The position numbers and the translations under genes are program-made. A stretch of 64,000 bases of DNA, from the NCBI GenBank assembly GCA_016865505.2, contig AP025252.1, positions 4,920,137 to 4,984,136 of the forward strand. The letters run 5' to 3'. Positions within the stretch are counted from its first letter, which is position 1; each line of letters begins with the position of its first letter. The notes beneath the pieces were generated by a model. That model saw only the letters and a program-made list of their open reading frames with translations, did no database searches and was not told where the DNA came from. This DNA comes from Bryobacterales bacterium F-183 (GTDB lineage Bacteria > Acidobacteriota > Terriglobia > Bryobacterales > Bryobacteraceae). Shown here piece by piece: positions 1 to 64,000 of this stretch.

Positions 1-590
1 CTCTGGCAGAGATCAACCCGTTTATTACGACTACGGACGGTCGCGTGGTGGCGCTGGACGCCAAGATCACGATCGACGACAACGCATTGTTCCGCCACCC
101 GGACCTTGCTGAGTTGCGCGACACGAATGAAGAAGATCCGCTCGAAGTGGAAGCGTCGAAGTACTCGCTCAACTACATCAAGCTCGACGGCAATGTCGCT
201 TGCATGGTGAACGGCGCGGGTCTGGCGATGGCGACGATGGACATCATCAAGTACGCGGGTGGAAGCCCGGCGAACTTCCTGGATGTGGGCGGCGGTGCGA
301 GCCCTGAACAGATCAAGAACGCGTTCCGTATTCTGACTTCTGACCCGGCTGTAAAGGCGATTTTGATCAATGTTTTCGGCGGTATTCTGCGTTGCGACCG
401 TCTGGCGACGGGTGTCGTCGGCGCGTGCAACGAGCTGAATGTGAAGTTGCCGATTGTGGTTCGTATGGAAGGCACCAACTACGAGTTGGGCAAGCAGATT
501 TTGGAAGAGTCCGGCCTGAAGTTTACCGTCGCCAACGGCATGAAGGACGCGGCCGATAAGGTTGTGGCCGCCGCAAAGGAGGCTGCGTAA
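1..590 (+). CDS. sucC: Succinyl-CoA synthetase, beta subunit (C-terminal part)
   Basis: The frame is open from the window edge ([20 protein letters not shown]), so the gene begins upstream and about the last 195 residues are seen. The ADP-forming beta subunit works with SucD in the TCA cycle: succinyl-CoA + Pi + ADP gives succinate + ATP + CoA. The ATP-grasp end, the C-terminal ligase domain with [12 protein letters not shown] and DVGGGA, and the [14 protein letters not shown] stretch are typical of SucC. The stop lies 6 bases before sucD, as expected for a sucCD operon. Identity is secure; only the 5' end is missing. Confidence 0.97.
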
Positions 591-596
591 GATCCC

Positions 597-1472
597 ATGA
601 GCATTCTCGTCAACAAGAATACGCGCCTGATTGTGCAGGGCTTCACCGGTAAGGAAGGCACCTTCCACGCCGAACAGGCGATCGCGTACGGCACCAACGT
701 CGTGGGTGGTGTGACACCTGGCAAGGGTGGACAGAAGCACCTGGATCGCCCGGTGTTCAACTCCGTGGCTGACGCCGTGAAGGAAACAGGCGCAAACGCC
801 ACTGTGATCTTTGTGCCGCCCAAGTTTGCCGCCGCTGCCATTATTGAAGCGACGCAGGCTGGCCTGGCGCTTGTGGTTTGCATCACCGAGGGTATCCCGG
901 TCAACGACATGATCAAGGCCCGGCAGGTGCTGCTGGCGAATCCGGGTACGCGACTAATTGGTCCGAACTGCCCTGGCATCATCACGCCGGGCGAATGCAA
1001 GATCGGCATTATGCCCGGACATATCCACCTGCCCGGCAACGTCGGCGTCGTGTCCCGCTCGGGAACCCTGACGTATGAAGCGGTGGGCCAATTGACCAAG
1101 CTTGGCATCGGCCAGTCCACTTGCATCGGCATTGGCGGTGACCCGATCATCGGCACCAACCACACCGACGCGGTGCGGATGTTCAATGAGGATCCGGACA
1201 CGCATGCCATCGTCATGATCGGCGAGATCGGCGGCGATGCGGAAGAGAAGGCTGCGGCTTACATCAAGGCGAACGTAAAGAAGCCGGTGGTTGGCTTTAT
1301 TGCCGGCCAGACCGCGCCTCCCGGACGCCGAATGGGTCACGCAGGCGCCATTATCTCTGGCGGTTCGGGCAAGGCAGAAGACAAGATCGCGGCGATGAAG
1401 GACGCGGGCATCACGGTTTGCGATACGCCTGCCGACATCGGCGAGAAGGTCAAAGGTTTACTCGGTAAGTAA
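597..1472 (+). CDS. sucD: Succinyl-CoA synthetase, alpha subunit
   Basis: This 291-residue protein has the normal length for SucD. It binds CoA through an N-terminal Rossmann domain ([15 protein letters not shown] near residue 16) and carries the phospho-histidine, H248, in [33 protein letters not shown] is the usual central signature. It forms the catalytic heterodimer with the upstream SucC; ATG follows the sucC stop by 6 bases. ndk follows 9 bases later, giving a nucleotide-linked unit in which NDK can exchange the phosphate made by substrate-level phosphorylation. Confidence 0.98.
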
Positions 1473-1481
1473 GGTTTATCC

Positions 1482-1895
1482 ATGGAACGTACATTTGCAA
1501 TCATCAAGCCGGACGCTGTCGCGAACGGCCACACCGGCAAGATCATCGACATGATCCTGGGCGCTGGTTTCAAGATCGTCGGCATGAAGCTGAAGCACCT
1601 GTCGCTGAAGGAAGCACAGGGCTTTTACGCCGTGCACAGCGCACGTCCTTTCTTCGGCGAACTCACGGAGTTCATGAGCGAAGGTCCTGTGGTGGTGCTG
1701 GCTCTCGAGAAGGAAGGCGCAATCAAGGCATGGCGCGACCTGATGGGCGCCACCAACCCTGCTAACGCAGCGGAAGGCACGATCCGTAAGATGTTCGCGG
1801 AAAGCGTGGGTCGTAACAGCGTGCACGGTTCTGACGCTCCGGAGACGGCTGCGGTCGAGATCCCGTACTTCTTCGCGGCTACCGAACTCGTCTAG
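1482..1895 (+). CDS. ndk: Nucleoside diphosphate kinase
   Basis: NDK transfers the gamma-phosphate of ATP to other (d)NDPs through a phospho-histidine. The 137-residue protein begins [13 protein letters not shown] and has the active-site NSVHGSD with H115, as in the whole family; length is normal. It lies 9 bases behind sucD and is probably co-transcribed with sucCD. A metabolic link between succinyl-CoA synthetase and NDK is known in other bacteria; the link here is inferred from gene order. Confidence 0.98.
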
Positions 1896-1927
1896 TTCGT
1901 AGATACCTCATATACAATTGGGCAGTG

Positions 1928-2674
1928 ATGCAATCGCGTATCGCTGCCCTTTTTCTTTTCTCTACAGCCATCATTGTTGCCCAGGACAAGCAGCTGCGGG
2001 CTGATCTGCCCGCTGTGCCGCGCTACGAAGTGAAGCGCGCGCAAGGCCGAATTACCGTCGACGGCAAGATCGACGAGGCCGCCTGGAGCAATGCGCCGGT
2101 GGTGGAGTTCGTGTTTCCCTGGGCCAATCAAACGGGGGCCAAGCAGAAGACCCGTGCACGCATCCTGTGGGATGACCAGAACCTGTATGTCGGCTATCAG
2201 GCCGACGATGCGGATGTCGTGGCGCATTACACCGAGCGCGATGATCCGACGTACAAGGACGACTGCGTCGAGATCTTCATCAACCCCAATCCCAAGCAGC
2301 TTGAGTTCTACTACGGCCTGGAGATGAATGCGCGTGCGGTGATGTACGACTACTTCTACGCGTTTCCCAAGCTTTTGATCAAGCGGCTGAACTTTACCAA
2401 CTGGCAGTTGGCGACGTTCACCGACGGTACGCTGAACCAGCGGGGCGATGTGGATAAGGGCTGGGGTCTTGAGGTGGCGATTCCTTGGGAGAACTTTGAA
2501 GAGTTAACTGGCAAGAAGACGCCGCCGGCTGCGGGTACGGTTTGGACCGCCAATATGAACCGTTGGGATGGTGTGGAGCCGGACCGGCGGTTGAGCCAAT
2601 GGTCCGATTCTGGGATGGTACGGGCGGATCCGCATTGGCCCGCGCGGTTTGGCGAGATTGTGTTCGTTAAGTAG
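1928..2674 (+). CDS. Secreted CBM9-like domain protein
   Basis: This is a protein of about 248 residues with a cleavable signal peptide (MQSRIAALFLFSTAIIVAQ) and one carbohydrate-binding family 9-like beta-sandwich. The family pattern is clear: ITVDGKIDEAAWSNAPVV, then ARILWDDQNLYVGYQADD, DDCVEIFINPNP and a late GWGLEVAIPWENF. CBM9-like modules often accompany xylan or polysaccharide breakdown, but no catalytic domain is present and the ligand is unknown. A GTG lies one codon before the ATG. No clear ribosome-binding site is seen, but TATACAAT lies at 1911-1918, 9 bases before the ATG, so a leaderless mRNA is possible. The 3' end faces a convergent gene. Confidence 0.8.
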   Translation: MQSRIAALFLFSTAIIVAQDKQLRADLPAVPRYEVKRAQGRITVDGKIDEAAWSNAPVVEFVFPWANQTGAKQKTRARILWDDQNLYVGYQADDADVVAHYTERDDPTYKDDCVEIFINPNPKQLEFYYGLEMNARAVMYDYFYAFPKLLIKRLNFTNWQLATFTDGTLNQRGDVDKGWGLEVAIPWENFEELTGKKTPPAAGTVWTANMNRWDGVEPDRRLSQWSDSGMVRADPHWPARFGEIVFVK

Positions 2675-2684
2675 TCCGGTCTCG

Positions 2685-4610
2685 TCACTTCCAGGACTCA
2701 TCGAAGAACCCCGCTGCGGCGATCTTGCCGGGCCTTCTGGAGTCTGGCGGAACCGTGACGTCGATCATTGCCCAATCTGGTAGGTGCGGCGTCTGGCGGG
2801 CGTTATTCAGGTAGTCGAACTCGCGGAAGGTGAAGCCGCTGTTGAGCACCACGTACTTCGCGGGGTTGAGCGGGTTTGGGTAGATCAGAATAGGCATATG
2901 AGTGGCCGCGTCGTATGTCTTGCCCTGGTAGATGATGCCGGTCTTGGTCCAGCGCACCGGCAGCTTGTCTGCGATTCGGGCCAGGATCTTGTTGCTCTGC
3001 GGATCGCCCCAGAGTACTAAGTTCGAGTTCGCGATGTCCTCGTCGGTAACTTCGGCATCGGTCTTTACTCTGGCGCTGCCTCGGAACTGCTTCCGCCACT
3101 CGCGTATCGCGCGTGCCTGCTCGCCGGCGATCCTTTCCGCCACTGATGGCGACATTGCGGTTCCTGTGGGCGTCACCATCACGAAGCGGCTCATGAACGC
3201 GTCGTCGACGGGACCCTGAAGGTCATGCTGCTTGCGAAGGCCGGTCTTGGTACCCAGCTTCCAGGTGCCGTTCGACTTGACGAAGGATGCGGTCCAGGAG
3301 CGGTCGGTTAGGGCTCCGGGAGCCTCCAGACGGATGCCGTCGAGAATGACGACGGCCTTGGCTCCTTGTGCGAAAGGCGAGCGACCGGCGCCGAAATCGA
3401 GGGTTAGCGCATCGATGTTGGACGCCCGGATATCGATGCCGCTCGGCGTTTGCTTGGCGATGACGCGCGCCTCCTCCCAATGCTTTTCGAGGCTGTCGAC
3501 CACCACCCACTTCATGCGGTTGTACTTCAGGGTGTAGAGGACAAACCGGACCTCAGCCGGATAGGCGTCGCGTCCTGCGGCAGCGATGGCGTCCAGGCGG
3601 CGGTCGATGTCGATCTTGGACTCCGGATGGTAGCGGTGAGGCGTCTTGGGTCCGATGATGTGGGTCATCTGCATGCCTTCTTTGGCAAGCGCCGTTGCCA
3701 TGACGTCAGCAGCTTGCTTTTGGCCGTCGATCTCACCCGAATAGGCGACCAGAGGTACGTTGAAAAAGTTCTGCGCGACTGTCGTGGAGTCGTACAGGCG
3801 CCAGAGCTTTTGCTCCCATTCCGGGAAGTCCTCGGGCTTGAGGCGAAGGAATCCCACCGTCTCCGAGAAGCCTGCACCCGGTGCGGCGGCCGCCCATAAC
3901 CCGGCGTGGTGCGCCGACATGTGCCAGGCGGCGGCGCCTCCCATGGAGAAGCCGCGCATGAGTACGCGGTCTTCGTCGATTGCGTAGTGCTTCTTAACGT
4001 CTGCGAGCGCCTCAAACAGATCCGTCTCGCCTGCAAAGCGATTGGCGTTACAGTACCGGCCGTATAGATGCAAGACGATGGTGTCGCGCGGGGTAAACTC
4101 GCCGGGCCGCTTCATTCGCTCGTCCAGAAAATTGACCTCGGATAACGTCTCGTTACGGCCGTGGAACCAGGCGTCGAGGCGCCATTTGCCTCGCTCGCGC
4201 GGACTCCAACTTTGCGGAATCACGAGGCCGTAGGGTTGGATGCTGTCGTCAATCGCCGACACGTAGCCTCGTACGACGAGGCCGGTCTGCGTGGTCCAAG
4301 GAGCCTCGCCCTTGGCCAAAGATTCTGCACGGGCTAGGCCGGCATCGAGAAGGCCCTTGGCTTTCGCCACTTCCTCGACTTTGAAGAACTCGTTATGCTC
4401 CAGCGCGGTGCGTACGGCAATGGCAAAAATCTTGACGTCTGGCGAAAGCGGATGCTTGGCGATCGGTTGGATCGCGGCTTCCAGACGGGACAGGCCAGCC
4501 TGGAGCGCGGCCTTTTCTTCGGCAGCGATCTCCACACCAGCAGGGGGAATTGGCTTGAGCTGCGTCTGCGCGAGCAGGGTCGCAAGTACGGCGGCGGCGG
4601 TAACGAGCAC
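2685..4610 (-). CDS. Secreted alpha/beta-hydrolase (prolyl-oligopeptidase-like)
   Basis: This 641-residue exported protein starts at GTG with a signal peptide (MLVTAAAVLATLLAQ). A helical N-terminal part of about 100 residues precedes a serine hydrolase domain. The nucleophile elbow is GFSMGGAAAWH (GxSxG), a likely acid is in YSGEIDGQKQAAD, and a likely histidine is in HRYHP. This layout resembles the S9 prolyl oligopeptidase/esterase group. The C-terminal third has no motif I recognise. Substrate is unknown; peptide, ester or polysaccharide ester are all possible. The gene converges with the CBM9-like gene, leaving 10 bases between the stops. Confidence 0.7.
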   Translation of the reverse strand: MLVTAAAVLATLLAQTQLKPIPPAGVEIAAEEKAALQAGLSRLEAAIQPIAKHPLSPDVKIFAIAVRTALEHNEFFKVEEVAKAKGLLDAGLARAESLAKGEAPWTTQTGLVVRGYVSAIDDSIQPYGLVIPQSWSPRERGKWRLDAWFHGRNETLSEVNFLDERMKRPGEFTPRDTIVLHLYGRYCNANRFAGETDLFEALADVKKHYAIDEDRVLMRGFSMGGAAAWHMSAHHAGLWAAAAPGAGFSETVGFLRLKPEDFPEWEQKLWRLYDSTTVAQNFFNVPLVAYSGEIDGQKQAADVMATALAKEGMQMTHIIGPKTPHRYHPESKIDIDRRLDAIAAAGRDAYPAEVRFVLYTLKYNRMKWVVVDSLEKHWEEARVIAKQTPSGIDIRASNIDALTLDFGAGRSPFAQGAKAVVILDGIRLEAPGALTDRSWTASFVKSNGTWKLGTKTGLRKQHDLQGPVDDAFMSRFVMVTPTGTAMSPSVAERIAGEQARAIREWRKQFRGSARVKTDAEVTDEDIANSNLVLWGDPQSNKILARIADKLPVRWTKTGIIYQGKTYDAATHMPILIYPNPLNPAKYVVLNSGFTFREFDYLNNARQTPHLPDWAMIDVTVPPDSRRPGKIAAAGFFDESWK

Positions 4611-4671
4611 CTTCGTATTCTACAAGCGTGGCGGCTAAGGATCGGGAGGGCTATGGCCGATAGAAGATGTG

Positions 4672-5142
4672 ATGAAGAGTCGGCGCCAGAAGCAGCGAGG
4701 CAGTACGCTGATCGAGTTCGTACTGGTGCTCCCGATTGGCGTGGCATTGCTGGTGGGAGCTTGCAGCATGGGCGTAGCGTGCCTGCGGAATCTGCAGGCA
4801 GGGCAACTTGCTCGCGATGTACTGCTGCTGGCGGATTCCGGTGTCGACTTCGGGTCTCCCGGCGGGAAGCAGAAGTTGATCGAGCAAGGAACGAGTCTGG
4901 GCCTGGAATCGGGCAAAGCTGCGGTCCATCTGACTCGCATTGTTTGCGAATCGACGGGCTATCGCATCGAACAGAAACATAGCATTGGGGATACGGCGCG
5001 CTGGCCGAGCCAGTTGCAGGATCCAAGCAAAGCGGCGGACCTGAAGCCAGGCGAAACAGCCTGGGTCGCTGAGGTTTTCGGCGAGAGCGGCACGGTAACA
5101 ACGCTTGTACCCGAGACCGTCAAGGCGAGGAGCGTGTTGTAA
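4672..5142 (+). CDS. TadE-like pseudopilin family protein
   Basis: The protein has about 156 residues and a positively charged start, then a TadE-type segment (RGSTLIEFVLVLPIGVALLVGA) in which the conserved glutamate follows a short basic head before one membrane helix. TadE-like proteins are minor pilins of the Flp/Tad secretion-pilus system. The rest is periplasmic and poorly conserved. A GTG lies one codon earlier. The next gene starts directly after its stop (TAAATG), so the two are one unit. No Tad ATPase or secretin is nearby. A related set lies at 46837-49725. Confidence 0.72.
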   Translation: MKSRRQKQRGSTLIEFVLVLPIGVALLVGACSMGVACLRNLQAGQLARDVLLLADSGVDFGSPGGKQKLIEQGTSLGLESGKAAVHLTRIVCESTGYRIEQKHSIGDTARWPSQLQDPSKAADLKPGETAWVAEVFGESGTVTTLVPETVKARSVL

Positions 5143-5511
5143 ATGATCCACTCTCATCGCCGTAATGCGAAACAGCGCGGCCTGGCGCTGATCACTTTCG
5201 CGTTGTCGCTGCTGATCCTGGTACCGCTGATTGGCGTTGGCGTGGATACGGCGATGCTCTACATCGTGAAGGAGCGACTGAGTTCCGCTGTGCAACTGAC
5301 GGCGCGGTCGGCCGCACGTTCTACAACCGATCCCAGCGACGCCGCCCGGCGGTACTTTGACGCCAACTTTCCCCCAGGGTACTTGGGTGTGACGTCCCGC
5401 AAGTTTATCTACAGGGATGGGGAACTACAGGCGTCGGCTGAAGCGCCAACCTACTTCATGCGCATCTTCCGTTACCAGTCTGTCACCGTCACTGCCAGCC
5501 TGAACCGATAA
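5143..5511 (+). CDS. TadG-like protein lacking the von Willebrand domain
   Basis: This 122-residue protein has a basic head, the hydrophobic segment LALITFALSLLILVPLIGVG and then DTAMLYIVKERLSSAVQLTARSAARS, as at the N terminus of TadG. Its later motifs NFPPGYLGV and APTYFMR match NFPPGTFGV and APSYFMR in the 533-residue vWA protein at 46837-48438. It is therefore a short paralogue that ends where the vWA domain begins in the long one. It directly follows the TadE-like gene and probably acts with it at the inner membrane. Confidence 0.7.
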   Translation: MIHSHRRNAKQRGLALITFALSLLILVPLIGVGVDTAMLYIVKERLSSAVQLTARSAARSTTDPSDAARRYFDANFPPGYLGVTSRKFIYRDGELQASAEAPTYFMRIFRYQSVTVTASLNR

Positions 5512-5521
5512 CAGGAACCGT

Positions 5522-5527
5522 TACGAT
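5522..5527 (+). promoter_or_regulatory. -10-like box placed for a leaderless thiolase mRNA
   Basis: TACGAT lies 7 bases before the ATG at 5535, the spacing of a leaderless start. No -35 box of good quality is seen (CTGAAC at 5500-5505 is 16 bases upstream). AGGG at 5528-5531 is too close to serve as a good ribosome site. Confidence 0.4.
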
Positions 5528-5534
5528 AGGGTAG

Positions 5535-6701
5535 ATGAGACCCGTAGCCGTCATCGGCATCGGAAAAACCGCGTTTGGCGCGTTTCCAGACCGCGATCTC
5601 CGATCCCTCGCTGTCGAGGCTGGTACCCGTTGCCTCGAAGATGCCAACGCCCAAGCGTCGCAGGTGGAAGCGTTCTACCTCGGCAATTTCGCTGGACCCT
5701 CGTTTGTAGGCCAAAACCATCTGGCCCCGTATGTCGCCGGCGCGATGGGGATTACGGGCGTGCCTGCCACCCGTTTTGAGGCAGCATGTGCCTCGAGCGG
5801 GTCCGCTTTCTACCATGCCGTTATGGCGATCTCCGCCGGGATTCACGACACGGCGTTGGTGGTCGGTGTCGAGAAGATGACCTCACAACCGACGCCTAAG
5901 GTAGCGGAGATCCTGGCGGGCGCGGGCGATTCCATGGGCGAGGTACGCGCCGGGGCTACATTCCCTGCCCTCTTTGCGATGATCGCCCGGCGGCACATGT
6001 ACCAGTTCGGGACATTGCGCGAACATTTGGCCGCTGTCGCTGTCAAGAATCATGCCAATGGGGCGAAGAACCCTCTTGCCCATATGCGGAAGCTGATCAC
6101 GTTGGAGCAGGCGATGAACGGCAAGCCAATTGCCGACCCGCTCACTGTTTTCGATTGCTCGTTGGTGAGCGATGGCGCGGCGGCAGTATTTCTTGCCCCG
6201 CTGGATCGAGCGAAAGAGTTCACAAGCAAGTCCCCGGCCCGAGTACTGGGAATCGCACAAGTGTCGGATCATGTTGCGCTCGACACCAAGGATGACATCA
6301 CGACTTTTGCAGCAGTGCGCACAGCTGGCGAGAAAGCGTACAAGATGGCGGGTATTGGCCCTGCGGAAGTTGATTTGGCCGAAGTACATGATTGCTTCAC
6401 GATTGCGGAAATCGTCGCGACTGAGGATCTTGGCTTTGCGCCGAAGGGTCGCGGTGGCTTTTTCGCGGCGGACGGCGAGACTTCACTCACGGGATTGAGG
6501 CCGCTGAATACGAGTGGTGGGTTGAAATCGAAAGGCCATCCAGTTGGCGCAACGGGCGTGGGTCAGATCTGTGACATCGTACAGCAGTTGCGGGGCGAGG
6601 CTGGGGAGCGTCAGGTGGCGAAGCATGCCATTGGCTTGGCGCAGAATCTAGGAGGATCGGGCGCTACCGCAGTGGTGTCGATCCTGGGGCGTGAGGGATA
6701 A
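5535..6701 (+). CDS. Thiolase of the SCP-x type (acetyl-CoA acetyltransferase family)
   Basis: This 388-residue thiolase-fold enzyme has the acyl-accepting cysteine in FEAACASSG (about residue 84), DLAEVHDCFTIAE and the late GHPVGATG loop. These are the signatures of the SCP-x/lipid-transfer branch, which cleaves or forms beta-ketoacyl-CoA and often acts on branched or sterol-like chains. The next gene encodes the OB-fold (DUF35-type) partner typical of this branch. A -10-like TACGAT at 5522-5527 sits 7 bases before the ATG and no Shine-Dalgarno site is seen, suggesting a leaderless transcript. The physiological substrate is not shown. Confidence 0.88.
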   Translation: MRPVAVIGIGKTAFGAFPDRDLRSLAVEAGTRCLEDANAQASQVEAFYLGNFAGPSFVGQNHLAPYVAGAMGITGVPATRFEAACASSGSAFYHAVMAISAGIHDTALVVGVEKMTSQPTPKVAEILAGAGDSMGEVRAGATFPALFAMIARRHMYQFGTLREHLAAVAVKNHANGAKNPLAHMRKLITLEQAMNGKPIADPLTVFDCSLVSDGAAAVFLAPLDRAKEFTSKSPARVLGIAQVSDHVALDTKDDITTFAAVRTAGEKAYKMAGIGPAEVDLAEVHDCFTIAEIVATEDLGFAPKGRGGFFAADGETSLTGLRPLNTSGGLKSKGHPVGATGVGQICDIVQQLRGEAGERQVAKHAIGLAQNLGGSGATAVVSILGREG

Positions 6702-6707
6702 CGAAAC

Positions 6708-6920
6708 ATGCAAACCGGAATCGTCTATACCGAAACCGTCGTGCATTCGGCACCGGAGCAATTTGTGGCGGAAGCCCCTTATCAATTGGTGATAGTGGCG
6801 CTCGACGGTGGTGGCCGCCTGACCGCTCGGGTTGTTGGAAATGAGCGAGTTGCCATCGGCGATGCCGTCGTTCTGGATCATCATCGCGAGGGCATAGCGT
6901 TCTTTCGTAGGTCCGGGTGA
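6708..6920 (+). CDS. OB-fold (DUF35/ChsH2-like) partner of thiolase
   Basis: This 70-residue protein reads as one small beta-barrel: APYQLVIVALDGGGRLTARVV followed by VAIGDAVVLD, the pattern of the C-terminal OB domain of DUF35 proteins. Family members normally also carry an N-terminal rubredoxin-like zinc ribbon with four cysteines; here there are no cysteines, so only the OB half is present. It begins 6 bases after the thiolase stop and probably forms a complex with it, as DUF35 proteins do with SCP-x thiolases. The zinc ribbon may be lost or encoded elsewhere. Confidence 0.75.
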   Translation: MQTGIVYTETVVHSAPEQFVAEAPYQLVIVALDGGGRLTARVVGNERVAIGDAVVLDHHREGIAFFRRSG

Positions 6921-6945
6921 TATACCTGTAAGTAAGCAAACATCC

Positions 6946-7635
6946 ATGCGAATCTTGGTTGTCGAAGACGAAAAGCGTATCGCTGACTTTCTCCAGAGGG
7001 GTCTCGAAAGCGCAGGCTATGCAGTGGACACGGCGAATGACGGCGCAGGCGCGCTCGATCAGGTCCATGCAGCCGAGTATGACCTCATCATTCTGGACCT
7101 CGGCTTGCCTGACATCGATGGCCTGGCGCTGTTGAGCAAGATCCGCAATCGGAAGGCGAGTCCACCGGTGCTGATCCTGAGCGCTCGCGACCAGGTAGAT
7201 GATCGCGTAAAGGGCCTGGAAAGCGGCGCGGACGACTATGTTGTGAAGCCATTCGCTTTTGTCGAGTTACTGGCACGCGTCCGGGCGCTGTTGCGTCGCG
7301 GTCAACCAACCCCAGAACGCCTGCAGGTGGGCGAGTTGGTATTGGACTGCATTCGCCGCCGCGTGACCCGCGCCAACGAGAACATCGAACTGGCTCCCAA
7401 GGAGTTCAGCATCCTTGAGTACATGATGCGCAATCGTGGGCGTCCGCTCAGCCGCACGATGATTGTCGAGCATGTGTGGGATATGGACTACGACGGGCTC
7501 ACCAACATCGTGGACGTGTACATCCGGCACCTGCGGAGCAAGATCGACGACAAGTATCAGACGAAGTTGATTCACACGGTTCGCGGCATTGGATACATGC
7601 TGGAGTTACCCGAAACCCAGCCGGAACGCGCGTAA
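6946..7635 (+). CDS. OmpR-family response regulator
   Basis: This 229-residue two-component regulator has a receiver domain at 1-115 with acidic pocket VEDEK, phospho-acceptor D51 in IILDLGLPDIDG and the conserved lysine in VVKPF. A winged-helix DNA-binding domain at 125-222 ends in VDVYIRHLRSKID and TVRGIGYML. The closest familiar group is CusR/heavy-metal and related regulators, but the signal cannot be read from sequence. The kinase gene starts 3 bases after its stop, so the pair is co-transcribed. Confidence 0.93.
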   Translation: MRILVVEDEKRIADFLQRGLESAGYAVDTANDGAGALDQVHAAEYDLIILDLGLPDIDGLALLSKIRNRKASPPVLILSARDQVDDRVKGLESGADDYVVKPFAFVELLARVRALLRRGQPTPERLQVGELVLDCIRRRVTRANENIELAPKEFSILEYMMRNRGRPLSRTMIVEHVWDMDYDGLTNIVDVYIRHLRSKIDDKYQTKLIHTVRGIGYMLELPETQPERA

Positions 7636-7638
7636 GCG

Positions 7639-9171
7639 ATGCCCCTGCAACAGCAGTATCCGGACACGTTTTCCTTTCACTATGTGATGGGACTTCGCTT
7701 CCGGCTCGCCCTCAGCTACGTACTGTTCTTTGGGCTGCTGCTGATTATCGTCGGCTTCGCAATGCGCGGTTTGCTGAGTTCCATCATTGATCGGGAAATC
7801 CGCGGAGTTTTGGAAGAAGAATGGGTGGCCGTGAAGGGATACATGCGTATCGAAAACCGGCGCCCATCCTGGACCTTTGAACGTTACGACCCGGAAGAGC
7901 GCGAGATCATCGATCGCCTGCGCAACGGCGCTTTCATGGTAGCGGCCGAGGATGGAACGATTCTCGACATGTCGTCTACTTACAAAGCGCTTGGCCCGGA
8001 CAAGCCTGCCGAGATTCGAGAAGCGATCAAGGGTAACCGCCCGAACTGGATGGTGCGAATTGATGATTACGGCTACCCGTACACTCTACGCGCTGGAGTC
8101 GTTTACGATCAGCAACACCGCCCGTATTATCTGGTTGTCGGCAAACCGGTTGCGGAGTATCAAAATACGATCGATATTTTCACTCGCAACTACTTTGCGC
8201 TGATTCCGGTGGCGCTTGTGGTGAGCGGACTTCTGGGGTGGCTCTTGGCGCGTCGTGCGTTGCAGCCGCTGAACGATGTCGCGGCCGCTGCCAAGCATAT
8301 GACAGGGTCGAACCTGAAAGTCGAAATCCCGTTGCGGGGAGCCAACGATGAGTTAGAGCGGCTCATTGAGTCCTTCAACGCAATGTCGGCGCGACTGGCG
8401 TCTTCCTTTGAACAAATGCGGCAGTTTTCGACAGACGTGTCGCACGAGTTGCGAACCCCGCTGACGGCCATTCGTGGACAGTTGGAGGTCGCACTGTTTA
8501 CCGCACAAACCACAGATCAGTATCGGGATGCGATGTTTAACGCATTGCAGGATGTCGAACAGTTGTCGAACATCGTGCGTGCGCTTTTGCTGCTTTCGCA
8601 AGCCGAGTCCGGCCAGTTGGTGTTGCAAATGGCCCCGCTGCGCATCGCGGCTGTTGTTGAGGACATCAGCGAGCAGTTCCAGTTGTCTGCCGAGGAGCAG
8701 AAGATTACGCTGACGATCCGGATAGACGATGCAGAAGCAATGGTTCGTGCGGATCGCACGCAGATCGTCCGACTTCTGACAAACCTGCTATCGAATGCAG
8801 TGAAGTACACGCAGCCAGGAGGCAGTGTGGAGGTCCATCAGCGAACGGAGGGGTCGGAGGTAGTGCTATCGGTTAGGGATACTGGTATGGGGATCCCGGC
8901 GGAGAACTTGCCGCATGTCTTTGACCGGTTCTATCGCGTGCGGCCGGCGCACACCCACCCCGCACAGGGACTCGGGCTGGGCCTCAGTTTTGTAGACTGG
9001 ATCGTCAAGGCCCATCACGGACGTATCGCGGTAGAGAGCGAACTCGGCAAAGGCACCACCTTCACGGTACATCTGCCGGTGGCCGAAGCGAATAGTTCGC
9101 GACCGTCGGAGACCGGTCAACATATTGTGCCGCCCTCGGTTTCTGGGTCACACCAAGTCTACCGTCAGTAG
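7639..9171 (+). CDS. Sensor histidine kinase, partner of the OmpR-type regulator
   Basis: This 510-residue membrane kinase has a first transmembrane helix near 22-40, a periplasmic sensor domain of about 130 residues, a second helix (YFALIPVALVVSGLLGWLLA) and HAMP with RRALQPLNDV. HisKA carries H269 in DVSHELRTPLTAIRGQLE. The HATPase has the N box LLSNAVKYT, DTGMGIP, and GLGLGLSFV. The layout matches CusS-like kinases. An internal ATG at 7687 (MGLRFRLALSY) directly before the first helix could be the true start. The ligand is unknown. Confidence 0.92.
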   Translation: MPLQQQYPDTFSFHYVMGLRFRLALSYVLFFGLLLIIVGFAMRGLLSSIIDREIRGVLEEEWVAVKGYMRIENRRPSWTFERYDPEEREIIDRLRNGAFMVAAEDGTILDMSSTYKALGPDKPAEIREAIKGNRPNWMVRIDDYGYPYTLRAGVVYDQQHRPYYLVVGKPVAEYQNTIDIFTRNYFALIPVALVVSGLLGWLLARRALQPLNDVAAAAKHMTGSNLKVEIPLRGANDELERLIESFNAMSARLASSFEQMRQFSTDVSHELRTPLTAIRGQLEVALFTAQTTDQYRDAMFNALQDVEQLSNIVRALLLLSQAESGQLVLQMAPLRIAAVVEDISEQFQLSAEEQKITLTIRIDDAEAMVRADRTQIVRLLTNLLSNAVKYTQPGGSVEVHQRTEGSEVVLSVRDTGMGIPAENLPHVFDRFYRVRPAHTHPAQGLGLGLSFVDWIVKAHHGRIAVESELGKGTTFTVHLPVAEANSSRPSETGQHIVPPSVSGSHQVYRQ

Positions 9172-9182
9172 GGTTACAGGTT

Positions 9183-10577
9183 CTAGCTGGCCACCGCCTC
9201 CAGGCTCTTGAGCTTGGCATTCAACGTCGTACGCTTTAGGCGAAGTATCTCCGCCGCAGCCTTCTTGTTTCCGTTCGTGCGCTCCAAAGCCTGCCGAATA
9301 ATGTGACGTTCAAAGTCGTTCACCACGCGTTCGTAATCGAGGCCGTCATCCGGCACGGAGACCGTAGAAGTCGCGGAGGGATCGCTGGAGTTCGCACTGC
9401 CAGGCATTTCGGTGACATTACGGAACTGTGCAGGAGCGGCGATCCGGAAGTCATGCGGTTGTAGCCACTCGCGATCACCACTGAGAGCGACAGCCATTTC
9501 GACCGCGTTCTCAAGCTGTCGCACATTGCCAGGCCAGTGCTGCAGAGTGAGTCGATCCATTGTCTCTTCTCCGATCCGCTTCCCGGTGATACCTTCCTGT
9601 GCGCAAACCTTCTGAAGAAAGTGCTCAACCAGCATCGGAATGTCCTCGCGACGCTCGCGCAAAGCGGGCAACTGCAGATTGACAGTGTTGAGACGATAGT
9701 AAAGGTCCTCGCGAAACGTACCTTCCGCGATCTTGTCGGGCAGGCTGGCGTTGCAGGCCGCCACTAGCCTGAAGTCGACGCGAATGCTTTCCGACGATCC
9801 CAGGCGCTGAATCTCGCGTTCCTGTAGAGTGCGGAGCAGCTTCGTCTGGACGCCAAGCGGCAGATCGGCGATTTCATCCAGGAAGAGAGTGGAACGATTG
9901 GCTTCTTCGAAGCGACCGACTCGAAGGTTGGCGGCGCCGGTAAATGCTCCTTTCGTGTGTCCGAAGAGTTCGGCTTCTAAGAGGTTCTCTGGAAGTGCGC
10001 TGCAGTTGACCGCCACCAGCCGTTGCGAAGACCGCGCAGAGGCTGCATGAATGGCACGAGCAGCCATTTCCTTGCCAGTGCCGGTCTCTCCCGTGATCAG
10101 GACGTTACATTTGCGGCTGGCGACTAAACGGATCACCTCCGCCACATTTTTCATAGCAGGACTCTTGCCAACCAGAAACCGCATCCAAGGCTCCTGAGGC
10201 GCCTGGCTGGCCGCGCGACGAAGTTCGGCGCAGAAGGCCGCGATCTTTTCGGTCTCCAACGAGGTGCCATAGGTGTCGCTGCCAAAATAGTGGCGCACGC
10301 CGAGGTGGACGCAGCGGATCGCCTCGGAAGCACTGCCGATACGGTTGCGCACAATGACCGGCGTACCCGATGCGAGGCGGCCAGCCTCCTCTACCAGAGT
10401 TTCCACACCACAGTCATCGAGCGGAGCGGTGATGACGATAGCGTCAAACATATGACGGGACAGGGCATCGCTCGCCGCGGCGCCAGAGGTGACCAGGCGC
10501 AAGGTTGCGTTGGGAAGAGAGAGGAGGCGGCGATCGTCGCCGGCGGTGTCGATGCTGGATACCAAAAGGAGATGCAT
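9183..10577 (-). CDS. Sigma-54-dependent activator, probable flagellar regulator (FleQ/FlrC-like)
   Basis: This 464-residue protein has an N-terminal receiver-like domain (1-125), an AAA+ domain with Walker A GETGTGKE (163-170), the sigma-54 contact loop GAFTGA (210-215), Walker B LFLDEI (231-236) and a Fis-type helix-turn-helix at 425-460. The receiver is degenerate: its beta-3 strand reads FDAIVITAP where a phospho-acceptor aspartate is expected, as in FleQ-type flagellar activators. It is divergent from flaG-fliS, and a sigma-54-type promoter lies before flgF. A role in flagellar gene control is therefore likely but inferred from location. Confidence 0.9.
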   Translation of the reverse strand: MHLLLVSSIDTAGDDRRLLSLPNATLRLVTSGAAASDALSRHMFDAIVITAPLDDCGVETLVEEAGRLASGTPVIVRNRIGSASEAIRCVHLGVRHYFGSDTYGTSLETEKIAAFCAELRRAASQAPQEPWMRFLVGKSPAMKNVAEVIRLVASRKCNVLITGETGTGKEMAARAIHAASARSSQRLVAVNCSALPENLLEAELFGHTKGAFTGAANLRVGRFEEANRSTLFLDEIADLPLGVQTKLLRTLQEREIQRLGSSESIRVDFRLVAACNASLPDKIAEGTFREDLYYRLNTVNLQLPALRERREDIPMLVEHFLQKVCAQEGITGKRIGEETMDRLTLQHWPGNVRQLENAVEMAVALSGDREWLQPHDFRIAAPAQFRNVTEMPGSANSSDPSATSTVSVPDDGLDYERVVNDFERHIIRQALERTNGNKKAAAEILRLKRTTLNAKLKSLEAVAS

Positions 10578-10662
10578 AAGTGGCGAAACCTAGTCAGGAG
10601 TGGCATTTTTTGGTCACCCCAGAACCTGTTCATCTATCGTCCTACTGGCGCGGCGCTTTAGA

Positions 10663-10760
10663 GGGAATTTTGGGCTATTCCCTTATTTTCTTTACACTTA
10701 CCACCCGCATTCTCCCTGGGAATAGGACACCATAGGGGTAAGTATCGAAAGTGAATTCCC
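10663..10760. promoter_or_regulatory. Four GGGAAT/ATTCCC half-sites in the activator-flaG gap
   Basis: GGGAAT at 10663-10668 and ATTCCC at 10677-10682 form an inverted repeat with an 8-base gap. A second pair is GGGAAT at 10718-10723 and ATTCCC at 10755-10760. All lie in the 279-base divergent gap between the sigma-54 activator and flaG. Repeated dyads in such a place suggest binding by a regulator, perhaps the activator itself; the protein is not known. The first dyad is followed by a T-rich run and could alternatively be a weak terminator. Confidence 0.5.
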
Positions 10761-10775
10761 GAGGTTTTGGGGCCC

Positions 10776-10801
10776 TCAAGTTTGCCTGCAGGCCCCGATA
10801 A
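10776..10801 (+). promoter_or_regulatory. Sigma-28 (FliA)-type promoter of flaG-fliS
   Basis: TCAAGTTT (10776-10783) and CCCGATAA (10794-10801) are separated by 10 bases. The known FliA consensus is TAAAGTTT, 11 bases, GCCGATAA, so each box has 7 of 8 matches. It lies 55 bases before the flaG start. FliA is encoded in this window at 26169-27053, and flaG/fliS are typical late genes. Confidence 0.7.
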
Positions 10802-10856
10802 GTCTAAAGAAGCTAGTTCATCGCGGTGATCGCAAATCAACAGCAAGGAGGCTGAG

Positions 10857-11153
10857 ATGCAGATTTTCGGAGTGAACCCAGTTGACAAAGCAGCGCAGGA
10901 GACGGTAGCCAGAGTCACCGGAGTCCAGGTTGCGGAAGTCCAGGGTAGAAAAGAACAACAGGAATTGATCCGCGCGGTCAAGTCCGTCAATGAGAGCGGA
11001 CTGATGGGGTCGGATCACGAGCTTACGTTTTCGATGGATCGAAACGCCAAACGGATGGTCGTGCGAATCGTGGATCGCAACACTCATGAGGTAATCATGC
11101 AGATTCCTGATCAGCAAGTACTACGGATGGCCGAAGAGTTGCCTAGGCCGTAG
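10857..11153 (+). CDS. flaG: FlaG family protein
   Basis: This 98-residue soluble protein has the FlaG pattern of a variable head then HELTFSMDRNAKRMVVRIVDRNTHEVIMQIPDQQVLRMAEEL, the FlaG domain that typically sits before fliD and fliS. FlaG influences filament length in some bacteria, but its exact role is not settled. A strong AAGGAGG-type ribosome site (10844-10850) precedes the ATG, and a sigma-28-type promoter lies upstream. fliD, often next to flaG, is not present here; fliS follows directly. Confidence 0.85.
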   Translation: MQIFGVNPVDKAAQETVARVTGVQVAEVQGRKEQQELIRAVKSVNESGLMGSDHELTFSMDRNAKRMVVRIVDRNTHEVIMQIPDQQVLRMAEELPRP

Positions 11154-11198
11154 TTTGCGGCAAGATCACAACGAAGACAAAAGCCGGAGAGATAGAGG

Positions 11199-11657
11199 AT
11201 GCACCAAATCGCTTATCTGGAAAGCGAAGTACTGTCGGCGAGCCCGATCCGCCTTATCGAACTGTTGTATCGCGGGGCGATTGACGCGACCGCCGCTGCG
11301 AAAGTAGCGGCTGAACAGGGGAACGCGCTCGAACGGAGCCGCCACCTGAGTCGCGCACATGCCATATTAGTGGAGCTGTCCCGTTCGTTGGATCATACTG
11401 TTGGTGGGCAGCTTAGCCGCGATCTTGTGGAGCTATATGATTACATGCAGCGCCAGCTCACCCACGCCAACCTTTCGCAGGAGATTCAGCCCATCAGCGA
11501 TGTGTACTCAGTTCTAACAAACCTACTGGAGGCTTGGCAGCAGGTCTCGTCAGTCGCTTCCGGTGCCCCGTCGCGTCAAAATATTGGCGGATACTATGGA
11601 GCGGGCCAGATCGGCAGCGTCGACCTGGAAGTTCCCAGAGTGAATAGCTTGGGCTAA
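11199..11657 (+). CDS. fliS: Flagellin export chaperone FliS
   Basis: This 152-residue helical protein binds the disordered C terminus of flagellin in the cytoplasm and delivers it to the export gate. It shows the family features IRLIELLYRGAIDATAAAK, RSRHLSRAHAILVELSRSLD and LYDYMQRQLTHANL. The C-terminal 35 codons (11550-11654) run antisense to the end of flgM; this tail lies beyond the conserved helices and so may be free to vary. It is expected to be transcribed with flaG from the sigma-28-type promoter. Confidence 0.92.
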   Translation: MHQIAYLESEVLSASPIRLIELLYRGAIDATAAAKVAAEQGNALERSRHLSRAHAILVELSRSLDHTVGGQLSRDLVELYDYMQRQLTHANLSQEIQPISDVYSVLTNLLEAWQQVSSVASGAPSRQNIGGYYGAGQIGSVDLEVPRVNSLG

Positions 11658-11810
11658 TCGCTCCATTCGCTGCTGATGTGTCTCTGCTAGCGCGACATCC
11701 CCTTTCGCGACCACCTCAACGCTTAGTTCGGCGTCTGGAGTGGGTGCTAAAGGGGATTTGGGAGAGGATGAGACCTTGGGGCTGGATATCGATCCAGCCA
11801 CGCTGGTCAT
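11550..11810 (-). CDS. flgM: Anti-sigma-28 factor FlgM
   Basis: This 86-residue protein has a disordered, Ser/Pro-rich N-terminal half and the FlgM C-terminal motif QQRMERLAQAIHSGNFQVD followed by ADLARSIV, which resembles the sigma-28-binding helices (compare IKxAIxxGxYxVDxxxIA). FlgM holds FliA inactive until it is exported through the finished hook. The ATG at 11810 lies 5 bases after the flgJ stop, making it the last gene of the flgF-to-flgM operon. Residues 52-86, which hold most of the conserved core, are encoded antisense to the fliS 3' end. Longer in-frame starts would run into flgJ and are less likely. Confidence 0.8.
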   Translation of the reverse strand: MTSVAGSISSPKVSSSPKSPLAPTPDAELSVEVVAKGDVALAETHQQRMERLAQAIHSGNFQVDAADLARSIVSANILTRRGTGSD

Positions 11811-11815
11811 TCGGG

Positions 11816-12154
11816 CTACTTCTGCAAATCCGGAACGGGGTTCGATTTCTCCAAGCTTCTCTCTAACACCCGCGCCAAGCCCAACCCGCCGTTGGCCGCC
11901 ATCATCTGAGCGAGCTGCCCTTCCGCCATTTCGAGCGCGGTCGCCCCTGATTGGTCGCTTTGTTCCTGCCATCCGCCGAGCGCTGACTCCCGAATGGATT
12001 GTAGCATCTGGGCTAAGAGAATCCCCTCAAAGTCCCTGATCGCCGCCGCTGCCTTATCGTCAAGTCCTGCCTTTTCAGTGCTTTGCTTTTCAAGCGGAAA
12101 TCCGACATTCCGCTCTTTCAAAGCTGTCACCGTATGTTGCTTCACCACATCCAT
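11816..12154 (-). CDS. flgJ: Rod-binding protein FlgJ (N-terminal domain only)
   Basis: This 112-residue protein matches the rod-binding half of FlgJ: AAIRDFEGILLAQMLQSIRES, then GATALEMAEGQLAQMMAANGGLGLARVL. The C-terminal muramidase domain found in enteric FlgJ is absent, as in many non-enteric bacteria, so a separate peptidoglycan hydrolase must open the wall for rod growth. The NlpC/P60 protein at 54823-55299 is one conceivable candidate in this window, but nothing ties it to flagella. The start lies 3 bases after the flgI stop. Confidence 0.85.
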   Translation of the reverse strand: MDVVKQHTVTALKERNVGFPLEKQSTEKAGLDDKAAAAIRDFEGILLAQMLQSIRESALGGWQEQSDQSGATALEMAEGQLAQMMAANGGLGLARVLERSLEKSNPVPDLQK

Positions 12155-12157
12155 AAG

Positions 12158-13270
12158 CTAGATCACCTCCAGGTCTGCTTGCAGTGCGCCCGCTGCCCGA
12201 ATTGCATCGAGAATAGCGATGACGTCCCGCGCGGTTGCGCCAATCGCCTGTAGTCCGCGAACCAAGTCCTCAACCGTCGCTCCGTCCTTAAGCATCACGC
12301 TTTTGGCTCGTTCTTCTTTGGCTTGAACGCGCTGTTCGGGCACAACCGTGGTTTGTCCGGTACTGAGGGGTGCCGGCTGGCTGACGTCAAACCTAGTCTG
12401 GACTTCGACCGTTAAGGCTCCATGTAGAATCGATACCGGCGAGATAGGCACGTCCTTGCCCATAACAATCGTTCCTGTTCGCTCGTTGATGATAATTTTC
12501 AGGCCAGCGGTCCGAGAAATCGGTAACGACTCGATCTTTCCCAAGAACTCTACACGCTTAGTCTGATAGTCCGTCGGAACACTGACGGCGATCAGCCCTG
12601 GATGCACCGCCTTTGCAACTTCTGCCTGGAAACTTGAATTGATCGCGCTAACTAAGGTTGTAGCCATCTCTGGATCCGCTTTGTGGAGCTGCAATCGAAT
12701 CGATCGAGGATCAAGTTCAGGCGTGGGAGCAGACTTTTCGATTAGAGCACCACCGGAGATTCTCCCGACGGTAGGATGATTCATGGTTTGGGAATTCCCA
12801 CCCCTGCCGGCGGCGAAACCACCCGTTACCACCGGACCTTGAGCAGCAGCGTAGACAGCTCCGTCGGCACCTCGAAGGGAGGTCTGTACCAAAATGCCTC
12901 CCTGGAGGTTGCTTGCGTCTCCAATGGCGCCGACCGTAATGTCGATTCGCCCACCTGTCTGAGCGTAAGGTGGGAGGGTGGCTGTGACGATCACCGCGGC
13001 TGTGTTGCGAACCTGAAATGCCGCAGCAGGAACCGTAACGCCAACCCTCGCCAGCATATTGGCCAGACTCTGAGCCGAGAAGATCGTCTGACGCTTATCG
13101 CCAGTACCGTTCAGGCCTACCACAAGTCCATACCCCACTAGTTGGTTGTCCCGAACCCCCTCCACCGATACAAGGTCGCGCACACGCGATTGGACCGCAG
13201 CATCGACAGGTCGGCAAAGCACAATCAACAACAGCGAGAGCGACCGATGAAACACAGTGAGCTTCCTCAA
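12158..13270 (-). CDS. flgI: Flagellar P-ring protein FlgI
   Basis: FlgI builds the periplasmic P ring around the rod. The 370-residue protein has a signal peptide (LTVFHRSLSLLLIVLCRPVDA), then RVRDLVSVEGVRDNQLVGYGLVVGLNGTGDK, the family signature, and ends in the expected AIGATARDVIAILDAIRAAGALQADLEV. The start appears to be TTG at 13270, overlapping the flgH stop as TTGA; a GTG at 13255 is an alternative. Presence of flgI and flgH shows a Gram-negative style flagellum with an outer membrane. Confidence 0.96.
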   Translation of the reverse strand: MRKLTVFHRSLSLLLIVLCRPVDAAVQSRVRDLVSVEGVRDNQLVGYGLVVGLNGTGDKRQTIFSAQSLANMLARVGVTVPAAAFQVRNTAAVIVTATLPPYAQTGGRIDITVGAIGDASNLQGGILVQTSLRGADGAVYAAAQGPVVTGGFAAGRGGNSQTMNHPTVGRISGGALIEKSAPTPELDPRSIRLQLHKADPEMATTLVSAINSSFQAEVAKAVHPGLIAVSVPTDYQTKRVEFLGKIESLPISRTAGLKIIINERTGTIVMGKDVPISPVSILHGALTVEVQTRFDVSQPAPLSTGQTTVVPEQRVQAKEERAKSVMLKDGATVEDLVRGLQAIGATARDVIAILDAIRAAGALQADLEVI

Positions 13271-13938
13271 AATGGCAACACTCCAAGAAGAATACGGTAA
13301 AGGAGATTCGGGCGGCGAATAGAGTCGTTCACAAGGCCCTTACCATTCACACGGATCTCCAGATTCGCCACGCGATCCGACGCTACGGTATTCGCAGTGG
13401 AAATATCGATCGGTCGAACAACTCCGCGCACGTGGACAAGTTGCTTCTCGGAGTTGACGAGAACCTCCTTAGTTGCCTCAACAACTAGCAGGCCATTAGG
13501 CAAAACGTGAGTGACCCTAGCAGTCACTGCTGTTGAGAGTGAACTCTCACGGCCTGTAGATCCCTGAGCCTGCAAACTCTGATCGCTACTCATCGTCAAC
13601 GCGCCAGAGGCCTGCGGGATAGTCCTACCCAGGACTGTCGAGATTCCGCCAGTTGCCGACGATTTCCGCTGCGTCGCGGAGGTACCACGAGAGATTGCCG
13701 AGGCCCGGTCGGAAACAAGAATTGTGACGATATCGTGAATCCGAGTCGCTCGAAGGTCCCTCGTGAGGTCACTCATAACCGAGGAGGACGAGAAGATTGA
13801 TCCGGGGGCCGGCGCAACTGCAGCTTCGCCTGGTTGAAGCGACGCGTCGCGGATCATCTGATCTATAGCCGAAAGAGGTTGAGTATTCTTTTCGGCCAGC
13901 CCCAGCACTAACATCATCGGAACAACTAGATTGCTCAT
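13267..13938 (-). CDS. flgH: Flagellar L-ring protein FlgH (no lipobox)
   Basis: FlgH forms the outer-membrane L ring. The 223-residue protein shows GSIFSSSSVMSDLTRDLRATRIHDIVTILVSD, TARVTHVLPNGLLVVEATKEV, the GVVRPIDI motif and VNDSI near the end, all typical. The family is normally a lipoprotein with a lipobox cysteine, but this protein has no cysteine at all and only a short hydrophobic head (NLVVPMMLVLGLA). No in-frame upstream extension with a lipobox fits because flgA occupies that space. Starts by ATGA overlap with flgA. Confidence 0.93.
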   Translation of the reverse strand: MSNLVVPMMLVLGLAEKNTQPLSAIDQMIRDASLQPGEAAVAPAPGSIFSSSSVMSDLTRDLRATRIHDIVTILVSDRASAISRGTSATQRKSSATGGISTVLGRTIPQASGALTMSSDQSLQAQGSTGRESSLSTAVTARVTHVLPNGLLVVEATKEVLVNSEKQLVHVRGVVRPIDISTANTVASDRVANLEIRVNGKGLVNDSIRRPNLLYRILLGVLPF

Positions 13939-14849
13939 TGGTTTGCTGTCACCCGCACAACTCCCTTTTCAACCACTTGCCCTAAATACCGACGCTTGGA
14001 CAAGGCGGTAGTGAAGGCGATCCGTTCACCCCTCCGCCCTGAGCCCTCCGCGCGCCCAGAGAAAGACAGCTCCGCATTTCCAGAGTCCACAAGGACAGTA
14101 ATGTTGCCGCCCCGCTCAACAAGATTCGGTTGGACGAGATCCGCTTGAGTAATGATCTCCCCGGTCGAGACTAGTCGCTTCGTGTAAAGGCCAACGACGG
14201 ACTTGATGTTGCAGCCTTCGGCGGGTTTAGCGGATGGGAAGACCATCAGTTCCTTTACCTGCACAGCATCCGGATCAATCTGGTTCCCGGTTCCCAGATC
14301 CTTCGTCGCGAGAACACGACATACCTTCTCGCGCAGTCGCACCCTGGTCCAGATCTGCCGCGTACGCCCAGCTGCATCGCGGTGAATCCCACGCCAGACT
14401 CCGCTTTCAGCGCCACCCGCCGGACTGGGAAGTTGAGAAAGCGGGAAATGGATACTACCCTCGGGTAAAGCCTGTTCCGAGAACTCTAACACTTCCACGT
14501 CGATAGCGCGGTCTCCCAAAGAAGCTCGCACCGCCTTCCGGACCTGCTCTTCGCTCAAAGCGACCGCGTGACCTCGCACGCAGACGCTCTCTAACTGCGG
14601 TTGGACAGTCCCGCTGCGCCCATGGCGTCTCCAGAAGGACTGTATGTCGCTATGCCGCAGTACCCGTATCTGCCCGGGAGCCGGCGCATAACCAAGCACG
14701 GCGTCTGCGGGCAACTCCTGGAACGCCGGGATCGCTGAACGGAGATCTCCTGCAAGGATCTGACCTCCATGCACGATGGCGCACACGGGATCCGCAGCCA
14801 TAGCTGAACTACACGTAATCCAGACCATCGAGTTGAACAATCGGCGCAT
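13935..14849 (-). CDS. flgA: P-ring assembly chaperone FlgA
   Basis: FlgA is a periplasmic chaperone for FlgI polymerisation. The 304-residue protein has a signal peptide ending near SSAMAAD and a C-terminal SAF-type domain: VLATKDLGTGNQIDPDAVQVKE, then GLYTKRLVSTGEIITQADL and NITVLVDSGNAELSFSGRAEGSGRRGERI. It is longer than the usual 220 or so residues owing to an N-terminal region with RVLRHSDIQSFWRRHG. It sits between flgG (5-base gap) and flgH (4-base overlap). Confidence 0.92.
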   Translation of the reverse strand: MRRLFNSMVWITCSSAMAADPVCAIVHGGQILAGDLRSAIPAFQELPADAVLGYAPAPGQIRVLRHSDIQSFWRRHGRSGTVQPQLESVCVRGHAVALSEEQVRKAVRASLGDRAIDVEVLEFSEQALPEGSIHFPLSQLPSPAGGAESGVWRGIHRDAAGRTRQIWTRVRLREKVCRVLATKDLGTGNQIDPDAVQVKELMVFPSAKPAEGCNIKSVVGLYTKRLVSTGEIITQADLVQPNLVERGGNITVLVDSGNAELSFSGRAEGSGRRGERIAFTTALSKRRYLGQVVEKGVVRVTANQ

Positions 14850-14854
14850 ATGGC

Positions 14855-15646
14855 CTACCGCGTCAGATTGTTAACCTGCTGATACATCTCGTCCGCCGCA
14901 CGCACAACCTTCGAACTGGCTTCGTACGCACGTTGGCTGACGATCATGTTGATGAACTCTTCAACAATGCTCACGTTGGACTGTTCCAGGTAGCCCTGCA
15001 TTAGTGTTCCCACTCCTTCCTGGCCGCCAGGAATAGCGACCGTAGGCTCGCCGCTCGCGTCAGTCGGCATAAACAAGCTATTCCCAATGCTGTTCAATCC
15101 AGCCGGGTTGATAAAGTTAGCGATTTGGATTTGCCCGGCGACCTGCGCATTGTTCTGGCCAGGTAGGGTAAAGCTTACCGTCCCATCTGAAGCGATCGAA
15201 ATTGTCTGAGCCTGAGGCGGGACGGTTATCTGTGGCTCAATTGGATTCCCGTCGCCCGTGACGATATTGCCGTCACGATCTAAGTGGAAGTTGCCAGCGC
15301 GCGTGAATGCGATTTCGCCATTCGGTCGCCTAACCTGGAAAAAGCCGCGCCCCTCAATCACCATATCCAACGGATTGCTGGTCAATTGAAAGCTGCCCTG
15401 CGAGAAGATCACCTCGTTCGACGCTGGACGTGCGCCGAGGCCGAGTTGTAGCCCCGTTGGAACCACAGTTTGTGATCCTGCAGCGGATCCCGGCTGAATC
15501 ATGTTCTGATAAAGCAAGTCCTGGAATTGGGTACGTCGCATCTTGAATCCTGCAGTGTTCGCGTTCGCAAGATTATGTGCGATGTTGTCAATGTTTATCT
15601 GCTGGGCGTTCATTCCGCTACCAGCACTGTAAAGAGCTCGAATCAT
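14855..15646 (-). CDS. flgG: Flagellar distal rod protein FlgG
   Basis: This 263-residue rod protein starts MIRALYSAGSGMNAQQINIDNIAHNLANANTAGFK..., the flagellar rod/hook N-terminal helix, and ends in FINMIVSQRAYEASSKVVRAADEMYQQVNNL, the matching C-terminal helix that packs with it. The middle has NPLDMVIEGRGFFQV and FTRAGNFHLDRDGNIV, as in FlgG. A Shine-Dalgarno-like AAAGGA precedes the ATG. Sequence and length are normal; it forms the distal rod through the P and L rings. Confidence 0.96.
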   Translation of the reverse strand: MIRALYSAGSGMNAQQINIDNIAHNLANANTAGFKMRRTQFQDLLYQNMIQPGSAAGSQTVVPTGLQLGLGARPASNEVIFSQGSFQLTSNPLDMVIEGRGFFQVRRPNGEIAFTRAGNFHLDRDGNIVTGDGNPIEPQITVPPQAQTISIASDGTVSFTLPGQNNAQVAGQIQIANFINPAGLNSIGNSLFMPTDASGEPTVAIPGGQEGVGTLMQGYLEQSNVSIVEEFINMIVSQRAYEASSKVVRAADEMYQQVNNLTR

Positions 15647-15661
15647 ATTTTCCTTTCCGCT

Positions 15662-16402
15662 TTAGCCGGATACCTTCGCAACTTCCTCAATGGATCGCTT
15701 ATTCATCTCAGCTCCTATTGTGGTTGCCCGCTGGAGCGATTCAAACTGCCTCATCACGCCAACAAGCCGGACAGATGACTCAATCGCCGCTCCATTTGCG
15801 GACTCAAGGTAGCCCTGATGGAAACTTGACGAAGTGCTTCTATTTGGAGCCAACGTCGAGTCTTCGACCTTGAAATAAGTGCTACCCTGCTTCGCAAGAA
15901 CCGACAAATCGGAAAACTCGGCTGTGTCGATCCGGCCGACCGCCCTGCCGTCCTGTCGAATATTGCCGCGACCGTCGATCTCAATAGGTAGAAGTGGGTT
16001 CAGACGGTAATCTCCGCCCGTCGCCGGCACTACCCGGAGGGAGTAGCCTTCAACGGTCTGGAGCTTGCCGTCAGCACCCAGTTGAAACGCACCATTCCGC
16101 GTCCAGAGTCGCTTTGAGCCATCATTGACCTCGAAGAAGCCCCGACCTTGAAGGGCAACATCCAAAGGACCCGACGTCCGCGACAGCGTGCCCTGGGCAA
16201 AATCTGTCCATTGGCGCTTAAGAAAAGGGGCCACAGTAGCGCCGGAATCCGCGTCGGCGTCCTCGCCAACCCAGGGCAGGAAAGACTCGCGATCAGCCTT
16301 GAATCCGGATGTGGAGGAATTGGCGATGTTATTTGCCAAAAGGTCAAGCGTCTCGAGCCGAGCTCGCATGCCAGCAGCAGCGGACGACGTTAGTTGATCC
16401 AT
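15662..16402 (-). CDS. flgF: Flagellar basal-body rod protein FlgF
   Basis: This rod protein of about 246 residues starts MDQLTSSAAAGMRARLETLDLLANNIANSSTSGFK, has GPLDVALQGRGFFEV and WTRNGAFQLGADGKL, and lacks the longer FlgG middle, so FlgF (proximal rod) is favoured. ATG at 16402 is preferred over GTG at 16408 because GGAAGG lies 5 bases before the ATG. It is the first gene of the leftward operon. A sigma-54-type promoter lies at 16486-16501. Confidence 0.88.
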   Translation of the reverse strand: MDQLTSSAAAGMRARLETLDLLANNIANSSTSGFKADRESFLPWVGEDADADSGATVAPFLKRQWTDFAQGTLSRTSGPLDVALQGRGFFEVNDGSKRLWTRNGAFQLGADGKLQTVEGYSLRVVPATGGDYRLNPLLPIEIDGRGNIRQDGRAVGRIDTAEFSDLSVLAKQGSTYFKVEDSTLAPNRSTSSSFHQGYLESANGAAIESSVRLVGVMRQFESLQRATTIGAEMNKRSIEEVAKVSG

Positions 16403-16485
16403 CGGCACCTTCCAAGCAAGACCAGTTCCAAACGCTAATGCCAGCCCAACGCGGTGCCAATCGGTTTGAAAGCGAAGCGATCAGG

Positions 16486-16501
16486 TGCCAAAATCACGCC
16501 A
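16486..16501 (-). promoter_or_regulatory. Sigma-54-type promoter before flgF
   Basis: Read on the minus strand the site is TGGCGTGATTTTGGCA. It has GG and GC exactly 10 bases apart and 11 of 13 matches to the TGGCACGrN3TTGCW consensus. The predicted start, near 16475, leaves a 5' leader of about 67-75 bases for flgF. A GAFTGA-type activator is encoded at 9183-10577. The site lies in the 189-base divergent gap before fliK. Confidence 0.65.
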
Positions 16502-16597
16502 CGCGCCACGTCAGTGACAAGTTTTGGTCACTTCCGCAGAGTTTTTTCAATGTTCTTCGGGCGTTTCTTTGGCGGCCAGCGTGCATAGAGGTGGAAG

Positions 16598-18013
16598 GTG
16601 ACGTTAGACTCTCTCGGTTTGGCCCTTGGTTCGCTTCCGGTTCTCCCGGTCCATCCGATGACCTTGCCTCAGCCGGAGGCCTCGCAGTCATTCGAGGCAA
16701 TGTTGCTCCAAGTAGCCATCGAGGACGTTCCGACTTTTCCTATTCAGCTACCTGTGAATTCAGAAGACGCCCTGCCTCCTTCGGATGGACGGTTCGCCTC
16801 CATTCCCCAGGATGATCCACTCCCAACTGAGGTCGGTCTACCTACGACAGTGCTGCCGTCGGTGGTGTTAGACAAGCCGAGTAACTCGAAACTGCTATCA
16901 CTGCTCAAAGAGGACACAGTCGACGACTTGAGGCAGAATGCTGACGATCCGCCGAGTATTGCTGACGATCCAACTGTTAACGAAGCTCCGCCCTCTAACG
17001 ACCTTAGGCCTTGGCCGGAGGGGATGCAAAGGTTAGAGACGTGGGCACCCCCTCCTTCTCTCGCAGTACCGCACGTTCACACACAGCCTAGCGCCATAGG
17101 CCCTCTCCGCACGCCGAACCCCCAGCCAGAAGTTCCCACCGCGGTCGGGCTTGTGGAGCAAGACCCTCTTCGCCCCACACCCGACCTGCGCCTGGCGAGT
17201 CTGAGTCCGTCGCCCCAGAACGCATTCGAGATTGAGGTTCGGCTAACTCGTTCGGCGGCAAAGCAGTTGCTGCCTCAGCACGCAACTAGAGAATACGTCG
17301 GGGAGCCTATTACTGCTCCAGTGGCGGATGGCACCACTGATCAGGTCGCACCGGAACATCCGTCCACACCCAAGCAGGAAGTGTCATCTCCACACGAGCC
17401 ACTAGACAGGCCGGTCGAGAACTATAAGGCGATAGCCACTATCGAGCCTATTTCAACCAACAGCCAGACCGACGGGAACTCTTCCGACACGAGGTCATCC
17501 AACGGGGAAATGCCACAGCCCCTCAACAGAACTACCAGTAACGAGATCAACTCCCTCAATACCGCGCCTTCACAGCAAGATACCGCCTCTGCTAGTAAGT
17601 GGCGCTTGGACGACATTCAGCATCTTCGATTTGAGGCGGAACGCCAGCTTGCGGAGGCGCCACTACGGACTGTTCGTCTACAGGTTGGCGAAGGGCGGCA
17701 TGCAGTTGAGGTATCGCTTGTCAACAAGCCACGTGGCATTGAGATTGCAGCAAAGGTCAGCGACCCAGAACTGACTGCATCGCTCCGTCGCGAACTGCCG
17801 GCACTATCTACGAACCTTACCAACAATGGGTACGACGTGCGAATAGGCCACCCAAACCAAGATCAGATCCCAGCACCACCCGCATCCGTGAGCGCACAGT
17901 TCGACGAGCGCAACCGCGACACCGGAGAGGGTACCGCACGAGAGCGACAGCGAAACAAAAAAAATCAGCCCGCAAGCCAAGGGAGTGCGGGACGAAAGAG
18001 AGGACAATCATGA
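16598..18013 (+). CDS. fliK: Hook-length control protein FliK
   Basis: This 471-residue protein has a long, Pro/Thr/Ser-rich low-complexity body and a compact C-terminal domain with RTVRLQVGEGRHAVEVSLVNKPRGIEIAAKVSDPELTA... then LRRELPALSTNLTNNGYDVRI, the FliK C-terminal fold that contacts FlhB to switch export from hook to filament subunits. GTG at 16598 has GAGG 6-9 bases upstream; ATG at 16661 is an alternative. It overlaps flgD as ATGA and heads the rightward flagellar operon. Confidence 0.88.
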   Translation: MTLDSLGLALGSLPVLPVHPMTLPQPEASQSFEAMLLQVAIEDVPTFPIQLPVNSEDALPPSDGRFASIPQDDPLPTEVGLPTTVLPSVVLDKPSNSKLLSLLKEDTVDDLRQNADDPPSIADDPTVNEAPPSNDLRPWPEGMQRLETWAPPPSLAVPHVHTQPSAIGPLRTPNPQPEVPTAVGLVEQDPLRPTPDLRLASLSPSPQNAFEIEVRLTRSAAKQLLPQHATREYVGEPITAPVADGTTDQVAPEHPSTPKQEVSSPHEPLDRPVENYKAIATIEPISTNSQTDGNSSDTRSSNGEMPQPLNRTTSNEINSLNTAPSQQDTASASKWRLDDIQHLRFEAERQLAEAPLRTVRLQVGEGRHAVEVSLVNKPRGIEIAAKVSDPELTASLRRELPALSTNLTNNGYDVRIGHPNQDQIPAPPASVSAQFDERNRDTGEGTARERQRNKKNQPASQGSAGRKRGQS

Positions 18014-18300
18014 GCATTACCGCTGTAACCGGAACGACCGGCCAAAGCACAGCACCTCAGAAGACGACTCCGTTGGCAGATCCGCTGACATCGAAGAACA
18101 CCTTCCTACAACTGCTGGTCGCGCAGATGCGGAATCAGGATCCGCTTCAACCGCAGGACGGAGCTGCCTACTTGACACAGCTAGCGCAGTTCAGTGGCCT
18201 CGAGCAGACTGTCCAGCTGAGGGACGAAGTTGCTTCCGTCCGTGAAGCGGTCGAAGCGCTTACACAAGTCGTTCAGCAGACCAACGTGAAGGAGACATAA
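18010..18300 (+). CDS. flgD: Hook-capping scaffold FlgD (short form)
   Basis: FlgD caps the growing hook. The 96-residue protein keeps the conserved N-terminal motif NTFLQLLVAQMRNQDPLQPQDGAAYLTQLAQFSGLEQ and a following helix, but the Tudor/Ig-like C-terminal part present in most FlgD proteins (about 220 residues) is missing. Short forms are known in some lineages. It overlaps fliK by 4 bases and is followed by flgE, the protein it polymerises. Confidence 0.93.
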   Translation: MSITAVTGTTGQSTAPQKTTPLADPLTSKNTFLQLLVAQMRNQDPLQPQDGAAYLTQLAQFSGLEQTVQLRDEVASVREAVEALTQVVQQTNVKET

Positions 18301-18303
18301 CTC

Positions 18304-19554
18304 TTGTTAACTGCATTTTCTACCGCATTGTCAGCGCTTACTGCGCACTCCACAGCAATCGACGTAGTTGGAAACAATCTCGCTAATTTGAATACCCCGG
18401 GCTACAAGACGAGCGTTGTATCCTTCAATGACCTCGTGACTCAGTCCTTGGGCGCTGGTCTTGGCGAGACCCAGGTTGGCTTCGGTGTTGGTCGGCCGGT
18501 CACTCTGAGGCAGTTCACGCAAGGAGCGATCCAGACGACCGGAGGAACGATGGATGCCGCGATCCAAGGAGACGGTTTCTTTATCGTCAAGCTTGTGAAT
18601 GGGGGTACCGGTTATACTCGAGGCGGAAACTTCCAGGTTGATCTCAGTGGCGCATTGACAACAGCGACCGGCCAGAAGGTCCAGGGCTGGTCCCAGCTGA
18701 ATCCGGACGGCACTGTGAACACCAACGCCAACATCGACGACATTGTCGTGCCTGTTGGCAACTTAAAGTTTCCAGTCGCGACCTCAACGTTCGACCTCGA
18801 CTTAAACCTGAATGCCGCAGGCACCGCTGGACCGCCAGCCACGGTCTTCTCTACCACTGTGGAGGTTTATGACTCTCTGGGCAAGTCGCACGTGGTGAGT
18901 GTGAACTTCACTCGAGCGGCGACCACAAACCAGTGGGACTATACCTTGAGCGTACCCGACGAGGACCTGACCGCGCCCTTCACGCCAGTCACCGGAACCA
19001 TAGAATTCGACTCCGCTGGTCGCCTGGTGAGCCCCGCGGTTACCGATGCCCAACCGTCGATGACCATATCGGGATTGGCGAACGGCGCCACGGACATGAA
19101 CATTACTTGGCGGCTTTGGGACGGCACTCGTCCTCGGCTCACGCAGTTCACTCAGGAATCGGGTGTCTCCGCGCTCGCGCAGAACGGCTCGCCGACCTCT
19201 AATCTTGCACGAGTCAGTCTTGCGGATGGAGGAAAAATCGTTGCGCAGTACACTAACGGCACGCAGCTTGTTGTGGGCCAACTGGCCATGGCCATGGTCC
19301 GCAATCCTGCCTCGCTGATCGCTGTTGGTAACAACAATTTCCAGATGAGTTCTCGTAGCGCCGAAGCCGCAGTCGGGCTTCCCGGTACTGGTGGTCGCGG
19401 TCTGGCACTCGGTGGTGTCGTAGAGTCATCGACTGTTGATATTGCCCGAGAGTTCACCAACCTGATCGTGTACCAACGTGGTTATCAGGCAAACGGCAAA
19501 GTCATCGTAACGGCTGACGAGATCAGCCAAGAAACCATCAACCTCAAGCGGTAG
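18304..19554 (+). CDS. flgE: Flagellar hook protein FlgE
   Basis: This 416-residue hook subunit starts LTAFSTALSALTAHSTAIDVVGNNLANLNTPGYK and ends FTNLIVYQRGYQANGKVIVTADEISQETINLKR, the paired coiled-coil ends of axial proteins. The middle has GDGFFIVK and a beta-rich D1/D2 region. The start is TTG at 18304, 3 bases after the flgD stop; no other start gives the complete N-terminal helix. Hook polymerisation lies under FlgD and the length control of FliK, both encoded immediately upstream. Confidence 0.96.
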   Translation: MLTAFSTALSALTAHSTAIDVVGNNLANLNTPGYKTSVVSFNDLVTQSLGAGLGETQVGFGVGRPVTLRQFTQGAIQTTGGTMDAAIQGDGFFIVKLVNGGTGYTRGGNFQVDLSGALTTATGQKVQGWSQLNPDGTVNTNANIDDIVVPVGNLKFPVATSTFDLDLNLNAAGTAGPPATVFSTTVEVYDSLGKSHVVSVNFTRAATTNQWDYTLSVPDEDLTAPFTPVTGTIEFDSAGRLVSPAVTDAQPSMTISGLANGATDMNITWRLWDGTRPRLTQFTQESGVSALAQNGSPTSNLARVSLADGGKIVAQYTNGTQLVVGQLAMAMVRNPASLIAVGNNNFQMSSRSAEAAVGLPGTGGRGLALGGVVESSTVDIAREFTNLIVYQRGYQANGKVIVTADEISQETINLKR

Positions 19555-19559
19555 AAAAC

Positions 19560-19808
19560 GTGACGTCCATTGAAAGCGTAGGGTCACTACACGACGTGAC
19601 CCTCGCGATCGAGGTAGAACTCGACCGCAAGAACATTACCGTCAAAGATCTCCTGGCTTTGGAGCGGGGAGCTGTCCTGAAGATGAGCCGGTCCGCTGGC
19701 GAGAACATCGACATTTACGCTGGTGGCTCTCTGGTGGCGTTCGGCGAGATTGTGCTTGTCGAAGACATGATTGCAGTTCGTATCACCGACTTCAACATCG
19801 AGGAATGA
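19560..19808 (+). CDS. fliN: Flagellar motor switch protein FliN (short)
   Basis: This 82-residue protein is a single SpoA (surface presentation of antigens) domain: DVTLAIEVELDRKNITVKDLLALERGAVLKM, NIDIYAGGSLVAFGEIVLVEDMIAVRITDF. FliN forms the base of the cytoplasmic C ring and helps dock FliH. The start is GTG. It overlaps fliO. A second SpoA-containing protein lies at 27083-27982; having two suggests division of labour within the C ring. fliM is not in this window. Confidence 0.92.
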   Translation: MTSIESVGSLHDVTLAIEVELDRKNITVKDLLALERGAVLKMSRSAGENIDIYAGGSLVAFGEIVLVEDMIAVRITDFNIEE

Positions 19809-20074
19809 TGCAATCTCTTTTGTTGGCCTTACTTCTAATGGCGAGCGCTGGTTTCATCGCGTATCGGAAGCTGCGAGCCGGTGCTTGGTTGAAGCATGGG
19901 ACAGTTCGGCATATCGAGGTCGTTGATCGGCTACCGCTCACACCTCAGCACTCTATACACCTTGTGAAACTAAAGGGGCGTTGGCTCGCAGTCGCGGTAT
20001 CGCCGGCTGGATGTACCGTTCTCGACTCCGGGATGGAGACTGATCACGCTCGGGCGGTGGGGGCAGGACGCTGA
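19805..20074 (+). CDS. fliO: Flagellar export gate accessory protein FliO
   Basis: This 89-residue protein has one N-terminal membrane helix (MQSLLLALLLMASAGFIAYRKL) and a small beta domain with RHIEVVDRLPLTPQHSIHLVKLKGRWLAVAVSP, the short FliO pattern. FliO assists FliP assembly. Its position between fliN and fliP, overlapping both by a few bases, supports the call for a family with little sequence conservation. Confidence 0.85.
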   Translation: MMQSLLLALLLMASAGFIAYRKLRAGAWLKHGTVRHIEVVDRLPLTPQHSIHLVKLKGRWLAVAVSPAGCTVLDSGMETDHARAVGAGR

Positions 20075-20775
20075 TGCGTGGTGTAATCCTTTCTTTAGTG
20101 TCGGCACTGCCACTATGGGCGGGGCCCAGCGATAGTAGGGGACCAGACCAGATTCTTGGCGTCCCCATGCAGATCCTCGCACTGATGACTGCGTTGACGG
20201 TTCTTCCGGCAGTCATCATGTCATTGACTCCATTCCTTCGGATCGTCATTGTTCTTCACTTCCTAAGGCAGGCACTGGGGACCCAATCAACACCTTCCAA
20301 TCAAGTGCTCACAGGTTTGTCCCTCTTTCTAGCCCTCCTGATCGTTCAACCAACGGGTGTCGAGATCTACAACAACGCTTGGGTACCGATGGAGAAAGGG
20401 GAGATATCCGGGAAAGCAGCATGGGATCGCGCACAAGCCCCGGCCGCACGTTTTCTTGCACGGTATGTGCGGGAGAAGGACGTTGAGCTGTTTGTGAAGT
20501 TGTCTGGCTCAGCAGCGCCGAAGTCAGCAAAGGATCTGGGGATAGAGATTCTAGCTCCTGCCTACATCCTTTCTGAACTTAAAGCTGGGTTCCAGATCGG
20601 TGCGGTCCTATTTCTTCCATTCCTGATATTGGACCTGGTTGTCGCGTCCCTTACACTGTCGATCGGAATGGTGCAATTACCACCGGCGATGATCTCGGCA
20701 CCATTCAAGATCATGTTGTTCGTGCTGATTGATGGCTGGAATCTACTCATCGGCTCGCTTGTCAAGAGTTTCTAG
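20074..20775 (+). CDS. fliP: Flagellar export gate protein FliP
   Basis: FliP, with FliQ and FliR, makes the core channel of the flagellar type III export gate. The 233-residue protein has a short signal-like head, then MSLTPFLRIVIVLHFLRQALGTQSTPSNQVLTGLSLFLAL (FliP signature 1) and the late FLPFLILDLVVASLTLSIGMVQLPP. Four membrane segments are visible. Its ATG overlaps the fliO stop (TGATG). Length is typical. Confidence 0.97.
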   Translation: MRGVILSLVSALPLWAGPSDSRGPDQILGVPMQILALMTALTVLPAVIMSLTPFLRIVIVLHFLRQALGTQSTPSNQVLTGLSLFLALLIVQPTGVEIYNNAWVPMEKGEISGKAAWDRAQAPAARFLARYVREKDVELFVKLSGSAAPKSAKDLGIEILAPAYILSELKAGFQIGAVLFLPFLILDLVVASLTLSIGMVQLPPAMISAPFKIMLFVLIDGWNLLIGSLVKSF

Positions 20776-20783
20776 ACGCATTT

Positions 20784-21053
20784 ATGACCACCTCAGCCGC
20801 CTTAGAGCTTGTACGCGGAAGCCTGTACACCACCCTCTGGCTATGCCTTCCTCTGCTTGCAATCGGATTCGTCGCGAGCATCATCATCAGTTTGGTGCAA
20901 ACACTCACGGCGATTCAGGATAGCGCCTTCTCAGCGTTGCCCCGATTGGTTGTGTTTCTTGTGGCACTAATTGTGGCCTTGCCCTGGATGCTCCAACGAT
21001 GGATTGACTACACCGTCGCCCTTCTGGGAGACCTCAGCAAGTATGTACGATGA
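20784..21053 (+). CDS. fliQ: Flagellar export gate protein FliQ
   Basis: This 89-residue protein has two membrane helices: LYTTLWLCLPLLAIGFVASIIISLVQTLTAIQDS, then PRLVVFLVALIVALPWMLQRWIDYTVALL. That is the standard FliQ length and arrangement, including the QxxTxIQDxxF loop. It lies 8 bases after fliP and overlaps the start of fliR by 11 bases. Confidence 0.96.
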   Translation: MTTSAALELVRGSLYTTLWLCLPLLAIGFVASIIISLVQTLTAIQDSAFSALPRLVVFLVALIVALPWMLQRWIDYTVALLGDLSKYVR

Positions 21054-21807
21054 CCGCACCGTTACCATTACGTTCCTGTCGATCCTGGCAAGAACGTCGG
21101 CAGTACTGGCCTTTGTACCGATCCCTGGCTTGCGGTCGCCAGTATCCATCGCGCGGGCAGTCCTAAGCTTGGCTGTGTCCGCTGCCTTGTATCCGGGATG
21201 CCCGCGGGTGTCCCAGAGCCATGCGGGTAGCGGCGGCCAGATCCTCGCCTTGATGATTGCTGAGCTTTGCATTGGGCTGACGGCCGGTTTGCTGCTGAGC
21301 TTTTTCTTCGAGGTGTTCCAGTTCTCCGCGCAAATGCTGAGTCAACAGGCCGGCTTCTCTTACGCGGCAACAATCGATCCGACCAACAACACCGATACCG
21401 GCGTTCTTTTGGTATTGTCACAGTTGCTTGCGGGACTTCTTGCGCTTGGGCTTGGCCTAGACCGTCAGATCGTCAGCTTAATCGGAGATAGCCTCAAGAC
21501 GATCCCGCCGGGCCAATACCAACTCACCCCACAGTTGCTGGCGGATGTGCAGCGAGCGGGCAGCACGGTCTTTGAGCTGGGTGCCACCATGGCCCTGCCA
21601 TCGGTAACCGTTTTTCTTTGCATCGATGTAATTCTCGGCGTTCTAAGTCGTGTGGAACAGCAATTGCAACTCACTACAATATTGTTCCCTCTGAAGACGG
21701 CCGGTTCGGTTGCTGTCGTTATTCTGATTTTCGCAACGTATCCAACCCTCCTGAGTCGGCTTCTCGAGACGACCATAGCCTCGATTCGCCACGCGATGGG
21801 GGTGTAA
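21043..21807 (+). CDS. fliR: Flagellar export gate protein FliR
   Basis: This gate protein of about 254 residues has six hydrophobic segments, FVPIPGLRSPVSIARAVLSLAVS near the N terminus, then ELCIGLTAGLLLSFFFEVFQFSAQMLSQQAGFSYAATIDPTNN and QLLAGLLALGLGLDRQIVSLI, all typical. ATG at 21043 is chosen; an earlier in-frame start would extend well into fliQ with no conserved sequence. The stop TAA at 21805-21807 lies one base before the apparent AUC start of flhB, so translation of flhB may depend on ribosomes ending fliR. Confidence 0.95.
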   Translation: MYDDRTVTITFLSILARTSAVLAFVPIPGLRSPVSIARAVLSLAVSAALYPGCPRVSQSHAGSGGQILALMIAELCIGLTAGLLLSFFFEVFQFSAQMLSQQAGFSYAATIDPTNNTDTGVLLVLSQLLAGLLALGLGLDRQIVSLIGDSLKTIPPGQYQLTPQLLADVQRAGSTVFELGATMALPSVTVFLCIDVILGVLSRVEQQLQLTTILFPLKTAGSVAVVILIFATYPTLLSRLLETTIASIRHAMGV

Positions 21808-21811
21808 CATC
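21798..21811 (+). promoter_or_regulatory. Apparent ribosome site and ATC start codon of flhB
   Basis: GGGGGTG at 21798-21804 is a good Shine-Dalgarno match. It lies within the last codons of fliR, followed by the fliR stop and one base, then ATC at 21809-21811. Spacing from GGGGG to ATC is 6 bases. Rare AUU/AUC starts are known elsewhere and are usually under special control (for example infC, AUU); here coupling to fliR is the likely aid. Confidence 0.55.
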
Positions 21812-22867
21812 GCTGACCATTCAAACAAGACAGAGAAACCTACTCCACGGCGACTGGAGAAGGCTCGCAAAGAGGGCCAGTTTCCGGTTAGCCGCGACCT
21901 GTACATCGGGATTCAGATGCTGAGTTTTGCCTGCATTCTCGGCTACACCACTTACGCCTCGGTGGATCGATATCTGGCACTTAATCGAACGTGGCTACTC
22001 GCCGGTTTTGAAGGAACCTGGACTGCAAATCGTTTCCTCAGCATGGTCCGGGGCTCTGTCGTTCCCGAACTCCTCCGTCTTGGCGGGATTCTAGCGTTAA
22101 TCTCAGGCTTGAGCTTGGGGATACACCTTGCTTCAACAGGGTTCGGACTGGCGTGGACGAAGTTGACGCCGGACATCAAACGTCTGAATCCGATGTCGCG
22201 CCTTAGCCAGTTGCCGGCGGAGCGATTTCACCAAACGCTGAAGTCAATTGTTCTACTCGTCGTGACTGGCTGGTTGGTGTGGCACCTCCTTTCGACCGGT
22301 CTGTCTCAGCTGGTCACCGCCGGTATTGTTCCGCTTCAAGCGGCGATCAGGAACACCGTCATGGTTGTGCATCGCGCCATTTGGATGGCTGCCGGGGTAG
22401 TTGCGCTAGCCGGAGCGTTGGATTACGGGTGGCAACTCATGCAGCATCGGAAGAATCTCCGTATGAGTAAGCAAGAGATAAAGGACGAACACAAAGAGTC
22501 GGAAGGGAGTCCGGAAGTCAAGATGCGCATCCGCAGACTTCAACGTGACTTCGCACGACGTTCGATGTTCAAAGAGATTCCCACCGCAACTGCAGTCATC
22601 GTGAATCCCACCCACTACGCCGTTGCGATTCGATATTCTCCCGGCTCGGCTGGTGCTCCAACCGTGGTGGCTAAAGGAAAGAACTATATCGCGCTCAGAA
22701 TTCGTGAGAAGGCTGTCGCGGCCGGCGTGCCACTAGTCGAAAACAAGCCACTCGCACAGGCACTTTACCGCAATGCTCAGATCGGTCAAGAGATTCCTCC
22801 GGAACTGTACCGAGCCGTAGCCGAAGTACTTGCCTATATCTTCAAGTTGATGAATGGAAGGTCTTAA
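21809..22867 (+). CDS. flhB: Flagellar export switch protein FlhB, non-AUG start
   Basis: FlhB gates substrate switching and cleaves itself at NPTH, present here in VIVNPTHYAVAIRY. Counting from 21809 the protein has 352 residues, the normal length, and its head ADHSNKTEKPTPRRLEKARKEGQFPVSRDL matches the strongly conserved FlhB N terminus. Yet between the in-frame stop at 21776 and this conserved head there is no ATG, GTG, TTG or CTG. The codon in the usual Met position is ATC at 21809, preceded by GGGGGTG (21798-21804). The first ATG, at 21917, would remove 36 conserved residues. Either AUC initiates here or the sequence holds a one-base error. Confidence 0.9.
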   Translation: MADHSNKTEKPTPRRLEKARKEGQFPVSRDLYIGIQMLSFACILGYTTYASVDRYLALNRTWLLAGFEGTWTANRFLSMVRGSVVPELLRLGGILALISGLSLGIHLASTGFGLAWTKLTPDIKRLNPMSRLSQLPAERFHQTLKSIVLLVVTGWLVWHLLSTGLSQLVTAGIVPLQAAIRNTVMVVHRAIWMAAGVVALAGALDYGWQLMQHRKNLRMSKQEIKDEHKESEGSPEVKMRIRRLQRDFARRSMFKEIPTATAVIVNPTHYAVAIRYSPGSAGAPTVVAKGKNYIALRIREKAVAAGVPLVENKPLAQALYRNAQIGQEIPPELYRAVAEVLAYIFKLMNGRS

Positions 22868-24977
22868 ACTCAAAATGCCAAACGCCGCTTCGCCGACCCT
22901 CGCACCAGCGTCAAGTCCAACCGCGTCGGGCAACCCCATGAGCTCTTTAGGGTTCGACCTGAAGGCGCTGGGAGACCTTGGCGTTCCAGTTTCCGTGCTG
23001 GCGATTGTGCTTGCCATGATCATGCCCCTGCCGGCATTTCTGCTCGACGTGCTGATCAGTGCCAACGTTGCAATCGCGGTTATCGTGCTGCTGGTTTCGA
23101 TGTACATTAAGCGTCCTGCTGAGTTCAGTGTGTTTCCCACGGCGCTTTTATTGCTGACACTCTTTCGGCTTGCGCTCAACATCTCGTCTTCGCGCCTGAT
23201 TCTCCTAAACGGCAACGCTGGTACCTCGGCCGCTGGGGACGTTATCGAGGCCTTCGGAAACTTCGTCATTGGGGGCAACTACGTCATTGGAATCGTGATG
23301 TTCCTTGTTCTACTCGCCATCCAATACGTGGTAATCAACCACGGTGCTGTTCGCATCTCCGAAGTGTCGGCTCGCTTTACTTTGGATGCCCTACCTGGCA
23401 AACAGATGTCGATCGACTCCGACCTGAACGCGGGTCTCATTGATGAGTCAGAAGCTCGCGCCCGGCGTAAAACACTAGCGGCCGAGGCCGAGTTCTACGG
23501 TTCGATGGACGGTGCATCCCGCTTTACGCAGCGAGATGCAATCGCTAGCATCCTGATTACGGCAATCAACATCTTTGCCGGGTTCCTTATCGGGGTACTG
23601 CAGCATGACATGGACCTCCGCCGGGCAATCGAAACCTACACGATTCTCACTATTGGCGATGGACTCGTAACAGTCATTCCCGCCTTAATGATCTCGGTCT
23701 CCGGCGGTCTGATAGTGACCCGCGCGGGCTCAGACGCTAGGCTGGGCGCCGACGTTCGTACGCAGCTGTTCGCGAATCCTCAGCCCTTAATCCTTGCGGC
23801 GGTCGTGCTCACCTTGATGGCGGCAGTGCCAGGCTTGCCCAAAATCCCATTCTTGCTGCTCGGCCTAACGGTTGGGTCGCTCGGTTGGAAGCTTCGCCAA
23901 AATCCGGTCACTGACGAAAAAATGGCGCTCGCAACACCAACTCAGACTAAAGATACTCTGGAGAACCTGCTTCGCGTGGAGCCGCTGGCAGTAGAGGTTG
24001 GATTGGGACTCGTGCGGCATGTTGAAGGAGGGGTGAACTCACCCCTTTTGCGGCGAATTGGGGCGATTCGGAGGCAGCTTGCCTCCGATCTCGGATTCCT
24101 CCTGCCTCCGGTGCGGGTAACGGACAACCTATCTTTGAAGGTGCAGGAGTACGTGTTCCACCTAAAGGGAATCGAGATCGCACGATTCGAGATGCAACAG
24201 AACTGCGATCTTGCAATCCGTCCTGATCCCACACTTCCGCCGATCGACGGAGTACCAACACAAGAGCCGGCATTTGGAATCCCAGCGGTGTGGGTGCCTA
24301 GCTCACGTTCTGCTGCAGCGCGCACTGCAGGATATACGGTCGTTGACTCAATTAGTGTAATCGGCACGCATCTCGTTGAAACGATTCGGCGCAATGCGCA
24401 CGAGTTGTTCTCGCGACAGGACGCCAAGAAGTTGCTGGACCGGGTTGCAGAAGAGAATCCGAAAGTAGTTGAAGATCTGGTACCGAAATTGCTTCCTATG
24501 GCGACGGTGCAGAAAGTCCTCCAGAACCTTCTTCGTGAGCGAGTGTCGATTCGAGACGGAGCCAGCATTCTCGAAGCGCTGAGCGAAGCCGCTGCTGTGA
24601 CACGTAATCCCATCCTGCTGACAGAATATGTGCGGCAAAGCCTGCGTCGGGCTGTTGTACAGCCATATCTTTCGCCGAACGGAGATCTGCCGGCGTATCT
24701 TCTGGATCCTGCGATTGAGCAGATGATTGAAGGCGCAACTCAACATGGAGAACTCACAAGCCATCTGACTCTTTCGCCAGCACGAATCCGGGACATCATC
24801 GATCGCTTGAGCAGCCGTTTGCGTCCTTCGGACTCTAACGCAGTGTTACTCGCGAGTTCTGGTGCCCGTCACTTCCTGCGGCAAATCGTCGAGGGAGCAA
24901 TGCCTGGTCTCAACGTGATCGCGCACAATGAGATCCCCGCTGGGTTGCAGGTAGTTTCGCTCGGGACGATCGGGTAA
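22854..24977 (+). CDS. flhA: Flagellar export gate protein FlhA
   Basis: This 707-residue FHIPEP-family protein is the largest gate component. An N-terminal half with about eight membrane helices (VSVLAIVLAMIMPLPAFLLDVLISANVAIAVIVLL) holds RFTLDALPGKQMSIDSDLNAGLI and EAEFYGSMDGASRFTQRDAIASI, the family signature in the proton-coupled cytoplasmic loop. The C-terminal cytoplasmic domain (from about 350) docks chaperone-substrate complexes. The ATG at 22854 overlaps the flhB end by 14 bases; a later ATG at 22875 is possible. Confidence 0.97.
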   Translation: MEGLKLKMPNAASPTLAPASSPTASGNPMSSLGFDLKALGDLGVPVSVLAIVLAMIMPLPAFLLDVLISANVAIAVIVLLVSMYIKRPAEFSVFPTALLLLTLFRLALNISSSRLILLNGNAGTSAAGDVIEAFGNFVIGGNYVIGIVMFLVLLAIQYVVINHGAVRISEVSARFTLDALPGKQMSIDSDLNAGLIDESEARARRKTLAAEAEFYGSMDGASRFTQRDAIASILITAINIFAGFLIGVLQHDMDLRRAIETYTILTIGDGLVTVIPALMISVSGGLIVTRAGSDARLGADVRTQLFANPQPLILAAVVLTLMAAVPGLPKIPFLLLGLTVGSLGWKLRQNPVTDEKMALATPTQTKDTLENLLRVEPLAVEVGLGLVRHVEGGVNSPLLRRIGAIRRQLASDLGFLLPPVRVTDNLSLKVQEYVFHLKGIEIARFEMQQNCDLAIRPDPTLPPIDGVPTQEPAFGIPAVWVPSSRSAAARTAGYTVVDSISVIGTHLVETIRRNAHELFSRQDAKKLLDRVAEENPKVVEDLVPKLLPMATVQKVLQNLLRERVSIRDGASILEALSEAAAVTRNPILLTEYVRQSLRRAVVQPYLSPNGDLPAYLLDPAIEQMIEGATQHGELTSHLTLSPARIRDIIDRLSSRLRPSDSNAVLLASSGARHFLRQIVEGAMPGLNVIAHNEIPAGLQVVSLGTIG

Positions 24978-24995
24978 AGGGAAGGCATAGAGATC

Positions 24996-26150
24996 GTGCG
25001 GCTGAAAACGTACTTCACCTCCAGTGTGAATGAAGCAATCGCCCGGGCCCGTCAGGAGCTGGGTCCAGATGCCTTACTGGTTCATTCGAAGCGGACATCG
25101 GGAGAGAACTTGTCGCTTGGCTCCTATGAAGTTGTGTTTGCTCTTCAGTCGGCACAACAACCGTCAAGCGCGGCGCCTACCTCCGCAAAACAGCAATTGC
25201 AGATCGCGAGTGCGACGACATCGCCATCCAATGGATCGGGCACCGACCTCGCCGCCATGCGCGAAGCTCTGGACAAAGCGTATCGCCTGGTCCGCCGCAC
25301 TGAAGCGATGTTGAATTCGCAGGTACGGCCGCCGGGACCCGACGCCGAAGTTGCATGTGCACTTGCCGAATCGGGCTTCTCTCGTGGCTTTCGTAGCCGC
25401 GCAATGCGCGACCTGACCGTGCAGGCAGGTGATTCTGCGATATCGCGAGAAACGCTGATTCAGTGGCTTAGCAGGCAGCTTGCAGTCGACGCTTCACTTG
25501 GAAACGGTGCAAGCAAGTCGGCCGTTGTCGCACTTCTCGGTGCTAACGGATGTGGGAAGACCTCCACGTTGGTCAAGTTAGCTGTGCGCTTCGTTGTCGC
25601 ATCCTCAAAATCCGGGCACATTATCGCGATCGAAGGCGACTCTGTAAGTGGAAATGAGACTCTGCGTTGTTTCGCGAGCATCCTGGGAATTGGCCTTACG
25701 GTTGCAGAGAATGTACACCAGTTCCGGCAAGCGTTGCAAGAGAATGCTTCAAAGGATATCGTGCTCATCGACACACCAGGTATTGGACGAAATCAGGAGT
25801 CGGAAGTCAGTTATCTGTCCGAGTTCTTTGAAGTCCTGCCGCAAATCGACAAGCACTTGTTGATTCCGGCTGACGTCAACCTAGTGACGGCACGTCGTCA
25901 AGCTGAGAGATTCGCACCCTTGCGACCGGAGAAAGTCATGCTCACCAGAATGGACGAGGCGGGAGAGTCACTATCTGCTGCGCTTGAAGCAGTAATTACC
26001 TTGGGACTGCCGCTCTCGTTCTGCACGACAGGAAGCCGCATCCCGGAGGACTTGGAGATCGCAGACCCTCCATCGTATGTTGAGCGCCTGCTTCCGGATT
26101 GGCTTGGCCTCGAACAAAGCGGCCAGCGCAGCAAACAAGCAACTGCATAG
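24996..26150 (+). CDS. flhF: Flagellar SRP-type GTPase FlhF
   Basis: FlhF belongs to the SRP GTPases and sets flagellar site and number, usually with the ATPase FlhG. The 384-residue protein has the FlhF N-terminal box MRLKTYFTSSVNEAIARARQELGPDALLVHSKR, a linker, P loop GANGCGKTST near residue 182, DTPGIGR (G3) and TRMDEA (G4). Start is GTG. The G3 box reads DTPG, where SRP GTPases have DTAG. No flhG gene follows, although it normally does; fliA is next after 18 bases. Confidence 0.93.
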   Translation: MRLKTYFTSSVNEAIARARQELGPDALLVHSKRTSGENLSLGSYEVVFALQSAQQPSSAAPTSAKQQLQIASATTSPSNGSGTDLAAMREALDKAYRLVRRTEAMLNSQVRPPGPDAEVACALAESGFSRGFRSRAMRDLTVQAGDSAISRETLIQWLSRQLAVDASLGNGASKSAVVALLGANGCGKTSTLVKLAVRFVVASSKSGHIIAIEGDSVSGNETLRCFASILGIGLTVAENVHQFRQALQENASKDIVLIDTPGIGRNQESEVSYLSEFFEVLPQIDKHLLIPADVNLVTARRQAERFAPLRPEKVMLTRMDEAGESLSAALEAVITLGLPLSFCTTGSRIPEDLEIADPPSYVERLLPDWLGLEQSGQRSKQATA

Positions 26151-26168
26151 ACTTCGCCGAGGAAAACA

Positions 26169-27053
26169 GTGCAGCAGAACCAGTCAGTCGTTTCGCAAAT
26201 GAAGGACCTTCCGTATCCAATGGGTATTGACACCTATAAGCAGAAAGAGGCCGCGGCCGAACGTGACCAGCTCATCCTGGAGCACTTGCCTCAAGTTCGC
26301 CTCATTGCCCGCAGAATCCACGAACGGCTCCCCGATTGTGTAAGTCTCGAAGATCTAGTTTCAACAGGTATCGTAGGCCTGATCTCGGCGATTGATCGTT
26401 TTGACCCCGTGCACAACGTCAAGCTCAAGACCTATGCGGAATACAAGATCCGCGGAGCCATACTCGATAGCCTACGCGGCCTCGATTGGGCACCTCGCCA
26501 ACAACGGAAACGCACCAAGCAGATTGAGTCGGCGATCAACGCGCTCGAACAGAAACATCATCGCGCCCCATCCGAAGAGGAGATCGCCGGCCAATTGGAT
26601 CTGAGTATGGCCGAGTACCGCGAATGGCTCGTCGACATCCGTGGCGTGAATCTAGGACGATTGGAAGCTGCTGGCTCCGATGATGACAGCCGGGATCTCC
26701 TGAAATACGTATCGGATAACGAGGAGCTTTGGCCGTCGAGAATCGTTGAACGGTCCGAGTTGGAGGCGTTAGTCGCCGAAGCGATCGGCCGAATGCCAGC
26801 TGTTGAGAAGACAGTTTTGAGCTTGTACTACCAGGAAGAGCTTACTCTTCGCGAAATCTCCGGCATCCTACATTTGCATGAATCAAGGATCTCCCAGTTG
26901 AAGAGCCAAGCAATTCTTCGTTTACGGTCGTATATCGAGAAACGTTGGCCTATCGTTAAGCGGAACTCGACCAAAGCGGAAGGCGCTCATGCGACAAGCA
27001 CAAAGCCCGCAAGTACGCCCCTTCGGCGCACCGTGAAAGCGAATGGAGCATAG
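26169..27053 (+). CDS. fliA: RNA polymerase sigma-28 factor FliA
   Basis: This 294-residue FliA/WhiG-type sigma factor has region 2 with HLPQVRLIARRIHERLP, LEDLVSTGIVGLISAIDRFDP and KLKTYAEYKIRGAILDSLRGLDWAPR. Region 3 spans KHHRAPSEEEIAGQLDLS. Region 4 has MPAVEKTVLSLYYQEELTLREISGILHLHESRISQLKSQAILRLR. It directs late flagellar transcription and is held by FlgM, encoded at 11550-11810. A putative target promoter lies before flaG. The GTG start is used; an unusual basic tail of about 30 residues follows region 4. Confidence 0.96.
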   Translation: MQQNQSVVSQMKDLPYPMGIDTYKQKEAAAERDQLILEHLPQVRLIARRIHERLPDCVSLEDLVSTGIVGLISAIDRFDPVHNVKLKTYAEYKIRGAILDSLRGLDWAPRQQRKRTKQIESAINALEQKHHRAPSEEEIAGQLDLSMAEYREWLVDIRGVNLGRLEAAGSDDDSRDLLKYVSDNEELWPSRIVERSELEALVAEAIGRMPAVEKTVLSLYYQEELTLREISGILHLHESRISQLKSQAILRLRSYIEKRWPIVKRNSTKAEGAHATSTKPASTPLRRTVKANGA

Positions 27054-27082
27054 GCGGCAACGCCAGGAAGACTGAACTTTAG

Positions 27083-27982
27083 ATGCCGATCTCGCAACCA
27101 GCGAAGTTCCGCGAATGGCTGATCCAAGGCCTAACCGACCAACTCATTCAGGTCCTCGAGACCATGGCGGGCGAAAAGCCCCTGGTCTCAGCGCAATCCA
27201 GCACACTCCAGTTCGACGGGGATCTCTCCGCGTGGACGTCGACGTCCAGTATCGCGGAGGGAGCGAAAGTCACTTTTGTAGGCTCCTCTGCTGATTGCGC
27301 TCGACTTGGTTCCAAGGTTCTGACGGCAGCCGGTCTCGATCTTGATGATGAGGAAACCGTTCTTGGGACCTTTCGCGAAACCATCGACCAGGCATTCGCA
27401 GGCCTAGCGCAGCAGGCCACCAACCTCCTAGCCCGCGAAATCACTGCTGGCGGCTGTAAGCCACTGACCGATCCATCGCAACTCCAAACAGTCCGAGAAC
27501 CTTGGGCTGCCTTTACCGTTGAGTTCGCCAACGGCGATGTCTGCCGCTTCCACGTCAACTGGAACGAGGCGTACCTGCTTGGTGCAGGTACCTCGCCTGG
27601 TGCAAACGCTACGGAGCCAGCGATCCGTTCTGTCGCTATGGAGCAGGTTTCAAGCGTCGCGCAGCCGTCTGCGGCGGCTTCGCCGCAGCGTGCAGCAGGC
27701 AACTCCGCCTCGGGACCCGAGGCAAAGAACTCCGACCTCCTTTTCGACGTGGAACTGCCAGTTTGCGTGTCGTTCGGACGTGCATACTTACAGCTAAAAG
27801 ATGTCTTAAAACTCACGACAGGTTCTATCGTTGAGCTGAATCGAACCGTTTCCGAGCCTGTTGAAGTGATCGTGAACAACTGCGTAATTGCCAGAGGCGA
27901 GGTTGTGGTTGTTGAGGGCAACTTTGGTGTCCGTATTCAGGAAGTCATCAGCCGCCAGGAGCGCTTAAGGACCCTGCACTAA
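27083..27982 (+). CDS. FliN/FliY-like C-ring protein with N-terminal extension
   Basis: The last 85 or so residues of this 299-residue protein form a SpoA domain: DVELPVCVSFGRAYLQLKDVLKLTTGSIVELNRTVSEPVEVIVNNCVIARGEVVVVEGNFGVRI. The first 180 residues have an alpha/beta look with FRETIDQAFAGLAQQATNLLAREI, reminiscent of CheC/CheX-type domains, then an Ala/Ser linker. FliY of Gram-positives joins a CheC-like phosphatase to a FliN domain, but the typical EN-type phosphatase motif is not clear here. It would be the second FliN-type subunit of this cluster. Gap to fliA is 29 bases. Confidence 0.78.
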   Translation: MPISQPAKFREWLIQGLTDQLIQVLETMAGEKPLVSAQSSTLQFDGDLSAWTSTSSIAEGAKVTFVGSSADCARLGSKVLTAAGLDLDDEETVLGTFRETIDQAFAGLAQQATNLLAREITAGGCKPLTDPSQLQTVREPWAAFTVEFANGDVCRFHVNWNEAYLLGAGTSPGANATEPAIRSVAMEQVSSVAQPSAAASPQRAAGNSASGPEAKNSDLLFDVELPVCVSFGRAYLQLKDVLKLTTGSIVELNRTVSEPVEVIVNNCVIARGEVVVVEGNFGVRIQEVISRQERLRTLH

Positions 27983-27983
27983 C

Positions 27984-28508
27984 ATGCCGCCTTATGTCAT
28001 TCTCCAGTTTTCAATTCTTCTGGCTATTGCCGGATTCGTCGTCTATTGGAAGTTTGAAACGTCGTCGCGGTTTGAGCGGCATCGACAAGCGGAGGAACAA
28101 TCGCTGCGTGCCATGCGTGGAATTCAAGCCACCACGTTGACGCTGAAGACTGAGGTTGAGGAACTGCGCGAGATCTGCCGCGACTTGGCAGCGCGCCCAA
28201 TCCCGTCGAGCTCCGTTGGAATGCCCGCAGCGAAACGAAGCCAGGCCATCCGTATGCTGCGCCGCGGTGAGAGTCCCGAGAACATTGCTGCGGCGCTCCG
28301 ACTACCACGGAGCCATGTGCAGATGCTCGAGAAATTGCGGGCGCTATCGCTCGCCGACATGCCATTGCCGGTCCAACTAGCGCCTGAGCGGGCGCGGAGT
28401 GCGCCGGCAGGAGTAAAGGCAGTGGCAAGACCCGTGGAACCGGCTGAGCCCGACTCGTCTGCCCTTCCCAAGACGCCACCGAAGCGTCGCATCTGGGCAA
28501 CCGCCTGA
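27984..28508 (+). CDS. Membrane-anchored coiled-coil/HTH protein (SwrB/DUF2802-like)
   Basis: This 174-residue protein has one N-terminal membrane helix (VILQFSILLAIAGFVVYWKF), a heptad-like helix (EEQSLRAMRGIQATTLTLKTEVEELREICRDL), a helix-turn-helix-like stretch AIRMLRRGESPENIAAALRLPRSHVQMLEKL and a Pro/Ala tail. The same order of parts is known in SwrB and DUF2802/DUF6115 proteins found at the end of flagellar operons after flhF, fliA and fliN-like genes. SwrB promotes basal-body assembly in Bacillus; function here is inferred. It starts one base after the previous stop and ends the operon. Confidence 0.65.
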   Translation: MPPYVILQFSILLAIAGFVVYWKFETSSRFERHRQAEEQSLRAMRGIQATTLTLKTEVEELREICRDLAARPIPSSSVGMPAAKRSQAIRMLRRGESPENIAAALRLPRSHVQMLEKLRALSLADMPLPVQLAPERARSAPAGVKAVARPVEPAEPDSSALPKTPPKRRIWATA

Positions 28509-28526
28509 TTTTAGAATGTAATCTGC

Positions 28527-30245
28527 CTAGACGCTACGCTTCAAGCTCACCGCATCCATTGGTAGTTTGCGGCGTCGTGGATTGGCTGCATCACGATAGT
28601 CTCGCCAGTTCGCCGCGATCAGGTAGACGCCATAAAAGAACGCCACCAACATCAGCAGTATGACTGCGGCTAGCGCGACTTCCTGGGCGACGGTAGGCTT
28701 ATCGAAGAAGGTGGAGCTAAAGTGGCCACCGAAGTTCATCCCAAAAAAGCCGGTGATCATGGCCCCACCGCCGAACACAAGGCTCAAGACAGCGAGCCTG
28801 TTCACCGCACCCATTTGGCGGCTCTCATAGTATTCATTGAGTGTGCCATTCAGTCGCCGGACCGCGTGCTCCACCTCTTCGAGTGCTGGATCGACACGAT
28901 AGGCGCGAGCCTGCATTTCGAAATGCTCCTGCTCCTCGTCCTTGTTTGCCAGCTCGTCGAAATGCCAGAAGTTCGCAAAGTGGAGGAACTCCAGCAATAA
29001 TGCATTGGCAGCCTCGATGTTGGCTTCACCGAACTCGCGATCATCATGGAAATCGCGATAGAGACGTTTGGAAATGAGCGCGGTCCGCTCGTTCAAGTCG
29101 AGCAACGTCGCCCGGTAGAACAGCGCAATGATCGCCATCAGGTAGTAGCGCGAGCGGAACATCCGGTGAATCAGGAAGCCCTCACGCAACAAATGGTCAT
29201 CACAATCGAAGTTTCCGAGACAGACTGTAACGTTGGAATACTCGGAAAAGCCGTAGTAGGTCCCCTGATGCGCCCATCGACGGTAGAGGCTCTTCGACAT
29301 CTCCTCCTGCAGAAAACTCTCCTCGTAGCGGAATGAGAAGCCAGCCCGCTCGACATACAGTACCCGGCTGAGGAAAATCTGGTATTCGCGAGTGTGGATG
29401 TAGTCTTCTGGAACCGATTTCGGGTCGATCGCCATGTATGTGTAGACGATCATTCGCTCGTCTAACACAGGCTCGTACTCCTGGCGATCATAGTTGGTGA
29501 AGTACAGTAGACCCTTTATGAGCTTCGATAGAGGCGGCTGGTAGTTGGCGATGGATGGACGTTCCCAGTTCTCCTCGACCAGCTTGGTGCAAACGTCTTT
29601 CTCCTCAAGAATCAGCGCCTGACGCCTTGGCATGCGACCTTCGCGCAGTTGCCGCCCGCTCGACGGATAGACCTTGCGCATCATTTCATTGATCCACAAG
29701 GCCTGGCTACCCGGGATGTCCATGCATTCGACGCTCAAAGACAAGATGCCTATACCATTGGCAAACATCATCAGGCGCAAGGCGGTAACTTCCGCTGAAA
29801 TCTTTTTGCCGCGCGAGTCCTCTACCTGATAGATCAGGCGGACGTGGTCGGGGATGTCGAGCGTATAGAAACGGAGGAGGGACTCGGCTTCATCTTTCGG
29901 ATCCGCCATTCCCAAGGTGTCGAAAAACACCCGCCGTACAAACGGGTGGAAGAACACCATGTCCTGATAGGCTGGCGACTCGATGTCAAATGATGTGTAC
30001 GCCGCGCGCTTCCAACGGCCCAGCTTCGCGGTAATCAGGTCGCTGCCGCCGTGCGCGCCAATCCAGGCATCGATGCCGTCCACCCACAACGGGCAGTTGC
30101 GCCATATCTCACCGTGGTCCTTCCGTACTGCGTCCTTATCAATCGAAAAAGGAAACAGAAAGAACGTGTGCAGGTGCGACACCAACGGCAGCGAGTGCTC
30201 TCGTCCCGCTGATGGCAAGCTTGGTGGCGCGACGTTCGGACTCAC
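28527..30245 (-). CDS. Large CorA-superfamily membrane protein
   Basis: The C terminus of this 572-residue protein has two membrane helices with FGMNFGG between them (after AVLSLVFGGGAMITGF), which fits the GMN selectivity motif of CorA/ZntB-type cation channels. A long acidic helix (ANKDEEQEHFEMQARAYRVDPALEEVEHAVRRLNGTL) leads into the membrane part as in CorA. The N-terminal 430 residues are much longer than in standard CorA (about 320 in all) and not recognisable. It may carry Mg2+ or another divalent cation; the ion is not shown. It starts 3 bases after queE and is probably co-transcribed. Confidence 0.65.
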   Translation of the reverse strand: MSPNVAPPSLPSAGREHSLPLVSHLHTFFLFPFSIDKDAVRKDHGEIWRNCPLWVDGIDAWIGAHGGSDLITAKLGRWKRAAYTSFDIESPAYQDMVFFHPFVRRVFFDTLGMADPKDEAESLLRFYTLDIPDHVRLIYQVEDSRGKKISAEVTALRLMMFANGIGILSLSVECMDIPGSQALWINEMMRKVYPSSGRQLREGRMPRRQALILEEKDVCTKLVEENWERPSIANYQPPLSKLIKGLLYFTNYDRQEYEPVLDERMIVYTYMAIDPKSVPEDYIHTREYQIFLSRVLYVERAGFSFRYEESFLQEEMSKSLYRRWAHQGTYYGFSEYSNVTVCLGNFDCDDHLLREGFLIHRMFRSRYYLMAIIALFYRATLLDLNERTALISKRLYRDFHDDREFGEANIEAANALLLEFLHFANFWHFDELANKDEEQEHFEMQARAYRVDPALEEVEHAVRRLNGTLNEYYESRQMGAVNRLAVLSLVFGGGAMITGFFGMNFGGHFSSTFFDKPTVAQEVALAAVILLMLVAFFYGVYLIAANWRDYRDAANPRRRKLPMDAVSLKRSV

Positions 30246-30248
30246 GCT

Positions 30249-31094
30249 CTACTTGCCTCGTTCGTTTCCCCACAGATCGATGTGCAACCTTGGCGTATAG
30301 CGGTAGCCGGTGTTCTTGCAAACTTCAGCCAGCCATTGTCCGCGCTCGAATAGGGTTCCGGGGTCCGTACCTTCGCCCATCAGCACAACCCGATCAGCAG
30401 GGGCTTCCAGTTCGGTGACGATCTGCCGGACTTCCTGCAAATCTTCCTGGTCCATGATGACGAACTTGAGCTGGTAGTCGTAGTTGTCCATGAGCTTTCG
30501 CAGGACTTCCGGCTGATACCGAAGACTTTGGTGCCGTACAACCCAGCGGCCACCCTCGCGGCGGTGTGGAACCGAGTTCGCAAGTTTTGGACTGATGCTC
30601 ATCAGATGAGCCTTCACGGGTAAGAACACGGTGCCCGCAGTCTCGATGGTCACCGTGAAATCCATCGAAGCCAGGCGATCGGTGAGCAGCACCAAACCCT
30701 CTTGCAGCATCGGCTCTCCGCCCGTGATGACCACATGCTGAAGGCCCTGGCGACGGATATGGGCCAGCAATCCGCCGAGCATCCAATCGGTGCCCTCCGG
30801 CTTCCATGAAGTATACGGAGTGTCGCACCAGACGCAGCGGAGGTTACAGCCGTTGAGCCTCACAAACACAGAGGGGACCCCGACGTGGCGACCTTCGCCT
30901 TGGATCGAAGTGAAGATCTCGGAGATGTTCAGGGGACGCGGTGCAGCCGCGACGGCGTCACCCATCGTCAAGGCCGGGCTCTCGGCAACCGGCTCTGCAG
31001 TAGCTGGTGGGGCCTCTACCGGTTCTGCAGCCTTTTTGCGAGCGCCGGATCGCTTCGGTTCGCCTGTTGAAACCCTTTTTTTCTCAGTAGGCAT
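30249..31094 (-). CDS. queE: 7-carboxy-7-deazaguanine synthase
   Basis: QueE is a radical SAM enzyme converting carboxy-tetrahydropterin to 7-carboxy-7-deazaguanine in the queuosine/7-deazaguanine pathway. [42 protein letters not shown] shows the substrate signature and the CX3CX2C cluster motif (C83, C87, C90). ITGGEPMLQ follows. The protein has an Ala/Pro-rich head of about 50 residues before the conserved start. ATG at 31094 has GGAG 10 bases upstream but gives a 79-base overlap with queC; ATG at 30965 would remove the head and avoid overlap. Confidence 0.93.
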
Positions 31095-31726
31095 GAATCA
31101 CACTCTCCGCAAGGATAACCGAATTCACCGGGGTCGTAACAGGAGTGGGTTAGCCCTAGATCCAACCCGCATGCCTCGGCTAATTCTATGATTCCGGCTT
31201 TGGTCAATGAAATCAGCGGGGTGTGGACCTTGAGACGCATCGATCCTTCAACGCCCGCCTTGGTCGCAAGGGTCGCCATTTGCTCAAACGCGGCAATGAA
31301 TTCCGGGCGGCAATCCGGGTAGCCGGAATAGTCGATGGCATTGACTCCGATCACCAGATCCTGCGCTTGCAGTACCTCGGCCCAGGCTAGTGCATAGGAC
31401 AAAAAAACCGTGTTTCGCGCAGGGACATACGTGGGTGGGATCGCGGCTCCGGGTTTGTCGACATCCTGCCCTTTTGGAACGGCGATTTCGTCGGATGTGA
31501 GCGCACTTCCACCAAAAAGGTCGAGATGGATTGGTACGACCAGATGCCTCTCAACGCCGACCGATGCCGCCACTCTGGTAGCGGCGTCTAGCTCGACTTT
31601 GTGACGCTGGCCATAATCAAAGCTCAGGGCATAGCAGGCAAAGTCCTGGTGCTTGCGAGCCCAGGCAAGACAGGTTGAAGAATCGAGTCCACCACTGAGC
31701 AAGACTACGGCTGGCTTTCGGCTCAC
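31016..31726 (-). CDS. queC: 7-cyano-7-deazaguanine synthase
   Basis: QueC makes preQ0 from the QueE product using ATP and ammonia. The 236-residue protein has the PP-loop [24 protein letters not shown], the [18 protein letters not shown] motif, and a zinc site in [25 protein letters not shown]. It overlaps the upstream LysR-type gene by 4 bases (ATGA) and the downstream queE start by 79 bases. queD and queF are not in this window. Confidence 0.96.
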
Positions 31727-32598
31727 TGCTGCTTCACCAGGTCGAAGAAAGCTTTCGCCGCGTGGCTGAGCGCCCGTCGCGCGGGAGTAACCAAGCGGAT
31801 CTCGCGGTCGACGTTCAGCTCTCGTACACGGATCTCGCGGAGTACGCCATCCTGGATGTCCTGATCCACGCAGAACTTTGGAAGAAACGCTACGCCTTCA
31901 TTGCGCGCAACGAGCATCCGAATCGCTTCCACCGTCGGCATCTCGACATCCATATTCAGCGGCACCTTGCAACGCTGGAACTCGCGCAACACCAACGTCC
32001 GATATGGCGAAATCACATTGTGCGCAATAAAGACTTCCGATCCCAAGTCGCCGATTGATACTTCCCCGGCTTCGGCTAACCGATGCTGTGGCGCACAGAC
32101 AAACGTGAGACGATCGCGGTAGATGACGGTCGAGTTCAGCCGGTTATCGCTGGGCTCGTAGCTAATCAACCCCAATTCGAGGTCCCCGTCTAGAATTTGA
32201 GATGGGATCTTGCTTGAAAGCGACCGCCGAACCTGTACTTTCACTTTCGGATACCGCTTGCGGTACTCCTCAATGTGACGTAGCAAGTACAACGTTGTGG
32301 ATTCGTTAGCGCCGACGATCAAGCGCCCAGCCGAGTTGTCGCGAAGTTCGGCCAGAGCATTGGCTAGCTCCGATTCCAGATTCTCAAAGCGGTGTGTGAA
32401 GTCGAGAACGATTTGACCGGCATCGGTCAGCATCAATTCCTTGCCGGACCTGTCGATCAGTTTTTCGTTGAGCTCAGATTCCAGGCGCTGAATTGCGAGA
32501 GAAACGGCGGGTTGAGTCCGCAAAAGCTTCTCCGCCGCTCTTGAAAAGCTCTTCTCCGTAGCAACCATCTGGAAGACTTTAAGCGGATAGAGCTCCAT
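31723..32598 (-). CDS. LysR-family transcriptional regulator
   Basis: This 291-residue regulator has an N-terminal winged helix-turn-helix ([45 protein letters not shown], residues 6-50), a linker helix, and a periplasmic-binding-type effector domain ([26 protein letters not shown]). It resembles CysB/CynR-like regulators, but the ligand cannot be named. It overlaps queC by 4 bases and so is co-transcribed with queuosine genes, an unusual partner. A near-ideal promoter places its -10 box 6 bases before the ATG, so the mRNA is probably leaderless. Confidence 0.92.
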
Positions 32599-32604
32599 AC
32601 GGAT

Positions 32605-32633
32605 AGTATAAATTTCTCAAATACAATCCGCAA
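32605..32633 (-). promoter_or_regulatory. Sigma-70-type promoter giving a leaderless lysR-queC-queE transcript
   Basis: On the minus strand TTGCGG (32633-32628) and TATACT (32610-32605) are separated by 17 bases, and only 6 bases separate the -10 box from the ATG at 32598. Transcription would start at or next to the A of ATG. No Shine-Dalgarno site is present. Confidence 0.7.
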
Positions 32634-32643
32634 GATTTATAAA

Positions 32644-33294
32644 CTATTTGATTTCAACGAGGATCATCTCGAAGCGACTCGACCCGATGTTTTTACCGGC
32701 GTGCTGCCCTGGTCCCTTCGTCCAACGGACCTCGCCCGCTCCCAGCGACATCTCCGACTCTGTGCCGTCCACAAGCTTGACCTTTGCATGGATTGGCGTC
32801 AGCAGAACGACGACTCGGCCGCGCCCGGTATGCTCATGCCACTTTTCTGATCTACCCGGCTCCAACCACGTCCGCATCACGCGAACTTGCGGATTCTCAA
32901 ACAACAGCTTGTTGTGTTCCGGATCCATCTGAATCGGATCCAGCTTCGCGTCCCGAACTTCTGCCGACGCGGGGGCGGGTTGCTTCAGTTCGATCTCGAC
33001 AACGCGAACATTCGTACCGCCGATGTTGTGGCTGGTGTGGACCGGGCCGGTGGGACTCCATGCGACATCCTCGGCGTTCCACTTCCCTTCTTCGACCTTG
33101 CCATCGCCGTACTGAATGTCGATTTGGCCTTTGTCCAGGTACACCATGACGCGATTGGTGGGGTGGACATGGGGTTTCGACTTGGCTCCGGATTTGCTGA
33201 CCACTTTCAGAATGCGCACCACATCGTTGTCTACAACAACGGGGCTATCCGCCGCGAACCACATGGCGGCAGCAGCAAGCATGAGCAGGGACAT
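32644..33294 (-). CDS. Exported double-cupin protein
   Basis: This protein of about 216 residues has a signal-like head (MSLLMLAAAAMWFAADS) and two cupin half-barrels. The first has KPHVHPTNRVMVYLDKGQIDI, the second EKWHEHTGRGRVVVLLTPIHAKV, each with histidines able to bind metal. Cupins of this kind are often isomerases or sensors; none is proved. ATG at 33294 follows the stop of the CoA-transferase gene by one base, which supports it over a longer in-frame start that would run into that gene. Confidence 0.75.
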   Translation of the reverse strand: MSLLMLAAAAMWFAADSPVVVDNDVVRILKVVSKSGAKSKPHVHPTNRVMVYLDKGQIDIQYGDGKVEEGKWNAEDVAWSPTGPVHTSHNIGGTNVRVVEIELKQPAPASAEVRDAKLDPIQMDPEHNKLLFENPQVRVMRTWLEPGRSEKWHEHTGRGRVVVLLTPIHAKVKLVDGTESEMSLGAGEVRWTKGPGQHAGKNIGSSRFEMILVEIK

Positions 33295-33295
33295 G

Positions 33296-34519
33296 TTAGT
33301 GCACCCCTTTCTGGCGCAACGCGTCGACCTCGGCATCGCCGTAGCCGAGTTCTCGTAAGATCTCCAAGTTGTGTTGGCCGATCTCGGGTGCGAGGGTTGC
33401 CGGCCGCTTCGTCATGCCATCGACATGCATGGGGCTGTCGATGGTGTGGTACGAAGCGCCTTCCACCGGCTTGAATACACCGTTGATGTGTAGTTGCTGG
33501 TCCTGCGCCACCTCAGGAATGGATGGGACAATCCCGTACAAAATATCGTGTTGCGCAAAGATGTCCTGCCATTCTGCGAGGGTCTTTTGCTCCATCGCCT
33601 GATCGATGAGCGCGATCACTGCGCGGTTGTTGTCACGGCGAGCATCCGTGCTAGCCAGCAGCGGGTCATCAATCCACTCCGGATGCCCAAAGGCCACGCA
33701 GAGTTTTCGCCAATCACGATCGGCGTCGAGCAGACAGAACAGTACACGCTTGTCGTCGACGGTCCGGTAGTGGTTCACGAGAGGGTTCAACTGCGCATCG
33801 CGACGTTGGCGGGCCGGCCACACAGCATCTCCACAGAGTGCCGCCTGCGTCAAGCTGGCGTTGGACCAGACGCCGTTATGCGCCAAGGTGGTCCAGACCT
33901 TACCGCCCTTACCCGTTTGCAGGCGACGGTACAGGGCCAGCAGAATTGCCGAGAACAACGAAACGGAAGTCGGATGATCTCCAAACCCGCAGGGCGAGCA
34001 AGCCGGGTCCGCACCGTCGTTATGCAGATAGCTCATGAGTCCGGATCGCGCCCAGTAGGCAGTGATGTCGTAGCCGGCCTTTTCGGCTTCGTCGCCCTTA
34101 TCGCCGTAGCCCGTCACCATCGCGTAAATGAGGCGGTCATTGAGTGGCGACAGGTCCTCGTAGCGCAGACGGAACTTGGCCTGCATCTGGGGCTGATAGT
34201 TCGTCACCAGAACATCTGTCTTCGCAACCAGCTTTCGAAAAATTTCCTGCCCTTCCGGCAAGCCTAAGTTCAGAGCAAACGATCGCTTGTTGCGGTTGTC
34301 GACTTGAAAGGCGTAGTTGTGCGACGACCTTGGCATCGTCGGTGTGTATGCCAATCCGCGGAATGGATCCCCGGCGGGCGGGCGCTCAATCTTGATGACT
34401 TCGGCACCGAAATCTGCAAGCATGGCTGCAGCGCATGGGGCCGCGATGTAGGTGGCCGCGTCGATGACACGCAGCCCTGTTAAGGGTAAGTTTGCGTCCA
34501 GAATAGAAGAAGTATACAT
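33296..34519 (-). CDS. CaiB/BaiF family (class III) CoA-transferase
   Basis: This class III enzyme of about 407 residues transfers CoA between carboxylic acids. It begins near LPLTGLRVIDAATYIAAPCAAAMLADFGAEVIKIERP, the family N-terminal fold, with NKRSFALNL and later YDITAYWARSG including the expected aspartate nucleophile region. The substrate pair is unknown. ATG at 34519 is preferred; longer in-frame starts overlap the divergent peptidase gene. The two divergent start codons are only 14 bases apart, so the promoters must overlap the genes. Confidence 0.88.
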   Translation of the reverse strand: MYTSSILDANLPLTGLRVIDAATYIAAPCAAAMLADFGAEVIKIERPPAGDPFRGLAYTPTMPRSSHNYAFQVDNRNKRSFALNLGLPEGQEIFRKLVAKTDVLVTNYQPQMQAKFRLRYEDLSPLNDRLIYAMVTGYGDKGDEAEKAGYDITAYWARSGLMSYLHNDGADPACSPCGFGDHPTSVSLFSAILLALYRRLQTGKGGKVWTTLAHNGVWSNASLTQAALCGDAVWPARQRRDAQLNPLVNHYRTVDDKRVLFCLLDADRDWRKLCVAFGHPEWIDDPLLASTDARRDNNRAVIALIDQAMEQKTLAEWQDIFAQHDILYGIVPSIPEVAQDQQLHINGVFKPVEGASYHTIDSPMHVDGMTKRPATLAPEIGQHNLEILRELGYGDAEVDALRQKGVH

Positions 34520-34533
34520 GGAGGCTGATCCCA

Positions 34534-35712
34534 ATGCCGTTGTGCTGTATCGTCCCCCCTCACATCCTGGAACGGTTGTCGCAAAGCAGTTCTCCAATCG
34601 TGCGCCAGAAGGCGCTTGAGACGTTGTTCAACACCTATCGGCTATCCGGTGAGAGAACCATCCGCGCGCTCAGCTTCGCTTCCACTTCGCCGGACAGCGC
34701 GCGCCGCAGCATCTATGACTGCCGCAATGGCGTGTCATTGCAGCGAGCGCGTTTGGTACGTACAGAAGACGGGCCGGCGTCCACCGACGCTTCTGTCAAC
34801 CGTGCGTTCGACGGACTTGGATCCACACGCGACTTTTACCGTACCGTTCTGGAGCGCGATTCCATCGACGGCAGGGGCATGCGCTTGAATGCGTATGTGC
34901 ACTATGACCGTGACTTTCAGAACGCCTACTGGGACGGCCAACAGATGGTCTTCGGCGACGGCGATGGGGAGGTCTTTGTGGATTTCACCAAGTCCTTGGA
35001 TGTCATCGCGCATGAGCTGACCCACGGGGTAACCGAATTCACCGCGAACCTGACCTATCACAATCAGCCCGGTGCTCTGAACGAGTCGATGTCCGATGTG
35101 TTTGGCGTTCTGGTGAAGCAATGGGTGGGCCGGCAGACCGCGGAACAAGCGGATTGGCTGATTGGAGCCGACATCCTAACGCCGGATATCGCCGGCGATG
35201 CTCTGCGATCGATGAAGGCTCCCGGAACTGCCTACGACAACGACGCCTTAGGCAAAGATCCGCAGCCCGGACATATGAACGACTACGTCGAGTTGCCGGA
35301 CACGTCGCGCGGCGATTGGGGCGGCGTACATATCAACTCCGGAATCCCGAACAAGGCGTTCTATCTGTTGGCATCGGAGCTAGGCGGCAACGCGTGGGAA
35401 GCGCCGGGTCACATCTGGTACGAGTCTCTGCGGGCGTCCTCCACGGACACGAACTTCCAGCAGTTCGCCGACACAACGTACGCCAAGGCAGGACAGTTGT
35501 ACGGCGCGTCAAGCAAGCAACAAAGGCTGGTGTACGACGCTTGGGACGGAGTGGGTATTCGGGTGACCGGCGGAAGCGGCAGTAAGACGGCTCCGACGGC
35601 AGAGCCCGAAGACACACTGCAAGAACTCGTACGGCAGGTATCGCGGATTGGAGAGCAGGTAGAGCGGTTGGCGGCGGATGTCGCAGATTTGAAGTCTGCT
35701 GCAAACGGATGA
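34534..35712 (+). CDS. Protealysin-like M4 metallopeptidase with coiled-coil tail
   Basis: This 392-residue zinc endopeptidase of the thermolysin family has HELTH at H160-H164, the third ligand E184 in GALNESMSDVFG and the catalytic H266 in GGVHINSGIPNKAFY. The N terminus has CCIVPPHILERL, the short propeptide motif of protealysin-like enzymes, and no signal peptide. After the peptidase domain a 45-residue Pro/Glu linker and heptad helix (TLQELVRQVSRIGEQVERLAADVADL) are added. GGAGG at 34520-34524 is its ribosome site. It overlaps the next gene as ATGA. Confidence 0.92.
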   Translation: MPLCCIVPPHILERLSQSSSPIVRQKALETLFNTYRLSGERTIRALSFASTSPDSARRSIYDCRNGVSLQRARLVRTEDGPASTDASVNRAFDGLGSTRDFYRTVLERDSIDGRGMRLNAYVHYDRDFQNAYWDGQQMVFGDGDGEVFVDFTKSLDVIAHELTHGVTEFTANLTYHNQPGALNESMSDVFGVLVKQWVGRQTAEQADWLIGADILTPDIAGDALRSMKAPGTAYDNDALGKDPQPGHMNDYVELPDTSRGDWGGVHINSGIPNKAFYLLASELGGNAWEAPGHIWYESLRASSTDTNFQQFADTTYAKAGQLYGASSKQQRLVYDAWDGVGIRVTGGSGSKTAPTAEPEDTLQELVRQVSRIGEQVERLAADVADLKSAANG

Positions 35713-36005
35713 GGATCAGACTCAGTGCATGGGGTGGAATTTCCGCGCCGGCGATGGCGCAGCGCGAAGTCAGCCTTGATGTCGAGGCACAGTCCCGAGA
35801 GGTCCGGGAACGACTAGCGGATCTGCTCGACCAAGTGGTGGCGCAGGGCAGTACGTCAGCGAATCCGCATGGTCGCGATGTTCGAACCTACGAGCTCGCA
35901 ATCGAGCGCGACAACGGCACCACTGACCGTTTCGAACAAAGTGATGGCGCGGTAACGCCGGAGTTTGCCGAACTGATGCGGCTCATCCGCGCGAACCGCG
36001 CCTGA
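35709..36005 (+). CDS. Emfourin-like inhibitor of the adjacent M4 peptidase
   Basis: This 98-residue protein reads RIRLSAWGGISAPAMAQREVSLD near the start and later TYELAIERDNGTTDRFEQSDGAVTPEFAELMRLI. This fits emfourin, a small inhibitor of protealysin encoded directly behind the peptidase gene in Serratia. The ATGA overlap with the M4 peptidase supports a joint dose. The call rests on family pattern, size and context; inhibition is not shown. Confidence 0.72.
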   Translation: MRIRLSAWGGISAPAMAQREVSLDVEAQSREVRERLADLLDQVVAQGSTSANPHGRDVRTYELAIERDNGTTDRFEQSDGAVTPEFAELMRLIRANRA

Positions 36006-36017
36006 ACGTGTGGGACT

Positions 36018-36425
36018 TTACTTCTTGCCAGTGGGGATCGCGTCGCCCAAATTCATCGATCCGCCGCCCTCGCTGACGTAATTTCGATTCCAGGTGGGAG
36101 TCTCGACCGTAACCTCGCCCTTGAGCACTACAGCCTGGCAGCCCAGGCGAGACTTCAACGACAGGTCCGCAGCCATATCCAGGCGATCCAACTCATCGTC
36201 TTCCGCCTCCGACATGTTGTCGGCACCTTCGTTGATCCAAACGTGGCATGTGGTGCAGGCGCAGCTTCCCCCGCAGGCATGTTCCAGCGGGACTTCAAAA
36301 TTCAGTGCGATGTCGAGCAGCGACTCGGGTTTGCCGTGGTCGGTGTACGGCAGCTTTCCGCTTTCGAACTCCACGGTTTTGTCACTACCCTTGCCATCGT
36401 AATTCTTAAACGTAACCTTCGGCAT
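36018..36425 (-). CDS. [2Fe-2S] ferredoxin (adrenodoxin/Isc type)
   Basis: This electron carrier of about 135 residues has cluster ligands in HACGGSCACTTCHVW (CX5CX2C; the first, C-G-G-S-C, has an extra cysteine) and a fourth in SRLGCQAVV. VEFESG and LLDIALNFEVPLEHA precede the loop, and ADNMSEAEDDELDRL is the acidic helix of adrenodoxin-like proteins. Such ferredoxins serve iron-sulfur assembly or oxygenases; no isc gene is here. ATG at 36425 is used; a TATTCT -10-like box lies 10 bases upstream. Confidence 0.93.
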   Translation of the reverse strand: MPKVTFKNYDGKGSDKTVEFESGKLPYTDHGKPESLLDIALNFEVPLEHACGGSCACTTCHVWINEGADNMSEAEDDELDRLDMAADLSLKSRLGCQAVVLKGEVTVETPTWNRNYVSEGGGSMNLGDAIPTGKK

Positions 36426-36466
36426 TTGCACTTCCAGAATAGCCCGGATGTCATACTAAAGGAACA

Positions 36467-38416
36467 GTGTTCCAAACCGTCGAAAACAGGGTGCGGGAAG
36501 CATTCGGGTCCCACATCCAAAACCAGTACGCCACAAGTGTCGAAATCGTGATCGAGGAGCCGAAACAGGCTTCATTTGGAGAGATGGCGTTGCCCGTGGC
36601 CTTCCAGTTGGCCAAGGCCCTCAAGAAGGCCCCGCGCCAGATCGCCACCGAGTTGGCAGCAGGCATTGGCGCTATCGAAGGCGTCGCCTCATTGGAAGTG
36701 GCCGGCAACGGCTACATCAACATCCGCCTCGACCGCGGAGCCTACGCCAACGCCATCCTGAACGGCGCCGCCGAATCCAGCACGCTTCCCGGCAAGATCA
36801 TTGTCGAGCATACGAACATCAACCCGAACAAGGCGGCGCACATCGGACATCTGCGCAACGCCGTACTGGGCGACACATTCGTACGCATGCTGCGTGCCAC
36901 CGGCAATGAGGTGGAGGTGCAGAATTACATCGACAACACAGGCGTACAAGTGGCAGATGTCATTGCCGGTTTCCACTTCCTGGAACACAAGACCATCGAC
37001 GAAGTTCGTGCGCTGATCGACAATCCCGAACGCCCGTTTGACTACGTATGCTGGGACCTCTACGCACGAACCTCCCAGCACTACGATGCCAACCCGGAGA
37101 TCAAGGCCAAATGGCGTGGTGAGACTCTGCACGCCATCGAGGCAGGCCACGGGGAGCTTTCTGACCTTGGGCACCTCGTCGCGGATGCCATTGTCCAGTG
37201 TCACATTAAGACGATGCTTCGCCTGGGCGTGATCTACGACGTCCTGCCGCGCGAAAGCGAAATTCTGCACTTGCAGTTTTGGGCGACCGCATTCGAACAG
37301 TTGAAGGAACGCAAGGCGATCTACTTCGAGACCGAAGGTAAGGCCAAGGGCTGCTGGGTGATGCCGTCGACAGCCTTCAAGGACGGCGCCAGCGAAGAGG
37401 CGGACGACAACAAGATCATCGTGCGTTCGAATGGCACCGTCACCTACGTCGGCAAGGACATCGCGTATCAGCTTTGGAAGTTTGGGCTTCTGGGCAAGGA
37501 CTTCCACTACAAGAAACTGCTGACCTACGCGAACGGCCATGAGTTGTGGCAGTCCACCGCCGAACCGCAGCCGGATGAAAAGAAGTTTGGCAGCGGTCGA
37601 GAGGTGTACAACGTCATCGACTCGCGTCAGTCCTACCTGCAGGACGTCGTGGTTGCTGGGCTCCGGGCGCTTGGATATCACGACCAGGCAGATCGTTCCA
37701 CGCACTTTGCTTATGAAATGGTGGCGCTATCGCCTCGCACCTGCGTGGAACTTGGCATCGAACTTTCGGAAGAAGACAAGAAGAAGTCGCACGTTGAGGT
37801 TTCGGGCCGCAAGGGACTCGGCGTGAAAGCTGACGACCTCATCGACAAGCTCATTGAGAACGCTAAACGCGAAGTCGACTCGCGCAACGCAGAGCGAAGC
37901 GAGGCCGAGCGGCTGACGGTCGCACAGCAGATTGCAATTGGAGCGCTGCGGTACTTCATGCTGAAGTACACGCGCAACACTGTCATCGCCTTCGACTTCC
38001 AAGAGGCCTTGAGCTTTACGGGTGAGGCCGGCCCCTATGTTCAGTACGCCGCCGTCCGCGCTGCAAAGATCCGGGGCAAAGTTCTGGATAGCGGTGTCGC
38101 AGCCGACCCAGGTCAGCTCGATACGGCTTCGATGAGCGCCTTTTTGAGTGACGAAGGTCTTTGGCAGAGCTTGCTAGCTGCGTCGAAGCTCGAAGCGTCG
38201 CTGCTGCGTGCTACACAATCCGGTGAGCCAGCGCACGTTGCGAAGTATGCGTTCCAGTTGGCGCAGAGCTTTTCAGGTTTCTATCAGGACCATCGAGTCC
38301 TGGAAGAGCCGGATGCCAAGCGCCAGCAGTTCCTGTTGTGGATGACAGACCTTTACCGTAGGCAGTTCGAACGGTCGCTTGACGTCCTCGGCATCGCTGC
38401 GCCGGAGTTTATGTAA
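36467..38416 (+). CDS. argS: Arginyl-tRNA synthetase
   Basis: This 649-residue class I synthetase charges tRNA-Arg. An N-terminal Add-1 domain is followed by NPNKAAHIGHLRNAVLGD (HIGH-type motif at AHIGH), VEVQNYIDNTGVQVAD, and the KMSKS-equivalent region VSGRKGLGVKADDLID. The anticodon-binding DALR domain has FDFQEALSFTGEAGPYVQYAAVR and ends LDVLGIAAPEFM, as in all ArgS. GTG start with AAAGGA just upstream. It is divergent from the ferredoxin gene. Confidence 0.97.
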   Translation: MFQTVENRVREAFGSHIQNQYATSVEIVIEEPKQASFGEMALPVAFQLAKALKKAPRQIATELAAGIGAIEGVASLEVAGNGYINIRLDRGAYANAILNGAAESSTLPGKIIVEHTNINPNKAAHIGHLRNAVLGDTFVRMLRATGNEVEVQNYIDNTGVQVADVIAGFHFLEHKTIDEVRALIDNPERPFDYVCWDLYARTSQHYDANPEIKAKWRGETLHAIEAGHGELSDLGHLVADAIVQCHIKTMLRLGVIYDVLPRESEILHLQFWATAFEQLKERKAIYFETEGKAKGCWVMPSTAFKDGASEEADDNKIIVRSNGTVTYVGKDIAYQLWKFGLLGKDFHYKKLLTYANGHELWQSTAEPQPDEKKFGSGREVYNVIDSRQSYLQDVVVAGLRALGYHDQADRSTHFAYEMVALSPRTCVELGIELSEEDKKKSHVEVSGRKGLGVKADDLIDKLIENAKREVDSRNAERSEAERLTVAQQIAIGALRYFMLKYTRNTVIAFDFQEALSFTGEAGPYVQYAAVRAAKIRGKVLDSGVAADPGQLDTASMSAFLSDEGLWQSLLAASKLEASLLRATQSGEPAHVAKYAFQLAQSFSGFYQDHRVLEEPDAKRQQFLLWMTDLYRRQFERSLDVLGIAAPEFM

Positions 38417-38450
38417 ACGCACGCTGTAGCGTTGCCGTCACACTGGAGTG

Positions 38451-38481
38451 GGGCCTTTTCCGGCGAAATTCGCCATGGCCC
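38451..38481. repeat. Nested inverted repeat between argS and the parvulin gene
   Basis: GGGCC (38451-38455) pairs with GGCCC (38477-38481), and inside it GGCG (38462-38465) pairs with CGCC (38471-38474). It lies 35 bases after argS. The following bases are CAAAAG rather than a T run, so it is not a standard terminator on the plus strand. Confidence 0.4.
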
Positions 38482-38512
38482 AAAAGTTGCATAGGTTGGT
38501 AGAATAATGCTG

Positions 38513-39673
38513 ATGAAGTGGTTTTTGCGTCTTGCAGTTACGACGCTCGGTAGCGCCGCCGCGCTGCTGGCGGCCGATGTTCAGTTGATCGAAGAGATCA
38601 TCGCCAAAGTGAATGGCGACATCATTACGCGTGGGGAACTGGCGCGGCAGCGCCGCCAGATTGAGGCCGAACTCCGGGCCACTGGCAATGTCCCCGCAGC
38701 GCGCATCCAGCAGGCGTTGCAGGATCGCGAGAAGGACATCCTGCGCGAACGCATAGACCAGTTGCTCCTCGTCCAGAAGGGCAAGGAGTTGAGCATCAAC
38801 GTCGACCAGGACTTCTCGAAGTACCAGGCTGAGCTACAACGCCGCTTCAACCAACCTGACCCAGAAAAGTTCCAGGCGTTTGTGCGCGAGCAAACAGGAA
38901 TGCCGTACGAGGACTTCCGGAACGATTGGAAGAACGGACAGATTACCCAGCGCGTCGTGCGAGAGCAGGTAAGTCGCTCAATCAACATCCCGCGCGAAGA
39001 GCTTCGCAAGTACTACGACGAGCACAAAACCGAGTTTGTCCGTCAGGAGCGAGTATTCTTGCGCCAGATCCTGGTGTCGACGGATGGCAAGGACGAAGCT
39101 GGCATCGCTGCCGCAGAGAAAAAAGCGAAGGATCTCGTGGCCCGAGCCAAGAAGGGCGAACGCTTCCCGGAACTCGCTCGCGACAATAGCGACGCGCCTA
39201 CGGCGCAGCAGGGCGGCGACATGGGTCCCTGGGAAAAAGGTAAGCTCCGCGAGGACATCGAAAAGCTGGTGTGGGACAAACCCCGCAACTACGTGAGCGA
39301 CCCCATCCGTGTACCCGAAGGGTTTCTGATCCTGCGTGTCGATGAGCACCAGAAGGAAGGTCAGGCAGAGCTTGAGGAAGTGGAAAGCGAGATCATGGAA
39401 AAGTTCTATGGTCAGCGCTTTCAGCCAGCCTTGCGTGAGTACCTCACCAAGCTACGTCAGGATGCGTTCCTCGAAATCAAGAATGGCTGGGTAGACACCG
39501 GTGCCGCGCCGGGCAAGAACACCGCCTGGAGCGACCCCGCACAGCTAAAGCCGGAAACCATCACCAAGGAAGAAGTGGCCGCACAGACTCGTCGCCGCCG
39601 TCTTCTCTGGGCGATTCCGATCCCCGGTACCAGCGTCACTGCTAAGCCCAAAGCATCGTCGTCCAAGCGTTAA
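38513..39673 (+). CDS. Periplasmic peptidyl-prolyl isomerase (SurA/PpiC type)
   Basis: This protein of about 386 residues has a signal peptide (MKWFLRLAVTTLGSAAALLAA), a SurA-like N-terminal chaperone part beginning VQLIEEIIAKVNGDIITRGEL, and one parvulin domain with VFLRQILVST and ELARDNSDAPTAQQGGDMGPWEKGKL. It probably helps outer-membrane protein folding. TAGAAT at 38500-38505 lies 7 bases before the ATG at 38513, and no Shine-Dalgarno site is seen, so this start and a leaderless mRNA are preferred over ATG at 38507. The 3' end abuts the nuclease gene. Confidence 0.92.
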   Translation: MKWFLRLAVTTLGSAAALLAADVQLIEEIIAKVNGDIITRGELARQRRQIEAELRATGNVPAARIQQALQDREKDILRERIDQLLLVQKGKELSINVDQDFSKYQAELQRRFNQPDPEKFQAFVREQTGMPYEDFRNDWKNGQITQRVVREQVSRSINIPREELRKYYDEHKTEFVRQERVFLRQILVSTDGKDEAGIAAAEKKAKDLVARAKKGERFPELARDNSDAPTAQQGGDMGPWEKGKLREDIEKLVWDKPRNYVSDPIRVPEGFLILRVDEHQKEGQAELEEVESEIMEKFYGQRFQPALREYLTKLRQDAFLEIKNGWVDTGAAPGKNTAWSDPAQLKPETITKEEVAAQTRRRRLLWAIPIPGTSVTAKPKASSSKR

Positions 39674-40773
39674 TGAAATCGCCCTTTGTCGTAGAGATCA
39701 AGCCCGAACAGAACATCAACACGACGTTCCTTGTGTTGAGCAAGGACATTCGGCAAAAGAAAAATGGCGATCCATTTCTGTCGCTGACGTTGGCGGACAA
39801 GTCCGGCGAACTCGACGCCAAGATGTGGGACAACGCGGCAGAGGTGATGGACACCTTTGATCGCGACGACTTCGTGAAAGTGAAGGGACTTACCCAGAAC
39901 TTTCAGAATCGCCTGCAACTGACCATTCACAAGCTGGCCCGTGTCACCGACAACGAGGTGGAAGTGCATGACTACTTCCCTGCCTCGAAGTTCGACCCCA
40001 AGGAGATGGAGGCGGAGCTGAAAGCCTACATCGCCGCCATGTCCAATCCGCATTTGAAGGCACTTCTTGAGGCTATTTTTGGCGACGACCGGTTCATGCT
40101 GGCGTACCGTACGGCTCCTGCAGCGAAGAGCATTCACCACGCGTTCTTGAGCGGGCTGATTGAGCATGTGCTGAGCATGGCCAAGGTCGCCAAGTTTACC
40201 GCCGCACACTACTCTGGTATCGACGTCGACCTGCTGCTGACGGGCGTGTTCCTGCATGACGCCGGCAAGGTGCACGAGTTGACGTACCAACGGGGCTTTG
40301 GCTACTCCGATGAGGGACAGCTTGTGGGCCACATCGTGATGGGGTACCAGATGGTGACGGCCAAGGCTGCGGCTATCCCCGGATTTCCCGCGAAGTTGTT
40401 GCACCTGGTCCAGCACATGATCTTGAGCCATCATGGCGAACTCGCTTATGGCTCGCCGAAGGTGCCGCTCTTTCCCGAGGCGCTGTTGCTGCATCACATC
40501 GACAACATGGACTCGAAGATGGAAGCCATGCGTTGGGTAGCCGAGCGCGATACTCGCATTGATGGCAACTGGACAGGTTATAGCAGTGCGCTGGAACGTA
40601 CGGTGCTGAAGAAGATGCTGTACCTGGAGGACCGGCCTGTACCGCCGCCACCGGCATCTGTGCCTCAACCGCACGTACAGCAGCCGCAACAGCAGCACAC
40701 CGGCGGACCCAAGCCCCAACAGAATTCGCTCTTTGCGGACAAGCTGACCCAAGCGATTCTGAAGACGCACTAG
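39673..40773 (+). CDS. YhaM-like 3'-5' exoribonuclease (OB fold + HD domain)
   Basis: This 366-residue protein has an OB-fold head (NTTFLVLSKDIRQKKNGDPFLSLTLADKSGELDAKMWDN) and an HD domain with SIHHAFLSGLIEHVLSMAKVA, FLHDAGKVHE, GHIVMGYQM and HMILSHHGELAYGSPKVP, which hold the metal ligands. This order is that of YhaM/CvfA-type 3'-5' exonucleases acting on RNA or single-stranded DNA. A Pro/Gln-rich tail follows. Its ATG overlaps the upstream stop by one base. Confidence 0.9.
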   Translation: MKSPFVVEIKPEQNINTTFLVLSKDIRQKKNGDPFLSLTLADKSGELDAKMWDNAAEVMDTFDRDDFVKVKGLTQNFQNRLQLTIHKLARVTDNEVEVHDYFPASKFDPKEMEAELKAYIAAMSNPHLKALLEAIFGDDRFMLAYRTAPAAKSIHHAFLSGLIEHVLSMAKVAKFTAAHYSGIDVDLLLTGVFLHDAGKVHELTYQRGFGYSDEGQLVGHIVMGYQMVTAKAAAIPGFPAKLLHLVQHMILSHHGELAYGSPKVPLFPEALLLHHIDNMDSKMEAMRWVAERDTRIDGNWTGYSSALERTVLKKMLYLEDRPVPPPPASVPQPHVQQPQQQHTGGPKPQQNSLFADKLTQAILKTH

Positions 40774-40791
40774 ACCCGCGACCCCAAACCT

Positions 40792-41148
40792 ATGCACGAG
40801 GCCCCCGGACCACTGGAGCTGAAATGCCTGCAAGCCATCTGGAAGCTGGGCGAGGCCAACGTGAAGGATGTCCGAGACATCCTGACCAAAGACCGAAAGC
40901 TCGCCTACACGACGGTGATGACGACGTTGGACCGCCTGGAAAAGAAGGGCACGCTGAAGCGGCACAAGTCCGGCAAAGCATTTGTCTATCAGGCCGCGAT
41001 GACGGAAGACGAGATCCGCCGTATGGCCGTGCAGCATCTGCTCGATGAGTACTTCGATGGCTCTGTCGACAGGCTTCAAAGCTACCTGGGCAATGCCGGT
41101 CGTACCGCGTCCCCACGTCCGCTGAAGATCGACACGACGCTGCTTTAG
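40792..41148 (+). CDS. BlaI/MecI/CopY-type repressor
   Basis: This 118-residue winged-helix repressor has ELKCLQAIWKLGEANVKDVRDILTKDRKLAYTTVMTTLDRLEKKGTLKRHKSGKAFVYQAAMTEDEI. In the family it pairs with a BlaR-type membrane protease, controls beta-lactamase or copper genes and is removed by cleavage. No blaR-like gene or beta-lactamase is adjacent here, so its target is unknown. It starts 18 bases after the nuclease gene with no clear ribosome site. Confidence 0.92.
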   Translation: MHEAPGPLELKCLQAIWKLGEANVKDVRDILTKDRKLAYTTVMTTLDRLEKKGTLKRHKSGKAFVYQAAMTEDEIRRMAVQHLLDEYFDGSVDRLQSYLGNAGRTASPRPLKIDTTLL

Positions 41149-41190
41149 CGCTACAAAACTATGGCTTCGATTTGAATGCAGACCACTTCG

Positions 41191-41964
41191 CTAACCGTTC
41201 AATAGACCTGCAAGCTCAATTGGCAGCGCCGCCTGAACTAACTCCTGCGCCAGCCTCGCTTTCCATGCGCCGGCGGAGTCGACCTGTACATATACGACGC
41301 CTTGATAGTCGGATGGAAGTTCAACACTCCCAGTATGTAGGGCGCATACTTTAAGTCGACCAAGCTTTCCCATAAAGGAGCCCAGTTCCAATACGACATT
41401 TTGACGTGCGCGAGGCTTCAAGACTGGCGAGGCTCCCGCGACTCCACCCACATCGTCTGGAGTTAGAAGAATTACAGCGAAGGACGCCATAGCCGAATAG
41501 GTCTCAAATTTTTCAATGATCGTGCGACCTTCATTTGGCTGTTCATGCAGGATGATAGGATTCAGACCTAAACGGGACAGAAATCGCGCAGTCTTTTCTT
41601 TCATCGCATCGTCGTGCCCATGGACTACAAAGACATTCTTCGGATTTGGGGTTGGATACCCATCCCGGCGGGCGCTTACTACATTATCATTTATGCCTGA
41701 AGTCGGAGAATTAGCGGTGTCTAGCTTTGCGATTAATCCATCCAAGCGCCCCAGATGCCTTGCGTGATCATTCGAGGTAATGGGGGGAGTTGTCGCAAAC
41801 AAGTCTGCGTCCTCCTTTCGCCCCAGCGCGTGGAAGAATGAGTGAACTTTAATGGCCCATGGGCCGTAATCCGGCTGAGCGTCCAAAGCGGTCCCCTCAT
41901 CCAAAAACTTTTGAAGTTTTTCGTTCACTATGGCAGTTCGAACTGATCCACCGGTATCACTCAT
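41191..41964 (-). CDS. TIR-like (CAP12/PycTIR-type) nucleotide-binding protein, probable defence effector
   Basis: This protein of about 257 residues has a helical N-terminal half (SVRTAIVNEKLQKFLDEGTALDAQPDYGPWAIKVHSFFHALG) and a C-terminal TIR-like domain: NVFVVHGHDDAMKEKTARFLSRLGLNPIILHEQPNEGRTIIEKFE, then FAVILLTPDDVGG and RARQNVVLELGSFMGKLGR. The domain is the predicted nucleotide-binding/TIR-like family that acts as NADase in CBASS or Pycsar systems. The glutamate in HEQPNEGRTIIEKF is the likely catalytic one. No cyclase lies next to it. Base composition looks AT-richer than its neighbours, which suggests transfer. GTG at 41985 is an alternative start. Confidence 0.8.
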   Translation of the reverse strand: MSDTGGSVRTAIVNEKLQKFLDEGTALDAQPDYGPWAIKVHSFFHALGRKEDADLFATTPPITSNDHARHLGRLDGLIAKLDTANSPTSGINDNVVSARRDGYPTPNPKNVFVVHGHDDAMKEKTARFLSRLGLNPIILHEQPNEGRTIIEKFETYSAMASFAVILLTPDDVGGVAGASPVLKPRARQNVVLELGSFMGKLGRLKVCALHTGSVELPSDYQGVVYVQVDSAGAWKARLAQELVQAALPIELAGLLNG

Positions 41965-41991
41965 GCTAATTAGGGACGTTATCACAAGCGC

Positions 41992-43254
41992 TCACAACTC
42001 TACAACCTGGTGCTTTGCTATCCAACCCGGGTCGAAGTCGACACCGAAGCCGGGTCCGGTCGGAACCTTGATCTTCCCCTTTGAAATCGTCAGCGACGAG
42101 GTCTTGCACTCAAATCGCACATTCTTGCCGATCTCTTTGAACTCATGATGCTCGCCAGCGTTGGGCAGGGCAGATACGAACTGGATGTTGTAAACGTTGC
42201 CCAGTCCGCCGCCGGACATGTGCGGGATGCACTGCTTGCCAAATGCAGCCGCCATCTTGGCGACCTTCATCGAACGAATCAGGCCACCGAAATAGTAGTT
42301 GTCCGGCTGCACGATCTCGATGCCGTTGTTCGCGATCAGCCAACGGAAGCTGTGGTAGCTGTAGTCCTGCTCCCCGTTTGCGATCGGAATCGTCAGGGCA
42401 TCAGCCACTTGTTTGATTTCGTCCACATGATCGAACATCACCGGCTCTTCGAAATAGCGGAACTTATACTGTTCCAGAAGTTTGCCGACGCGAATCGCCT
42501 CGGGCACCGTGTAGAAACTGTTCGAGTCGGCGTACAAGGCAACGGCGTCGCCAAATGTCTTGCGAACGAGCGGCACGATCTTTTCCGTGCGCCCCTCAGG
42601 ACCCTTGGCGTACATGTCCGTGGTCATATACATCAGACCGCCGACCTTGATCTTCAGCGCTTTGAGGTCGTAGGCCTGGAACGCCTTGCTGATGAGTTGA
42701 AGTGACTCTTCCACCGGCTTTTCGCGCCATTCGGTCGCCATGTAGAGGCCGACGTCAGGGTTCTGGATCGATCCGATCAGTTGGCCGACCGGCTTACCGG
42801 CGATACGGCCCAGCATATCGAGGATCGCGAACTCCGCGGTCGCCAAAGGGAGGCCGAGCGCCATTCCGTTGAACCGGAAGTTGAACTGGTAAATGTAAAT
42901 CTTTTCCAGGATGAGATCGAGTTCTCGGGCGTCCTTGCCAATTAGAAATGGCTGGATGTTCTTGAGAAAGATCGGGAACAACGTACTCATCCCGGTGTGA
43001 GCAACAGCGATGCCTTCCGCGCCGTCCTTCGATCGGACCCGGCAGATGTAGCCGTTGTCTAGGCGCAGAAGCTCCACGCTCTGGATGATCACCGGGTTGG
43101 CGAACAGCTCTTTCTTGAGCACCGGCGCCTGCAAGATGGCATCGAGTTTCCGGTAACGCTCAGCGAGTGGTTCCGCCGCTGCATAAGCTGTGCCGTAGGC
43201 AGCAGCGGCGGTAGAAGAGAGAAGAAACTGGCGGCGATCCATCGGCGTGCTCAT
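41992..43254 (-). CDS. Exported enolase-superfamily (mandelate racemase/MLE-like) protein
   Basis: This 420-residue protein has a Tat signal ([21 protein letters not shown]) and an enolase-superfamily capping domain plus barrel. KALKIKVGG has the KxK base, and metal ligands appear in [19 protein letters not shown] and IANGEQD. The family makes carbanion intermediates from acid sugars and related acids; substrate is unknown. Tat export is uncommon for the family. It starts ATG at 43254 with no partner gene close by; the TIR-like gene lies just after its stop. Confidence 0.88.
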
Positions 43255-43269
43255 GCACGAATGAGCATA

Positions 43270-43626
43270 TCAGTGGCAGGTCTCGTTTTTCACCTTCCAT
43301 TCGAGATTGCGAAGCGGCAAGAACGATCGGATGTTGCCGGAGGCTTGGAGATACTGCACGGCCTTGCGGTATGCTTCCGCCTTGACCGATTCCGTAATGG
43401 TTGCGGCGGAGCAGACGGCAAACTCACGATCAAATCGATGTCCGTCCAAGTGGATTTCGGCGTAGGCTCGATGGAACACGTCATGGCAGTGAGCAGCAGA
43501 GGACGCAGCGACGGCGGCAGCAGCCGCAAGCAGGAATACTTCTAGCTCGACATCAGGGGCGATATTGGCTGACAGACGAGGGTACAGCATGGCATAACAA
43601 TACTCCTCTTGTAAGCCGTGCGCCAT
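43270..43626 (-). CDS. Small hypothetical protein
   Basis: The only sizeable gap in this part (43255-43682, 428 bases) holds a plausible 118-residue reading frame starting ATG at 43626 (MAHGLQEEYCYAML). It has an Ala-rich helix (ELEVFLLAAAAAVAASSAAH) and an acidic/basic tail ending WKVKNETCH. I do not recognise the family. A frame on the opposite strand (43261-43545) is also open but shows poorer start context. The remainder of the gap shows nothing I can name. Confidence 0.4.
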   Translation of the reverse strand: MAHGLQEEYCYAMLYPRLSANIAPDVELEVFLLAAAAAVAASSAAHCHDVFHRAYAEIHLDGHRFDREFAVCSAATITESVKAEAYRKAVQYLQASGNIRSFLPLRNLEWKVKNETCH

Positions 43627-43682
43627 CCCCCCTAGCCGGTTAGACGCTCCCCAGATTTCGACGGTGCCCGCTACTCCACACC

Positions 43683-44810
43683 CTAAATCCGCGTAAACTT
43701 GCCATCCGATTCCAGTTTGTATCGGATGCCGCGCCAGACGATCGTGTTGCCGAAGAAACCGGACAACCAGAACGCGAAGCTCAACAGGTCCTGCGCGACC
43801 AGCAGAGGTACATCGACCAGTGGACGGGTTCGGAGCGCGACCTCGGAAACGGCCTTGCCAGACAGAACACGCAACGACAGGGTGAATAACAAGGCAATCC
43901 ACACCTTCGGCGCAACGGCGGCAAACAGCAGCCCAAGGGGTACGGGGTTGGTAAAGATCTGCCCGATGTAGCCAGCCGGGCGCGAGCGGCGTGTGCTCCG
44001 GTTCCAACGGATACGATGTGCTGCGTTCTTCTGAAAGTCCTCGCTTCCGATGTGATGTTCCACCACGTAGGACGACAAGATGACGTTCCAACCCGCCTCC
44101 GCAGCGAACTTACCCATTACGAAGTCCTCCGCCAGGTACTCGCTGATCTTGTCGAACCCGCCGATCGCCCCCAGGCAGCGTCGCCGTGCGGCAATCGTAG
44201 GACCGATGGCGAACCGTACGCCTTCCAGCATCCGCGCCACAAAAACCCCACCGAAGAATTCGGTATTCATGCCCATCGCTTCCAAGCGCGACCAGATACT
44301 CGCGCCTGCGTACGCTCGATACGGGCAGGTGGCAACCCCCAGATTGCTGTCATCCTGGAACTCGGCGGCGATCACGGTGAGCATGTGCGGGTTGTCTACG
44401 CGCATGTCGGAGTCGCTCATAATCAACAGGTCGTGCGACGCTTCACGCATCATGCGATCGAGGCTCCACACCTTGGCGTTCGGGTAAGGAGGCTCGCCCA
44501 CGATGAGCAAGCGCGATGGAACGTTGGGGAACTCGCCCTGAAGCTTGCGGACAACCGGTACCGCAGCGTCCGATTCCATTCGTACTGCGAACAGAATCTC
44601 CCAAGGTCCTCTGTAGTCCTGGGTGAAGAAGGTACGCAGATTGGCTTCCAGCCCGTCATCCAAACCAGCCAGCGGCTTGAGAATCGAGATGCCTTCCGGC
44701 GGCAGGCGTAAAGGCGAAGGCCGCACGGAAACCCACTTCCGTACGGCCAGAATCATCAGAATGCAGTAGACCCAGCTGCCAAGCAGCAGGGCGCCAGAGA
44801 CCCAAATCAC
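43683..44810 (-). CDS. Glycosyltransferase family 21-like (HpnI/ceramide glucosyltransferase type)
   Basis: This 375-residue membrane glycosyltransferase has an N-terminal anchor (GALLLGSWVYCILMILAV), ISILKPLAGLDDGLEANLRTFFTQDY, the DxD-type SDSDMRV, EDFVMG and the RWNRSTR end motif, followed by C-terminal membrane helices. These fit the ceramide glucosyltransferase/HpnI group. HpnI adds N-acetylglucosamine to bacteriohopanetetrol, but no hopanoid genes are near, so the lipid acceptor is not certain. Start is GTG, 6 bases after the thrS stop, so it is co-transcribed. Confidence 0.85.
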   Translation of the reverse strand: MIWVSGALLLGSWVYCILMILAVRKWVSVRPSPLRLPPEGISILKPLAGLDDGLEANLRTFFTQDYRGPWEILFAVRMESDAAVPVVRKLQGEFPNVPSRLLIVGEPPYPNAKVWSLDRMMREASHDLLIMSDSDMRVDNPHMLTVIAAEFQDDSNLGVATCPYRAYAGASIWSRLEAMGMNTEFFGGVFVARMLEGVRFAIGPTIAARRRCLGAIGGFDKISEYLAEDFVMGKFAAEAGWNVILSSYVVEHHIGSEDFQKNAAHRIRWNRSTRRSRPAGYIGQIFTNPVPLGLLFAAVAPKVWIALLFTLSLRVLSGKAVSEVALRTRPLVDVPLLVAQDLLSFAFWLSGFFGNTIVWRGIRYKLESDGKFTRI

Positions 44811-44816
44811 AACGGG

Positions 44817-46748
44817 TTAAGAGACCACCTTTGTGTCAATCTCTTGCCGGATACGACTGACGAAATCGGCTATGGATTGCACGCCGAGATCGCCGCCCTT
44901 GCGGTGGCGCACAGACACGGATCCGGTTTCGGCTTCCCTGCCCCCCACCACCAACATGTACGGGATCTTCTGCAATTGCGCGTCGCGGATCTTGAGATTG
45001 ACCTTCTCACTGCGGTCGTCCAGTTCCACACGTACGCCGGCTTCCTTCAGCTTCTCAGTCACCTGCTTGGCGTAGTCAAGTTGCTTGTCGGTGATGGGCA
45101 GTACGGTGGCCTGCACTGGCGACAGCCAAGTTGGGAACGCGCCGGCGTAATGCTCGATCAGAATGCCAAAGAAGCGCTCAATCGAACCATAAAGCGCACG
45201 ATGCACCATCATCGGCTGATGCTTCTTGCCGTCTTCCGCAACATACTCGAGACCGAAGCGGCGCGGCAACGTAAAGTCAAACTGCGCCGTAGAAAGCTGC
45301 CATTTGCGACCCAACGCGTCCACGAGCTTAACGTCGATCTTTGGACCGTAGAAAGCCGCCTCATCTGGCGCTACCTTGGCGTCGATCTTCAGGCGTTCAC
45401 AGGCGCGAACGAGCGCTGTTTCCGCCATCTTCCACTGGTCGGCCGTGCCATCGTACTTGCCACTCGCACCGCCGTCCCAGGTGGAGACTTCCGCTTCGTA
45501 CTGATCAAAGCCGTAGGTCTTGAGCGTGTCGAAGGCAAACTCCAAGCAGCTCACCACTTCGTCTTCGGTCTGCTCCGGAGTACAGAAGATATGGGCGTCA
45601 TCCTGCGTAAAGCCGCGGACGCGCAGAAGCCCATGCATCACGCCGCTACGTTCGTAGCGGTACACCGTGCCGAGTTCACCGAGGCGGACGGGAAGCTCAC
45701 GATAGCTGCGCAACCGGTCCCGGAAGATCAGGATGTGAAACGGACAGTTCATCGGCTTCAGCTGATACTCAGCGTCGTCGAGAGGCATGCGTGTGAACAT
45801 GTTCTCGGCGTAGAAGCCGTAGTGCCCGGAGGTCTTCCACAGGTCCGACCGAGCGATGTGGGGCGTGTACACCAGCGAGTAGCCGCGCTTGAGATACTCG
45901 TCGCGCATCCAGTCCTCGATGGTCTTGCGAATCATTCCGCCCTTCGGGTGGAAGAAGATCAACCCTGGGCCGGCAAGTTCCTGGATGCTGAACAGATCGA
46001 GTTCCTGCCCGAGCTTGCGATGGTCACGGCGCTTTGCTTCTTCGAGACGCGCGATATACTCGTCCAGCTCTTTCTGGCTGAAAAAAGCGGTGCCGTAAAT
46101 GCGCTGTAGCTGTGCGTTCTTCTCGTCGCCCTTCCAATAGGCGCCAGACACGGACATCAGCTTGAACGCCTTAAGGCGCTTGGTGGACGGCACGTGCGGA
46201 CCACGGCAGAAGTCAATGAACCCGGGCCCGAGAGTGTATTCGCTGAAGGTCTCGTCCGCCTTGTCGCGGATGAGTTCGCACTTCATCCAGGCGTCCTTGT
46301 ACTTCTCAAGGCCTTCGTCCTTGCGGGTCATCACGCGCTCGTACGGGAGATCCCGGTCGCGGATCTCCTTCATCTTCTTTTCGATCTTTTCGAGATCTTC
46401 CGGCGAGAACGGCTCGGCGCGCTGAAAGTCATAGAAAAAACCTTGCTCCGTGGGAGGGCCAATCCCGAGCTTGGTTTCCGGGAAAAGTTCCAGCACTGCG
46501 GCAGCCAGAAGGTGCGCAGTGGAATGGCGGTAGACCTCCAGCGCTTCCGGATTGCGCGTGGTCAGGATCTCGAGGGTCGTGTCGGTAGTGAGCGGACGAT
46601 TCAGGTCCTGCAATTCACCGTTAACTCGCGCGACTATGGCGTCATCGGCCAGGCGCGAACTGATTGACCGTGCGATTTCCATGGGCGTGCTGGCGGCAGG
46701 TACGGACTTTTGGCTGCCGTCCGGCAACGTCACGTTGATGTTGCTCAT
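44817..46748 (-). CDS. thrS: Threonyl-tRNA synthetase
   Basis: This 643-residue class II enzyme has a TGS domain (SNINVTLPDGSQKSVP), the HxxxH editing domain with HSTAHLLAAAVLELFP and HVPSTKRLKAF, the core with GPGLIFFHPKGGMIRKTIEDWMR, the zinc-cysteine region LKPMNCPFHILIF, motif 3 ALYGSIERFFGILIEHYAGAFP and an anticodon domain. Length is normal. Its promoter must lie close to or within the terminator of the upstream TadG-like gene, because the gap is only 88 bases. Confidence 0.97.
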   Translation of the reverse strand: MSNINVTLPDGSQKSVPAASTPMEIARSISSRLADDAIVARVNGELQDLNRPLTTDTTLEILTTRNPEALEVYRHSTAHLLAAAVLELFPETKLGIGPPTEQGFFYDFQRAEPFSPEDLEKIEKKMKEIRDRDLPYERVMTRKDEGLEKYKDAWMKCELIRDKADETFSEYTLGPGFIDFCRGPHVPSTKRLKAFKLMSVSGAYWKGDEKNAQLQRIYGTAFFSQKELDEYIARLEEAKRRDHRKLGQELDLFSIQELAGPGLIFFHPKGGMIRKTIEDWMRDEYLKRGYSLVYTPHIARSDLWKTSGHYGFYAENMFTRMPLDDAEYQLKPMNCPFHILIFRDRLRSYRELPVRLGELGTVYRYERSGVMHGLLRVRGFTQDDAHIFCTPEQTEDEVVSCLEFAFDTLKTYGFDQYEAEVSTWDGGASGKYDGTADQWKMAETALVRACERLKIDAKVAPDEAAFYGPKIDVKLVDALGRKWQLSTAQFDFTLPRRFGLEYVAEDGKKHQPMMVHRALYGSIERFFGILIEHYAGAFPTWLSPVQATVLPITDKQLDYAKQVTEKLKEAGVRVELDDRSEKVNLKIRDAQLQKIPYMLVVGGREAETGSVSVRHRKGGDLGVQSIADFVSRIRQEIDTKVVS

Positions 46749-46774
46749 TCACTCTCTAGCGTATCAAAGCCCAT

Positions 46775-46809
46775 GAAAAAAGCCCTCATTCCGAAGCCGG
46801 AATGAGGGC
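46775..46809 (-). terminator. Rho-independent terminator of the TadE/TadG-like unit
   Basis: GCCCTCATTCCG (46782-46793) pairs perfectly with CGGAATGAGGGC (46798-46809) around a 4-base loop. On the minus strand the stem is followed by TTTTTT (46780-46775). It lies 28 bases after the stop of the vWA protein gene. Confidence 0.9.
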
Positions 46810-46836
46810 GGAAACACAACAAGGATCGCTTTGGAA

Positions 46837-48438
46837 TCACTGGCTGAGGCGCAGGATGAAGGACGCAATCTGCGCGAACGCCTGCGACAGGCGAGTGTTG
46901 TCCTCGGCGTACACATACGTACCCTGCGGCTGCGCTGAGTTGTAGCCGGTGAAGGCCGGGTACAAACCGTTTGCTTCCGGGCTTGGGTCGTTCGCCATCC
47001 GCTGCATCAACCCATGGTTTACATTGCCCAGACCAATCGTATAGACGAACACTCCCGGGAAATCTCGCCCGTCGGGAAGTGTGCGGGTAGTGCGTGCGCG
47101 ATTGGCTGCATTCGCTGAGGCGTTCTGTAGAGCCAGGGCGAGATTCTGCCGTGTTCCACTGATCCGCCCGGCGTTATACGTAAGAGTATTCAGCTCGGGA
47201 AGTTCTAAGGAGTTGCCAAAGACGTCTGTGTCCGGTAGCGTATTGACCCTACTGCCACCAAACGCGGCGTTGCCAGACCCGAGTCCAGTGGAGCAGCCCG
47301 GCATACTTAGAGTTGAGTCGCCGCTGGTATTCGAAAGGGTCCTGTAGTTGTAAGACCAGCCAGAGTTGTTGTCGTCTGAATAGACCATCGCAACTGGTCC
47401 GGCTGGTACGTTCGCCAGGAAGGATCCCGCACCAAGATCCCAGCCGGGTGTCCAGTTCGGAGGATTCGACGACAGGTTGCCGCGCGGCGAGGCCGACGCC
47501 GACACGGATCTTCCGAGCGCGTCTTGGCAGTTCGAGTTGTCTCCCAAAATACCATTTGGATTGGCCGGCCCAACGCGGTAATCGAACGCCGTAGCGGTTG
47601 GATTTCCGTCGGTGAAAAGCAACAGCACGTTGAGCGCACCAGGTAGCCCGATCTTGTACAGTTCGTTGTAGCCAAGGATGGTGGCCGCCGGAGTACCGGT
47701 ACCGCCCGTGCACTGAATCGTGTCGATTAACCCGGAGCCGGAGTTAGAGGCATCCGAATAGCCAAGTGTGGTTTTGAAGTTCAAGCTTGGCGCGCTTGCG
47801 ATGTTGGCAGCCATGTTGAACGTAATCATGCCGATGCGATCGCGCTGAGCGGAGAACATACCAGTGAACTGCTTGGCAGCGTTCTTCATCGGGGTGCAGG
47901 AGTTACTGTTGGCCATGGACCCCGAACGATCGAGCACCATCATAATCACCGAGTCGCGTCGCGTGGCTCGGCTGCTCGCAAGGATTCGAGTGGAATCATA
48001 ACCCCAATAACGCATGAAGTACGACGGAGCATTCGCTGCCGCCGTCACAACGACGTGCCGGACCAGTGGTTGCTCCGGGTCGTCGTAGACCTGGGGGTTA
48101 TCGACGGTGATGTTGCTGACGCCAAATGTACCCGGTGGAAAATTGCGGTTGAACCAGTTGTTGGCGTTGGTGCGTGCGGAGTCCGCCTGCGCCTCGGTCG
48201 TCAGGCCGACGCTCAGCGCGCGCGCGGCTGCAAGTGAGGCGCCATCCGAGGCGAGTTGGATACGGTTCTTGACGCTATACATGATGCTGGCGTCAATGCC
48301 CATTCCCATCATAGAAACGAGCACCGGAATGGAAAGGGTGCCCAGCAACAGCACTACGCCTTTCTCGCGTTCGCGCCGCCGCTCTGTGGCGTGTGCGGGA
48401 ATCGGCCCCGCACTGCCGAAAAGTGTTTCTGCCGCCAT
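46837..48438 (-). CDS. TadG-like protein with von Willebrand factor A domain
   Basis: This 533-residue protein has a basic N terminus, a membrane segment (GVVLLLGTLSIPVLVSMMGMGID) with ASIMYSVKNRIQLASDGASLAAARAL (TadG head), then a vWA domain with the metal-binding DRSGSM and later LLLFTDGNPTATAF. TadG-type proteins belong to the Tad pilus apparatus and may set adhesion. It is the last gene of a three-gene leftward unit with two TadE-like genes. NFPPGTFGV and APSYFMR match the short paralogue at 5143-5511. Confidence 0.85.
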   Translation of the reverse strand: MAAETLFGSAGPIPAHATERRREREKGVVLLLGTLSIPVLVSMMGMGIDASIMYSVKNRIQLASDGASLAAARALSVGLTTEAQADSARTNANNWFNRNFPPGTFGVSNITVDNPQVYDDPEQPLVRHVVVTAAANAPSYFMRYWGYDSTRILASSRATRRDSVIMMVLDRSGSMANSNSCTPMKNAAKQFTGMFSAQRDRIGMITFNMAANIASAPSLNFKTTLGYSDASNSGSGLIDTIQCTGGTGTPAATILGYNELYKIGLPGALNVLLLFTDGNPTATAFDYRVGPANPNGILGDNSNCQDALGRSVSASASPRGNLSSNPPNWTPGWDLGAGSFLANVPAGPVAMVYSDDNNSGWSYNYRTLSNTSGDSTLSMPGCSTGLGSGNAAFGGSRVNTLPDTDVFGNSLELPELNTLTYNAGRISGTRQNLALALQNASANAANRARTTRTLPDGRDFPGVFVYTIGLGNVNHGLMQRMANDPSPEANGLYPAFTGYNSAQPQGTYVYAEDNTRLSQAFAQIASFILRLSQ

Positions 48439-48461
48439 AACCGAAGTTTGCTCCTATTGCA

Positions 48462-49133
48462 TTACATGAACACCCGGGTGTAGGTGCCGTTGGAGTCGAA
48501 GGCACCAGCACCACCCGTGTTCGCTTTGAAGAACGATTCAACGACGTATACGAACTGTCCGGCACCAAGGGAGTTGCCCCAAAGTGTGGAAAAGTCGCTG
48601 GATACTCGCGCCCGAGTATCCGTCGTGTAGTTGCTGATGGCGCCGGTGCTACTAGACCATAGGGCTGCGGGAACAGGCCCCACAAAACTTTCCACCGTTG
48701 TGCCGGCGATATCCAGGCTACGGTTGCCCAAGTAAACCCGCTCCGCCAGGACGTACTGGCCGGCATTCGTACAGCCGCACTGGGGATCCACAAAGACCAC
48801 CTTGCTGAGCGCGACCATGCCTGTCCCCTGGTTGTTCACTACCGCGCCGCCTGACTCCACAACAAGACCCAGGCCGCTCGCCACGCGGGCTATGATGCGC
48901 TGGTTACCGAGAGCCGTCATATCCACACCCTTGATGTACATCATTGCGGTGGATCTGGTGACGTCGCCCGCCTTGTTGTAACGGATGAAGTTCATGCCGC
49001 TGATGAACATCCAAATGAAGGGCGGCATCAGCAGCATCGCCCACAAACCGAACTCTATTGCCTCAAGGCCGCCCTGCCGGCGCCGCCTCTTCTCACTTAC
49101 CGGACGAATTTGGGTTTGATGCTTAGTGTGCAT
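48462..49133 (-). CDS. TadE-like pseudopilin family protein
   Basis: This protein of about 223 residues has a basic head (SEKRRRRQGGLEAIEFGLWAMLLMPPFIWMFISGMNF), in which the conserved Glu precedes the helix, as in TadE. The extracytoplasmic part has VDPQCGCTNAGQY, with two cysteines that may form a disulfide. ATG at 49133 is chosen because a longer start would overlap the upstream gene. Confidence 0.72.
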   Translation of the reverse strand: MHTKHQTQIRPVSEKRRRRQGGLEAIEFGLWAMLLMPPFIWMFISGMNFIRYNKAGDVTRSTAMMYIKGVDMTALGNQRIIARVASGLGLVVESGGAVVNNQGTGMVALSKVVFVDPQCGCTNAGQYVLAERVYLGNRSLDIAGTTVESFVGPVPAALWSSSTGAISNYTTDTRARVSSDFSTLWGNSLGAGQFVYVVESFFKANTGGAGAFDSNGTYTRVFM

Positions 49134-49149
49134 ACGGATTCGCTGTCCC

Positions 49150-49725
49150 TTAGAGGGCTGGCTGCCCATTCAGACCCACGCCGCCGAGCACGTCGGCTGA
49201 GTATACGTTGAGGGCCATAGAACTGCCGAGCGGCCGGTAGAAGACACCAGTAAAGGAGCCCGAGAACGGGAACATCCAACGATACGGGTAGTTGCGTATC
49301 GACACTTCGACAATGTTGCCGGGGCTGTTCGCACCAGTTCCTGACAGGGCACTTCCGGCACTGCCCGAAGCCGCCGAGATGGCGTCCGGGTCATAGAACT
49401 TCACATCGATCCATGGAATGTCCGCGCCGCTGGTCGACGTGGAGCTTGCATTCACAAATCCCAGGGCCCACTGGGATGTTTTGTTCTTCACCGACTGGAT
49501 CTGACCGACGCCCCCGCCTTCCGTCTGCATCGTAATGGCGTAGCGCGTCCCTTCACGCACTGCGTTCTGCAGCGTGTTCCAGGTGAAGATGACAAATCCG
49601 ATGTCGAGAAATCCGAAAATGATCGCCAGCGTCGGAAGCAGGACCAAGCCCATCTCCATGACTGCCGTTCCGCTTCGTTTGCGATTTCGTTTTGTTGTCC
49701 TATCCGGCTTCGCTATCATACCCAT
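49150..49725 (-). CDS. TadE-like pseudopilin family protein
   Basis: The head of this protein of about 191 residues is strongly basic (KPDRTTKRNRKRSG), followed by TAVMEMGLVLLPTLAIIFGFLDIGFVIFTWNTLQNAVREGTRYAI, the TadE pattern with Glu five residues before the helix core. The later part is Ser/Gly-rich. It is the first gene of the Tad-like unit. ATG at 49725 or 49719 is likely; a GTG at 49776 is also in frame but precedes no conserved residue. Confidence 0.78.
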   Translation of the reverse strand: MGMIAKPDRTTKRNRKRSGTAVMEMGLVLLPTLAIIFGFLDIGFVIFTWNTLQNAVREGTRYAITMQTEGGGVGQIQSVKNKTSQWALGFVNASSTSTSGADIPWIDVKFYDPDAISAASGSAGSALSGTGANSPGNIVEVSIRNYPYRWMFPFSGSFTGVFYRPLGSSMALNVYSADVLGGVGLNGQPAL

Positions 49726-49871
49726 CCAAAAGGATCTATTTGTCCCTACCAGATATGATGGGCGGAAAACCGTCACTAGGACATTAGGCGTTTTGCACGA
49801 AAACGAGGGGAGAAGACCTTAGAAGTCTATAGCCAAAAGTTCTACGAACTAGTACCAGAGTCCAGAGCGGC

Positions 49872-50660
49872 TTATGCCGGGAGCGCTTCTTTCTGTCGGC
49901 GGCCGTACAGTATCCACGCTCCGGCGGCGAAAAGGGCTACTGAAATCCATTGGGTAAGCGACCAGGGACCGTCAAACGGCAGCGTCTGGGCGTGAAAACG
50001 GTAGAATTCCACCCAAAAGCGGAAACCTGAGGAAATCACCAGATAGAGCCCTAGAAGTTCACCATCGCGATGGGGTTTCTGAGTTCGCCAGAGGAGGAAA
50101 AGGAAGATGCAGAACTCGGCGAGTGACTCGTAGATCTGCGTCGGGTGGAGGGGTATGTCCAACGGCACTCCGGTGAGCGCCTCGGCATCGGGATTTTGGA
50201 AGCGGATCGCCCATGGTCGCTGACAGGCGATTCCCCAGCAGCATCCGGCAGCTAGGCAACCAAGGCGCCCGATGGCATGCCCCAGAGCGATCCCAGGCGC
50301 CGTGGCGTCCATGGCAGGCCACAGCGGAATGTGATGCTTTCGCATGTACCAAATGCCAACAGCGACAGCCAGGATGAGTCCACCCTGAAAAACACCAGCT
50401 GCCTGCAAGGTCGCGATGCTGAAGAGTGGCCGTGAGCCATTCAGGTAGTCTGGCAAATCAAACAGAATGAGAAACAGCTTCGCGCCGAGCAAGCCCGCCA
50501 GTACGCAATAGATGGCGAGATTGGTCATGAGGTCGCGGTCAATGCCCCGACGAGCGCCCTCCCGGACCGTGATGCGTAAGGCCAGAAAGAACGCCAGCGC
50601 CACCATCACGCCGTAGGTCGGCAGGAAGAAATCGCCGAACTGGATGAGTTTAGGAAACAT
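49872..50660 (-). CDS. lgt: Prolipoprotein diacylglyceryl transferase
   Basis: Lgt adds diacylglycerol to the lipobox cysteine of prolipoproteins. The protein has about 262 residues and seven membrane helices: FFLPTYGVMVALAFFLALRI, then GHAIGRLGCLAAGCCWGIAC as the Lgt signature region and later HPTQIYESLAEFCIFLFLLW with the conserved His. ATG at 50660 is chosen because FPKLIQFGDFF is the usual start; a longer frame would overlap lspA. It overlaps the lspA end by 11 bases, giving an lgt-lspA pair that completes lipoprotein maturation. Confidence 0.95.
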   Translation of the reverse strand: MFPKLIQFGDFFLPTYGVMVALAFFLALRITVREGARRGIDRDLMTNLAIYCVLAGLLGAKLFLILFDLPDYLNGSRPLFSIATLQAAGVFQGGLILAVAVGIWYMRKHHIPLWPAMDATAPGIALGHAIGRLGCLAAGCCWGIACQRPWAIRFQNPDAEALTGVPLDIPLHPTQIYESLAEFCIFLFLLWRTQKPHRDGELLGLYLVISSGFRFWVEFYRFHAQTLPFDGPWSLTQWISVALFAAGAWILYGRRQKEALPA

Positions 50661-51150
50661 TCGGCTCCGGCTTGGGCTTATGCAGCCATTGCTCAGCAAA
50701 CAACAACACCGCGCCACAGAAGATCGCACTGTCGGCGACGTTGAAGGACGGCCAGTAGTAGTTGCCGAGGTAGAACTCCAGGAAGTCGGTGACAGTCCCA
50801 ACGCGGACCCGGTCGATCAGATTGCCGACTGCACCGCCCAACACGAGGGAGACCGCCCATCGCGACACGGGCGAGGTCACAATGTGGAACTTACCGAACA
50901 ACCCAGCACCCAGTAGCAGGATGATGACCGAGGCAAGCCCAATCAGCAACACACTACGTACGGCCTGTGAAGCGCCAGCAAGCATGCTGAACGCCGCACC
51001 CGGATTCTCCGCGTGCACTAGATTGAAGAATCCGGGGATCACCGTAATGGAGTCCGACAGCGATAGCTTTTGACGCACCAGGAGCTTGGTCCACTGGTCG
51101 AAAACGACGATGAGTCCGGCGACGGTAAGGGCCGCTAGGCGAGGGTTCAC
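50650..51150 (-). CDS. lspA: Lipoprotein signal peptidase
   Basis: LspA cleaves the signal peptide of lipidated prolipoproteins. The protein of about 166 residues has FDQWTKLLVRQKL, NLVHAENPGAAFSML and VGNLIDRVRVGTVTDFLEFY with the two catalytic aspartates (first in NLIDRV, second in NVADSAI). GTG at 51150, overlapping the ileS stop as GTGA, is preferred; TTG at 51177 is possible. Confidence 0.95.
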   Translation of the reverse strand: MNPRLAALTVAGLIVVFDQWTKLLVRQKLSLSDSITVIPGFFNLVHAENPGAAFSMLAGASQAVRSVLLIGLASVIILLLGAGLFGKFHIVTSPVSRWAVSLVLGGAVGNLIDRVRVGTVTDFLEFYLGNYYWPSFNVADSAIFCGAVLLFAEQWLHKPKPEPNVS

Positions 51151-53960
51151 AGGAGTTCCGCCACTGCCTCCGCGCAACGGCCACAGATTGTCGGAAACTG
51201 CGCATTGATTCCGACGTCAGCCATGTACTTCCAGCAGCGTTCGCACTTGACGTCGGTCGATTTCTCGACAGCAACTCGAAAATCCTCGCCCTTCTCAAGC
51301 GTCACCTTCGAGACTACGAAGAACGCCGGAAGTTCGGTCAGATACTCACGCAATAGTGGCTCAACGTCCGATCCCGCCGTGATCGTGATCGCCGCCTCAA
51401 GACCCGAACCGATGAGCTTGGCCTGGCGCGCTTCTTCCAGGCTCTTCATCACATCACCGCGAAGCGCCAATAGCCTATCCCACTTGGCAGCCTTATCTGC
51501 AAAGCCTGACGGTAGACCGGCGACCAGTTCGCCTTTGGCTGGGAACAGGTCCATGTGGACACTATCCGGAGCACCGGCGGGCTTGTGCATATAACTCCAC
51601 ACTTCTTCAGCCGTGAAAGCCAGCACCGGGGCGAGAAGGCGCGTCAGTGCGTAGTTGATTCGCCATACTGCCGTTTGCGCGCTACGGCGGCCGACATCGT
51701 TGCCCGGCCAGGTGTAGAGCCGGTCCTTAATCATGTCGAAGTACACTGAGCTCAAGTCGACCGTTGCAAAGTCGTACAAAGCTCGGTAGACCTTGTTGAA
51801 GGCGTACTCTTTGTAGTAGCCGCAGCACTGGTCGACGATGGTGTCGAGACGATACAGGATCCACTGGTCCACCTCAAACATCTGTTCGCCCGTCACCGAA
51901 TTTACGGCCGGGTCAAAGTCTCCTGTGGCACCCAGGGCGTAGCGGAACGTGTTGCGGAACTTGCGATACGCGTCAGAAAGCTGCTTTAGAATCGACTGGC
52001 CGAGGCGCACGTCTTCGTAGTACGCCACGGACGATACCCATAGGCGCAAGACTTCAGCGCCGTACTCTTTGATCACCGCTTCCGGCTCAACCGTGTTGCC
52101 CAGCGATTTCGACATCGCGCGGCCCTGCTCGTCGAGTGTCCACCCACTGGTGACGATCTCGCGATACGGTGATTCGCCCTTCAGACCCATGCCAATCAGC
52201 AGGGACGAATGGAACCACCCACGATACTGGTCGCCACCTTCCAGGTACATGTCGGACGGCCACTGCAGGTCGTTCTTTTCGTTCAGCACCGCCAGGTGTG
52301 ACGCGCCGGAGTCGAACCAAACATCCAGGATGTCAGTTTCTTTCTTAAAGCTATGGCTGCCGCACTTGGCGCATGTTAACGGACCATCCACCAACTCTTC
52401 GACCGTCATCGAATACCAGGCGTCCGCTGTGTGAACCTTGAATTTCTCGATCACGCGATCAAGAATTGCCTTCTCGGTAACGGTCGTCTCGCAGGTTTCG
52501 CAGTGGAACGCCACGATCGGTACGCCCCAAACACGCTGGCGCGAGATGCACCAGTCCGGCCGGGTCGCGATCATGTTCGAGATGCGCTCTTCACCCCATT
52601 CGGGATGCCAGCTCACCTTCTTGATCGCATCGAGCGTGCGCTGACGCAGATCGTTCTTTTCCATACCGATGAACCACTGCTCGGTAGCACGGAAGATGGT
52701 GGGCTTGTGACAACGCCAGCAATGCGGATAGCTATGCTCGATCTTCTCCTGACCAAGTAGCGCTTCCCTCTGTGCGAGGATGTCGATCACGATCGGATTG
52801 GCAGCCCAGACGCTCTTACCCAGCAGTTCTTCCGGCAGTTGCCCGTCCGCACCTTCTGCTTGGAACAAGCGACCGCCCGCGTCGACAGGACAATACGTCG
52901 CGATGCCGTACTGCTGCCCGACAACGTAGTCTTCCTGCCCATGCCCTGGCGCCGTATGGACGGCACCAACGCCGGCCTCAAGCGTCACATGGTCGCCGAG
53001 GATACCGCGGGAGTCCCGCTCCAGGAAGGGATGATCAAACACCGTACCTTCCATCTGCGCACCGCGAAACGTTGCGACCACGGGAAGGTCAACCGGCCAT
53101 CCAAGCTTGGCCGCTGTTTGGTGGACCAACTCGGAAGCGATGATGTACACGTCGCCGTTCACGTCCACCGCGGAATAGTCGTAACGCGGATGGAAGCTGA
53201 TGGCCATATTCGCCGGCATCGTCCACGGTGTGGTGGTCCAGATCACGCCGTAAACCTTGCGGCCCTTTAACTCCGGCGCAATGTTCTCAGGAGGCGTCTG
53301 CAGCGCAAAGCGAACCCAGATCGACGAGCTGGAGTGATTTTCATATTCGACCTCGGCCTCTGCCAGCGCAGTCCGGCAGTTCATGCACCAGTTGACCGGC
53401 TTCAGTCCTTTGTAGACGTAGCCTTTGTCGAGGAAGTCCACAAACGCCTGCGCAATCACCGACTCGTACTCGGCGGACATCGTCGAATAGTAGTCATTCC
53501 AACGGCCAAATACGCCAAGGCGGATGAAGTCTTTACGCTGCAGGTCCACGAACTTGTCCGCATACTTGCGACACTCCGCGCGGATCTGCGCTTGCGTCAT
53601 CGACGCTTTCTTGGAACCCAGCAGCGAATCGACCTTGATCTCGATGGGCAGCCCATGGCAATCCCAGCCCGGGATGTACGGCGAATCGTAGCCCGCCATG
53701 GTCTTCGACTTGATGATGAAATCCTTCAGAATTTTGTTGAATGCATGTCCCAGGTGAATGTTGCCGTTGGCGTACGGCGGACCGTCGTGCAGGACGTAGC
53801 GCGGGCGTCCGGCGCCGGTTTCGCGGAGCTTCTGGTAAAGGTCGATGCTTTCCCAGCGCGCGAGCGTTTTCGGCTCGTTCTGGGGTAGGTTCGCCTTCAT
53901 GGGGAAGTCCGTCTGGGGAAGCCGGACGGTCTTCTTCAGTTCAACTTTCGGGGATTCCAT
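51147..53960 (-). CDS. ileS: Isoleucyl-tRNA synthetase
   Basis: This class I synthetase of about 937 residues shows DGPPYANGNIHLGHAFNKILKDFI (HIGH-type motif), the editing domain TTTPWTMPANMAISFHP, KMSKS as AMSKSLGNTVEPE and a C-terminal zinc finger with CERCWKYMADV and CGRCAEAV. ATG at 53960 is preferred because GGGGATA lies 8 bases upstream and MESPKVELKKTVRLPQTDFPMKANLPQNEP is the usual head; TTG at 53984 would be longer. It heads the ileS-lspA-lgt unit, a common order. Confidence 0.97.
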   Translation of the reverse strand: MESPKVELKKTVRLPQTDFPMKANLPQNEPKTLARWESIDLYQKLRETGAGRPRYVLHDGPPYANGNIHLGHAFNKILKDFIIKSKTMAGYDSPYIPGWDCHGLPIEIKVDSLLGSKKASMTQAQIRAECRKYADKFVDLQRKDFIRLGVFGRWNDYYSTMSAEYESVIAQAFVDFLDKGYVYKGLKPVNWCMNCRTALAEAEVEYENHSSSSIWVRFALQTPPENIAPELKGRKVYGVIWTTTPWTMPANMAISFHPRYDYSAVDVNGDVYIIASELVHQTAAKLGWPVDLPVVATFRGAQMEGTVFDHPFLERDSRGILGDHVTLEAGVGAVHTAPGHGQEDYVVGQQYGIATYCPVDAGGRLFQAEGADGQLPEELLGKSVWAANPIVIDILAQREALLGQEKIEHSYPHCWRCHKPTIFRATEQWFIGMEKNDLRQRTLDAIKKVSWHPEWGEERISNMIATRPDWCISRQRVWGVPIVAFHCETCETTVTEKAILDRVIEKFKVHTADAWYSMTVEELVDGPLTCAKCGSHSFKKETDILDVWFDSGASHLAVLNEKNDLQWPSDMYLEGGDQYRGWFHSSLLIGMGLKGESPYREIVTSGWTLDEQGRAMSKSLGNTVEPEAVIKEYGAEVLRLWVSSVAYYEDVRLGQSILKQLSDAYRKFRNTFRYALGATGDFDPAVNSVTGEQMFEVDQWILYRLDTIVDQCCGYYKEYAFNKVYRALYDFATVDLSSVYFDMIKDRLYTWPGNDVGRRSAQTAVWRINYALTRLLAPVLAFTAEEVWSYMHKPAGAPDSVHMDLFPAKGELVAGLPSGFADKAAKWDRLLALRGDVMKSLEEARQAKLIGSGLEAAITITAGSDVEPLLREYLTELPAFFVVSKVTLEKGEDFRVAVEKSTDVKCERCWKYMADVGINAQFPTICGRCAEAVAELL

Positions 53961-53989
53961 CGGAATGTATCCCCATGGTAACAATCACT

Positions 53990-54823
53990 CTACGAAGTGG
54001 GCGAAACGACAAGGATGCGCACAGTGCCATCCGGAGCCACAGCAGCACGTCCGGGTGCCGGTCCAGAGCAGTAGAAAGAGTCCGCTCCCAGCCCAGAAAC
54101 GGATACCGCCTGGGGATACTTGTGACCGGCGATACCAATAGGAATGGCGTATTCTTTGACAACGGCCGGCAGGCGGGATGCCAGATCTTTTGCCTGTTGA
54201 TCGGCCAGGCAGTAGCCGCCCGGCAACTCCGCGATCTTAGTGACTAGGCGGAAAGCCGGCCGAGCCATGTAGTGAAAGGTCACTTGCTTGCCGCGGACTG
54301 CAACGCGCACAGTACGCTGCACCGACCACTGGGCCAGCGGATTCTCGCCTTCCCCAACGGCAGCGACCCTCCGGAGCGCATTCAACTGCTCCGGTGGAGC
54401 TACGATCACCGGAGGCTCGGAGTCAGCAACCAAAAGCGGATCTAACTTGTATTGCTTGAGGATCAGGGTGATGTCGCGAGCAGGCTTTGTGGCCGTGACG
54501 TACGCTCGCAGCTCTTCCCGAATCGGGATAGCGGCGCCGGTGGCATCCGTCACCCTTAGCTCGGGGAAATGGCGCGATGGATACGGCTCACCCTCTCCCA
54601 GCCATTCCAATTTCGGCGTAGTGAAATGCAGAAAAGTGCCAGGGTTCGCGGCTGAAAGCTGTAACTGCACCGCCACCTGACTGGCGTCGAAGCGAACCGA
54701 GGACGCGTTGACCTGAATCGAAGATGACGTCGAGTACCACGGCGGCAGTGGAACTCCGCCGCTACTGTCATCGGCGTACAACGCAACGCCAAAGACGGCC
54801 CAAGCTCCCAAGAACCGGATCAT
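53990..54823 (-). CDS. Exported protein of unknown function
   Basis: This 277-residue protein has a signal peptide (MIRFLGAWAVFGVALYA). A beta-rich region (SIQVNASSVRFDASQVAVQLQLSAANPGTF) and a later YCLADQQAKDLASRLPAVVKEYAIPIGIAGHKYP are seen, with no motif I recognise. It overlaps the end of the NlpC/P60 gene by one base (TGATG), which suggests a joint envelope role. I cannot assign a function. Confidence 0.7.
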   Translation of the reverse strand: MIRFLGAWAVFGVALYADDSSGGVPLPPWYSTSSSIQVNASSVRFDASQVAVQLQLSAANPGTFLHFTTPKLEWLGEGEPYPSRHFPELRVTDATGAAIPIREELRAYVTATKPARDITLILKQYKLDPLLVADSEPPVIVAPPEQLNALRRVAAVGEGENPLAQWSVQRTVRVAVRGKQVTFHYMARPAFRLVTKIAELPGGYCLADQQAKDLASRLPAVVKEYAIPIGIAGHKYPQAVSVSGLGADSFYCSGPAPGRAAVAPDGTVRILVVSPTS

Positions 54824-55299
54824 CAGTTCGAGACCTGATAGCGGTACAGCGTGGGCTTGTCCTTACGGAAGTATTCGATCTTTCCAGGACCATACGGCGG
54901 GCCGCCATTCGGGTTACTTGCGGTCCACATGTCGTTCATCTGCTTATAAGGCTGGCCACTCTTGTTTACGCGTGGCGTCGTCGCGTTCGCCGAATCGTCG
55001 GCAAAAGAGGTGTAGATTGCCATATGACCTGGCCACCACAAGACATCACCCTCCTGCTTGGGATCGGCGGGTTCCATCTTGCGAAACTTCCCGCTCTTGA
55101 CCGCATAGTCTGGAAAGTTCACCGTCATTTGGTATTCGTACGGGAAACCGGCTGCCTGGTAGATCTTGAATGTCGTACCAGAGCAATCCCCCTTAACTCC
55201 CTTTTCGGAGTTTCCGCCTACCAGCATGTAGGGCGTCCCCTTCCAAGTCTTAGCTTCTGCGACGATTAGCTTACCTTGCTCAAGAGAAATGTCTGGCAT
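54823..55299 (-). CDS. NlpC/P60-type cysteine peptidase, cell-wall linked
   Basis: This 158-residue protein has the NlpC/P60 catalytic set: KTWKGTPYMLVGGNSEKGVKGDCSGTTFKIY (Cys in GDCSG), EGDVLWWPGHMAIYT (His in GHMAIY) and a downstream polar residue. The family cuts gamma-D-glutamyl-diaminopimelate links in peptidoglycan, though some members are effectors. No signal peptide is seen, which is unusual for a wall enzyme: it may be exported another way or act inside the cell. Divergent from the sulfatase gene. Confidence 0.82.
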   Translation of the reverse strand: MPDISLEQGKLIVAEAKTWKGTPYMLVGGNSEKGVKGDCSGTTFKIYQAAGFPYEYQMTVNFPDYAVKSGKFRKMEPADPKQEGDVLWWPGHMAIYTSFADDSANATTPRVNKSGQPYKQMNDMWTASNPNGGPPYGPGKIEYFRKDKPTLYRYQVSN

Positions 55300-55376
55300 A
55301 GCTGGTCCTGTAACATTCTGATGCGCAGTCCGAACGAAAAGTGGATCATTTCTGCGCGTGATAACGTGAAGTGCTT

Positions 55377-57233
55377 ATGGCACTCGATCGCCGGACCTTT
55401 TTGACACTGACCAGCGCCGCAGTATCCGCCGGATCCGTAGGCTTGGCGCAGTCAGGCACCGAGAGCCGTCCGAACATCCTCTGGATCACTTGCGAGGACA
55501 TGTCGCCTAACCTCGGATGCTACGGAGACAAGTTCGCCGACAGCCCCACCATCGACGCGCTTGCCACGCGCAGTCTGCGCTATCGCACCTGCTGGTCGAA
55601 TGCTCCGGTATGTGCCCCTGCCAGAACCACCATCATTTCCGGAATGTACCCGCCGTCTACCGGCTCCGAGCACATGCGCAGCGAAACCAAACTGGCGCCC
55701 GGACAGAAGATGTTCCCGCAGATCCTGAGGGAACAAGCGGGTTACTACACTTCCAATAACTCCAAAGAGGACTACAACATCGTTCACACCGGCAAGGTGT
55801 GGGACGAGAGTTCCAACAAGGCGCATTTCCGCAATCGCCCGTCGAAGGACCAGCCGTTCTTTAGCGTTTTCAACTTCGTGATCACGCATGAGAGCCAGAT
55901 CCGAAAGACTCCGCACCAACTGCAGCACGACCTGCGTGAGGTTCGTATCCCGGCCTTCTATCCGGACACCCCAGAAGTCCGGCACGACTGGGCACAGTAC
56001 TACGACAACATCAAGACCATGGATGGCATGGTGAAAAGCGTACTCGATCAATTGGCCGCCGACGGCTTAGCCGATTCCACGATCGTCTTTTTCTATTCGG
56101 ACCACGGCGCAGGTATGCCGCGATTCAAGCGCTGGCCTTACGACTCCGGTCTGCACGTACCGTTCATGGTCCATTTCCCGGAGAAGTTCCGCCATCTTGC
56201 CCCCAAAGACTATCGTCCGGGCGGTTGGACCGAACGCAAGATCAGCTTTGTCGATCTCGCGCCCACTGTCCTCAGCTTGGCGGGCCTCAGCAAAGAGCCT
56301 TATCACCAAGGCATCGCATTTCTGGGCACAAAGACGGAGCCAGCAGCGTCGTACCTGTTTGGGTTTCGAGGCCGGATGGACGAGCGAATCGACATGGTTC
56401 GCAGTGTGCGGGATGACCGTTACGTGTACATACGAAACTTCATGCCACATCGCGTTTACGGCCAACACTTGAGCTACATGTTCGAAATGCCGACGGTACG
56501 AAAGTGGAAGGAGCTCTACGACGCAGGCAAGCTTAACGCCGCGCAGAGTGCCTTCTGGAAGACCAAGCCAGCCGAGGAGCTGTACGATCTCCAGTCCGAC
56601 CCCGATGAGGTACAAAACCTCGCCGCCAGTCCGACTGCCGGGCATAAGCGCATCCTGGAGCGTTTGCGCGGGCAGTTGATGGCCAAGGCGCTGGAGATTC
56701 GCGACATCGGTTTTTTGCCGGAAGCGGAGATGCACCAGCGCAGCAAGTCCGACGCGCCGTACTCGATGGGGCACGATGCCGCGCGGTACGACGCGAAGGC
56801 AGTCCAGAACGCCGCGTTTCACTCGGAAGCAGCGACGTTGACCGACGCGGATGCCGCCGTACGATACTGGGCGGCTACAGGCTTCTTGATTCGTGGTGAG
56901 GGTGCGGTGAAAGCCAACTTGCAAGCGCTTCGCAAGGCGTTGTCCGATGCCAGTGCAAACGTGCGGATTGTGGCTGCGGAATGTCTGGCGCGCTATAGCG
57001 GCGGCGACGATGCCAGAGAGGCGATTGAGTTGTTGCTCCGGGAAGCCAACTGCGAGGTTACGTCGAACTACGTGGCTACTGCAGCCTTGAACGCATTGAG
57101 CGAGATCGGGCTCGACAAGCTGAAGCCCTATCGAGACCGGATCGTCGCACTGCCAAAGGACAACCGGAACGAGGCAACACGGGCACAAGGCTACGTTCCT
57201 AGGCTGCTCGAATACTTGCAGACGCGAATGTAA
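55377..57233 (+). CDS. Tat-exported type I sulfatase
   Basis: This sulfatase of about 618 residues has a Tat signal (ALDRRTFLTLTSAAVSAGSVGLA), RPNILWITCEDMSPNLGCYG and the formylglycine site VCAPARTTIISGMYPP (C79 in CxPxR, to be modified by an FGE enzyme). FYSDHGAGMPRFKRWPYDSGLHVPFMVHFP and DLYDLQSDPDEVQNLA follow as in arylsulfatases. The C-terminal ~100 residues look like HEAT-type helices (AVRYWAATGFLIRG, ASANVRIVAAECLARY). Substrate is probably a sulfated polysaccharide, not shown. ATG 55377 is preferred over GTG 55371. Confidence 0.92.
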   Translation: MALDRRTFLTLTSAAVSAGSVGLAQSGTESRPNILWITCEDMSPNLGCYGDKFADSPTIDALATRSLRYRTCWSNAPVCAPARTTIISGMYPPSTGSEHMRSETKLAPGQKMFPQILREQAGYYTSNNSKEDYNIVHTGKVWDESSNKAHFRNRPSKDQPFFSVFNFVITHESQIRKTPHQLQHDLREVRIPAFYPDTPEVRHDWAQYYDNIKTMDGMVKSVLDQLAADGLADSTIVFFYSDHGAGMPRFKRWPYDSGLHVPFMVHFPEKFRHLAPKDYRPGGWTERKISFVDLAPTVLSLAGLSKEPYHQGIAFLGTKTEPAASYLFGFRGRMDERIDMVRSVRDDRYVYIRNFMPHRVYGQHLSYMFEMPTVRKWKELYDAGKLNAAQSAFWKTKPAEELYDLQSDPDEVQNLAASPTAGHKRILERLRGQLMAKALEIRDIGFLPEAEMHQRSKSDAPYSMGHDAARYDAKAVQNAAFHSEAATLTDADAAVRYWAATGFLIRGEGAVKANLQALRKALSDASANVRIVAAECLARYSGGDDAREAIELLLREANCEVTSNYVATAALNALSEIGLDKLKPYRDRIVALPKDNRNEATRAQGYVPRLLEYLQTRM

Positions 57234-57277
57234 TGTCTGGGTGGTAGAATTGCGGACCAGCAAGGGGTCCCCAAATA

Positions 57278-59440
57278 TTGTCAACTTCAGACGCGCCGGC
57301 CAACGCCAGCGCAAAGGCGCCGAAGTTCTACGGATTAATTCAGCTAGTTCTGCTGTTGAGTCTGCTTCCTTCGATGTACTCCTACGCGTTGTACGGGTGG
57401 AAAGCAATCACCGTCACGCCGTACCACTTTCAACCGGACCTCACGAACAAAGTCTGGATCTTTCCAGATTCGCTTAACCGGCAAGGCACTTTCTTCTACC
57501 GCAAAATGGAGGAGACTCGCCTTGAGGCGGTGCAGCGTCCGTTTGTTATGAACGCGGCGGCAACTCCGGAAGGGGCTGGGCGAGGCTTATACGACTACCT
57601 GCTGTTTTTGAGCGGAATTGCGATTGTCCTGTGGCTCTACGCGCTTGTTACGAGACAGCTTCGGGAAGCGTTCTGGCGGCTCTTGTTCGGATTGGCGGTT
57701 CCCAACGTGGCTATTGTCATGATCGGATACTTCCTGGCCACGAAAACTAGGCTACCGCCTGAAATTGTACTTTCGCTGGCGCCTAAGGTCGCTATGTTCT
57801 GGTTCGCCGCGCGAGGACGGTTCCTGTCGCGATCCACGCTCCTATTCGCCACGCCGCTGGTGGCAGTGATGATTGCGGCTCCACCGTCATCCAGTTGGGT
57901 TCTGGAAGTAGTGCTTCCCCTGGTTGTGTTTGTCCTGGCGGTTCTCTTGCTGCGGCTCTTGATCTGGACGGCGAACGAGAATCTGTACTTCCTTCGCCAA
58001 CTGGGGTGGACAGCCAATCTCCGAAACCTCGCACATGCCTTGCTGTTGTGGCTTCCGATGCTAGCGCTGTGTTTGCCGTACTTCATCGCCAAACACGAAA
58101 TCGAAGCGGCACTGGAGGAAAAACTGAATAAGGACCCGGCGGCGGCGCTGGTTCAACGGGCCGCGACCACTCGCGGGCTACCCGACTCGATCCATGGTGC
58201 GCGCCCCATCGTAATGATGATGGCGGCCACGGGATACTGGAGCGGGGTCGACAAGATCAAAAACGTGGCGGCGAACCAGCAGCGTGCGATCGCTGAATTG
58301 CGCGCCAGGAGGTTCGAGGGCTTGGTGATGGCGGAGTTCGACAGTGCCATGCCGAAGGAACTCAAGTTCCCGGACGTCGACGCCAGCGGTTTTTGGGGGC
58401 CCGCCAAGAGGGCTGGTTCGGAGGCGGCGGAGGTGTCTGTGGACTTCGCCTATAGCGGAATTCGCGAGAGTCTGGAAAAGCGTGTGCGGGCCCGTGCACA
58501 ACAAGCCCAGGTCACATTCGACCGAGGATTGAATGCGACCTCGCAGTTCGTTGCGGAAGTGGAGCGCGACATCGTGAATATGCTGTTTGAGGCCAGCAAA
58601 GCCACCCAGGCCAGCATCTGGTCGATCTTCTCGTATCTCAGTGCGGCGCATTCGTTGGCCCTTTTGTTGTTCGCCTTCATTTGCGTAAAGAGCTTTCTGT
58701 ACGTTTTCTCAAGGGTGGCCTTCCACGGATCCTGCGGCTCCTTCCTCACGCTTGGGAAAGTGGATGAGTCGTACAAACCTGCAGAAGACGCACAGATTGA
58801 GCAGCATCAGGGACGGCTGATTGTGCGTCCGCCGAGCCCTACCGTCTTCTACGTATCGCGCAAATTTCAGGGTGTAGGAAGACCTCCCAAACTAGCGATT
58901 CCCCAGCCACTACGCGCGCCGATCGCACGAATCCTGCATCGCGCGACCGCAATGAACAAGGTTGTGTTTGCTGACGGGAGCAGCCCGGTAAGCTACACCG
59001 CTAAGCCAGGCTCCCAGTTCGTGGTGTGGCACCTTCGGCCGGATGAAGAGGTGGTCTTTGACTTCCACCATTTCGTGGCGATGGAAGAAGGCGTCAAGAT
59101 ATCGACGCTCATCAGCGTTCGGCTGTCGACGTTGTTGCTGGGCCGGTTTATCTTCTCGACGGCGACCGGACCGGGACAACTGATCTTGCTAACGGAGGGG
59201 CGCGCCGATATCACGGGCCGCGACGGATCAGGCGACAGCCTCCCGCCCGACCGCCTTGTCTGCATGCATCGGGATGCGCGGCTGAATGTCGACAGCGAAC
59301 TGGGCCTGGTCGATATCTACTTCAGCGATGCGTACGTCAAGGCCACTGGCGGCGGCCAGGTTCTGGTCGATGTCGATCGGCAAATGGGAGCATCAAGCGG
59401 GCTAGGCCGATTCATCCGCCACTTCATCTGGCCCGGATGA
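57278..59440 (+). CDS. Large membrane protein with AIM24-like C-terminal domain
   Basis: This 720-residue protein has an N-terminal helix (FYGLIQLVLLLSLLPSMYSYALYG), a cluster of about seven membrane helices between 100 and 275, a periplasmic or cytoplasmic helix-rich domain (about 290-440), another helix (LSAAHSLALLLFAFICVKSFLYV) and a C-terminal beta-rich domain with VVWHLRPDEEVVFDFHHFVAMEEGVKIS and GRFIFSTATGPGQLILLTEGRADI, like the AIM24/DUF124 fold. Start is TTG at 57278 with AAGGGG upstream and a TAGAAT -10-like box at 57245-57250. Its 3' end overlaps the convergent gene by 39 bases. Function is unknown. Confidence 0.7.
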   Translation: MSTSDAPANASAKAPKFYGLIQLVLLLSLLPSMYSYALYGWKAITVTPYHFQPDLTNKVWIFPDSLNRQGTFFYRKMEETRLEAVQRPFVMNAAATPEGAGRGLYDYLLFLSGIAIVLWLYALVTRQLREAFWRLLFGLAVPNVAIVMIGYFLATKTRLPPEIVLSLAPKVAMFWFAARGRFLSRSTLLFATPLVAVMIAAPPSSSWVLEVVLPLVVFVLAVLLLRLLIWTANENLYFLRQLGWTANLRNLAHALLLWLPMLALCLPYFIAKHEIEAALEEKLNKDPAAALVQRAATTRGLPDSIHGARPIVMMMAATGYWSGVDKIKNVAANQQRAIAELRARRFEGLVMAEFDSAMPKELKFPDVDASGFWGPAKRAGSEAAEVSVDFAYSGIRESLEKRVRARAQQAQVTFDRGLNATSQFVAEVERDIVNMLFEASKATQASIWSIFSYLSAAHSLALLLFAFICVKSFLYVFSRVAFHGSCGSFLTLGKVDESYKPAEDAQIEQHQGRLIVRPPSPTVFYVSRKFQGVGRPPKLAIPQPLRAPIARILHRATAMNKVVFADGSSPVSYTAKPGSQFVVWHLRPDEEVVFDFHHFVAMEEGVKISTLISVRLSTLLLGRFIFSTATGPGQLILLTEGRADITGRDGSGDSLPPDRLVCMHRDARLNVDSELGLVDIYFSDAYVKATGGGQVLVDVDRQMGASSGLGRFIRHFIWPG

Positions 59441-60121
59441 GGACGCGTTGTCGTCGTCGGCGTCATCGTCATCATTTTCCGAATCGCTGACAATCCAATC
59501 TGAAGGAAGGATGTCTAGCGTAAAGGTGAGGCCCGCGGCAGGTGTCCTGGGCGCACGGTAGGGAACGCTCCCTACCGCATCCTGTGTCACTTCGCCGATA
59601 TTGCCCCGCCAGTCGATTCCGAAGTTCACGCTACCGGATTGCTGCTGGTAGACCCACGTGTTTTGCAAGGGTACATGAGGTAGTTCATGCTTCAATCGCT
59701 CGAGAAAAGGCTCGACGCTGGTTGTGTGATCTGCGAGTACGAGGACACAATGAAAACTCCCATCAGGCGAAGCGGGAAAGTCTTCTCCGATGGCGGACCA
59801 GTCCACTTTGGTATCTGCAATCCCGCCTGTCATGTGGGTGAAAGAGATGCGAAAACGATCGTCAGTCTTGTGCACGATCAGCAGCGCAACACAGGCGCTG
59901 AGGTGCCGGGTCCACAGACCTGTCTTCTCTTCGGTGAGTTCGGCGTGAAACTGCTCGCCCATCTCCACTTCAATGGCGGCATTCAGATCGAGCGATACCC
60001 AGATTGCGTCGCCAGCCGTCGCCGCCGGGTCCCCATCGAGCAGATTCCAACGGCCTCCCGTATCGGTCCATCTGTTCGGACCGACAAGATACCTTCGCGA
60101 TATGGTGTTTGCAGCAAACAT
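59402..60121 (-). CDS. Hypothetical protein with acidic tail
   Basis: This 239-residue protein reads FAANTISRRYLVGPNRWTDTGGRWNLLDGDPAATAG and WVSLDLNAAIEVEMGEQF, with many aromatic strands and a very acidic end (SDSENDDDDADDDNASSSGPDE). No signal peptide or membrane helix is visible and I do not recognise the family. It lies 15 bases behind the zinc-ribbon gene (60137-61267), probably one unit, and its tail region is antisense to the end of the membrane protein gene. Confidence 0.65.
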   Translation of the reverse strand: MFAANTISRRYLVGPNRWTDTGGRWNLLDGDPAATAGDAIWVSLDLNAAIEVEMGEQFHAELTEEKTGLWTRHLSACVALLIVHKTDDRFRISFTHMTGGIADTKVDWSAIGEDFPASPDGSFHCVLVLADHTTSVEPFLERLKHELPHVPLQNTWVYQQQSGSVNFGIDWRGNIGEVTQDAVGSVPYRAPRTPAAGLTFTLDILPSDWIVSDSENDDDDADDDNASSSGPDEVADESA

Positions 60122-60136
60122 GCCTGATCCCCTTCT

Positions 60137-61267
60137 CTAGCGGTCCCGAGCAAGCATCGCAAGAACCAGGATGATCGCAACCACGGCAAGTACAGCCAGG
60201 GCGATCTTGGCAAAGCTGTATGGCCGTTCGCCCTGCACCTCTCCGGTTCGCCCATTTACGATCACTTGAAAGACGCGCCCTTGAAAGCGGTAGGCGCCAA
60301 TCCAAACCGGAAGCAGAACATGCTTAAAGGTCACGTCAAAGTAGTTGACCTCGCGTGTCCCGATTTGCTGTTCGTCACCTCCGATATCGCGCCGGATCGT
60401 ACCGTCGATGACGGGCGCCATAAGCTCGGTCGCGACCTGAAAGCCTTCGTTCAGCTCGATCTGGTAACGTTGCGCCTTGAACCCCGCCAAAAACGCCGGT
60501 TCGTATGGCACTAGATTCTCAAGGTCCCAAGGGTCGCAATCGCGCACCTTATCGCGCTGTACCGATCTCGATGCGCAGATGAGAACGTCGTTGAAATTGT
60601 TTTCTACTTTTCCCGAGCAAGGACTCCAACGGGTATGCCGCACCTGGCGTTGCCGCTGCACCTGACGTCCCTGCGCATCCGCCTCCAAGAAGTACTCAGT
60701 TGTGTAGTAGTAGTCGCCGCGACGGCCGTGATACGCAGTCAAAGTCGTTGCGTCGTACGTGAAGAACGGCAGGTACACCCCATTCACTGCGTCCTGCTGC
60801 GCAAGTCGCTGCAATCCGCTCGGCGCAAACCAAAGCGATCCAAGCCACTCCTGCACGAGTGAAGTCGCGTGCGTTTTCTGGACATGAAATGGAAGCAGCG
60901 CGGCCGGTGCGAGATGCGCGTCTGCGGACTTGGGTTGGGCCACAATCGCCGAGGCGCAGAAGGGACAAGCGCCTGCGACCTCTGGCGGCTGAAACTCGAC
61001 AATAGCGCCGCAACCGCCACAAGTAACTTGCAACGCATCTTCGGCGATCTTGGCGTTGTCGCGGTCGGTGGTACGGAACGCGCCGGCAAACGGGATCTCA
61101 ACTACGGCGCCGGTTGTTTCGACCGGCTTGGTTCCACCACAGGCGGGACACTTCAGCGCGCCGGTAGCAGGGTCAAACGCCATATCGGCACCACAGTTCG
61201 CACAGGGAAACTGGTGAGGCTTAGTGGAGGTCGGGGGCGCCTGAGGCGGCGGTGTCGAAGAACCCAT
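60137..61267 (-). CDS. Double zinc-ribbon membrane-anchored protein
   Basis: This 376-residue protein has two zinc ribbons: FPCANCGADMAFDPATGALKCPACGG (20-50) and TCGGCGAIVEFQPPEVAGACPFCASAIV (82-110). A beta-rich body then holds VNGVYLPFFTYDATTLTAYHGRRGDYYYTTEY and YFDVTFKHVLLPVWIGAYRFQGRVFQVIVNGRTGEVQGERPYS, followed by one C-terminal membrane helix. This is a known but unassigned family, often named TFIIB-type zinc-ribbon protein or helicase-like in databases; no helicase motifs are present. Such genes often neighbour SPFH or TPM-type membrane proteins. Confidence 0.78.
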   Translation of the reverse strand: MGSSTPPPQAPPTSTKPHQFPCANCGADMAFDPATGALKCPACGGTKPVETTGAVVEIPFAGAFRTTDRDNAKIAEDALQVTCGGCGAIVEFQPPEVAGACPFCASAIVAQPKSADAHLAPAALLPFHVQKTHATSLVQEWLGSLWFAPSGLQRLAQQDAVNGVYLPFFTYDATTLTAYHGRRGDYYYTTEYFLEADAQGRQVQRQRQVRHTRWSPCSGKVENNFNDVLICASRSVQRDKVRDCDPWDLENLVPYEPAFLAGFKAQRYQIELNEGFQVATELMAPVIDGTIRRDIGGDEQQIGTREVNYFDVTFKHVLLPVWIGAYRFQGRVFQVIVNGRTGEVQGERPYSFAKIALAVLAVVAIILVLAMLARDR

Positions 61268-61278
61268 TCCTCTCTAGA

Positions 61279-61647
61279 TTACGGCTTGAGAGGACGGTTT
61301 GTGGTCTTCTCTTGGTCAGCAAGGCCCTGCCGGATCGTCACCGCCTCGACCGCACCAGGACCACGGCGCGCCTCTACCTGAATAGGCTGATCTTCGACAA
61401 GCTGTTTCACCTGAGCATGTTTGCCCTTGATGACCACCGCCGTCTTGCGAGTGGTAGTGATCTCCATCACGTTGCCGTCGGCGACCTCCAGCAGAATCTT
61501 CGAGCCATTCACCTTTTTCAACACGCCTTCGAAATCTGCGGCAATCTTGTGAATCTCCTGCGGGGGTGGGTTACCACGTCGTCCCTGGGCCAACGCAACG
61601 CAGGAAGCCGCAACCAGCAGAAGTGAAGCAACTCGAAGATTCGACAT
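61279..61647 (-). CDS. Small exported protein, DUF5666-like
   Basis: This 122-residue protein has a signal peptide (MSNLRVASLLLVAASCVALAQ) and a small beta-barrel-like part: DFEGVLKKVNGSKILLEVADGNVMEITTTRKTAVVI, then VEDQPIQVEARRGPGAVEAVTIRQG. The strand order resembles DUF5666/OB-like domains. Function unknown. It lies 11 bases before the zinc-ribbon gene, which suggests co-transcription. Confidence 0.65.
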   Translation of the reverse strand: MSNLRVASLLLVAASCVALAQGRRGNPPPQEIHKIAADFEGVLKKVNGSKILLEVADGNVMEITTTRKTAVVIKGKHAQVKQLVEDQPIQVEARRGPGAVEAVTIRQGLADQEKTTNRPLKP

Positions 61648-61667
61648 CTATCCCGGTTCTAACACAG

Positions 61668-61704
61668 AAAAAGGGCGGCAGCCTCGCTTTCGAGACCGCC
61701 GCCC
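61668..61704 (-). terminator. Rho-independent terminator of the Ig-repeat protein gene
   Basis: GGGCGGC (61673-61679) pairs with GCCGCCC (61698-61704), and an inner CTCG/CGAG stem closes the loop. On the minus strand the stem is followed by TTTTT (61672-61668). It lies about 50 bases after the stop of the gene at 61756. Confidence 0.85.
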
Positions 61705-61755
61705 ATCAAAAACAGGAGCGAACATTTTCCGGCCGGAGTGCATCCGGCTCCGGGC

Positions 61756-64000
61756 TTATGGAATGGGTTGCTTGACGAGCCGGACTGTCACGCTTTGCGT
61801 GGTACGCCGGCCCTTAGAGTCCGTCACCGTCAGATCGAAGATGTAATCTCCAATCGTCTGGTTGAGCTGCACCACCGTTACCGGCGAGTTCGGGCTCTGG
61901 ATCGCCGCCCGGCCATTGCGAACCGACCACTGGTAAGTGAGCGGTGTATCGCCGGACGGGCTGAAGGTCTGCGAAGCGTCCAACTGGTTGTGGCGGACGT
62001 TCGTTTCGATGATCGGACCGCCAGCGATGTTGATCACCGGCTCCTTACCGTCCCCGATCCCAGGATCTGGGGGCAGCGGCGTCACCTTCACAAACACCGT
62101 CTTGCTATCGCGAGACCGCGGTCCAGTCGCCGTACAGGTATAGCTAGTATCCACTGTCGGGAATACCTGGGTCTGCGCGGTAATATTCTGGCCATTGTTC
62201 GGCTGGATGTCGATCTGCGTGGCGTTCTCTGCCAGGCAGGTCAGGATCACACCAGCCCCGGGTCTTGGCGACACCGGAGGATTCGCGGTGAACGAAGTGA
62301 TCCGTGCCGCGCCGATCACGTTGACTGTCGCAACCGCCGTAACCGTACCCGTCGCGTTTGAAGCGGTCAGGGTGTAGGTTGTGGTACTGCGCGGGGATAC
62401 CTGGCGGGAACCGGCAGCATCGACATCGCCCAGCGAGGTGATGGAGATCTGCGTTGCGCCTTCGGTGGTCCAGTTGAGGGTCGAGGACTCGCCTTCACCG
62501 ATCAGGTTCGGGTCAGCCGTGAAGCGGACGATCCGGGGCAAACCGGCGCGCTCAGAAACGGTGATATTCGCATTGCAGACTGCTTGCGAGACACCATCGG
62601 TGCCCACCGCGATCACTCTGTACGCCGTTGTCACAGTCGGTGATACGACCACCGAGCCGCTCGGCTGAACTGCACCGATCCCGGGTTCGATGCTCACTGA
62701 TCGCGCATTCTCCGTGAGGTAAGAGATGGTAGAGGATTCACCGCGGAAAATGCTAGCCGGGGAGGCGAAGCAGCTCACCACGCGAACTTCTGGAATCTCG
62801 ACCAGCACAGTCGCCGTCGCGTTCTCTTCACTCGTACCATTCTTCGCAGTCAGGGTATAGTTGGTGGTCTGCATCGGGGAAACCGTTACCCGGCCCTCGG
62901 CTGCAACCTTACCGATACCCTGAATCGAGACTTCCTCTGCGTTGAGAACCTTCCAGCTCAGTTCCGAACTCTGTCCCTGACGGATGCGAGGCGGATTAGA
63001 GAGGAAGAACAGAATCTGTACCCGATCCTGGGTTCGTGTCGTCACTCGAACGCGAGCCGAGGCTTGCAAACCACTCTCGTTGCGAACCGTGAGGCGGAAT
63101 ACATACACCTGCCCCGCAGCGCTGGTAAAGGTAGTGGTCGACGAAGTGGGCGATCCCAGTGAGACCGTCGGACCCTGTTCCTGTAACCATTGGTAGGTGA
63201 GACGCTCGCCGTTCGGATCGTACGAGTTCGAACCATCGAGGCGAACCAAACCGGAGGGTATACCGATCTGGTCACCACCCGCATCAGCCACCGGCGGCAA
63301 CGCCTGACCGGTACGAACAGTGCGAGTCAGCAGTTCCCAGCGGATGCGTGGGATGTCCACCGGAACCGGCTTGTTCGATGCGAGGAAGTTCTTGGGACGG
63401 AGCAGATTGCCCCAGGTCACGCCAAACACCGCCCGGCCATTCGTCGAACGACCGAGGAACGTCTCGTTCACACCGCCTTCCGCTGTAAACGCAAACTTGT
63501 CGTTCAACGGGAAGACAAAACGAAGCGTTCCGCCAGGACGATCGGCACCACCATAGCTGCGAAGATACCCGATGTTGCCTTCCGCGTAGGTGTTGCCCGC
63601 AAGGCCGACCGTACCGCTGATGCCAGCTTGATCGACAATTCGGAGGTAGCGTTCCAACACAAGGTTGGGGGCGATAGCGCCATTTGCCAGCACAACCTGC
63701 GACCGGCCGATCACAGTGTTATCCAGGAAACCTTTCGTACCGAACACGCCGACGCGACCACGACCAAAGAGGTAGTCGGCGGTCATCGATGCCTGACCGA
63801 GAGTACCACCCTCGCCCCGCAGGCTTACGTGCTTGAAGCTTCCAAACAAACCACCCTGGAAGCGACCTATACGATGCACGATACCCAGGTCAGCTTGTCC
63901 TTCCTTCTGTGCACGGAAGTAAAGGTACTCAGCCTGTGCCTGAACCGCGAAGTTGTCTCCCAACGGAGCAAAGAAGCGCCCGCGACCTGTGAAGGTTGCT
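61756..64000 (-). CDS. Surface beta-barrel/PKD/Ig-like repeat protein (5' end cut)
   Basis: The frame is open at the window end (ATFTGRGRFFAPLGDNFAVQ), so the N terminus is missing. About 200 residues of alternating beta strands (SFKHVSLRGEGGTLGQASMTADYLFGRGRVGVFGTKGF) suggest an outer-membrane barrel. A PKD domain follows (PPVADAGGDQIGIPSGLVRLDGSNSYDPNGERLTYQWLQ), then four Ig-like repeats of about 77 residues (62080-63021) and a last PKD-like domain ending VRLVKQPIP. It is probably surface-exposed and adhesive or structural. A terminator follows. Confidence 0.75.
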   Translation of the reverse strand, partial: ATFTGRGRFFAPLGDNFAVQAQAEYLYFRAQKEGQADLGIVHRIGRFQGGLFGSFKHVSLRGEGGTLGQASMTADYLFGRGRVGVFGTKGFLDNTVIGRSQVVLANGAIAPNLVLERYLRIVDQAGISGTVGLAGNTYAEGNIGYLRSYGGADRPGGTLRFVFPLNDKFAFTAEGGVNETFLGRSTNGRAVFGVTWGNLLRPKNFLASNKPVPVDIPRIRWELLTRTVRTGQALPPVADAGGDQIGIPSGLVRLDGSNSYDPNGERLTYQWLQEQGPTVSLGSPTSSTTTFTSAAGQVYVFRLTVRNESGLQASARVRVTTRTQDRVQILFFLSNPPRIRQGQSSELSWKVLNAEEVSIQGIGKVAAEGRVTVSPMQTTNYTLTAKNGTSEENATATVLVEIPEVRVVSCFASPASIFRGESSTISYLTENARSVSIEPGIGAVQPSGSVVVSPTVTTAYRVIAVGTDGVSQAVCNANITVSERAGLPRIVRFTADPNLIGEGESSTLNWTTEGATQISITSLGDVDAAGSRQVSPRSTTTYTLTASNATGTVTAVATVNVIGAARITSFTANPPVSPRPGAGVILTCLAENATQIDIQPNNGQNITAQTQVFPTVDTSYTCTATGPRSRDSKTVFVKVTPLPPDPGIGDGKEPVINIAGGPIIETNVRHNQLDASQTFSPSGDTPLTYQWSVRNGRAAIQSPNSPVTVVQLNQTIGDYIFDLTVTDSKGRRTTQSVTVRLVKQPIP
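62080..63021 (-). repeat. Four tandem Ig-like domain repeats
   Basis: Each unit starts with a pattern F-x-A-x-P (LFFLSNPPRI, SCFASPASI, RFTADPNLI, SFTANPPVS), then G-x-x-x-L-x-W or similar (SSELSWKVLNAEEVSI, STISYLTENARSVSI, STLNWTTEGATQISI, VILTCLAENATQIDI), then SP-x-x-T-T-x-Y (MQTTNYTLTA, TVTTAYRVIA, RSTTTYTLTA, TVDTSYTCTA). Spacing is about 77-80 residues. Confidence 0.85.

Follow-up and report, generated by a model that had tools for sequence, protein, structure and literature searches.

A candidate AUC start codon for flhB in a Bryobacterales genome

The Escherichia coli gene pcnB is said to have an inefficient AUU start that limits the amount of its protein. Starts of this AUH type (AUU, AUC or AUA) are also described for infC, which begins with AUU in E. 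coli and with ATC in Streptomyces, and IF3 is reported to repress such starts in both organisms (PMC5472188). For Staphylococcus aureus, AUH starts of ccpN, infC, citZ (AUA) and cvfC1 (AUU) are reported from ribosome profiling, those of ccpN, citZ and cvfC1 also from reporters; the yields given for AUA or AUU with a strong Shine-Dalgarno sequence are about 10% of that of AUG in poor medium, with ccpN at 30% or less in rich medium (PMC13009471). For 61,358 ancestral AUG starts, the switches listed by Belinky (2017, PMC5622118) lead to GUG, to UUG, twice to CUG and once to AUU, with none to AUC among those listed. A literature search for flhB together with AUC, AUA or AUU starts, made at title level and with most subscription papers outside its reach, returned no flhB case.

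With the start proposed below, flhB of Bryobacterales bacterium F-183 would join the known class of AUH-start genes (infC, pcnB, ccpN). Like infC of E. coli (AUU) and Streptomyces (ATC), as described in PMC5472188, it is an otherwise ordinary gene with an AUH start; infC elsewhere differs in being the target of IF3 feedback. It shares with ccpN, infC, citZ and cvfC1 of S. aureus an AUH codon accompanied by a strong Shine-Dalgarno sequence, but the ccpN and cvfC1 starts are reported as conserved across species (PMC13009471), whereas the flhB AUC is known from the sequence of one genome alone. Streptomyces sigR resembles it in that a non-canonical start lowers the yield relative to a neighbouring gene, as the AUC of flhB may do; sigR differs in its codon, GTC, and in that control by IF3 has been shown for it (PMC5472188), flhB being known from sequence only. 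Between pcnB and flhB the AUH start is common to both, and there is no relation in sequence or pathway. A sequence-only reading of the locus, which preceded this analysis, had held that the known AUU and AUC cases are regulatory. This fits infC, sigR and ccpN; the AUA of citZ, whose reported conservation is limited to strains of the NCTC 8325 lineage (PMC13009471), indicates that not every AUH case is a widely conserved device.

The window, the 64,000-nucleotide stretch of the F-183 genome that was analysed, holds flhB between fliR and flhA (Table 1), and flhB is the only PF01312 gene found in the whole 6.28 Mb genome. The assignment as FlhB draws on the PF01312 domain, on the NPTH motif, which is the self-cleavage motif of FlhB, and on fliR and flhA as neighbours; the match to TIGR00328 (E 5.5e-92) scores 308.6 bits, below the cut-off of 349.25 bits. 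After an in-frame TAG, the flhB frame reads PRFATRWGCN, then I at the ATC, then ADHSNKTEKPTPRRLEKARKEGQF; the head read directly after the ATC is ADHSNKTEKPTPRRLEKA. From 21779 to the conserved head the frame is without ATG, GTG, TTG or CTG. The first in-frame CTG (21854) lies already inside the head, and the first in-frame ATG (21917) is 36 codons downstream of the ATC, 31 residues past the opening of the PF01312 match at frame residue 16. These points agree with the sequence-only reading, which had proposed that flhB lacks a canonical start and begins at ATC. On re-reading, the head is in frame right after the ATC, the fliR stop lies one base ahead of it, the GGGGGTG described as 4-6 bases before it ends four bases off, and a start at ATG 21917 would indeed delete the conserved head.

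Table 1. Features around the flhB start, in window coordinates.
Feature	Positions	Strand	Basis
fliP and fliQ	20074-21053	+	PF00813 E 2e-69; PF01313 E 5e-19
fliR, ATG 21043 as apparent start	21043-21807	+	PF01311 E 7.1e-40 on 21046-21804
TAG, in-frame stop upstream of flhB	21776-21778	+	sequence
GGGGGTG, Shine-Dalgarno-like, within the fliR end	21798-21804	+	pairing with the 16S tail
fliR stop TAA, one base (C 21808) ahead of the flhB ATC	21805-21807	+	sequence
Proposed start codon ATC of flhB	21809-21811	+	aligned with starts of relatives
flhB coding region (352 residues) from the proposed AUC to TAA	21809-22867	+	PF01312 E 2.3e-101; TIGR00328
NPTH motif of FlhB (VNPTHYA in translation)	22604-22615	+	translation
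flhA, overlapping the flhB end	22854-24977	+	PF00771 E 9.5e-244

An alignment of related flhB starts, which the sequence-only reading had suggested as a check, places the ATC at the start position of relatives. Among the 237 genomes searched of the family Bryobacteraceae, 206 gave an FlhB match, our own included, and starts were read at 98 further loci, drawn from 97 genomes that are mostly the best-scoring of the 206 (95 parsed by script; L042, L062 and L069, missed by the parser, read by eye). All 98 have ATG, GTG or TTG 5-8 codons ahead of a TExPT-like motif. In the 95 parsed loci the nearest canonical start lies 5 codons before this motif in 6 loci, 6 codons in 9, 7 codons in 77 and 8 codons in 3. 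The ATC of F-183 lies 7 codons before the motif, exactly where 77 of the 95 start, and the remaining 18 start no more than 2 codons from the aligned position. The codons used by the 95 are ATG (76), GTG (14) and TTG (5), and the three loci read by eye have ATG. Hence only one of the 96 parsed loci, that of F-183 itself, is without a canonical flhB start. An FlhB peptide-pattern search of the genome contigs gave 20 stretches, with no relative among them.

The 16S rRNA of the genome ends in ...GGATCACCTCCTTTCT, and the duplex of GGGGGTG with this tail is worth -10.1 kcal/mol, at good spacing to the ATC. Equal or better Shine-Dalgarno energy is found at 28 of the 2182 ATH triplets on the plus strand of the window, and at 3.5% of 282 genes (800 kb) whose start lies close to the frame opening. 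We reject RNA structure hiding the flhB start, since the 80-base fold has a z-score of 0.04. Unusual coupling to fliR is likewise rejected. In a survey of 30 loci (5 unparsed; L003 gave no upstream ORF), where position rather than a profile match marked the upstream ORF as fliR and several loci yielded two such ORFs, 22 of 23 relatives have an upstream ORF that stops 1-30 bases ahead of flhB or shares one base with it; in the other the distance is 44 bases. The relatives with a tight upstream ORF have ordinary ATG, GTG or TTG flhB starts, so close fliR-flhB coupling is not special to F-183, and ribosomes terminating on fliR are therefore generally at hand. The end of FliR, RHAMGV-stop, resembles the LGI-stop and LGL-stop ends of 7 of the 23 relatives.

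The search for further genes without a canonical start covered 2.4 Mb of the F-183 genome, taken in stretches, with ORFs called by our own hexamer model (2203 ORFs, 1984 of them with at least 100 coding codons and 2087 with a frame of that minimum length). Among the 680 ORFs called in the first 800 kb, flhB stood 1st of 19 rows ranked by coding signal ahead of the canonical start; over 2.0 Mb, with a different score, thiD was 6th and flhB 7th among 50 rows. The last 0.4 Mb added 9 rows and no further start-less gene. By eye, the 50 and 9 rows held flhB and thiD as the only convincing start-less genes, at a screen sensitivity to a lost start codon of 388 in 1635 (24%); the rows at C1:4610371 and 4310199 gave no clear call. 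Same-strand junctions without a canonical start numbered 13, flhB and thiD among them, and 11, including thiD, were inspected in detail, with C1:3841888 left out. A separate screen for AUH codons adjacent to upstream stops returned 59 rows. By eye none was convincing, and flhB and thiD were not listed, missed, we think, through nested false ORFs; this screen therefore carries no weight in the argument. A methyltransferase-like ORF (by eye) at C1:5244964 has ATC as a possible start, and its relatives did not fix the start.

The second gene, thiD, has ATA as its best candidate start (C1:4546270-4546268, minus strand; locus L214; TIGR00097 E 2.5e-88). The TIGR00097 match opens 26 residues ahead of the first canonical start, and there is no canonical start in the 78 codons from the frame opening to the ALTIAGSD motif. 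The ATA overlaps the TAG of the upstream gene as CCATAG. Its position carries a canonical start in 21 of 28 parsed relatives (L216 unparsed) and in 48 of 77 parsed named loci (L321, L364 and L373 unparsed), two sets that overlap. The only congener available, SZAS-8 (G001, a MAG, JAFDVT010000684.1), a separate assembly, has thiD at 93% protein and 81.5% nucleotide identity. The two copies differ at 105 codons synonymously and at 18 nonsynonymously, and the stretch GGCGGTGTTGCCATAGTTCC at the start, ATA included, is identical in both (L276, L299). A chance error is hardly to be expected in two separate assemblies this far apart; the absence of a canonical thiD start is therefore real and has been kept in two species of the genus. 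The thiD Shine-Dalgarno sequence is moderate in both species, at -6.1 kcal/mol, and a strong one is thus not common to flhB and thiD. The AUA of thiD also suggests that AUH starts in this genome are not confined to a switch gene. Judged from these two genes, the genome seems to make real use of unusual start codons; the flhB ATC is known from one genome, and the AUH start kept in the second species is that of thiD only. Elsewhere among the named loci, L324 and L343 have a canonical thiD start 14-17 codons upstream. The thiD frame of L320 (JANYCV010000367.1, a MAG titled Acidobacteriaceae) is the one other among the 77 without a canonical start; a candidate there is the ACG located seven codons ahead of ALTIAGSD.

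Altered IF3 or initiator tRNA as the cause of AUH starts was rejected, since both look ordinary. In a comparison in which 27 of 30 IF3 loci were parsed, our own included, F-183 IF3 agrees with the columns conserved at 85% in all but three positions (K for R, N for K and I for V). The initiator tRNA has the usual CAT and GGG/CCC stem, and the stretch that we take to be the 1338-1339 region of 16S rRNA reads GGAATCGC, as usual. The infC gene of the genome (C1 near 5770115, minus strand; L153, L246) apparently starts at ATG and thus seems to do without the AUH codon that begins infC elsewhere.

We consider it probable that flhB, which lacks a canonical start, is translated from AUC 21809 by the ordinary initiator tRNA, with the strong Shine-Dalgarno sequence and the ribosomes arriving from fliR compensating. 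The AUC has no canonical start upstream, aligns with the starts of orthologues and lies at good spacing from its Shine-Dalgarno sequence. An ancestral canonical start would have been lost, with AUC in its place; ribosomes ending fliR would meet the strong Shine-Dalgarno sequence and the AUC one base past the stop and could re-initiate there. Pairing of fMet-tRNA at two of the three AUC positions would allow FlhB to start with methionine, and the yield would probably be well below that from AUG. Initiation of thiD would similarly take place at AUA, with reduced yield. The proposal of ATC as the flhB start, made in the sequence-only reading, thus gains from its position, from the Shine-Dalgarno match and from the AUH start of thiD kept in two species. 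The accompanying idea, that FlhB is held low and coupled to fliR as a means of regulation, stays a conjecture, as does control of flhB by IF3.

An assembly error, by which the true flhB codon is ATG or another NTG read as ATC, appears unlikely. A single base decides between the two, and the genome may hold other errors. One of the inspected junctions is a clear in-frame stop, a TAA at C1:4359256 (minus strand) that splits a long receptor-like gene, presumably a TonB-dependent receptor, and that reflects either a pseudogene or a base error; four more ORFs (4132709, 4186182, 5004797 and 4571827), without a clear reading, open right after a same-frame stop. With five such ORFs, some base errors in the assembly are possible. 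However, few genes in the 2.0 Mb are disrupted. Of coding substitutions, 3.2% create a stop, and a total of 1-5 such stops over 1.9 Mb of coding DNA, if all were errors, would correspond to 2e-5 to 8e-5 substitutions per base. The screen would then be expected, on a rough estimate, to contain only about 0.02-0.1 detectable start losses due to error, which makes a chance error at the flhB start base unlikely, and thiD, from the same screen, was confirmed in a second species. The screen and thiD together therefore argue against the sequencing error for which the sequence-only reading had allowed, a judgement made on the assembly with the reads unseen. The loss of the start might also be real and flhB silenced or nearly so, in a strain that has lost, or is losing, its flagella, which we regard as improbable. 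No close relative allows a measurement of selection on flhB, and the gene was not found in the SZAS-8 assembly by profile or DNA search (one DNA search was without a control; in another our own genome served as control). The whole cluster is absent from that assembly, though its contig C588 (L278, end 7504) simply runs out at the counterpart of window position 28545, on the edge of the flagellar cluster, and with this break SZAS-8 cannot settle the flhB base. Against silencing, the flhB frame, its NPTH motif and its Shine-Dalgarno sequence are intact, as are, by Pfam, fliP, fliQ, fliR, flhA, two FliM/N-type genes, flgE, flgH and flgI.

Two further readings leave the AUC unused and are very unlikely. 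Translation might start downstream, at CTG 21854 or ATG 21917, and give an FlhB that lacks the cytoplasmic head. Of canonical starts, ATG 21917 comes first and is the one a gene caller would choose; gene callers as a rule take ATG, GTG and TTG only, so genes with AUH starts would be annotated as truncated or broken. Yet in all 98 relative loci a canonical start precedes the head, the Shine-Dalgarno sequence at 21917 is worth only -4.1 kcal/mol, and a start there would cut 31 residues from the Pfam match. A FliR-FlhB fusion, no more credible, was considered because a fused FliR/FlhB family exists (NF009411) and because FlhB frames are open for 518-610 codons in some relatives. It would require that the G run at 21798-21802 was miscounted, one G fewer bringing fliR into frame with flhB, or a programmed +1 shift at the fliR stop. 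In G044, G086 and G118, however, the three relatives with long FlhB frames that were checked, FliR is encoded in a frame of its own, 261-287 codons long; 23 relatives have a distinct upstream ORF with its end near flhB, 7 of them with LGI-stop or LGL-stop ends, and none of the inspected junctions was a clear frameshift. One continuous FliR-FlhB frame in F-183 itself is rejected, as the TAA at 21805 closes fliR and flhB is read in a frame offset by one.

If flhB does start at AUC, the number of AUH starts in the 2.4 Mb would be roughly 8, within a range of about 1-30 (2 in 2087 called frames, at a detection of ~24%), an estimate that rests on two genes, one of the thiamine pathway and one flagellar, of one screened genome. 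A genus with relaxed start-codon selection, in which a few tenths of a percent of genes have AUH starts with no visible change of IF3 or initiator tRNA, is a tentative suggestion that we think rather doubtful. A species-conserved AUA in thiD and an AUC in flhB, within one genome, offer a natural system for testing how ribosome sites and coupling rescue weak starts. The same pair raises the questions of whether some lineages tolerate weak starts more often than E. coli and of whether a low yield of FlhB is of use or merely tolerated.

Two observations concern the neighbouring flagellar genes. In flhA a second ATG, at 22875, has a Shine-Dalgarno sequence of -6.9 kcal/mol, versus -0.2 at ATG 22854. 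The flgD gene (window 18010-18297) is very short, its 96 residues comprising the hook-cap N-terminal region only.
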